Positions 1-32,386 of a stretch of DNA of 32,386 nucleotides are shown here, piece by piece (the stretch's first letter is position 1; each line of letters starts with the position of its first letter). A program made the position numbers and the translations under genes. Source of the stretch: Planctomycetota bacterium (lineage in GTDB: Bacteria; Planctomycetota; Planctomycetia; Pirellulales; Pirellulaceae); the NCBI GenBank assembly GCA_024277285.1, contig JAJRVM010000365.1:1-32386 (forward strand). Reading direction: 5' to 3'. The notes beneath the pieces are model-generated. The model searched no databases. It saw only the letters and a program-made list of their open reading frames with translations, and was not told the origin of the DNA.

Positions 1-33
1 ACCTAATACACCGAAACAAGTAGACTAACCACC

Positions 34-60
34 TGCAAAGTGCAAAGTGCAAAGTGCAAA
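34..60. repeat. Tandem array of TGCAAAG (about 3.9 copies)
   Basis: The 7-bp unit TGCAAAG is repeated three full times, followed by a partial copy. From memory, similar TGCAAAGTGCAAAG-type arrays occur beside small four-helix-bundle-protein genes in environmental genomes. No such gene is seen here, so this would be a solitary copy. Confidence 0.8.
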
Positions 61-130
61 ACCGTTAGCGGCGCTGCGGTCGTCGGTGTTGGTGAGACGG
101 TACGGTGATTCGCGAACACGCGCTGCTCGG

Positions 131-152
131 TGTCCTCTGTGTCCTCTGTGGT
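131..152 (-). repeat. Solitary copy of the ACCACAGAGGACACAGAG repeat
   Basis: Read on the minus strand this is ACCACAGAGGACACAGAGG followed by ACA. It matches the repeats that bracket the GxxExxY gene at 12457-12484 and 12861-12890. No nuclease gene or remnant can be recognised next to it. Confidence 0.8.
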
Positions 153-198
153 GCGACTTCTATCGACCTTCATCAGCGAATCTCGTGCCGAACAGGAT

Positions 199-243
199 TG
201 GCTTCCAGCCGCAGTACAATGACAATACTGCGGCTGGAAGCCA
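199..243. repeat. Perfect 18-bp inverted repeat with 9-nt loop (GGCTTCCAGCCGCAGTA family)
   Basis: Arms 199-216 and 226-243 are exact reverse complements around the loop at 217-225. The right arm plus following bases, core TACTGCGGCTGGAAGCCAC, recurs in diverged form at 261-290 and 1809-1833. The sequence can fold into a long hairpin on either strand. It looks like a REP-like interspersed palindrome rather than a terminator, because no T tract follows it. Confidence 0.8.
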
Positions 244-260
244 CAGCCACTGAGGAAGAA

Positions 261-290
261 TACTGCGATTGGAAGCCACGTCCGAGCCAC
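261..290. repeat. Diverged copy of the TACTGCGGCTGGAAGCCAC repeat
   Basis: TACTGCGATTGGAAGCCAC followed by a GAGCCAC end resembles the right arm of the palindrome at 226-243, with substitutions in the middle. It lies in direct orientation 35 bases further on. Confidence 0.6.
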
Positions 291-299
291 TCCGATCGC

Positions 300-342
300 A
301 AAAAAAAAACGCAGAGGACGGCTAGCGTTACCGTCCTCTGCG
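300..342 (-). terminator. Intrinsic terminator of the first PEP-CTERM gene
   Basis: On the minus strand a perfect 12-bp stem (CGCAGAGGACGG, 342-331, pairing with 321-310) with a 9-nt loop is followed by about ten T residues (309-300). It starts about 40 bases past the stop codon at 383. The stem is made of the AACGCAGAGG repeat family also found at 32181-32366, so a mobile-type repeat may have been adopted as the terminator. Confidence 0.75.
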
Positions 343-382
343 CGTCTCTGCGTTAAATGGCCGAGCACACTCGATTCGATAC

Positions 383-1699
383 CTAACGCCGACGTCGCCC
401 AAGCACGACAAAGCTGATGGCGGACAACAACAAGATCAAACTCGAGGGTTCGGGAACGGCACTGACCGCCTGGACGGGGCCCTGTTCGAAGCCGCCGTCC
501 TGAAGTGCTGTGATCAGGTCGTTGGTGTCGAATCGCAGGTCCGCATTCCAATCGCCTTGATCCCAGGTGGCCGCCTCGTCCACCTCGTACTTTCCGGCCT
601 GAAGGGCAGTGATCAGATCGTCCGTGCTGAACTCGCCGTCGAGATTGGCATCGCCAAACCAAGTCTTCCGTAGGTCCTTGACCCACATGCTCAAGTCGGC
701 GCCATCGACGGCTCCATCGCCGGTGATGTCGAACTTTGGATCACCTCCGCCTGTTCCAATGTCGGCACTCAGCATATTCACATCGGGCAAGTCTAGCACG
801 CCGCTCTCGTCAAAGTCTCCGACGAGCGTCTCGGCTTCGGGGTTGAGAAAAAACTCGTCCAACCGCTCCTGAGTAAACTCGTCCAACAGTGTATCGCTGG
901 TGCTAAACAAGAAGCCATCGATCGCACCGTAGGACTCTCGAACGGAAATTTCGAAGTCCAGGACGGTGCCCAGGTCGTCCTCGGTAACCACGTACTGAAT
1001 GGCTTGGCCGAAGTCGCCGACGAACGCATTGTTTTCGTCCATGTCGACCGCAACATCCATTCTGTTCCAGTGGAAAATACCATCCCAAAAATCTTCGTCA
1101 GTGCTGTTGTGCGATTCCGCTTCGCCGGCGCTGACGATCGTTTTGCCAAGCGGCATCCACCCGTCGCGGTTGCTGTCGCCCGTCTTCGGATCGCCGTTCT
1201 GATCGACCCCTTCGAAACCGATCCAATCGTCTCGGGAGTTCGCATTGAAGGAAGGCGGAACGTATATCGAATCTTCGTTGCCGTAGTTCGTGTTATTGTC
1301 GCTGTTGAATATGCTGTAGTGAGGGTAAAGGTAGTACGTGGCAGGAATCGCAAATTGGACTTGCCAAACCGCGTTGCCTCCTCCGCCCAGTTGAGCAAAG
1401 ATGGCCGCTCCGCCCGACGCATTGGTGTCGTCCGGCAGTACATCCAGGTCGCCCTTGACGGCGGTATCTACCGTTCGAATGGGGTTCTCCTTGTCCACCA
1501 GAATGAAGCCGACCTCTGCATCGGCCGGGTCGCCGTCACCCAAGACCGAGGCACTTTCCGCCTCCAACCACAGGAAGGCCGAACCGTCGTCCGGAAATAT
1601 GTCGTCCGGATCTTGAACCGTCACGGCGGCGCCGGCGGTCGCTGGCAAGTAAAGCAACGTGCACGCCGTTAAGAGTAGAAGAGTTCGGCGAATGATCAT
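383..1699 (-). CDS. PEP-CTERM exported protein with dockerin-like loops (copy A)
   Basis: Encodes a 438-residue exported protein. The chosen start (ATG at 1699) follows GGGGGA a few bases upstream and begins a clean signal peptide, MIIRRTLLLLTACTLLYL, ending near ATAGA. A longer frame back to 1873 runs through repeat DNA and is rejected. The N-terminal half (after QDPDDIFPDDGSAFLWLEAE) looks like a beta-sandwich carbohydrate-binding module, by inference only. The C-terminal third carries four EF-hand/dockerin-like calcium loops, such as DFDESGVLDLPD, DITGDGAVDGAD and DANLDGEFSTDD. The end is a PEP-CTERM sorting signal: VPEPSS, a hydrophobic stretch, then RRRR. Exosortase is expected to process it, but none is seen here. 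It is a tandem duplicate of the gene at 1845-3188. Substrate unknown. Confidence 0.85.
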   Translation of the reverse strand: MIIRRTLLLLTACTLLYLPATAGAAVTVQDPDDIFPDDGSAFLWLEAESASVLGDGDPADAEVGFILVDKENPIRTVDTAVKGDLDVLPDDTNASGGAAIFAQLGGGGNAVWQVQFAIPATYYLYPHYSIFNSDNNTNYGNEDSIYVPPSFNANSRDDWIGFEGVDQNGDPKTGDSNRDGWMPLGKTIVSAGEAESHNSTDEDFWDGIFHWNRMDVAVDMDENNAFVGDFGQAIQYVVTEDDLGTVLDFEISVRESYGAIDGFLFSTSDTLLDEFTQERLDEFFLNPEAETLVGDFDESGVLDLPDVNMLSADIGTGGGDPKFDITGDGAVDGADLSMWVKDLRKTWFGDANLDGEFSTDDLITALQAGKYEVDEAATWDQGDWNADLRFDTNDLITALQDGGFEQGPVQAVSAVPEPSSLILLLSAISFVVLGRRRR

Positions 1700-1739
1700 T
1701 GTGTCCCCCATTTTGTCAAACAAGCTAGATGAATTCAAA

Positions 1740-1833
1740 GTGGCTGGGGCTTCCGGCCCCAGTGAATCGGTAATCGTGGCTGGGCTTCCAGCCCCGGTGG
1801 GTCGGTCATACTGCGGCTGCAAGTCACAGCCAC
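1740..1833. repeat. Intergenic repeat cluster (GGCTGGGGCTTCCGGCCCCAG and TACTGCGGCTG relatives)
   Basis: Between the two PEP-CTERM genes lie two near copies of a GTGGCTGGGCTTCCAGCCCC-type palindrome (about 1740-1763 and 1776-1798). A copy of the TACTGCGGCTGCAAGTCACAGCCAC repeat follows at 1809-1833. These are relatives of the repeats at 199-290. They explain the false N-terminal extension of the upstream open frame. Confidence 0.65.
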
Positions 1834-1844
1834 GTGAACGATGT

Positions 1845-3188
1845 CTACTGTGGGCGCCGTCGAACGACGGCAAAGGTGATCGCCGACAACAGCAGGATCA
1901 AACTCGAGGGCTCGGGAACGGCGCTGACTGCTTGGACGGGTCCTTGTTCGAAACCACCGTCCTGAAGTGCCTTGATCAGATCATTGGTGTCGAATCGCAG
2001 GTCCGCGTTCCAATCGCCTTGGTCCCACGTGGCCACCTCGTCCACCTCGTACGTTCCGGCCTGAAGGGCAGTGATCAGATCGTTCGTGCTGAATTCGCCG
2101 TCGAGATTGGCATCACCAAACCAGGTCTTCCGTAGATCTTTGACCCACATGTCCAAGTCGGCCGCATCGACGGCCCCATCGCCGGTGATGTCGAACTTCG
2201 GATCGCCTCCGCCCATTCCGATATCGGCACTCAGCATGTTCACATCGGGCAGGTCCAGCACGCCGCTCTCGTCAAAGTCGCCGACTTCGGTAGGTGGCGG
2301 CTCCGGGTTGAGGATGAACCCATCCAATTGCTCCTGGTCATAAATTTGCAGCAGCTCGTTACTGGTGCTGAAAAGAATACCGTCGATCGATCCGTACGGT
2401 TCTCGAAGGGAAATCTGATAGTCCAGGACGGTGCCCACATCGTCGTCGGTCACCTCGTACTGAATCGCCTGGCCATCGAAACCCTGCCACATGCCGTCTG
2501 CGTCCATATCGTTCGTTTTCTCGATCCAATACCAATGGTACTGACCTTCGTAAAACTCTTCGCCCGTATCGTTATGGACCTCGACACCTCCTCCACTCAC
2601 CCAGTTTTGTGCGAACGTGGGGAAACCGTCGACGTAACCGTCTCGGTTGCTATCGCCGGTTTTTGGATCACCGTTGATGTCGACGCCTTCAAAGCCGATC
2701 CAGTCGTCGCGCGAGTTCGCATTGAATGACGGCGGTATGTAAAACGAGTCCTCGTTACCGTAATTTGTGTTGTTGTCGCGATTGAACATGCTCCAATGGA
2801 CGTACATGTAGTACGTGGCTGGTATCGCGAACTCGACTTCCCATGTTGCCGTGCCTCCGCCGCCCAACTGTGCGAACAACGCGGCCCCGCCTGACGCATT
2901 CGTGTCTGCTGGCAACACGTCCAAGCCGCCATTGACGACAGCGTTACCATTGGTGTCTGTATCAATCGTTCGAATGGGATTCTGTTTGTCCACCCGGATA
3001 AACCCGACTTCGGGATCGGCGGCGGCTTCCAGAAACGTTTCGCCTTCCACCCAGAGGAAAGCGGATCCATCGGGCAGCACGTCATCGGGGCTTTGACGCG
3101 TGACGGCGTGAACAGCCGGCGCAAGGCAGAGCGGGGCAAGCAGTGCGAGCGATAACGGTTTCCAAAAAAGAGACGCGCGGACGACCAT
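1845..3188 (-). CDS. PEP-CTERM exported protein with dockerin-like loops (copy B)
   Basis: Encodes 447 residues and is a paralogue of the gene at 383-1699 in the same orientation. The start at 3188 is preceded by GGGGGGAGTACT, a clear ribosome binding site. The signal peptide runs MVVRASLFWKPLSLALLA to about AVHA. The same blocks follow as in copy A: an N-terminal beta-rich module with NTNYGNEDSFYIPPSFN and NSRDDWIGFEG, then four calcium-loop segments, then VPEPSSLILLL and a basic tail. Copy B has an eight-residue insertion near TDTNGNAVVNGG and a diverged central region (around DGYVDGFPTFAQNW). The dockerin and tail part is nearly identical to copy A. A role as a surface or matrix protein is inferred. 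Confidence 0.85.
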   Translation of the reverse strand: MVVRASLFWKPLSLALLAPLCLAPAVHAVTRQSPDDVLPDGSAFLWVEGETFLEAAADPEVGFIRVDKQNPIRTIDTDTNGNAVVNGGLDVLPADTNASGGAALFAQLGGGGTATWEVEFAIPATYYMYVHWSMFNRDNNTNYGNEDSFYIPPSFNANSRDDWIGFEGVDINGDPKTGDSNRDGYVDGFPTFAQNWVSGGGVEVHNDTGEEFYEGQYHWYWIEKTNDMDADGMWQGFDGQAIQYEVTDDDVGTVLDYQISLREPYGSIDGILFSTSNELLQIYDQEQLDGFILNPEPPPTEVGDFDESGVLDLPDVNMLSADIGMGGGDPKFDITGDGAVDAADLDMWVKDLRKTWFGDANLDGEFSTNDLITALQAGTYEVDEVATWDQGDWNADLRFDTNDLIKALQDGGFEQGPVQAVSAVPEPSSLILLLSAITFAVVRRRPQ

Positions 3189-3513
3189 AGTACTCCCCCC
3201 AAATGTCTGAAAAGTTGCCTAGGACTACAGGCGGGGACCCAACACCGCGTGGCCAACTTAAGCGACTCGCCCCCCCGTGTCAACGTTTTTGTTGTTCGAT
3301 CGATCTGGATATGCTCGGACCGGATGGGGGGTCGCCGTGATCATCGCAAGTGTGGGTATCCGCATTGGTCGAAGCGGCTCGGGTTGCTCAAATAACAACG
3401 TGCAATATTGGGAGACGTGTGGAATAATGTGAGCCGCTGGGTCGCTGGTCGATGTTCAGCAATTGGTCGCTGCTGCCGTGATGATATGTACTCGAGTCGA
3501 AGGCCTGCTGCTC
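3189..3513. other. Divergent intergenic region
   Basis: This 325-base region separates the minus-strand PEP-CTERM gene from the plus-strand FG-GAP gene and should contain both promoters. A C-rich stretch and a T-rich tract (around 3268-3295) are visible. No clear -35/-10 pair, palindrome or small gene stood out. Confidence 0.5.
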
Positions 3514-5220
3514 ATGCGTTGGTTGTGCTCTGTTGTGTTGCTGGTCGGTTGGGTGGTGAAGCCAGCGGAAGCGGGCTTTACGGACGTTACGCTGGCGGCC
3601 AACGTCGACTACCTGCAATGGAATCCGATCCCTGGCAATCTTGAGTCGATGAGGATCACCGGTGGGGCGGCGGCGGGGGACGTAAACGGTGATGGGTATC
3701 CGGATCTGTTTGCCACTCGGCTAGATGCTTCCGATCTCTTGTTTCTCAACAACCAACAGGGTGCGTTCGTCGACGCCAGCAGTTCGGCGGGCTTTCAGTC
3801 GAGTAGGCCGACCAACGGCGCGGCGATGGCGGACGTTGACAATGACGGCGACTTGGACCTGTACGTGACGTCCGTTGGCGACCCACGATATTATCTCTAC
3901 ATGAACGACGGTCGCGGTCGTTTCACCGAGGAGGGTCTATCGCGTGGGGCGGCAATCGCGACGGCCGGCAAGAACCTTGGGATGAGCGCCACGTTCGGGG
4001 ACTATGACCGGGATGGGTATCTCGATATGCACGTCACCGAATGGGGAAACGTAAACTTCGAACCGTTCGGCCTATGGAGCAATGCCCGCGTGCTGCGCAA
4101 TCGCGGAGCGCAAAGCCCCGGGTACTTCGTCGACGCGACGCTCGACACCGGCATTCTTCTTGACAATAGCTCGGGCTACGGTCCCAACGATTTACGAGAC
4201 GGGGTATGGGCGTTCACATCGACCTTTGCCGACTTCGACCGCGACGGGTACGCGGACCTCGCCGTGGCAGGAGACTTTCATACTTCAAGACTGTACTGGA
4301 ACAACGGCGACGGGACGTTCACTTTGGCGGGAGGGCCCGACACCCTTGACCCATCGGGGATTGGGACCGACGAGAACGGCATGGGATCGGCCGTCGCTGA
4401 TTTCAACGGGGACGGTCTGTTGGATTGGTTCGTGACGGCCATCTTCGATCCGGCCGACCCTTGCCCAGGGCGACGATGCAATTGGAATTCGTCTGGCAAT
4501 CGTCTGTATTTGAACAACGGAGACCGCACATTTACCGATGTCACGGACGAGGCGGGCGTGCGAGACGGAGGCTGGGGTTGGGGCACGACGTTTTTCGACT
4601 ACGATAACGACGGCGACTTGGACCTTGCTATGACCAACGGCATGGTGGCCGAGAGCGAGTTTGCCGTCCCGTTTTTCGACGATCCTATGAAGCTTTGGCG
4701 AAACGACGGCGACGGAACGTTTACCGAAGTGGCCCAAGACGAAGGCCTGACCGATACCGGGTCTGGTAAAGGACTTTTGACGTTCGATTACGACCTGGAT
4801 GGCGATCTGGATCTATTTGTCGTTAACAATGCGGGCCACCCGAAGCTTTACCGTAACGATTCGGACGAGGGTAACGCCTATCTGAAAGTTCAGACGCAGG
4901 GGACGCAGTCCAATCGAGATGGCATCGGAGCCTTCTTGACACTTGTTGCCGACCCCGACGCAGCGCCGCAAACGCGCTACATCACGGGCGGTGGGACGAA
5001 CTACCTATCGCAGTCTGATATGACCGTCCATTTTGGGCTCGGTCCGCGTGACGAGCCGGTCTATCAATTGACGATCGATTGGCCATCCGGGACGACGCAA
5101 GTTTTCTCGAATGTCGCAATCAACACGACGCTCCTTGCGGTAGAGCCCGTTCCGGAGCCCGCGTCTATTGCCATGCTGCTTGTCGGTGTGGCTTGTCTGT
5201 TTATCTGCAGGAAAACTTAA
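3514..5220 (+). CDS. FG-GAP/VCBS repeat protein with ASPIC/UnbV domain and PEP-CTERM tail
   Basis: Encodes 568 residues from ATG 3514, chosen because GAAGG lies about ten bases upstream and MRWLCSVVLLVGWVV makes a clean signal peptide ending at PAEA. Upstream starts at 3463 (TTG) and 3481 are possible. At least six FG-GAP/VCBS blades follow, each with a DxDxDG-type calcium loop (DVNGDGYPDL, DVDNDGDLDL, DYDRDGYLDM, DFDRDGYADL, DFNGDGLLDW, DYDNDGDLDL, DYDLDGDLDL). Together they suggest a beta-propeller. The segment from about YLKVQTQGTQSNRDGIGAF to DWPSGTTQVF matches the ASPIC/UnbV domain. The protein ends in VPEPASIAMLLVGVACLFICRKT-type PEP-CTERM. It probably acts in adhesion or ligand binding on the cell surface. 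It sits six bases upstream of the next gene, so the two are likely co-transcribed. Confidence 0.88.
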   Translation: MRWLCSVVLLVGWVVKPAEAGFTDVTLAANVDYLQWNPIPGNLESMRITGGAAAGDVNGDGYPDLFATRLDASDLLFLNNQQGAFVDASSSAGFQSSRPTNGAAMADVDNDGDLDLYVTSVGDPRYYLYMNDGRGRFTEEGLSRGAAIATAGKNLGMSATFGDYDRDGYLDMHVTEWGNVNFEPFGLWSNARVLRNRGAQSPGYFVDATLDTGILLDNSSGYGPNDLRDGVWAFTSTFADFDRDGYADLAVAGDFHTSRLYWNNGDGTFTLAGGPDTLDPSGIGTDENGMGSAVADFNGDGLLDWFVTAIFDPADPCPGRRCNWNSSGNRLYLNNGDRTFTDVTDEAGVRDGGWGWGTTFFDYDNDGDLDLAMTNGMVAESEFAVPFFDDPMKLWRNDGDGTFTEVAQDEGLTDTGSGKGLLTFDYDLDGDLDLFVVNNAGHPKLYRNDSDEGNAYLKVQTQGTQSNRDGIGAFLTLVADPDAAPQTRYITGGGTNYLSQSDMTVHFGLGPRDEPVYQLTIDWPSGTTQVFSNVAINTTLLAVEPVPEPASIAMLLVGVACLFICRKT

Positions 5221-5226
5221 ACCTTG

Positions 5227-8200
5227 ATGTCCATGCGAAATATACTCATGAAGCCTACGCGACACGACGAACTCAAACGGCGACGCCTCAAACGTTGCGG
5301 CCTATCGGTCGAATCGCTCGAAACAAGGCGGCTGTTGGCGGGTGATCCCATTCTCGAGGGTCAGCCGCTCATCATCAGCGAGTTTGTAGCCGACAGCAAT
5401 GCGTCACTGCTAACTCGGACGCGCGGGTCAGCCGCGTTACCGTTCGAAAATGGGCCCGAGTCGCCTGATTGGATCGAATTGCTGAACGTATCGGGGCAGC
5501 GACTGGACATCGGTGGCATGCACCTTACCGATGACGCGACGAACCCGACGCTATGGGACTTTCCGGAGGGAACCACGATCGATGCCGGCGCGTTTCTGGT
5601 CGTCTTTGCTTCCGGAGACGACATTAGCGATTCGTCGTTGGACGAACAGGGCTTGTTGCATACGAGTTTTCGCTTGAGCGGCGACGGCGAGTATCTGGCA
5701 TTGACCGACCGCGATGGAGTCGTCATTCACGAGTTCTCGCCATCGTTTCCGGCTCAACGGACCGATGTTTCGCACAGCGTGCCGATGGAGGTCCGCACCT
5801 TAGTGGCCGCCGATGCGCCGGTCGAGTACGTCGTGCCCACCGACAACTCGCTTGAGCCTCAGTGGCGACTTTCGGGATTCACCGATGCGCAGTTGGTCGG
5901 CGGTGCGGGCGGCGTCGCTTCACCGATCGGCTTTGACCGAGGTGTCGGCGAGGAAGTCGAGCAAGCCGAAACGATTGGTGCTGATCCGATCGACCGCGCG
6001 TCGGTCGATTTTTCGCGAGGCTCTATCGTGGTTCTCGAGAGCGCGCCGTTCACGACGGCAGGGGCCGTCGCCGATTGGTCGTTCTACTCCGACAAGACTC
6101 GCTCCATCACGCCGCTTGTCTTGAAGGCTGTCGATGACGACTTCGAAATCGTGGGTGTCGGACAGACTCGTGTCAGTGATGGGACCGGGACGCAGGCGTT
6201 CGCGTTTGAGCTGCAGTCGGGTAGCGATGCCGTCGAGCCGACAGGATACTTTTTCGGATTCAAAGATGGCGATAACCAGGCGGATGACCCTGGCGTCGTC
6301 CGGTACGGCCGAAGTACCGTGGATTCCGTGCGTCGGTACAACGGCCCCTTGTCGGGGAGTGTCGTCGTTCAAAGCACGCTGTCGGGGGGGCGCGAGTTCG
6401 GCCGGACTTATTCGGTGCAGGCCACAACACGCTCTCGACTTGCGGGGCCCATCAATACCGACGTCGGGGCGGCAATGACCAACGCGACATCGCTGTATGT
6501 TCGCTACCCGTTTGACGCCGGAACCGCCGATACGTTGAAAACGCTTTCGCTTCGAGTGCGTTATGATGACGGATTCGTGGCCTATTTGAACGGTACGGAA
6601 GTGGCGCGACGGAACGTGCCCGATGCGGTTCAGTTTGACTCGACGGCCATTTCGAATCGACCGCTGAAGGATGCGAATCGTTTCGAAGAAATCAATGTCT
6701 CGCAGTTTATCGGCGACTTGATCGACGGTGAGAACGTTCTCGCCATCCACGCGCTGAATGACCGTCGCGACGGCGCCGAGTTCTTCGTCGATGCTCAGCT
6801 CGTCGGCTACGACATCTCGTCGATAGCGAATATTGGCTTTGCGTCCGAGACGACGCCCGGGCTCGCGAATCAGGTTGTCTTTAGCGGATTTGTGGAGACG
6901 ACGTCCTTCAGCCGTACGCGCGGGTTTTACGATGAGTCGTTTGCACTGCAGTTGTCGACGCCCGGCGCACCGGATGCCACCATTTACTTCACGACGGACG
7001 GGACCGAGCCGACGCCGAATAATCCCAACGCCGTGGTCTATCAACAGCCGGTGGAAATCGCATCGACGACCAACGTCCGTGCGGCTGGCTATCAAGATGG
7101 CCTGTTGCCGTCGCGGCCCATGACGCACACTTATATTTTCGCCGCCGAAATTGCGAGCGCAGATACGCTGAACGAAGTCGTCGCGGGGAATCCGGTTTGG
7201 GGACCGCAACTCGCGGACTCCCTCAAGGCGGTGCCGACACTTTCGTTGGTGACCGCCGAGTCGATTTCGGTGGATGGAGAGTTCGCCACATCGGCCGAAC
7301 TGATTTTTGCGGACGGGTCGGTCGGATTTCAAGTTGATGCGGGTGTGGAGGTGTTCGGCGGCACGGCAGTGAGCTTTCCCAAGCGTTCGATGCGGCTGAG
7401 CTTTAAGAATCAGTATGGCCCTTCGTCCTTCAAGTACGACCTTTTCGGCGACGCGGATGGCGTGACCGAGTTCGATCAATTGATCCTGCGAGCCGGGTCG
7501 CAAGACACGCCGTTTTGGGATGGCGCTGAGGGGCCGGGCGTTTACATTCGCAACCGGTGGACCAACGACCGCCAACTGGACATGGGTCAGCCGGCGCCGC
7601 GCGGTCGGTTCGTCCAGCTTTATCTCAATGGCGAGTATTGGGGGCAGTACCAATTGATGGAACGCCCCAACGCCGCCTTCATGGCGTCCAATTTCGGTGG
7701 CGATAAATCAGACTACGATGTGCTCAATGCAGGAACGCCTACCGACGGCGACACGGTGGCCTGGAACGCGCTGCTTGACGCTTTGGGTGAAGGCTACGAC
7801 GAGGTGAAAAAGTACCTGGACGTCGTGAACTATGCCGATTACATTCTGCTCGAGTTCTTTGGCGGCAACACCATCGATTGGCGGTCCGCAAGCAATTGGA
7901 TGGCGGGACGCCGTCGCGAACCGGGAGCTGGTTTTCAGTTCTTCGCCTGGGACAGCGACATCGTTCTCCGGACCGGAGCCGACAGTGATATCGTCAACTT
8001 CGGCGGCCCCGGTTTCCTGGGGACACGCGATGGCGGAGTGCAACAGTACCCGGAGTTTCGTCGGTTGTTGGCCGAGCGAGCGCAATTATATTTCTTCGAC
8101 GATGGCTTGTTCACCGACGAGCGTCTACGCAGCCAAATCGACGAACTTCAAACGCGGCTCGAGGTCTCGATTATCGCCGATACTGCTCGGTGGGGCTCGG

Positions 8201-9954
8201 GGCTCTATACACCCGAAACGTGGCGCACCGGAATGGAGTGGATCAAGGATACGTATGCCCCCGTTGACGGTCCCAGCCGATCGGCCACCGTGATCGAACA
8301 AATGCGCCACGCCGGTCTATTTCCTCTTTCGGATCAACCGCAGTTCACCGCCGACGGACAGATACTTGAAGGCAGCGAGGTTTCGGAGGGCGACCGGCTG
8401 GCCATGTTCGCTCCTGAGGGCATTGTCTATTATACGCTCGATGGGAGCGATCCATGGGCCCAGCAGCCGACGCTCTCCTACACCTCGCTGGTGTCCGAAT
8501 CCGCTCCGGCTCAAGTTCTGATTCCATCGGACGGCAGCTTGCGAAAGGATTGGATCGCCCAGGGTTTTGACGACTCGACCTGGATCTCCGGTCGAAACGG
8601 AATCGGGTACGATACGACGGGCGAGTTTACGCCGTTGATCGAGTTGGATGTCCAAGAACAGATGCAGAACGTCAATGCGTCCGCGTACGCACGTTTCAAC
8701 TTTCAAGTGGACGACCCCAGCCAGTTTGATTCGCTTGAGTTTTCCGTTCGATATGACGACGGATTCGTGGCTTACCTTAACGGCGTTGAAGTCGCGCGGC
8801 GCAACGCACCTGGCGGATCCCTCGCGTGGTCGTCGAGAGCGCGAAGGGCGCATGCGAATATTGAAGCGATTGAATTCGAGCGATTTAATCTCTCGCGAGA
8901 GTTGAACCTTCTGCAACCCGGCAATAATGTCTTGGCGATTCAGGGCCTGAACACCGAGCCGTCGAACGTGGACTTCTTGATGACCCCGATGCTCCGGGCC
9001 GGCACCGTGACCAATTCTGGAATCTTGCCGACAGCCGTTGCCTACAGCGATCCGTTCACCGTGCCGCCTGGCGCGACGATCAAGGCGAGGACGCTGTGGG
9101 GTGATCAATGGAGTACGTTGCGCGAGGTCACGGTGAGTGCCGAGCCGTTGCCTCTACGTGTTTCGGAAGTTATGTACAATCCGGGCGACCCAACCGAAAG
9201 CGAGCGGGTTGCAGGGTACAACGATGCCGACGAGTTTGAGTTTATCGAGCTCGTCAATATCTCCGACGCGTCGATCGATCTTGCGGGTGTCCAATTCGTG
9301 CAGACGGTCGTGGGAGGGCAAACCCAGGGCGTGAGCTTCGATTTCGGTCGCGGCACCATTCAGCAACTTGGCCCCGGTCAACGTGTCCTGGTCGTCGAAA
9401 ACCGCCTCGCCTTTGCGTTTCGCTACGGCAACGATCTGCCCGTCGCCGGGCAATGGATCGGGGGGCTGAGTAACAGATCGGAACAGATCACCGTTGCCGT
9501 CGGTGACCAGACTCTACAGCAATTCACCTACGACGACGCGTGGTATCCCGCGACAGATGGCCGTGGCATGGCATTGCAGATCGTTGACGCTGCCGGTGAT
9601 CTTCCAAGTTGGAACCAGCGTGTCGGTTGGCGAGCCAGTGTCTTGGGCGGTACCCCCGGCCGCGACGCGAATGCGGCCGTGTTCGGCGATTCCAACCGAG
9701 ATGGGGTTTTTGACTCGAACGACCTGGTGCTCGTCTTGCAGGCCGGCGAGTACGAAGACGGAGTGCCGGGCAACTCGACGTTCGAAGAAGGGGATTGGAA
9801 CGGAGATGGAGATTTCTCGTCCGCTGACCTTATCGCCGCCATGCAAAGTGGTAACTACGTCGCCGCGGCTCGGCCCGTCAACAGCGAACTTGCTGCAGCC
9901 GTGGATGCCATGTTCGCGAGTGAGAATTCGAAAGCCCGGGCCTATCTTCCCTAA
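5227..9954 (+). CDS. Giant LEPR-XLL / lamin-tail / CotH / dockerin-like surface protein
   Basis: Encodes about 1575 residues. The start is uncertain between 5224 (TTG), 5227, 5233 and 5248. It lacks a classical signal peptide. Instead residues 29-41 (VESLETRRLLAGD) match the planctomycete LEPR-XLL N-terminal motif. In order: lamin-tail domain (about 47-165), first part of a beta-sandwich (about 205-240), an apparent insertion (about 242-408), rest of the sandwich with YDDGFVAYLNG (447-457), a chitobiase/FN3-like segment with YFTTDGTEPT (588-597), and a CotH-kinase-like domain (about 670-1010). Then come a second TLDGSDP segment, a second complete sandwich with the same YDDGFVAYLNG, and a second lamin-tail domain (about 1310-1440). 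The C-terminus has two dockerin-like loops (DSNRDGVFDSND, DWNGDGDFSSAD). No PEP-CTERM tail is present. A surface or matrix role is likely; the phosphorylation target of the CotH domain, if active, is unknown. Confidence 0.85.
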   Translation: MSMRNILMKPTRHDELKRRRLKRCGLSVESLETRRLLAGDPILEGQPLIISEFVADSNASLLTRTRGSAALPFENGPESPDWIELLNVSGQRLDIGGMHLTDDATNPTLWDFPEGTTIDAGAFLVVFASGDDISDSSLDEQGLLHTSFRLSGDGEYLALTDRDGVVIHEFSPSFPAQRTDVSHSVPMEVRTLVAADAPVEYVVPTDNSLEPQWRLSGFTDAQLVGGAGGVASPIGFDRGVGEEVEQAETIGADPIDRASVDFSRGSIVVLESAPFTTAGAVADWSFYSDKTRSITPLVLKAVDDDFEIVGVGQTRVSDGTGTQAFAFELQSGSDAVEPTGYFFGFKDGDNQADDPGVVRYGRSTVDSVRRYNGPLSGSVVVQSTLSGGREFGRTYSVQATTRSRLAGPINTDVGAAMTNATSLYVRYPFDAGTADTLKTLSLRVRYDDGFVAYLNGTEVARRNVPDAVQFDSTAISNRPLKDANRFEEINVSQFIGDLIDGENVLAIHALNDRRDGAEFFVDAQLVGYDISSIANIGFASETTPGLANQVVFSGFVETTSFSRTRGFYDESFALQLSTPGAPDATIYFTTDGTEPTPNNPNAVVYQQPVEIASTTNVRAAGYQDGLLPSRPMTHTYIFAAEIASADTLNEVVAGNPVWGPQLADSLKAVPTLSLVTAESISVDGEFATSAELIFADGSVGFQVDAGVEVFGGTAVSFPKRSMRLSFKNQYGPSSFKYDLFGDADGVTEFDQLILRAGSQDTPFWDGAEGPGVYIRNRWTNDRQLDMGQPAPRGRFVQLYLNGEYWGQYQLMERPNAAFMASNFGGDKSDYDVLNAGTPTDGDTVAWNALLDALGEGYDEVKKYLDVVNYADYILLEFFGGNTIDWRSASNWMAGRRREPGAGFQFFAWDSDIVLRTGADSDIVNFGGPGFLGTRDGGVQQYPEFRRLLAERAQLYFFDDGLFTDERLRSQIDELQTRLEVSIIADTARWGSGLYTPETWRTGMEWIKDTYAPVDGPSRSATVIEQMRHAGLFPLSDQPQFTADGQILEGSEVSEGDRLAMFAPEGIVYYTLDGSDPWAQQPTLSYTSLVSESAPAQVLIPSDGSLRKDWIAQGFDDSTWISGRNGIGYDTTGEFTPLIELDVQEQMQNVNASAYARFNFQVDDPSQFDSLEFSVRYDDGFVAYLNGVEVARRNAPGGSLAWSSRARRAHANIEAIEFERFNLSRELNLLQPGNNVLAIQGLNTEPSNVDFLMTPMLRAGTVTNSGILPTAVAYSDPFTVPPGATIKARTLWGDQWSTLREVTVSAEPLPLRVSEVMYNPGDPTESERVAGYNDADEFEFIELVNISDASIDLAGVQFVQTVVGGQTQGVSFDFGRGTIQQLGPGQRVLVVENRLAFAFRYGNDLPVAGQWIGGLSNRSEQITVAVGDQTLQQFTYDDAWYPATDGRGMALQIVDAAGDLPSWNQRVGWRASVLGGTPGRDANAAVFGDSNRDGVFDSNDLVLVLQAGEYEDGVPGNSTFEEGDWNGDGDFSSADLIAAMQSGNYVAAARPVNSELAAAVDAMFASENSKARAYLP

Positions 9955-10001
9955 ATGACAATAAGAAACGACACGCAGATGACGTCGATGGCCGCAAAAT
10001 G

Positions 10002-11543
10002 CTAACGCGGATTCACGCGAACATGCAGGTGAGCGGTGGCCGACTGGCCGTGGTCGTTCGTTCGTTGCACGGACACCAGATAGTGTCCCGGATTCTTGTA
10101 TCGGTGGGTCGTCACCGCGTACCCGTTCGGATCGTGTTGTTGGGCGTTACCGTCGGACTGGACGGTCTGCGGCGGGCTGCCATCACCGAATGACCAAGCT
10201 TCATGCCCTTCGGTCGGTCCGATGCGAAAACTTCGAACCTTGAACGTGATATCGTCGTTTACTGTGACATGATCCGTGGGAGCGTACGTGGCGTGGATGC
10301 TGGGAGGCAGTCGATGTGGATCGTTCTGGTCGATCACCTGGACGACGGCGAAGTCATAGTCGATCTCGCCGTCGTCGTTCACGATCTTGAGCACTTCGCT
10401 GTACGTGCCTGACCGCTCGTAACGCAACGTATGAACGGCGGTGTCGGGCGACGTTCCGTCATGCAATAACCACTGGAAATGCCGAATGCCGGCTGGGCCT
10501 GTGGCCGACCAAGATCGCGTTCCGTCCAGTGTCACCGGCTGTGACGTCCAGGTGAAGTGATGAGGTCGCGCGACCGCTTGCAAGCGTGTTTTGTGGTCAG
10601 CATGGTATGATTGCCACAAGAACGCGTAGCCCTCGATGATACCGTACTTGCCGTTTGGCTGTCGTCCGGTAATGTCAAAGTGAAGGTGCGACCAGCCGCC
10701 GCTGCCTCCTTCTTTACCAAGGACGCCAATCGTTTGGCCCCTTGTGACGTGCTCGCCAATACGAATGGCCGGGGCAATACTCTTCAAGTGGCTATAGCGG
10801 TAGTACCAGCCACGTGCATCAAGAATGTAGACCACGTCATAGCGAGGCCTGGCAGGTGTGTGTTCTTCCGGAGCGAGCGATTCGCCGCCCGACGAAACGA
10901 CCAAACCATCGGTCGCTGCGATCACGTCGGTCATGCCCTCGGCTCCACCGATATCCAGACCATAGTGATAGATGTAGCTCGGCTGGGAGTCGGGAACTTC
11001 GCCGCCGTCCACGTAGCATGGATCGTTCGCCATCTGTGTGTCGGAGGCAAACCATCGCTGTTTCACCGGATAACTGAACGTACCGGGCCGAATCCATGGC
11101 GAGTCCTTGGGCCAGAGCCGAATCCTTGCATCGGAGTGCAGATTCCATACGTTGTTGATACCGTTGGTGGTGTATCCACGTGTCACGGCACAGTCGACCT
11201 GCACGTCGCCCACCGTTCTCGGGAGGCGGTAAGTACCCGCGACGAGCCCGGTGCGCACCGAGTTGACTTCGATAATCACGTCGGCTCGGCGCACCACATT
11301 GCGAAGCGTGTCACGCTGTTCCCTGACATCAACTAGTCGTAGCGTGGCCATCGCGCCATCGGCCAGTTCGATCGTTTTCGTTTCACCGACATCTAGATCG
11401 ATGCTGCGGACGAGTGGGTCCAGAGCCGGTTCGGCCCCCACCGCCGCCGGCGAAACGACCAGGGCAACGGTCAATGCGATCAAGATGGATTCGGAAAGAG
11501 TAGAGCAGGAGTCGTTGTTTGACATGAGGCAATCGGCAATCAT
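10002..11543 (-). CDS. Secreted M23 (LytM-type) metallopeptidase with PKD-like domains
   Basis: Encodes 513 residues. The start is ATG 11543 or ATG 11525, and neither has a strong ribosome binding site. A hydrophobic signal segment, ILIALTVALVVSPAAVGA, lies at about 20-37. The peptidase domain has the full zinc-site pattern: HYGLD (H193, D197), SHLKS (H252) and HLHFD (H286, H288). The enzyme should therefore be an active endopeptidase, by family usually acting on peptide cross-links of peptidoglycan or other glycine-rich peptides. Two PKD-like beta domains follow; the second contains WSFGDGSPP. The gene lies 19 bases downstream of the amidohydrolase gene and in the same direction, so they probably share a transcript. 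Its physiological target is not evident. Confidence 0.88.
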   Translation of the reverse strand: MIADCLMSNNDSCSTLSESILIALTVALVVSPAAVGAEPALDPLVRSIDLDVGETKTIELADGAMATLRLVDVREQRDTLRNVVRRADVIIEVNSVRTGLVAGTYRLPRTVGDVQVDCAVTRGYTTNGINNVWNLHSDARIRLWPKDSPWIRPGTFSYPVKQRWFASDTQMANDPCYVDGGEVPDSQPSYIYHYGLDIGGAEGMTDVIAATDGLVVSSGGESLAPEEHTPARPRYDVVYILDARGWYYRYSHLKSIAPAIRIGEHVTRGQTIGVLGKEGGSGGWSHLHFDITGRQPNGKYGIIEGYAFLWQSYHADHKTRLQAVARPHHFTWTSQPVTLDGTRSWSATGPAGIRHFQWLLHDGTSPDTAVHTLRYERSGTYSEVLKIVNDDGEIDYDFAVVQVIDQNDPHRLPPSIHATYAPTDHVTVNDDITFKVRSFRIGPTEGHEAWSFGDGSPPQTVQSDGNAQQHDPNGYAVTTHRYKNPGHYLVSVQRTNDHGQSATAHLHVRVNPR

Positions 11544-11562
11544 AAGTTTGAATCACAGAGTC

Positions 11563-12399
11563 CTACGCGGTTTCGCCGAGTAATCGTCGAATATTTCCGG
11601 AGAGAACCTTGCGTTCTTTCTCAGGAGGAAGATTCAAGAGCCGTATTTTTTGGAGCTCCAGACGCGAGTCGACGAGCGGTCCATCGGATCCGAAGATCAG
11701 CTTGTCTGCAGGCAACTCGTGCGCCGCCAATTCGAGGTATCTGAAAAAGACGACGGATGACGTCTCTAAATACAAATTCGGGTGCCGCTTGGCCGCTTCA
11801 ATGGCGCGAACATGCTCTTGCCAACGGGCGGTCGCGAAACTCCCAAGGTGTGCCAAAATGAAGTTGACCTCAGGGTGGGACTTCACCGCATCGTGACAGT
11901 CGTCGACTCGCGTGGGGTGAAACAGAATGGGGATTCGCGACTCGGCCGCCGCGTCCATCATTTCTGTCGAGGGAACGCCATGCAACTTCAGGCCCTTCAA
12001 GCCCCACTGTCTGATTTCGCGCAGGAGCATCGGTCCGATACGACCCGCCTCGGTTTCGGGGTCGTGCTTGGCGAATCCGATGAGCTTGTCCGGCCATGTC
12101 TGGATGAATTCCGCGATCTCTGCGTTTGCCTTTTCGTAGGTGACGTTCGAAATCGGAAAGATAATCGTTCGATCAATTCCGACCTCCTCCATTTTTCGGA
12201 GGGTTTCTTGCGGATCGTTGAACGTCGTCCACGGCGCCTGCGCACCTTCCTTTCCGAAATTCATGCCTTTGCCGGCATGGCAATGCGCATCAATGATCAA
12301 ATCGGTCGGCGACGAGCTCGCGCTGACCTCCGTGGTCGCGGTGACCATCGTCGCCGCGCCACACGCGATCCCTTTCGTCAAGAATTCACGACGTTTCAT
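11563..12399 (-). CDS. Tat-exported amidohydrolase (amidohydrolase_2 family)
   Basis: Encodes 278 residues. The N-terminus MKRREFLTKG is a twin-arginine signal, followed by an alanine-rich stretch to about residue 30. This predicts folding in the cytoplasm and export. The metal-site pattern of the amidohydrolase TIM barrel is visible: DAHCH (37-41), the strand with GLKGLKLHG, FHPT, ILAHLGS and FGSDGP near the C-terminus. The family includes decarboxylases and lactonases (Pfam amidohydrolase_2). The substrate cannot be told from sequence. It is the first gene of a probable two-gene unit with the M23 peptidase. Planctomycetes have many Tat-targeted members of this family. Confidence 0.87.
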   Translation of the reverse strand: MKRREFLTKGIACGAATMVTATTEVSASSSPTDLIIDAHCHAGKGMNFGKEGAQAPWTTFNDPQETLRKMEEVGIDRTIIFPISNVTYEKANAEIAEFIQTWPDKLIGFAKHDPETEAGRIGPMLLREIRQWGLKGLKLHGVPSTEMMDAAAESRIPILFHPTRVDDCHDAVKSHPEVNFILAHLGSFATARWQEHVRAIEAAKRHPNLYLETSSVVFFRYLELAAHELPADKLIFGSDGPLVDSRLELQKIRLLNLPPEKERKVLSGNIRRLLGETA

Positions 12400-12425
12400 A
12401 TTGGCTCTCAGTTTCTTGCGTGTCT

Positions 12426-12473
12426 GGTTCTTACCCCAGAGGACACTCAGATTCTTACCACAGAGGACACAGA
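12426..12473 (+). repeat. 24-bp tandem direct duplication of the repeat end
   Basis: Two adjacent 24-base units (12426-12449 and 12450-12473) agree at 20 of 24 positions and share the core TTCTTACC(C/A)CAGAGGACAC. The inner unit runs into the inverted repeat that ends at 12484. The duplication lies immediately 3' of the GxxExxY gene and 5' (in map terms) of the amidohydrolase start. Confidence 0.75.
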
Positions 12474-12484
12474 GTGCACAGAGG
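12457..12484 (+). repeat. Left inverted repeat of the GxxExxY unit
   Basis: ACCACAGAGGACACAGAG followed by TGCACAGAGG. Its last base directly abuts the TGA stop (12487-12485) of the minus-strand GxxExxY gene. It pairs as an imperfect inverted repeat with 12861-12890. Confidence 0.85.
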
Positions 12485-12856
12485 TCAGATTTTGAAACGT
12501 GTGATTCCGTCTTTTAGCAACTGGACATTGAAGTTGATCAATAGTCCGGTCTGAATGCTGGCCAGTTTCATGTAGGTCAGCAATTGTGCCTTGTGAATGC
12601 CTTTGATTTGCTCTACGGCCTTTAGTTCCAGAATCAATTGCCTCGCTACCATGATGTCGACTCGGTATCCACAGTCAAGTCGAACCCCCTTGTATTCCAC
12701 GGCCAGCGGCGTCTGAAGATCGAATATGACGCCCTGCAGACCAAGCTCTCTTGCAAGACAATGCTGATAGGTTGACTTCAGCAGGCCAGGCCCGAGAGTT
12801 CGATGCACTTCGATCGCACATCCGATCACCTTTCCCGTCAGAATATCTTTCTGCAT
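12485..12856 (-). CDS. GxxExxY-family protein (PD-(D/E)XK nuclease-like)
   Basis: Encodes 123 residues from ATG 12856. A longer frame to 12907 only adds translated repeat DNA and is rejected. The pattern is that of the GxxExxY family, in which a PD-(D/E)XK endonuclease-like fold is predicted: VIGCAIEVHRTLGPGLL at 10-26, then RVDIMV with the acidic residue, ILELKAVE with the E-x-K pair, and a C-terminal LLTYMKL...LLINFN. The eponymous motif reads GLLKSTY, so the Glu is Lys; the D and E-x-K positions are kept. The biological role of the family is unknown to me. The gene is framed exactly by inverted repeats, and its flanks are unrelated genes (amidohydrolase and hypF). Nuclease activity is unproven, and the Lys substitution could weaken it. 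Confidence 0.85.
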   Translation of the reverse strand: MQKDILTGKVIGCAIEVHRTLGPGLLKSTYQHCLARELGLQGVIFDLQTPLAVEYKGVRLDCGYRVDIMVARQLILELKAVEQIKGIHKAQLLTYMKLASIQTGLLINFNVQLLKDGITRFKI

Positions 12857-12860
12857 CGTT

Positions 12861-12890
12861 CTCTGTGCCTTCTGTGTCCTCCGTAGTGGT
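12861..12890 (-). repeat. Right inverted repeat of the GxxExxY unit
   Basis: On the minus strand: ACCACTACGGAGGACACAGA followed by AGGCACAGAG. It aligns with the left repeat with a two-base insertion and a few mismatches. It ends four bases before the ATG of the GxxExxY gene, so it also supplies the purine-rich leader where a ribosome binding site would be. Confidence 0.85.
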
Positions 12891-12953
12891 TGAATCCCCG
12901 ACCACATTCTGAGAAAGTGAGCTTGCTGGTCAACGACTCGTGCGAGTTTGAAT

Positions 12954-15275
12954 ATGCAATCGTCTGAAACGAACCGCCGGGTGCGTCTTGAAGTGAGAGG
13001 TATCGTGCAGGGAGTTGGCTTTCGGCCGTTTGTGTTTTCGCTTGCCCGTCAACTGGGTCTTGCTGGCTCCGTAAGGAACCATTCGGCCGGTGTAACGATC
13101 GAGGCCGAAGGTGAACGCTGGCGGATTTCGAACTTCGTCGATCGCTTGCAGACCAAGCCTCCGCGTCTAGCGCAGATCGACTCGATCGATGTGATCGACA
13201 TTCCGATGGAAGGCCACCGTGACTTCCACATCATCGAGAGTGAGTCGGCGGCGGGCATCGGCACGCCGGTGTCGCCGGATGTTGCGACGTGTGCGGATTG
13301 TCTATCCGAGCTGCGTGACTCTGGAGATCGCCGATATCGTTATCCGTTTACCAACTGCACTAACTGTGGCCCACGGTACACGATCGTTCGAGACATCCCT
13401 TATGATCGACCGCTGACAACCATGAGCAAGTTCGCCATGTGTGATGCGTGCGATCGAGAGTACCGTGACGCTAGCGATCGCAGATATCACGCCCAGCCCA
13501 ATGCGTGCCCAGTGTGTGGGCCGACCGTGTGGTTTGTTCAAGGGGCGAGCACAAACGAACGTGCCGCCTTCACTCGGATCTCGGTTCCCGTTGCCCAGCA
13601 CGCGATTGACGCCTTTCATCGGAGTATCGACGCGGACGAGGTCGTGGCGGTCAAGGGGATCGGCGGATTTCACTTGGCCTGTGCTGCTCAAAGCTCGCCG
13701 GCCGTTCACAAGCTTCGCGTAAGAAAGGGCCGTGTTGATAAACCGCTGGCCGTGATGGTCGCCGACGTGGCCGCGGCCAGACGATTCGTCCACATCAGTG
13801 CGAGTGAGGAGAGGCTTCTCAGCGGTCATCAGCGGCCGATCGTCCTGCTGAGACGGCGCTCTGGCAGCAACTTGTCGGAACTCGTGGCGCCCGGGACTGA
13901 CTTCATCGGAGTCATGCTCGCCTACTCACCGCTACATGCATTGCTGGTTGAGCGACGATCCTTGGTGATGACTTCGGGGAACGTGAGTGAAGAGCCGATT
14001 GTGCGTACTAACCTTGGAGCGTTCAAGCGATTGAGGTCGCTGGCTGACGCGTTTCTTCTTCACGATCGCGATATCCACGTTGTGTGCGACGACTCGGTCG
14101 TGCGCGCCGTGCACGGTCGTGAGCTGCCAATCCGACGGTCTCGTGGCTACGCGCCGATGCCCGTTCGCCTGAACACGAATGTGCCAGCGGTCTTGGCGGT
14201 CGGCGGCGAATTGAAGGCAACGTTTTGCCTAACGAAAGACCGATACGCGTTGATGAGTCCACATATCGGCGACATGGGTAATCTGGAAACGCTTGAAGCA
14301 TTTCAGCGAACGGTCGATCATTTTCAAAGGCTGTTTCGCATCAAGCCTGCACGGATCGCATGCGACATGCACCCGTCCTATCTGTCCAGCCAATGGGCTC
14401 GCAAGCGAGCTCAAGAGAACGACTTGCCGCTGATCGAAGTTCAGCATCACCATGCCCACATTGCTTCGGTTCTCGCGGAGCATCACGTTGATCCGGCGCG
14501 GCCCGTCATCGGTATCAGCTTTGACGGCACGGGATACGGTCCGGATGGTGCGATCTGGGGAGGCGAGATCTTGGTGGCTTCGTGTAGCGGTTATCGCCGC
14601 TGGGCACATCTCAAGTACGTTCCGCTTCCCGGCGGAGACGCGAGCATCCGGCGCCCGTATCGGTCGGCGCTGGCTCACCTCTGGGCAGCAGGTCTTCCCT
14701 GGGACGAACGTTTGCCCTGTGTGGCCGAGTGTCCAGAGAGCGAACGGGCAATTCTTTATCGCCAGTTGCAGCGCGATCTAAATTGCACACAGACCAGTAG
14801 CATGGGAAGGTTGTTCGACGCCGTGGCCGCTTTGATTGGAATACGACAAACGGTCAATTATGAAGCTCAAGCGGCGATGGAAATGGAGGCATTATCTGAC
14901 GAGCTCGACGGCACCTGTTCGTACACTTTCGAGCTCTCGGAAGGCCAGCCCCGTGTAATCGACTCGGTGTCGATGCTCGAAGAGATTTCGAAGGACGTGA
15001 TCGCCAGCGTACCACGATCCAGAATTGTCAGCCGTTTTCATTGCAGCATCGCAAGTATGATCGTCGAAGCGTGCGAGCGTCTACGTGACCAAGAAGGCCT
15101 TGACGAAGTTGTGCTCAGCGGCGGCGTGTTTCAAAACGCCCTCCTATTGCAGCACTCGGTCGATCGGCTGAAGAGACTCGGTTTCGACGTGATGGTGCAC
15201 CGAGTCGTACCGCCCAATGACGGTGGACTCGCTTTGGGGCAGGCGATCATTGCAGCGTCGACGTTGGGTCCGTAG
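12954..15275 (+). CDS. hypF: Carbamoyltransferase HypF
   Basis: Encodes 773 residues from ATG 12954 (TTG 12948 also possible), the usual HypF length. HypF turns carbamoyl phosphate into a thiocarboxamide on the HypE C-terminal cysteine, the first step in making the cyanide ligands of the [NiFe]-hydrogenase iron. Domains in order: acylphosphatase (VRGIVQGVGFRPFVF, about 14-28); a zinc-finger region with paired cysteines CADC, CTNC, CDAC and CPVC (about 113-188); a YrdC-like domain (about 205-395); and a Kae1-like carbamoyltransferase domain with HHHAHIASVLAEH, SFDGTGYGPDGAIWGGE and LSGGVFQNALLL. All expected motifs are present. It is the first gene of the hyp operon and lies 63 bases from the GxxExxY repeat, which may sit at or near its promoter. 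Confidence 0.97.
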   Translation: MQSSETNRRVRLEVRGIVQGVGFRPFVFSLARQLGLAGSVRNHSAGVTIEAEGERWRISNFVDRLQTKPPRLAQIDSIDVIDIPMEGHRDFHIIESESAAGIGTPVSPDVATCADCLSELRDSGDRRYRYPFTNCTNCGPRYTIVRDIPYDRPLTTMSKFAMCDACDREYRDASDRRYHAQPNACPVCGPTVWFVQGASTNERAAFTRISVPVAQHAIDAFHRSIDADEVVAVKGIGGFHLACAAQSSPAVHKLRVRKGRVDKPLAVMVADVAAARRFVHISASEERLLSGHQRPIVLLRRRSGSNLSELVAPGTDFIGVMLAYSPLHALLVERRSLVMTSGNVSEEPIVRTNLGAFKRLRSLADAFLLHDRDIHVVCDDSVVRAVHGRELPIRRSRGYAPMPVRLNTNVPAVLAVGGELKATFCLTKDRYALMSPHIGDMGNLETLEAFQRTVDHFQRLFRIKPARIACDMHPSYLSSQWARKRAQENDLPLIEVQHHHAHIASVLAEHHVDPARPVIGISFDGTGYGPDGAIWGGEILVASCSGYRRWAHLKYVPLPGGDASIRRPYRSALAHLWAAGLPWDERLPCVAECPESERAILYRQLQRDLNCTQTSSMGRLFDAVAALIGIRQTVNYEAQAAMEMEALSDELDGTCSYTFELSEGQPRVIDSVSMLEEISKDVIASVPRSRIVSRFHCSIASMIVEACERLRDQEGLDEVVLSGGVFQNALLLQHSVDRLKRLGFDVMVHRVVPPNDGGLALGQAIIAASTLGP

Positions 15276-15302
15276 CTTGTCCATGCCATTGCGTGAGCTT
15301 TC

Positions 15303-15331
15303 TTGACGCGCCACGCTATTCAGGTGATATT
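15303..15331 (+). promoter_or_regulatory. Possible sigma70-type promoter before hypA
   Basis: TTGACG (15303-15308) and GATATT (15326-15331) are 17 bases apart, a near-consensus -35/-10 pair placed 33 bases before the hypA start. It would allow hypA-E to be expressed separately from hypF. Planctomycete promoter rules are less well known to me, so this is tentative. Confidence 0.3.
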
Positions 15332-15363
15332 GGCGTGTTTGCAAGGAAGATGGTGAATCGTTA

Positions 15364-15759
15364 ATGCACGAACTGTCGATTGCCAACAGTCTCATAGAAA
15401 TCGCCACACAAGCCGCGGTCGACGCGGGTGCGACACGCGTGACAGAGGTCCGCTTGCGCATCGGAGTGCTTACGTGTGTCCATCGAAACGCACTCGAATT
15501 TTGTTACGAGTTGGCGACGAAGGACACGATCTTGGAAGGCTCACAGCTCGCCATTATCGAAGTACCGCTCGTTATCCATTGTCCCGCCTGCGACGCCGAC
15601 GTCGAATTGCCGACTCTTCAGAGCTTCCAATGTCCCGTGTGCGGCACACCAAGCGCCGACGTTCGGCAGGGGAAGGACCTGGAAGTTGAGAGCATTCAGA
15701 TTGACCAGGACGATCCGGCTTCGATAAGGCTCTGCCAAGCAACGGAGGATTTGCAGTGA
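15364..15759 (+). CDS. hypA: Hydrogenase nickel insertion protein HypA
   Basis: Encodes 131 residues, slightly longer than the usual 113-120. HypA is the nickel metallochaperone working with the GTPase HypB. The N-terminus MHELSI holds the nickel-binding His2, and the structural zinc site is CPAC (C73, C76) and CPVC (C90, C93). The reading frame starts 88 bases after hypF and ends in a 4-base overlap (GTGA) with hypB, so hypA and hypB are probably translationally coupled. The extra C-terminal tail (about 20 residues, acidic) has no recognised function. Confidence 0.96.
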   Translation: MHELSIANSLIEIATQAAVDAGATRVTEVRLRIGVLTCVHRNALEFCYELATKDTILEGSQLAIIEVPLVIHCPACDADVELPTLQSFQCPVCGTPSADVRQGKDLEVESIQIDQDDPASIRLCQATEDLQ

Positions 15760-16451
15760 AACCTCGGATTCTGGAAGTTAGAACGAAGGTCCTCAAAAAG
15801 AACGACGAGCTGGCACGGAGTATGCGAAATGGGTTCGTCGCATCGGGTGTTTTGGTCGTCAATTTGGTTTCCAGTCCAGGGACAGGAAAAACAAGGCTCC
15901 TGCAAATGACTTTGGCAGTCATGCACGCTGCCCATGGAAGAGTTGCGGCGATCGTCGGCGATCTGGAGACCGACAACGATGCGAGACGCTTGGCCGAGAG
16001 TGGTGCGCCGGTGCGTCAGATCATGACGCACGGATGTTGTCACCTTGAGGCGGACATGGTTCGAGAGCACCTGGAAGGGTGGGATCTTGACGACTACGAT
16101 TTCCTTTTCATCGAAAATGTTGGCAATCTGGTCTGTCCTACAAGCTGGGATTTGGGCGAGTCGCTTCGCGTCGCGATGCTCTCCGTCACCGAAGGAGAAG
16201 ACAAGCCGCTTAAGTATCCAGGGCTATTCAATACGGCGGATGTCGCGGTCATTACTAAAGTTGATCTGTCGGAACCTTGTGAATTCAGGCGAGATGTGGC
16301 ACGGAGGAATATCGAATCCGTCAGACCCGGGATGCGTGTGTTCGAAACGTCGGCTAAAACAGGGGTGGGCGTGGACGAATGGATCGATTTTCTACGGCAG
16401 CAGCGCGTGCGTCTGATCAGCGATCCGGGCCAACAGACGCCGCGTTGTTGA
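15756..16451 (+). CDS. hypB: Hydrogenase nickel incorporation GTPase HypB
   Basis: Encodes 231 residues starting at GTG 15756, which overlaps the hypA stop. HypB hydrolyses GTP to drive nickel insertion. The P-loop SSPGTGKT is at about 39-46, the switch-type segment FIENVGNLVCPTSWDLGE follows, and ITKVDL supplies the guanine-binding NKxD-like motif. The metal-site segment reads THGCCHLEADMV (C94, C95, H96). In the family this is usually GCHLDA with a further histidine, so the extra cysteine and the aspartate are atypical. There is no His-rich or CxxCGC N-terminus, so nickel storage is not expected. Confidence 0.96.
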   Translation: MKPRILEVRTKVLKKNDELARSMRNGFVASGVLVVNLVSSPGTGKTRLLQMTLAVMHAAHGRVAAIVGDLETDNDARRLAESGAPVRQIMTHGCCHLEADMVREHLEGWDLDDYDFLFIENVGNLVCPTSWDLGESLRVAMLSVTEGEDKPLKYPGLFNTADVAVITKVDLSEPCEFRRDVARRNIESVRPGMRVFETSAKTGVGVDEWIDFLRQQRVRLISDPGQQTPRC

Positions 16452-16490
16452 GCGTGAATAAATTGACGCCGGACAGAGGAGCATCGAGAA

Positions 16491-16772
16491 ATGTGTTTGG
16501 CCGTACCGGGGCAAGTCCTGGAAGTCTACGAAGAGAAGGGGACCCGAATGGGGAAAGTCGACTTTGGCGGAGTCGTCAAGAATGTCTGCCTGGCTTTCGT
16601 GCCTGAGGTCGGTGTGGGCGACTACACGATCGTACACGTCGGATTCGCGATTAGTCAGATCGACGAGGCACTCGCCCAAGAAACATTGCGCACGTTCGAG
16701 CAGTTGGGACGGTTGGAGGACGAGCTGGAAGCGTCCCGAGAACAAGGCGAAAACGATGAAGTTCTTGGATGA
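16491..16772 (+). CDS. hypC: Hydrogenase assembly chaperone HypC
   Basis: Encodes 93 residues. HypC carries the Fe(CN)2CO fragment with HypD and escorts the immature large subunit. The N-terminus MCLAVPGQV holds the essential Cys2 of the family, and [13 protein letters not shown] is the conserved barrel strand. A ribosome binding site AGAGGAG lies nine to ten bases upstream of ATG 16491. The last 17 bases overlap hypD. The charged C-terminal helix after residue 75 ([14 protein letters not shown]) is variable in the family. Confidence 0.96.
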
Positions 16773-17862
16773 GTTTCGCAACGGCGAGAAAGCGAAAGCT
16801 CTGGTGGCCGAGATTCGCAAGATCGTGACCCGGCCGTGGGCGATCATGGAAGTCTGCGGCGGTCAGACTCACAGCATCATTCGTAATGGCATCGATCAGG
16901 TTCTTCCAGACCAGATCGAACTGATTCACGGACCCGGCTGCCCCGTTTGCGTCACTCCCCTGGAGGTGATCGACAAGGCCCTTGCTGTGGCGGCGATGCC
17001 TGGTGTGATCTTCTGCTCGTTCGGCGATATGCTGCGCGTGCCCGGTAGCTCACAAGACCTCTTTGGCGTAAGAAGCGCCGGCGGTGATGTGCGAGTTGTT
17101 TACTCGCCGTTGGACGCCGTCCGTATCGCACAGCAGCAACCCGAAAAACAGGTCGTCTTCTTTGCCATCGGATTCGAGACCACGGCGCCGGCTAACGCCA
17201 TGGCGATCAAGATGGCGAAGCAGCAACGTTTGTCAAATTTCTCGGCGCTCGTGTCCCATGTCTTGGTGCCTCCCGCAATCGAGGCCATTATGAGCTCGCC
17301 GGATAATCGTGTCCAAGCCTTTCTGGCGGCCGGACACGTTTGCAGCGTGATGGGTTACTGGCAGTATTCTCCGCTGGCCGAACAATACCAAGTCCCCTTA
17401 GTCATTACTGGATTTGAACCTCTTGATATTCTGGAAGGCATCCGGCGCGCTGTCTTGCTGCTAGAGTCCGGCGAGTCCAGGGTCGACAATGCGTACGAGC
17501 GCGTCGTTACCATGGAAGGTAACAAGCCTGCCCAAGGCGTCATCAACGAAGTGTTTTCCATCACGGATCGCGGCTGGCGAGGTATCGGTGTGATTTCCGA
17601 CAGCGGCTGGACACTAAGCGACGCTTACATAGAATTCGATGCAGAACGTCGATTTGCAGTTTCTGATATTCAGACGTGTGAGTCGTCGTTGTGTCTCAGC
17701 GGGCAGGTTTTGCAGGGCGCCATCAAGCCGAACCAATGCCCGGCATTCGGCAAGCCGTGTACGCCTCGCTCGCCGCTCGGCGCGACGATGGTTTCGACGG
17801 AGGGCGCGTGTGCTGCCTACTACAATTATGGTCGCCACTTGGAATCAGAGGCTCAGGTATGA
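16756..17862 (+). CDS. hypD: Hydrogenase formation protein HypD
   Basis: Encodes 368 residues from ATG 16756. AAGGCGA supplies the ribosome binding site, and the longer frame back to 16564 is a shadow of hypC. HypD is the iron-sulfur scaffold on which the iron gains its cyanide and CO ligands. The motifs [10 protein letters not shown] (C34), [11 protein letters not shown] (C62, C65) and [10 protein letters not shown] are intact. The C-terminal cysteines of the [4Fe-4S] site are also present, including [16 protein letters not shown] and [10 protein letters not shown]. It overlaps hypC by 17 bases and hypE by 4, which indicates tight translational coupling. Confidence 0.97.
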
Positions 17863-18938
17863 ACGAGGGCGAGGATCCGAACGGCGAGTCTCCGAATCTT
17901 GGCGGCTACACGTGCCCCGTTCCACTTCGAGACTACCCGAACGTTGTGCTCGGCCATGGGGGCGGAGGCAAGCTTTCGAGCGAGCTTGTCGAACACCTCT
18001 TTCTGCCTGCCTTCAATAACCAGCATCTCGCGAACCTGGGTGACTCCACCGTCCTACGGATTGGCGACCAGCGTTTCGCCTTTGCAACCGACTCGTTTGT
18101 CGTAAGGCCTCTGTTCTTTCCAGGCGGTTGCATTGGCGACTTGGCGGTGAACGGAACGGTCAACGATTTGGCGATGAGCGGCGCGAGGCCGCTGTACCTG
18201 AGTGCAGGCTTCATCGTCGAAGAAGGGTTTCCGATCGAGTCGCTTATTGAGGTCGCGAATCGGATGGGGAAAGCTGCTCGTCAGGCCGGCGTTGAGATCG
18301 TGACCGGTGACACGAAAGTCGTCGAAAAAGGGCACGGAGATGGGTGCTACATCAACACGTCCGGTATCGGCGTCGTACCCAGCGGGCTAGACATCACCGC
18401 TCATCAGGCCCAGCCCGGTGATGTCGTCGTTCTCAGTGGAACGGTGGGCGACCACGGGATGGCGATCATGAGTGTCCGCGAAGGGTTGGAGTTCGATGCC
18501 GAAATCGAGAGCGACAGCGCTGCACTCCATGGACTCGTCGATACGATGCTCGTCGCCTGTCCTCGCCTACGAACGCTACGCGACCCGACGCGTGGTGGTG
18601 TCGCCTCGTCGCTGAACGAAATCGCCGTGGCATCCAACGTCGGCATCGTACTCGAAGAATGCGCGATTCCCGTTAAGCCAGTCGTCCAATCGGCATGCGA
18701 GATTTTGGGACTTGACCCGCTGTTTGTCGCCAACGAAGGGAAGCTGATTGCGATTGTCCCTTCTTCGGACGCCGAGGCCACCGTCGCGGCGATGCGACAG
18801 CACGTGCACGGACGAGAGGCACGAATTATCGGTCGCGTCACCAGTGAGCATCCGAGCATGGTGGTCGCAAGAACGGCCATCGGCGCCACACGCGTCATCA
18901 CGATGCAGATTGGCGAGCAGTTGCCGCGCATCTGCTAG
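17859..18938 (+). CDS. hypE: Carbamoyl dehydratase HypE
   Basis: Encodes 359 residues from ATG 17859 (ATGA overlap with the hypD stop). HypE is an AIR-synthase-like ATPase that dehydrates the carbamoyl group on its terminal cysteine to a thiocyanate. The protein ends exactly in PRIC, the acceptor cysteine of the family. [52 protein letters not shown] and the [10 protein letters not shown] segment match the two PurM-type lobes. It is the last gene of the operon; a short hairpin and T tract follow at 18939-18976. Confidence 0.97.
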
Positions 18939-18976
18939 TCTTGCGCCGTAGCTGGACTCGCAAGAGTGCAGTTTTT
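18939..18976 (+). terminator. Weak hairpin-T tract after hypE
   Basis: TCTTGCG (18939-18945) pairs with CGCAAGA (18959-18965), a 7-bp stem with a 13-base loop. Five T residues follow after a short spacer (18972-18976). The stem starts at the base after the hypE stop. The stem is short and the T tract is displaced, so termination is uncertain. Confidence 0.35.
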
Positions 18977-19006
18977 CAAGAACCCCCATTCTTCGAAACA
19001 CTCGCC

Positions 19007-20566
19007 TCACTTCGCCTCACGGTTGATCGGTCGATAGGGTCCCAGTGCCGGCGCGGACAGAAACCAGTCTTCAGGCCGATTCTCGAGTCGCTTTCGATAG
19101 GATCGTTTCATGTTCTCTTCCCAAAATGCGTGAATCGACGGGTCTTCCGGCGTGCGTCCTTTGTCGTCGATGGCATCCATCCATCGATCCAATTCGAGAG
19201 AGAGGCGTGCCTTGACATCGGCATACTCAGCCGAATCGGCCAGGTTGTTGATCTCCCAAGGGTCCGCGGTAATGTCATACAGTTCTTCCGCCGGGCGATG
19301 ATCGGCCAGCAGTGCGGCGGGTGGCCCGTGGAGTTCACCGCGCGCGTGCAAGTCGCGCATCAGGCCTATGATTGGGTAGCTGTTTTCTTTATAGCGATTC
19401 AGTTGCAAGAAAGGACGTTCGGGATATTTGTTGCGAAGGTAACGATAGCGTTTGTCACGCACCGTTCGAATATTAAACACGGTCTCATCACCTCGGTCAC
19501 GTCCGGCAAACAGAAAGTCACGAGGCGCTTCCGCGTTCTCACCCAGGAACACGCGTCCTTGCATGGTGGCAGGTTTGTCGACGCCGGCCAGCGCCAGAGT
19601 CGTTGCCGTCAGGTCGATCGAGGCGATCAACTGGTCACTTATCGTTCCTCGCTGATAGCCACGCGGCGGTGCAGGGGCACCGTCACCTTCCGGCCAGTAG
19701 ATCACCAGTGGAATATGTAGGCCACTGTCGTACGGCCACTGCTTGCCACGAGGCATCGCGCGCCCGTGGTCACCCATGAAAATGACGACGGTGTTTTGCG
19801 CCAGACCATCTCGCTCCAACAGATCGAGAATGAATGCCACTTTTCTGTCGGCTGCCATCACCGTGTTCAAATACTGGGCCCAGACGGCTCGCGTTACGTC
19901 GTGGTCCGGATAGTACGGTGGGAGGATGACTTTCTTCGGATCCGCTCGCCGATCGATCTGTTCGTGCGACGTGTTCCAGGCCTTGCCACGATGAGTTTCA
20001 GAGAAGTTCACCTGGGCATAGAACGGTTGGTTGTCTTTCAGTTGGTCCCATTGATCGGAATCAAACGGACGTTTTCCCTTGGGATACGCAAAATTCCAAT
20101 CCGTTTTTCCAGTGCCTCGGAAGAACTTAGCCGCTTTCGAGTCGTCGGTCAGCTTGCGGATGTTCGCCGTCGAATATCCGGCTGAACGAAGCCAATCGGT
20201 AATCGCTCGGACGTCGTCGGGCAGTGGGTTGCCGCCGTCGCGGTGCGAGCGATGGTTTTGTGCGTCGATCGCCATCGCGTACATTCCCGTCATGAAAGAC
20301 GAGCGGCTTGTCGAGCAAACTGGCGTGACGGTGAACGCGTTGCGGTACAGGACGCCGTGCTGTGCCAGACGATCGATCGCCGGTGTCCAAACCTCCGGCG
20401 TGCCATAGCAACCCAGTTCGGGCCCCATGTCTTCGGTGATGATCCACAGGATGTTCGGGCGTTCATCGGCAAGGCCGATCGCCGAAGGCATGCTCTGCAC
20501 GGACACGGTCACAACAAAAAAGAGTCGCAGGGCCAGACGGACAAGTTCGTCGCGGTGGAAAGTCAT
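19007..20566 (-). CDS. Secreted type I sulfatase with atypical CSTSR motif
   Basis: Encodes 519 residues from ATG 20566 (AAGG seven bases upstream). A signal peptide (hydrophobic LALRLFFVVTVSVQSM) precedes RPNILWIITEDMGPELGCYG, the usual N-terminal metal-binding strand. Sulfatases hydrolyse sulfate esters with a formylglycine made from Cys or Ser in C-x-P/A-x-R. Here the site is CSTSR (C84-R88), so Thr replaces Pro/Ala. The rest of the active-site framework is present: SRSSFMTGMY, FMGDHGRAMPRG (metal-binding D and H) and a C-terminal DPWEINNLAD segment. The gene lies 47 bases downstream of a Gfo/Idh oxidoreductase in the same direction, so both may act on one sulfated sugar. The substrate class cannot be assigned from sequence. 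Confidence 0.92.
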   Translation of the reverse strand: MTFHRDELVRLALRLFFVVTVSVQSMPSAIGLADERPNILWIITEDMGPELGCYGTPEVWTPAIDRLAQHGVLYRNAFTVTPVCSTSRSSFMTGMYAMAIDAQNHRSHRDGGNPLPDDVRAITDWLRSAGYSTANIRKLTDDSKAAKFFRGTGKTDWNFAYPKGKRPFDSDQWDQLKDNQPFYAQVNFSETHRGKAWNTSHEQIDRRADPKKVILPPYYPDHDVTRAVWAQYLNTVMAADRKVAFILDLLERDGLAQNTVVIFMGDHGRAMPRGKQWPYDSGLHIPLVIYWPEGDGAPAPPRGYQRGTISDQLIASIDLTATTLALAGVDKPATMQGRVFLGENAEAPRDFLFAGRDRGDETVFNIRTVRDKRYRYLRNKYPERPFLQLNRYKENSYPIIGLMRDLHARGELHGPPAALLADHRPAEELYDITADPWEINNLADSAEYADVKARLSLELDRWMDAIDDKGRTPEDPSIHAFWEENMKRSYRKRLENRPEDWFLSAPALGPYRPINREAK

Positions 20567-20613
20567 ACTTGAACCTTGTTGAATACAGGATGCGTGCGGT
20601 GTCGCCGCACCGT

Positions 20614-22026
20614 CTATTTGAGCTCCCAGCCCGGTCGGTACGTACCGTTAATGATGACGTCCGCGTCGGCGATGCCGGGAGCCTTCATCTGTTCGAAGTC
20701 CCATCGGATCACTTCACCCGTACGCAGCGCGAGCAGTCCGAGCAACGTGATCTCGGTTAGTTTGGCGCCGTACTCGAAATTACTGCTGGCCGGAGGTCCG
20801 CCCTTGATCGCATCGATCCAGTCGCGATGGTGACCTTTGGACCGCGGGAGGGTCTTCTCGGGTTGCGTGACGGATTCACGTTGAGATTCGGGGTAGATCG
20901 TAGGAGTGCGGTCAGCCCCGGCGCAGACGATCACACCGCGCGTGCCGACAAACATCACTCCGCGGCTTGGCAACGAGCGGTCGCCCGGCATCGCCGCCGG
21001 CCTCTTCGGCATCAAGCCGCCGCTGTACCACGTGATCGTCACCGGAGGGCGATCGCCGCGCGCTGCAAAATCAAAGTACCCGATTTCACCGTAAGGAGCC
21101 ATCGATGCATCCGATCGCCCGGCAGGGTGCATTTCTACGGTGGTCGGAGCACGAAGGTCAAGGGCCCAAACCGACGAGTCGAGATCATGACATCCGAAGT
21201 CACCGAGCGCACCGCAGCCGAACATCCAGAATTCTCGCCACGAGACGGGGGCGTAAGCGCTGTTGAATTGGGGCGGTTCTCGCGGACCACACCAAAGGTC
21301 CCAATTCAATCCCTTCGGAATGGGTTGGCCGGTCGACGGCTTCGCCTGAAGCTCTGGATTCCATCGCATCGCGGGAACCCACGCGTGGACCGCGTGGACG
21401 TCACCAATCGCTTTCGCCCAAATTAACTCGCATGTTTGGCGGATACCTTCGGTCGAATGTCCTTGATTGCCCAACTGAGTTGCGACGCCGGTCTCTTTGG
21501 CAACTCTCGCGACCTGGCGAGCTTCGGCGATGTTGTGCGTCAGGGGCTTTTCGCAATAGACGTGCTTGCCGGCACGCATGGCTGCGAGCGAAACGGTCGC
21601 GTGCAAGTGGTCGGGTGTCGCGCACAGCACCGCATCCAAGCCGCTCTCTTGTTCAAGCATCTTACGAAAGTCTTCATGCTGACGGCACTCGAATCCAGAT
21701 TGCGTCCGACCAAAGTGTCTTTCGATTTCTGCGCACGTCGGCCATCGACCCGCCTGACCCCCGTAGTAGAATCTACTCAAGTCCCAATGTTCCGCAGGAT
21801 CGGCGACGGCTACAACGCGAACGTCAGGCAGCTTCATCAATTCACGTGCGTTTTGCAATCCGCGACCGCCGGCGCCCACCAAGGCTACGTTCACGGAGTC
21901 GCTTGGCGCAACGTGTCGTGGGCCTCCCAAGACGTGGGGCGGAACAATGGAAATGGCCGCTGATCCTATGGTGGCCTGAAGGAACTTGCGTCGTGTTGCT
22001 AAGTCGGACTTCTGATGTTGTCGCAT
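20614..22026 (-). CDS. Tat-exported Gfo/Idh/MocA-family oxidoreductase
   Basis: Encodes 470 residues. TRRKFLQAT (11-19) is a twin-arginine signal followed by a short hydrophobic stretch. VALVGAGGRG (47-56) is the Rossmann NAD(P)-binding motif, and CEKP (158-161) is the family signature with the catalytic-region lysine. The C-terminal half has WDLWCGPREPPQ and GDFGCHDLD, typical of planctomycete members. By family it oxidises a sugar or cyclitol hydroxyl with a tightly held nicotinamide cofactor. It is probably the first gene of a two-gene unit with the sulfatase. The substrate is unknown. Confidence 0.9.
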   Translation of the reverse strand: MRQHQKSDLATRRKFLQATIGSAAISIVPPHVLGGPRHVAPSDSVNVALVGAGGRGLQNARELMKLPDVRVVAVADPAEHWDLSRFYYGGQAGRWPTCAEIERHFGRTQSGFECRQHEDFRKMLEQESGLDAVLCATPDHLHATVSLAAMRAGKHVYCEKPLTHNIAEARQVARVAKETGVATQLGNQGHSTEGIRQTCELIWAKAIGDVHAVHAWVPAMRWNPELQAKPSTGQPIPKGLNWDLWCGPREPPQFNSAYAPVSWREFWMFGCGALGDFGCHDLDSSVWALDLRAPTTVEMHPAGRSDASMAPYGEIGYFDFAARGDRPPVTITWYSGGLMPKRPAAMPGDRSLPSRGVMFVGTRGVIVCAGADRTPTIYPESQRESVTQPEKTLPRSKGHHRDWIDAIKGGPPASSNFEYGAKLTEITLLGLLALRTGEVIRWDFEQMKAPGIADADVIINGTYRPGWELK

Positions 22027-22296
22027 GACTCACCTTTCTAATGCTCGGCTCTGTCAAAGCACTCGCCACCGTCCATATGATACCCCAACTCACGACATCA
22101 TGCCGCTGCCCGACAACGTGGTGGAATATCGTCCGGCGCCAGCGTACAATGTCACGACAGTCGTAGCAGGATTCGCAAGGATTCAGAGAGTTGGCCTAAT
22201 CCGACCGAATTCGCGCGAATCCGGCTGCCAGGAACTTCAGCTCGAGTCGTTGGTTGAGGTATGGCATGCAAGAATCCGTTGACGTCAGGTATTTTG
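22027..22296. other. Divergent promoter region with a 12-bp palindrome
   Basis: This lies between the minus-strand Gfo/Idh gene and the plus-strand isomerase operon. The perfect palindrome ATTCGCGCGAAT sits at 22209-22220, about 75 bases before the isomerase start. It could be a regulator site for either gene. No gene is seen here, and the short frame starting at ATG 22261 is judged a false extension. Confidence 0.4.
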
Positions 22297-23247
22297 ATGG
22301 CACGATCATTTGAATCTCTTAGCCGAAGAAGCATGCTCGTTCGGACTGCCCGTAGCATTACGGGCGTATCCGTGTTGGGACTGCTCCAATCGACCGTCCA
22401 CGCGGATAGCGCCGGTGAGGCGACCGAATTTCCAATCGCTTGTATGACGTTGCCTTATTCGCAGTTTCCGTTGAGGCGAGCGCTGAGTGGCATTCGGTCC
22501 GCCGGTTATCGGTTCGTGGCGTGGGGGACGTCCCATCGCGAATCACCCGGTGGCGAACGCGTACCGGTGATGCCGACGGATGCCCCGCCTAAGAAGGCCC
22601 GCGAGCTGGCGAGACAGTGTCGCGACATCGGACTCGAACCGTTGATGATGTTTTCGACAATCTATCCCGAGGCCGAAAACGGTTTGGAAGTCCTGACGCG
22701 ACGCATCGAGCAGGCGAGTGCCGCTCGTATCCCGCAGGTACTGACGTTCGGGCACACCAAGGGAGGGAACCGCAAGGTGTGGATCGAACGTTTTACTAAA
22801 CTCGGTCCAATCGCTCGTGACAACGGAGTGTTGTTAGTGGTCAAGCAGCACGGCGGGGCAACGGGAACCGGCGAAGCTTGTGCCGAGATCATTCGTGAAG
22901 TGGATGATGCAGGTATCAAAGTGAATTACGATGCCGGTAACGTCATGGATTATCTGGACGTCGATCCGATTCCTGACATCAAGAAGTGTGCTGACGTTGT
23001 TCATAGTTTTTGCATGAAGGATCATCGTAACTGGCCAGTGGACGAAGACTGTGCTCCCGGGCTCGGCGAAATTGATCACTACCGCTTGCTAGGTCCCGTT
23101 GCGCGGACCGGTCGCACGATTCCGCTTTGCTGCGAAAATATCTTCGCACCTGGCGTGCCTCGCCCGAAAACGCCCGAAGGTGTTGACGACTTGGCTAGGC
23201 GGGTGCGTGAGTTTCTGGAGACAGTGACGGCCGGTTTAACGGTATGA
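22297..23247 (+). CDS. Tat-exported TIM-barrel sugar isomerase/epimerase
   Basis: Encodes 316 residues from ATG 22297, favoured because CAGG lies seven bases upstream; ATG 22261 is in frame. LSRRSMLVRTARS (8-20) is a twin-arginine signal. The fold is the xylose isomerase-like (AP endonuclease 2) TIM barrel with the expected metal-ligand segments VVKQHGG, VNYDAGNVMDY, FCMKDHRNW and CCENIF. Family members isomerise or epimerise free or phosphorylated sugars, or act as sugar lyases. It opens an operon with DUF1080, Gfo/Idh and PIG-L genes, so it likely handles an oxidised sugar released outside the cytoplasm. Its stop codon falls inside a 15-bp tandem repeat. Confidence 0.85.
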   Translation: MARSFESLSRRSMLVRTARSITGVSVLGLLQSTVHADSAGEATEFPIACMTLPYSQFPLRRALSGIRSAGYRFVAWGTSHRESPGGERVPVMPTDAPPKKARELARQCRDIGLEPLMMFSTIYPEAENGLEVLTRRIEQASAARIPQVLTFGHTKGGNRKVWIERFTKLGPIARDNGVLLVVKQHGGATGTGEACAEIIREVDDAGIKVNYDAGNVMDYLDVDPIPDIKKCADVVHSFCMKDHRNWPVDEDCAPGLGEIDHYRLLGPVARTGRTIPLCCENIFAPGVPRPKTPEGVDDLARRVREFLETVTAGLTV

Positions 23248-23300
23248 CGCGTGACCGTATGACGTGTGACCGTATGACGTGTGACGGTATGACACGAAAC
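23241..23300. repeat. 15-bp tandem repeat, four units
   Basis: Units GGTATGACGCGTGAC, CGTATGACGTGTGAC, CGTATGACGTGTGAC and a diverged GGTATGACACGAAAC run end to end. The first contains the isomerase stop codon TGA (23245-23247). The array fills much of the gap before the DUF1080 gene. Confidence 0.85.
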
Positions 23301-23348
23301 GATTGAGTCCCTGGGATCGACACAATGCTTGTGCATGTAAGAAGGCGT

Positions 23349-24422
23349 ATGGAACTTATTGCGGAAGCGGCAGCGGTGAGTTCGTCGTACGATGGGCATT
23401 CCTGCCCGTCGAGTTCCACTGCAAATACCACTGCAACGGCCGGAGACGTCCATCGTACGCGGTTGGCCCGAACGTTTGGCCCGCCGATGGTCGTTACCGC
23501 GACGGTTGTTACCGCGATGGTCGTTACCGCGATGGTTGCGATATTCGTCGTAAACGCCGCTGAGGGGCGATGTGACGAGTCGTTAGTCGATGAGCCGTTA
23601 GTCGAAGAGTCGCTAGGCGAAGGAGTGGGCGCGATCGAGCCCAAACAGCAGGCAATTCGGCCGTTCAACGGACATGACTTGAGCGGCTTTACCAAGTGGT
23701 TGCAAGAGACCAAGCACGATGACCCTCAGTCGGACTATCGTGTCACCGACGGAATCATTCACATCGGTGGGCGTGGAATGGGATATCTGGCGACGGTCGA
23801 TGCGTACAAGAATTACCACCTGAGCCTCGAATATAAGTGGGGTCAACGCACGGACGGGTCGAAGTACGTCCGGAATTCGGGGATTCTGCTCCACGCGACC
23901 GGGCCCCACGGAAACGCACGCGGGATCTGGATGGCATCCGTAGAATGTCAGCTCGCACAAGGCTGTGAGGGCGACTTGATCGTTATTCGTGGTGAGGATC
24001 AATTGGGCAACGAAATCCCCGTGACGATTACCAGCGATACACGAATCGCCAACGACGATCGTACTCGCTGGGACCCGAAAGGCGAGGTGACGGAGTATTC
24101 TGGGAAACAGTTCTGGTGGTCGAATCACGAGGCCGGTTTCGAAGAACTGCGCGACACACGCGGCAAGGATGATGTCGCCAGTCCGCTGGGTGAGTGGACA
24201 AAGGTCGAGTGTATTTGTTCTGGAAGTCGAATCACCATCAAGATCAACGGAACGACGGTCAACGAGTGTTACAACGTGTTTCCAGCGGCGGGGAAGATCC
24301 TGCTGGAGAACGAAAAGAATGAGATTTACTACCGCAACATCGAAATCCGACCGCTGGTGGAGGCGGAATTGAACGACAAGGCACCGAGCGATCGGACAAC
24401 CGAGGAAAAGAGGAATCGATGA
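23349..24422 (+). CDS. DUF1080 protein (3-keto-glycoside lyase/hydrolase-like)
   Basis: Encodes 357 residues if it starts at ATG 23349 (AAGAAGG three bases upstream); ATG 23325 and ATG 23487 are alternatives. The catalytic domain starts near IRPFNGHDLSGFTKW and has DYRVTDGIIHIGGRGMGYL, SGILLHATGP and a C-terminal ILLENEKNEIYYRNIEIRPL, all typical of DUF1080 (concanavalin-like beta-jellyroll). Family members I recall cleave 3-keto-glycosides. The first 80 or so residues are unusual: a hydrophobic VTATVVTAMVVTAMVAIFVV stretch and a SLVDEPLVEESLGEG stretch are both encoded by 15-bp repeats, and an interspersed palindrome lies upstream. The hydrophobic part may serve as signal or anchor. It overlaps the next gene by four bases. 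Confidence 0.85.
   Translation: MELIAEAAAVSSSYDGHSCPSSSTANTTATAGDVHRTRLARTFGPPMVVTATVVTAMVVTAMVAIFVVNAAEGRCDESLVDEPLVEESLGEGVGAIEPKQQAIRPFNGHDLSGFTKWLQETKHDDPQSDYRVTDGIIHIGGRGMGYLATVDAYKNYHLSLEYKWGQRTDGSKYVRNSGILLHATGPHGNARGIWMASVECQLAQGCEGDLIVIRGEDQLGNEIPVTITSDTRIANDDRTRWDPKGEVTEYSGKQFWWSNHEAGFEELRDTRGKDDVASPLGEWTKVECICSGSRITIKINGTTVNECYNVFPAAGKILLENEKNEIYYRNIEIRPLVEAELNDKAPSDRTTEEKRNR
23386..23459. repeat. Interspersed palindromic repeat at the 5' end of the DUF1080 frame
   Basis: CGTACGATGG (23386-23395) and its exact reverse complement CCATCGTACG (23450-23459) enclose 54 bases. A small internal hairpin, GATGGGCA/TGCCCGTC, lies at 23391-23410 with one mismatch. The DNA lies in a part of the open frame that shows no family resemblance, so it may be a repeat that invaded the gene's 5' end. 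Confidence 0.6.
23490..23534. repeat. 15-bp coding tandem repeat encoding VVTA(T/M)
   Basis: Three units with core GTCGTTACCGCGATG (23490-23504, 23505-23519, 23520-23534) encode the hydrophobic pentapeptide VVTAT/VVTAM. A fourth, degenerate unit follows. This makes up most of the membrane-type segment of the DUF1080 protein. Confidence 0.85.
23577..23621. repeat. 15-bp coding tandem repeat encoding E(S/P)LV(D/E)
   Basis: Three units with core GAGTCGTTAGTCGAT (23577-23591, 23592-23606, 23607-23621) encode ESLVD, EPLVE and ESLGE. They form an acidic linker just after the hydrophobic segment. The period equals that of the two other arrays nearby, but the sequence is different. Confidence 0.85.
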
Positions 24423-25747
24423 ATCAAGAATCTGACAGTCGTCGAACGACTAGCCGCACCGACCGAAATTCGACGCGTCGACAATTCATGAAGACCTCGG
24501 CGTCGGTCGCCGTCGCGGGTGGAGTGGCTGGCGCCGCCGCGTTGGCATTTCCTCGTAACGTTCATGCGGCTGGTGACGACGTGTTACGAGTCGGGCTGAT
24601 CGGATGCGGCGGCCGGGGCACCGGTGCCGCGGGACAAGCACTGCAAGCCGACGATCGCGTGAAGCTGGTCGCGATGGGTGACCTGTTCGAGGATCGATTG
24701 CAGTTAAGTTTGACGTCGCTTGGAAACGTCGACGAGGTCGCGGGGAAGATCGAAGTACCGCCTGAACAACAGTTCGTCGGCTTCGATGCGTACAAGAAAG
24801 TTCTGGCAACGGATGTGGACGTGGTGCTGCTGGCGACGCCGCCGCATTTTCGGCCGATGCACCTGAAAGCGGCCATTGACGCTGGAAAACACGTGTTTGC
24901 TGAAAAGCCGGTCGCCGTTGACGCGCCCGGAGTGCGATCCGTCCTGGAGACGTGTGCCGAGGCGAAACGAAAACAGTTGTCGGTGGTATCCGGCCTTTGT
25001 CTTCGGTACGACCGCGGGTTCCAAGAGATCGTGCGGCGCCTGCACGACGGTGCGATCGGTGATATTCATACGGTCGTTGCGAACGACTATCGCGGATCGA
25101 TCTGGGTCAAGCCTCGCAAAGACGATTGGACAGACATGCATTGGCAGACGCGCAACTGGTACTACTTCACATGGCTGTCAGGAGACTTTAACGTCGAACA
25201 GCATGTTCACTTCTTGGATGTCTGCGCGTGGGTGATGGGCGGCTATCCAACCAAGGCGATCGGAATGGGTGGGCGGCAAGTGCGAACCGACGCCAAGTAT
25301 GGCAACATCTACGACCATCATAGTGTGACGTACGAGTACGAAAACGGCGCACGCTTCTTCAGTAACTGTCGTCAGCAGAGTGGCTGCAAAAACAATATGG
25401 CTAGCTACGCCCAGGGGTCGCGCGGCCGTGCTGAAATCTCCGAGCGACGTCTGGAGATAACATCGGACTCGAAGTGGACGTTCGACGAGAAGGTCAAGAA
25501 TATGTACCAGGTCGAGCACGACGAGATGATCGCCGGCATTCGCTCTGGCAGTCCACTGAACAACGGCGAGTATATGGCGAAGAGTACTCTGCTTGCGATC
25601 ATGGGACGCATGGCGACTTACACAGGGCAAGAGATTACTTGGGAGCAAGCCATGAACTCTCAGCAAGATTTGTCGCCCAAACAGTACGCGTGGGGGCCGG
25701 CACCCGAAGTGGTGATCGCAAGGCCCGGTGTGACGCGGTTTTCCTAG
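24419..25747 (+). CDS. Tat-exported Gfo/Idh/MocA-family oxidoreductase
   Basis: Encodes 442 residues starting in an ATGA overlap with the DUF1080 stop. STRRQFMKT (18-26) is a twin-arginine signal, followed by a hydrophobic alanine/glycine-rich stretch to HAA. VGLIGCGGRGTG (58-69) binds the nicotinamide cofactor, and AEKP (161-164) is the family signature. FNVEQHVHFLDVCAWVMGG and YENGARFFSNCRQQ are typical of the C-terminal substrate domain. Together with DUF1080 it suggests oxidation of a sugar at C3 followed by glycosidic bond cleavage in the periplasm, which is inference from family context. Both genes are followed 16 bases later by a PIG-L deacetylase. Confidence 0.92.
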   Translation: MNQESDSRRTTSRTDRNSTRRQFMKTSASVAVAGGVAGAAALAFPRNVHAAGDDVLRVGLIGCGGRGTGAAGQALQADDRVKLVAMGDLFEDRLQLSLTSLGNVDEVAGKIEVPPEQQFVGFDAYKKVLATDVDVVLLATPPHFRPMHLKAAIDAGKHVFAEKPVAVDAPGVRSVLETCAEAKRKQLSVVSGLCLRYDRGFQEIVRRLHDGAIGDIHTVVANDYRGSIWVKPRKDDWTDMHWQTRNWYYFTWLSGDFNVEQHVHFLDVCAWVMGGYPTKAIGMGGRQVRTDAKYGNIYDHHSVTYEYENGARFFSNCRQQSGCKNNMASYAQGSRGRAEISERRLEITSDSKWTFDEKVKNMYQVEHDEMIAGIRSGSPLNNGEYMAKSTLLAIMGRMATYTGQEITWEQAMNSQQDLSPKQYAWGPAPEVVIARPGVTRFS

Positions 25748-25763
25748 TCTTAGGTGGTGATTG

Positions 25764-26591
25764 ATGTCGAATAAGCCGAGTCTGTTGATTTTGGGAGCCC
25801 ATCCGGACGACGCCGAGTATCACGCGGGTGGGCTGGCGACGATCTATCGCTCGCTCGATCGCCCTGTCAAAATGGTTTCCGTCACCGACGGATCGTCCGG
25901 TCACCATGAGCGGTCACGCCGTGAGCTGATCGGTCTGCGCCGAACGGAAGCCGCTGCCGCGGGAGCCGTCATTGGAGCGACGTATGAGACGTGGGATTTT
26001 TCCGACGGCAGTCTTGAGCCGACGCTGAGCGTGCGCCATCGAATTATCCGTGAGATCCGCCAGTTCCAACCGGATCTCGTTTTGACTCATCGGACTTGCG
26101 ATTACCACCCAGACCACCGAGCAGTTGGACAATGCGTGCAGGACGCGTCCTACTTGGTTACCGTTCCGCATGTCGTGCCCGAAGTTCCGCCGCTACGCAA
26201 GGATCCGGTGGTTGCCTACTTGCCGGACTTATTTACCAGGCCGTCACCTATACGAGCGGATATCGTGATCGACGTGAACGAGCAGGTGGAGTCGATCGCC
26301 AACATGCTTGCCTGCCATCGATCCCAGGTGTTCGAATGGCTTGCCTACGAGGAAGGCATTCTCGACACGGTCCCGGACGATGAAGATGAGAAGCTTGTTT
26401 GGGTGCGAGCCTGGTTCGCCAAGCACGCTCGTCCACGCGCCGAACGGTATCGAGATCTGCTTGTCACGTTGTATGGCGACCGACGCGGCGCGGCGGTCGA
26501 GTTTATCGAGATGTTCGAAATCAGTGAATACGCTGGTCAGCCAGACGCCGCGCACCGGCGGCACTTGTTTCCAACCATGGCCGAGGCGTAG
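25764..26591 (+). CDS. PIG-L family (LmbE-like) deacetylase
   Basis: Encodes 275 residues from ATG 25764 with AGGTGG about eight bases upstream (TTG 25761 is rejected). The zinc site of the family is clear: GAHPDDAE (11-18) with H13 and D16, and the later YHPDHRAVG with the third ligand. Such enzymes remove acetyl or other N-acyl groups from amino sugars or glycolipids. The absence of a signal peptide suggests cytoplasmic action. Its place at the end of the sugar operon suggests an N-acetylated sugar as the compound handled, but this is inference. Confidence 0.92.
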   Translation: MSNKPSLLILGAHPDDAEYHAGGLATIYRSLDRPVKMVSVTDGSSGHHERSRRELIGLRRTEAAAAGAVIGATYETWDFSDGSLEPTLSVRHRIIREIRQFQPDLVLTHRTCDYHPDHRAVGQCVQDASYLVTVPHVVPEVPPLRKDPVVAYLPDLFTRPSPIRADIVIDVNEQVESIANMLACHRSQVFEWLAYEEGILDTVPDDEDEKLVWVRAWFAKHARPRAERYRDLLVTLYGDRRGAAVEFIEMFEISEYAGQPDAAHRRHLFPTMAEA

Positions 26592-26623
26592 GACTCTGGA
26601 GAAGCAGAGCGTGTTCCTAACGT

Positions 26624-27565
26624 CTACTCGATGATCTCGTGCACATGCTCTCGCCCCAATAGCCATTTCGTCTTGTGAAGCATGCGATAGACGGCCACTT
26701 TGAGGAAATCGTTAAAGACGAACCACACGGTCGCGTAGATCCAAACGTAGATCGTGTACTTCCATCCGATCGGTTCCATAAAGAGTCCGTAGCAGGCGAT
26801 AATGGTGCCAATAATGCGTGTGCTGAACGCGGGAATAAAGAGCTTCAGTGATGGGAAGGGTTGGTGCCAAAAATGCCGTTCGCCCGTCCGTGCGACGTAG
26901 ATCGTCGAATGCCCTGCGACATCCAGTTTCAGAAAGATGATTGCCTGAATCAGTGGATGGGGAAACTTGAGTTCTTCCAGGACAAGAAAGACAAGGAATG
27001 ATGATACGACGCCTGCCAGCCCGAGAACGGTCGCGACGGTCAGCACTTCTCGCATGTTCCAGCGGACCGGTTGTGGCTCGATCCTTGCGTTGTCGTAGGC
27101 AATGGCCATGATCGGAATATCATTCAGCAGCGCCAAAATGATGATCATGATCGCCGTTACGGGATAGAAATTGAAAATCGTAATGGCCAGCGTCATGAAC
27201 AAGATCACTCGCAAGGTTTCCGCGATGCGAAAGATTGCGTAGCTCTTCATTCGCCCGAAGATCATGCGTGATTCTTCCAGGGCGTTGACGATCACGTTGA
27301 GTCCGGGCTGAAGCAGCACGATATCTGCGGCGGCTCGCGCGGCGTCCGTCGCTCCGGAAACGGCGATGCCCGCATCTGCTTTTTTCAAAGCCGGAGCGTC
27401 GTTGACTCCGTCGCCCGTCATCGCCACGATGTGGCCGTTTGCTTGTAGCCGATCGACGATGTTGTACTTGTCCTCCGGAAGGACTTGTGCGAATCCACCT
27501 GTCTGCTCGATCAGTCGGACGATTTCGGATTCGTGGCGGCGGACGAAGCCGTCATTCGGCCGCAA
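26624..27565 (-). CDS. P-type ATPase C-terminal fragment (hinge and M5-M10)
   Basis: The remaining 313 residues begin at a possible TTG start (27565), nine codons after the TGA. They hold FAQVLPEDKY, the hinge motif MTGDGVNDAPALKKAD, and about six membrane segments (for example VILFMTLAITIFNFYPV and YTIYVWIYATVWFVFNDFL). LLNDIPIMAIAYDNA is characteristic of P-IIIA pumps. No ribosome binding site for separate translation was noticed. It would be functional only if translated in one chain with the upstream half. Confidence 0.7.
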   Translation of the reverse strand: MRPNDGFVRRHESEIVRLIEQTGGFAQVLPEDKYNIVDRLQANGHIVAMTGDGVNDAPALKKADAGIAVSGATDAARAAADIVLLQPGLNVIVNALEESRMIFGRMKSYAIFRIAETLRVILFMTLAITIFNFYPVTAIMIIILALLNDIPIMAIAYDNARIEPQPVRWNMREVLTVATVLGLAGVVSSFLVFLVLEELKFPHPLIQAIIFLKLDVAGHSTIYVARTGERHFWHQPFPSLKLFIPAFSTRIIGTIIACYGLFMEPIGWKYTIYVWIYATVWFVFNDFLKVAVYRMLHKTKWLLGREHVHEIIE

Positions 27566-27589
27566 TCGCTCAAGCTGCGTTTCTAGCTT

Positions 27590-29257
27590 TCACACGACCT
27601 CGTCCGCGACTTCTCGCACTTCGTCAGCGGATGCTCCGGGCTTCAGTCGACCGTACAAAGACTCCGTCACGACCTCGGCAATTAACAGCAACTCGACCGG
27701 TTTATCCTCCCTCAGTTCAGTGTGGTCACGGATTTCACCTTCGATCCCGAGGATTCCCGCGATCTGGCGAGCGATCGCCAGGTTGTCGCCCGTAATCATT
27801 TTGACATCGAGCCCCAACTGTTTCGCTTTCGCGATGGTTGTGGCTGAGTCTTTGCGGGGTGGATCGTAGAACGGAAGGAGGCCGATGAATCGGTACGCGG
27901 CGTCATCGGGAGTCTTCAGCGCGACGCCCAACGTGCGGTAGCCCTGCTTGGCGAACGACTGAACGCGTTCGGCGGCCTGCGCTTCCACGGACGCGTCGTC
28001 GCACAGTGCCAAGATAGCCTGGGGCGCGCCCTTGCTGACCACCCAACGACCCTTCTCGTCCTCGATCGTCGCTTCTGTTCGCTTGCGCGCAGGATCGAAC
28101 GGGATGAACGCGACTTGTCGGAATCGACTCGTCCGGACATCGCCTCCGGATCGCTCCAACGACTCGAAAATGGGAATCTCAAGCGGGTCATTGTTTTCCT
28201 GATGGCTGGCCATGGCAGCATAGAGCACCACGTCCTTCTGAGTGCTGCCGCCATAGGACACGGGCGTGCCCAACTTCATCCTGTTTTCAGTCAGCGTCCC
28301 CGTCTTGTCGCTGCACAGGATATCAACGCCCGCCAACTCTTCGATCGCGACAAGTCGGCTGACGATCGCTTGATGCTTGGCCAAACGCACGGCGCCAACG
28401 GCCATCGTGACGGACAACACCGCTGGTAAGGCCACCGGAATCGAAGCGACGGCTAACACCAACGAGAACCGCAAGATCTCCATCAAAGAGTCGCCGCGAG
28501 CGATCCCGGTGAAGATAATCAACACGACCATGACCGCCGAAATGAGAATCAGGTAGTTGCCCACATTGACAACCGCCTTTTGGAAGTGACTACGCTGCTG
28601 TTTCTCTGCGCGAGCAACCAACGCCACCGTGTTGCCGAAAAATGTGTTTGGACCGGTCGCCGTCACCACCGCCGTCATCTCGCCCATTTTGACGATCGAG
28701 TTGGCGTAGGCGATGTCGCCGGCTGATCGGTCAACCGGGATGGATTCACCGGTTAACGCAGATTGATCGGCTTGCAGATAGGCTCCCTGAACCAGCGTGA
28801 CGTCCGCCGGAACGACGTTGCCGATCCGTAGCTTGATGATGTCACCAGGGACCAGTTGCCTGGCGTCGATCTCCCGCCATCTGCCGTTGCGAAGGGCGAG
28901 CGCTGTGCTGGCGAGTTTTTCCTTGAGTAGTTTGAGTGCCTTGAGTGCCGATGCTTCCTGTCGGAAATCGATCACGACGTTGACCAGCAGCAGAATGACA
29001 ATGATTGTGAAGTCTTCCCATTTTTGGACGGCGGCCGAGAGCAGTGCCGCGGCCTCGATCATCCAAGGGATGGGGCCCCAAAAACGCTTCACAAGTCGCT
29101 TTAGCAGCGTCTCTTCTTTTTCCGGAATCTCGTTCAGCCCGTGCTCGTTCTGTCGGCGAGTCACTTCGTCGTCCGGCAATCCACTCGCTGGATCGACCTT
29201 TAGCCGTGCAAGTGTTTGCTCGATTGACTGGCTTTCGACACCGCGAACTGCAGACAT
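27590..29257 (-). CDS. P-type ATPase N-terminal fragment (actuator, M1-M4, P/N domains)
   Basis: Encodes 555 residues up to the in-frame stop. The cation-ATPase N-terminal domain is followed by two membrane segments (FTIIVILLLVNVVID around 83-97), then the actuator motif ALTGES (167-172). M3/M4 follow with VASIPVALPAVLSVTMAVGA, the PVALP form seen in proton pumps. The phosphorylation motif CSDKTGTLTENRM has Asp317. KGAP (409-412) and MITGDN (488-492) mark the nucleotide-binding and hinge parts. The segment after residue 505 is a variable insert in this family, and the stop falls there. Confidence 0.85.
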   Translation of the reverse strand: MSAVRGVESQSIEQTLARLKVDPASGLPDDEVTRRQNEHGLNEIPEKEETLLKRLVKRFWGPIPWMIEAAALLSAAVQKWEDFTIIVILLLVNVVIDFRQEASALKALKLLKEKLASTALALRNGRWREIDARQLVPGDIIKLRIGNVVPADVTLVQGAYLQADQSALTGESIPVDRSAGDIAYANSIVKMGEMTAVVTATGPNTFFGNTVALVARAEKQQRSHFQKAVVNVGNYLILISAVMVVLIIFTGIARGDSLMEILRFSLVLAVASIPVALPAVLSVTMAVGAVRLAKHQAIVSRLVAIEELAGVDILCSDKTGTLTENRMKLGTPVSYGGSTQKDVVLYAAMASHQENNDPLEIPIFESLERSGGDVRTSRFRQVAFIPFDPARKRTEATIEDEKGRWVVSKGAPQAILALCDDASVEAQAAERVQSFAKQGYRTLGVALKTPDDAAYRFIGLLPFYDPPRKDSATTIAKAKQLGLDVKMITGDNLAIARQIAGILGIEGEIRDHTELREDKPVELLLIAEVVTESLYGRLKPGASADEVREVADEVV

Positions 29258-29574
29258 CTGCTCCGATCCTCCATGTAAGCCTTATGATTTCCGACGATGC
29301 GACCGTCCCCCATGCCCCGGCACCACGTCTCGTCGTGAGTCGTTCGCGCCAAGGCATGTGGCCTCCCCGGTTCGTCGGCCCGAAGACGCATCAAGTGGAA
29401 GCCGCAAATTGGATGCCATATCAACCTCTGCTCTATCAACCTCAAGGACCGGGTCCAGCCTGACGGGCACTGTCAAATCCGAAGCGACGCCCTATGATGA
29501 ACGGCCGCAAGGATGTCTTTTCACTGAGGGTTGGGTGAGTCAGGTTGAGCGAGTCGACGAGAGAGGAGGGGCCG
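29258..29574. other. Divergent intergenic region (ATPase / enolase-type gene)
   Basis: No convincing gene is visible. Small frames lack family resemblance. The strong AGGAGGGG ribosome binding site for the enolase-type gene is at 29565-29572. No clear promoter pair or repeat was noticed. Confidence 0.5.
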
Positions 29575-30678
29575 GTGAAGATTTCAAAGGTTACGGTCTA
29601 CCAAGTTGATTTGCCCTTGCACGAGGGCAAATACTGTTGGTCTGAGGGCAAGAGCGTTGATGTTTTTGACTCAACCGTCGTTCAGATCGAGACCGATGCT
29701 GGAATTACCGGGTACGGCGAAGTCTGTCCACTGGGACCCATCTATCTTGCCGCGTACGCACGCGGTGTTCGCGCCGGCCTACAGGAACTGGCACCAGCGC
29801 TCATCGGTGACGACCCTCGGCAGTTGCTGGTGATCAACAGCAAGATGGATCGAACGCTGAAGGGACACCCGTTTGTGAAATCGGGCATTGACATCGCTTG
29901 TTGGGATATTCTTGGGCAAGCGGTCGGTATGCCAGTGTGCGATTTGCTCGGGGGAAGATTCTCCGATGACGTTACGCTTTACCGAGCGATATCTCAACGT
30001 CCGCCGGACGAGATGGCGCAGAACGTCGCTCAATACCGCTCCGAGGGATACCGGCGTTTTCAGTTGAAGGTTGGCGGGTGCCCGGACCAAGATATCGCGC
30101 GCATTCGATCGGTTCGCGACGTCCTCGAGCCCACCGACACGTTGATCGCGGACGCGAACACCGGTTGGTTGATGCACGAAGCGATGCGAGTCGTCAATGC
30201 GGTGAAGGATGTTGATGTCTATATCGAGCAGCCTTGCCTGACGTACCAAGAGTGTCTGAGTGTTCGACGCAACACGACGTTGCCGTTCGTACTTGACGAA
30301 GTCATCGACTCGACGGCGGCCATCCTTCAAGGCGCTGCCGACGGTGCCATGGATGTGGTCAATATCAAAATCAGCAAGTTCGGCGGTCTGACACGAGCCA
30401 AGCAGGCTCGCGATCTATGCGTCTCGCTCGGAATCGCCATGACACTCGAGGATAGTTGGGGAGGCGACATTGTCACCGCGGCCATCGCGCACCTTGCTCA
30501 GGGAACGCCCGCCGCGTTTCAATTCACATCGACAGACTTCAATAGCTATGTCACCAAGTCGATTGCGGAAGGGGCGCCGCAACGCATCGGCGGCCGGATG
30601 TCCGCGTCGTCCGCACCGGGGCTCGGGATTCAGCCCCGGCAAGAAGTGCTAGGGGAACCGGTGTGGTGCACGCACTAG
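29575..30678 (+). CDS. Enolase-superfamily enzyme (hydroxyproline-betaine epimerase / cis-3-hydroxyproline dehydratase-like)
   Basis: Encodes 367 residues from GTG 29575, supported by AGGAGGGG three to five bases upstream. The mandelate racemase/muconate lactonising enzyme layout is clear: an N-terminal capping domain ([17 protein letters not shown]), then a TIM barrel with K165 in RFQLKVGG. The metal ligands are D193 (ADANTGW), E218 (YIEQP) and D241/E242 (VLDEVID). K265/K268 in NIKISKFGG supply the second lysine. Two lysines on opposite faces fit a racemase, epimerase or dehydratase on a proline-type substrate. Overall wording ([39 protein letters not shown]) recalls hydroxyproline-betaine epimerase and cis-3-hydroxyproline dehydratase relatives from memory. 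The exact substrate is unproven. It has no signal peptide, so it is cytoplasmic. Confidence 0.82.
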
Positions 30679-30687
30679 GCCGACTTC

Positions 30688-31977
30688 TTACGCCAAGTCC
30701 GGTAGCTCATAACCCTTTCGGCGCGGTCGATGAATCAATGTGTTGGCCTGGTCATCGCCAACAAACTCCTCCTTTTCCGGATCCCACTGGACTCGACGGC
30801 CCACTTCGCGGCAGATGTTGATGAAGTGACACAAGTTAACGGCACGGCAACCTGCTTCGACGGGAGCGATGGGGTCTTCACGTGACTTGATGCAGTCGAT
30901 CCAATTCTGCATATGAGCATCGGCGGATCCGCCGCTTGCCTTGGGGGCCTTTGCCGTCAACTCCTTCGGATTGCTCTTGACCGTGCCTCGGTTGATTTCG
31001 ATCTTGAGACCGTCCTCGCCAATAAACACGGCACCCCAGTGAACGCCAAAGTCACGTTCGAAGCGGACCTCGGTGCCGTCCTCGTAACGCATCCGAATCA
31101 ACGCATCGCGGCCCCTTGAGATCGGCCAAATCTCGACGGGAGTCGTGTCATCCTTGCCCAACGTGAATTGGATTTGATCGGCCGCGTGAGCACCATGAAG
31201 TGTGACGTCGCCGCCAGAATAGTCACGCCACTGCGGCCATCCTTGCCAACCCTCGAGTTTGGTTTGCAGCTGGTGGTTGTAGTCGTGCATCGGAGCTTGT
31301 CCAGACCACAGGTCCCAGTCGAGTTGCGTCGGCACTTTTTCGCGGGGTAGCGACGTGTATGAGAACGGCGACTTGTATTGACGAGCCAACACGGTCTTGA
31401 TCTTTCCAATCTCGCCATGACGGATCAGGTTGACTGCCCAGTGGTTGGGCTGCATGGACCGTTGATGCGTTCCGACTTGCAGCACGCGATCGTACTTCCG
31501 TACCGCGCGAACCAGAGCTTGGCCCTCGCCGATGGTCAGCGTCAACGGCTTTTCGGCGTATACGTCTAACCCGGCTTGGCACGCGAGGATCGTTGCCAGG
31601 ACTCGAGCGTGATCGACGGTCGCGACCATGACCGCATCCATTTTCTGACGATCGATTAATTGCCGAAAATCCTGATATGCCGCCCATTTCGGATTGCCGT
31701 TGCGTTGCAGCAAGCCCTCCATCTTTTCCGCGTCGCAGTCACAGATCGCCACGATTTGCCCCTCAGCAGGCAAGTGTTCAATCAGATACTCGGCGCGCGA
31801 GCCGGAAGCGATCATTCCGATTTGCACGCGATCGTTGGCGCCAGGCTTGCCCGGTCGACCGAGCACACTCGACGGGACGAAATACGGAACGGCTAAAGCG
31901 GACGCTGCCGCCGCGCTGTTCTTGATGAACTCGCGGCGCGATGACTTGGTCGCTCTGCTGTTAAGCGTGGAATGCAT
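30688..31977 (-). CDS. Tat-exported Gfo/Idh/MocA-family oxidoreductase (atypical NAD motif)
   Basis: Encodes 429 residues from ATG 31977 with GGAGA about eight bases upstream; the longer frame to 32085 is rejected as lacking similarity. SSRREFIKN (12-20) is a twin-arginine signal with the following hydrophobic stretch ending near VLG. The Rossmann motif reads IGMIASGSR (53-61) rather than the usual GxGxxG. AEKPLTLT (141-148) is the family signature. Further motifs WDLWSGQAP, WRDYSGGDVTLHGAHAADQ and DPIAPVEAGCRAVNLCH fit the planctomycete subgroup. It converges on the enolase-type gene with a gap of nine bases. Cofactor use may differ from relatives. The substrate is unknown. Confidence 0.88.
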   Translation of the reverse strand: MHSTLNSRATKSSRREFIKNSAAAASALAVPYFVPSSVLGRPGKPGANDRVQIGMIASGSRAEYLIEHLPAEGQIVAICDCDAEKMEGLLQRNGNPKWAAYQDFRQLIDRQKMDAVMVATVDHARVLATILACQAGLDVYAEKPLTLTIGEGQALVRAVRKYDRVLQVGTHQRSMQPNHWAVNLIRHGEIGKIKTVLARQYKSPFSYTSLPREKVPTQLDWDLWSGQAPMHDYNHQLQTKLEGWQGWPQWRDYSGGDVTLHGAHAADQIQFTLGKDDTTPVEIWPISRGRDALIRMRYEDGTEVRFERDFGVHWGAVFIGEDGLKIEINRGTVKSNPKELTAKAPKASGGSADAHMQNWIDCIKSREDPIAPVEAGCRAVNLCHFINICREVGRRVQWDPEKEEFVGDDQANTLIHRPRRKGYELPDLA

Positions 31978-32180
31978 AGCTGACTGTCTCCGTATTAGAT
32001 GTGCCTGACAGACCCCGCACGGAACGCGAGCGACCGGTGGCCCGCTTGAAAGTTCGAGTCTACGACGACGGTGCACGGTTCGCAACAGCTCAGCACCCCC
32101 AACACCCCAGGTCGGGTGCAGGAACGCACTTCGCGGCCCGAACTCTTGTTCCGCACGGCTCGGTCATTCGATGTAAGGGT

Positions 32181-32219
32181 AAACGCAGAGGGCGCTAAGG
32201 ACGCAAAGACGCGCGGAGG
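32181..32219 (+). repeat. AACGCAGAGG-family repeat, left copy
   Basis: AAACGCAGAGGGCGCTAAGG followed by ACGCAAAGACGCGCGGAGG. It is related in style to the left terminator hairpin (310-342) and inverted with respect to the copy at 32332-32366. Confidence 0.7.
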
Positions 32220-32331
32220 GGAGGATCTTCGTTCTTTTCCTGCATGGGCTCTTTGTTGGGTGGTGGTCTTGAGAGCGGTGATTTTCCCACTTTCGGTGGT
32301 TCTTGGAGTTCGATTCTCCGAAGACTGCGGT

Positions 32332-32366
32332 CCTCCCTCTGCGGGTCTCCGCGTCCTCTGCGTTTT
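32332..32366 (-). repeat. AACGCAGAGG-family repeat, right copy
   Basis: On the minus strand: AAAACGCAGAGGACGCGGAG followed by ACCCGCAGAGGGAGG. Inverted relative to the copy at 32181-32219, so the two bracket about 110 bases with no gene. Confidence 0.7.
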
Positions 32367-32386
32367 CATTCTTCCTCAGGAACTGC

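Follow-up and report, generated by a model that had tools for sequence, protein, structure and literature searches.

What kind of genetic unit is a gene for a small predicted nuclease that lies exactly between two inverted repeats? The question is raised by a locus of a Planctomycetota bacterium (assembly GCA_024277285.1), in a stretch of 32,386 nucleotides that we analysed as a whole (contig JAJRVM010000365.1, positions 1 to 32,386; the window). A preliminary description of the window had suggested that the gene and its repeats may move or be copied together, with the nuclease acting on or near the repeat ends.

Results

The GxxExxY gene of the window lies between two word arrays

The gene (12485..12856, minus strand; ATG at 12856, stop codon at 12487-12485) encodes a predicted PD-(D/E)XK nuclease of 123 amino acids. 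The protein is a clear member of TIGR04256 (GxxExxY; 138.7 bits, curated cut-off 35) and of PDDEXK_3, PF13366 (135.5 bits, curated cut-off 22), both scored on a 140-aa reading; the family descriptions mention no repeat. Its neighbours are an amidohydrolase gene (11563-12399, minus strand) and hypF (12948-15275, plus strand). Beside the element lies a hydrogenase maturation cluster (12948-18938) of consecutive genes: hypF, a gene for a hypB-like GTPase, hypD and one that is hypE-like. Rfam gave no match at gathering score in the window, rRNA included, and the window copy is situated outside rRNA genes.

The tight framing first described was reproduced. The ATG lies 4 bases (AACG) from the right-hand arm and the stop codon 1 base from the left-hand arm, and the arms are indeed inverted copies, 12457-12483 and 12861-12887 being 85% complementary over 27 nt. 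As a score for inverted repeats we used the best ungapped inverted match (+1/-2) in the 200-250 bases on each side of a gene. The window gene scored 15; among 1902 random placements in the window, none scored above 13. Each arm is built from repeated copies of a 7-bp word (CACAGAG in this element), set apart by short spacers. The 3' arm, which follows the stop codon (12457..12483), reads ACCACAGAG-GA-CACAGAG-TG-CACAGAG on the plus strand and holds three exact CACAGAG words. The 5' arm, upstream of the gene start (12861..12890), consists of an ACCAC edge and a word array that is partly degenerate: a degenerate CTACGGAG is followed by CACAGAA and CACAGAG. The core AGGACACAGA ascribed to the repeats is present in both window arms. 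The GATTC...ACCAC outer edge ascribed to them was also found in the window (GATTCTTACCAC / GATTCAACCAC) but did not hold across the family, where GATTC is not recurrent; only ACCAC with a weak T-rich lead recurs, and among 141 elements 84 left and 84 right edges start with ACC. The edge of the 3' arm has a degenerate second copy (12423..12450), such that 12423-12446 and 12447-12470 form a direct repeat (88% over 24 nt).

Related arms occur elsewhere in the window. A solo arm with the same word as the element lies at 126..151 (minus strand; CACAGAG, CACAGAG, CACCGAG), a gene-less hairpin with the word CGCAGAG was read by eye at 308..354, and a gene-less inverted pair with CGCAAAG/CGCGGAG/CGCAGAG words was paired by eye at 32200..32365; the right arm of this pair was also picked up by the array scan, at 32347. 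A stricter scan yielded four word doublets in the window, where a first-order Markov null gave an expectation of 0.12 (maximum 2 in 200); two of the four overlap each other in the 3' arm. At 38-60 there is a tandem tgcaaag array of ≈ 3.5 units, which resembles the arrays around four-helix-bundle genes (e.g. L223).

Inverted repeats frame GxxExxY genes in several phyla

The enrichment analysis that had been proposed for the family gave a positive answer: inverted repeats frame 125 of 161 GxxExxY genes and 5 of 712 control positions, at a score threshold of 12 that was picked after the first distributions had been seen. In a multi-phylum set, a score of at least 12 was obtained for 57 of the 77 testable loci (controls 1/382). 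Framing was found in 26 of 28 loci sampled from Planctomycetota (controls 2/125), in 20 of 29 from Bacteroidota (1/96) and in 22 of the 27 testable loci (of 29) from Pseudomonadota (1/109). When the threshold was raised to 14, the counts in the four samples were 51/77, 25/28, 15/29 and 21/27, against 0/712 controls. A strong inverted repeat was absent from 36 of the 161 genes tested, and some of the repeats above the threshold are not word arrays (e.g. L440 and L159). We regard the observation of a gene framed by inverted repeats as confirmed: it is real and general.

The multi-phylum set comprised the best 80 of 583 loci, obtained with a profile built from 24 homologues. For the phylum samples, the names of the phyla were inferred from those of the centre genomes (L035, Schlesneria; L047, Bacteroidetes; L036, Thioalkalivibrio). 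These samples were non-random: of the genomes over the cut-off, the top scorers were taken (28 of 54, 29 of 99 and 29 of 64), each with its single best copy, and the samples are thus biased against weaker GxxExxY genes. Short flanks excluded L032, L041 and L057 from the multi-phylum set, L448 and L450 from the Pseudomonadota sample, and L233 from the four-helix set described below.

GxxExxY matches above the cut-off were found in 54 of 119 Planctomycetota, 99 of 198 Bacteroidota and 64 of 398 Pseudomonadota genomes, and 7999 protein clusters matched a single query (this number equals all candidates scored). Genomes often carry several copies, some of them decayed, and have 1 to 15 gene matches when fragments are included. 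Matches were found in 0 of 50,697 phage records and 8 of 72,556 plasmid records, which led us to reject transport by phages or plasmids as the main route. Viral contigs gave 17 pattern matches, none of which was a relative.

Words agree between the arms and follow the nuclease lineage

Elements typically have arrays of two to four copies of C[A/G][C/T]-NN-A[G/T] in steps of 8-11 bp, with outer edges near TTNACCAC. The words vary between elements and include CACGAAG, CACAGAG, CACGGAG, CGCAAAG, CGCAGAG, CACAGAT and others. Of the 141 elements, 94 could be read in both arms, and in 73 of these the commonest word was identical in the two arms, compared with 15.8 when right arms were shuffled (maximum 28 in 2000 shuffles). 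Loci fetched later replicated this result (40/61 vs 7.3 shuffled, maximum 18).

Mismatches between arms were counted in 90 arm pairs from the 141 elements. Words differed at 122 of 1801 positions (7%) and spacers at 136 of 306 (44%). The search expression fixes part of the word, and the two free word positions were therefore counted separately; they mismatched at 54/257 and 9/257, still under the spacer rate. In the replicate set, the free positions mismatched at 48/178 and 12/178 and the spacers at 90/231, so the contrast between word and spacer is weaker at the middle base (48/178). With words matched and spacers free, the arms are not maintained merely for pairing.

On the protein tree, the word required 34 changes, compared with 56.6 when words were shuffled (minimum 50 of 300). 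Shuffling only within host phyla gave a similar picture for 57 named loci (17 vs 28.2, minimum 24), as did a larger set in which 125 of 199 loci were labelled (48 vs 81.4, minimum 75). In addition, different nuclease copies within one genome (G013) have different words: CACGAAG, CGCAGAT, CGCAAAG and CACGGAT. The word is thus passed on with the lineage of the nuclease more than with that of the host.

Conserved residues, and purifying selection in close pairs of the nuclease gene

Residues D67, E77 and K79 were invariant in 47 of 47 aligned proteins. We take these to be the catalytic D...E-x-K residues of the PD-(D/E)XK superfamily. The ratio dN/dS was ≈ 0.10 for the close pairs G154-G156 and G153-G162 and 0.24 for G014-G158, the remaining pairs being too distant or decayed to judge; the gene is thus under purifying selection in the pairs measured. 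A sequence search of the PDB gave no relative of the protein at E up to 1. PHROGs gave one weak match of unknown function (E 0.0078) for one of three proteins. A role as a defence system was considered and rejected, the sole PADLOC match, for one of three proteins, being weak and partial (E 0.0056, 39 residues).

Alignment column 7 (T/S) tracks base 5 of the word. This covariation fell short of significance among six independent pairs (mean 1.8 in the same direction, 0 opposite, 4.2 without difference), too few for it to be more than a lead.

Gene and arms are copied together and gene-less derivatives occur

The suggestion that gene and repeats are copied as one unit was borne out in G013, where three copies of ≈ 450-518 bp are 89-91% identical and divergent outside. 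Similarity begins ≈ 20-30 bases outside the 5' arm. The true ends of the element are uncertain, since similarity extends tens of bases past the arms both here and in Thioalkalivibrio and many arms are nested or tandem. The same genome contains internally deleted derivatives (L239 and L245) and short hairpins (L240, L241, L244 and L250) in which a few bases at either end are all that is left of the gene. These hairpins are not each an independent insertion, because some have flanking repeats in common. Tandem or repeated elements were seen in both G013 and R. baltica. Two R. baltica loci that are 100% identical (L111 and L112) were considered as a case of transposition; the identity spans 4.5 kb of flank, and an assembly duplicate is more likely.

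The arm pattern CCACRRAGRRCACRRAG was found in 15 of 16 gene-carrying genomes (0-104 copies), and the reversed control pattern had no match in the same 16 genomes. Among 119 Planctomycetota genomes, 29 had gene and pattern, 26 the gene only, 15 the pattern only and 49 neither (Fisher p 0.0012; the single arm pattern used covers only some words). Genomes with a gene match contained 346 arm copies and those without contained 69; the reversed pattern matched 6 times in the 119 genomes, compared with 415 for the arm pattern. Arms thus occur in 15 of the 64 genomes that lack a gene match, at up to 27 copies, and the pattern is absent from 26 of the 55 genomes with a gene match. Taken together, the element is widespread and dispersed, and an enzyme lineage tends to have a word of its own.

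Two further arrangements were observed. In G021, outward-facing arm pairs (L251-L254) start 35 bp apart, the mirror image of the usual layout. At L246, two inverted arms separated by 1.5 kb enclose a GxxExxY remnant and what appears, as read by eye, to be an inserted transposase gene.

Filled and empty sites in Thioalkalivibrio

One orthologous site was followed through Thioalkalivibrio. Of 30 genomes searched, 19 had any match, and both flanks were readable in 15 species, of which 7 were filled and 8 empty (G161, G157, G148, G152, G175, G159, G160 and G155). The filled sites contain CACAGAG arms (G014 and G158), CACGAAG arms (G154, G156 and the truncated G176) or a third arm type (G153 and G162), and the three types go with different nuclease variants. 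Comparison of empty and filled sites had been proposed as a means of defining exact ends and any target duplication. For G161 and G014, the right end could be placed just after GTGGTA or GTGGTAA, and no target duplication was visible by eye at the junction. On the left side of the G014 insert an older degenerate arm is also present. Two gene-less sites are occupied, scarred or empty depending on species. At the Thioalkalivibrio sites we saw no clear target duplication or excision product, sites other than that of G014/G161 being too divergent.

Arms of two types are nested at similar places in Thioalkalivibrio. L339-L358 are concentric nested palindromes with outer CACGAAG arms, a shared linker and inner CACAGAG arms, repeated many times. 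In one arm of L340 (1216-1306), the array has expanded locally to eleven word doublets that follow one another every 9 bp (CTCCGTGTA repeats).

A similar layout around four-helix-bundle genes

Genes for four-helix-bundle proteins (TIGR02436) were found in 9 of 10 genomes, and 30 loci were taken (L209-L238). Inverted repeats frame 21 of the 29 testable loci and 0 of 121 controls. Here, too, the arms are inverted and mostly short-period arrays, with words quite other than those of GxxExxY genes. Framing is therefore not unique to the nuclease. In PMC4990558, the intervening sequence (IVS) of Coxiella 23S rRNA is described as having a terminal stem of 28 bp, with GACAGAT heptamers in tandem ahead of the S23p open reading frame; the S23p protein of Xanthomonas is described as built of four-helix bundles, and the functionality and origin of 23S rRNA intervening sequences are called unclear. 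The four-helix-bundle loci and the Coxiella IVS may be linked to the GxxExxY elements.

Discussion

The window element is probably an autonomous copy of a dispersed element of ≈ 0.45 kb that resembles REP/RAYT systems, with a PD-(D/E)XK nuclease as its partner protein. An action of the nuclease on the arms is suggested only by the co-inheritance of word and protein and by the three invariant residues. As a mechanism, we propose that the nuclease would bind its own word array, much as a protein reads iterons, and would cut at or beside the arms. Repair by the host might then place a copy of the unit in or beside a new site, and copies that lack the gene could be mobilized in trans.

A narrower form of this reading is of the homing type. 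The nuclease would cut the arms of other elements or adjacent empty sites, and repair would copy its own unit in, giving replacement and nesting at fixed sites without free movement. This scheme fits the orthologous Thioalkalivibrio site where arms and nucleases of different types are found, the nested arms and recurrently occupied sites of that genus, and the tandem or repeated elements of G013 and R. baltica. Against it stand the gene-less hairpins at several sites of one genome, though some of these share flanking repeats, and the lack of an evident recognized sequence at the empty sites; we hold the homing scheme to be somewhat unlikely. The nuclease might also be a passenger. The arms would then be dispersed palindromes of an ordinary kind that owe their spread to recombination or to another enzyme, with small genes riding in their loops and the nuclease inert on the arms. 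Such a scheme accommodates the Planctomycetota genomes that have arms and no gene match, the framing of four-helix-bundle genes by other words and the many gene-less nested palindromes of Thioalkalivibrio. It does not account for the co-segregation of word and nuclease lineage across and within host phyla, for the different words of different nuclease copies in one genome, or for framing far above the control rate in four samples, and an inert protein sits poorly with conserved D67, E77 and K79 and with purifying selection. On balance, we consider a passenger unlikely.

Selection could, finally, act on an RNA stem, as in 23S rRNA intervening sequences: RNase III would excise the stem formed by the arms, the insertion would be harmless, and pairing rather than the word would be selected. 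The window element does fold with a long terminal stem (z -5.97), and the Coxiella IVS of PMC4990558, as described above, combines such a stem with tandem heptamers. This explanation is very improbable in view of the high mismatch of spacers relative to words within the same stem, the lack of a bias of mismatches toward sense-strand wobble pairs (70 vs 78) and the position of the window copy outside rRNA genes.

Among known systems, REP/REPIN repeats with their RAYT enzyme (TnpA_REP, REPtron) come close. According to PMC3116915 and PMC8266576, they share with the present element dispersed inverted repeats, a flanked enzyme gene and gene-less doublets; an enzyme lineage is tied to its own type of repeat, for which our evidence is co-inheritance only; and both are seldom found on phage or plasmid records. 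There are also differences. The REP enzyme is an HuH protein (TnpA_REP), whereas only TIGR04256 and PF13366 matched the GxxExxY enzyme, a PD-(D/E)XK protein. A REP is a palindrome of 20-50 nt that follows a conserved tetranucleotide, mostly GTAG, whereas GxxExxY arms are arrays of 7-bp words with free spacers and commonly an ACCAC edge. GxxExxY genomes have 1 to 15 gene matches each, fragments included. Because its enzyme is not HuH and its repeats are not GTAG-tagged palindromes, the GxxExxY element is not a member of the REP/RAYT family.

The 23S rRNA IVS, as described in PMC4990558, likewise has one small open reading frame between inverted repeats, tandem heptamers before this frame and terminal inverted repeats that hold short tandem repeats. 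It differs in encoding S23p rather than GxxExxY and in its words, and the window copy is not in an rRNA gene; GxxExxY, moreover, retains three nuclease residues. MITEs and small insertion sequences resemble the element in having terminal inverted repeats, internal-deletion derivatives and several copies per genome. Unlike them, the GxxExxY element has no known transposase (its only matches being TIGR04256 and PF13366) and has word arrays in place of a unique terminal repeat. Inspection of the G014/G161 junction by eye showed no target duplication.

A broader view may be put forward tentatively, as a possibility somewhat short of a probable one. The elements could form a separate class of selfish elements, present in many bacterial phyla, in which one small protein gene is flanked on both sides by inverted arrays of its cognate word of 7-8 bp. 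GxxExxY and S23p would be branches of this class, and 23S rRNA intervening sequences would be those members whose insertion fell in rRNA genes. The protein would read the word, and word and protein would co-evolve as an identity code that chooses which copies are propagated, gene-less ones included.

In open-access PMC full text, a scope that leaves aside subscription papers and preprints, we found no published description of such an element. The same source yielded no role for GxxExxY, no paper that joins S23p with repeat terms and, among the matches listed, none that joins PDDEXK with REP-type repeats. The papers there that held one of four arm sequences concern animal biology.

GxxExxY is a large family, and the present finding offers a testable role for it. 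Natural pairs of enzyme and word, in many variants, constitute a ready-made specificity code. The finding further points to a source of dispersed repeats and, possibly, of the intervening sequences of 23S rRNA, and words that belong to a lineage suggest how tiny selfish elements might recognize their own copies and spread.
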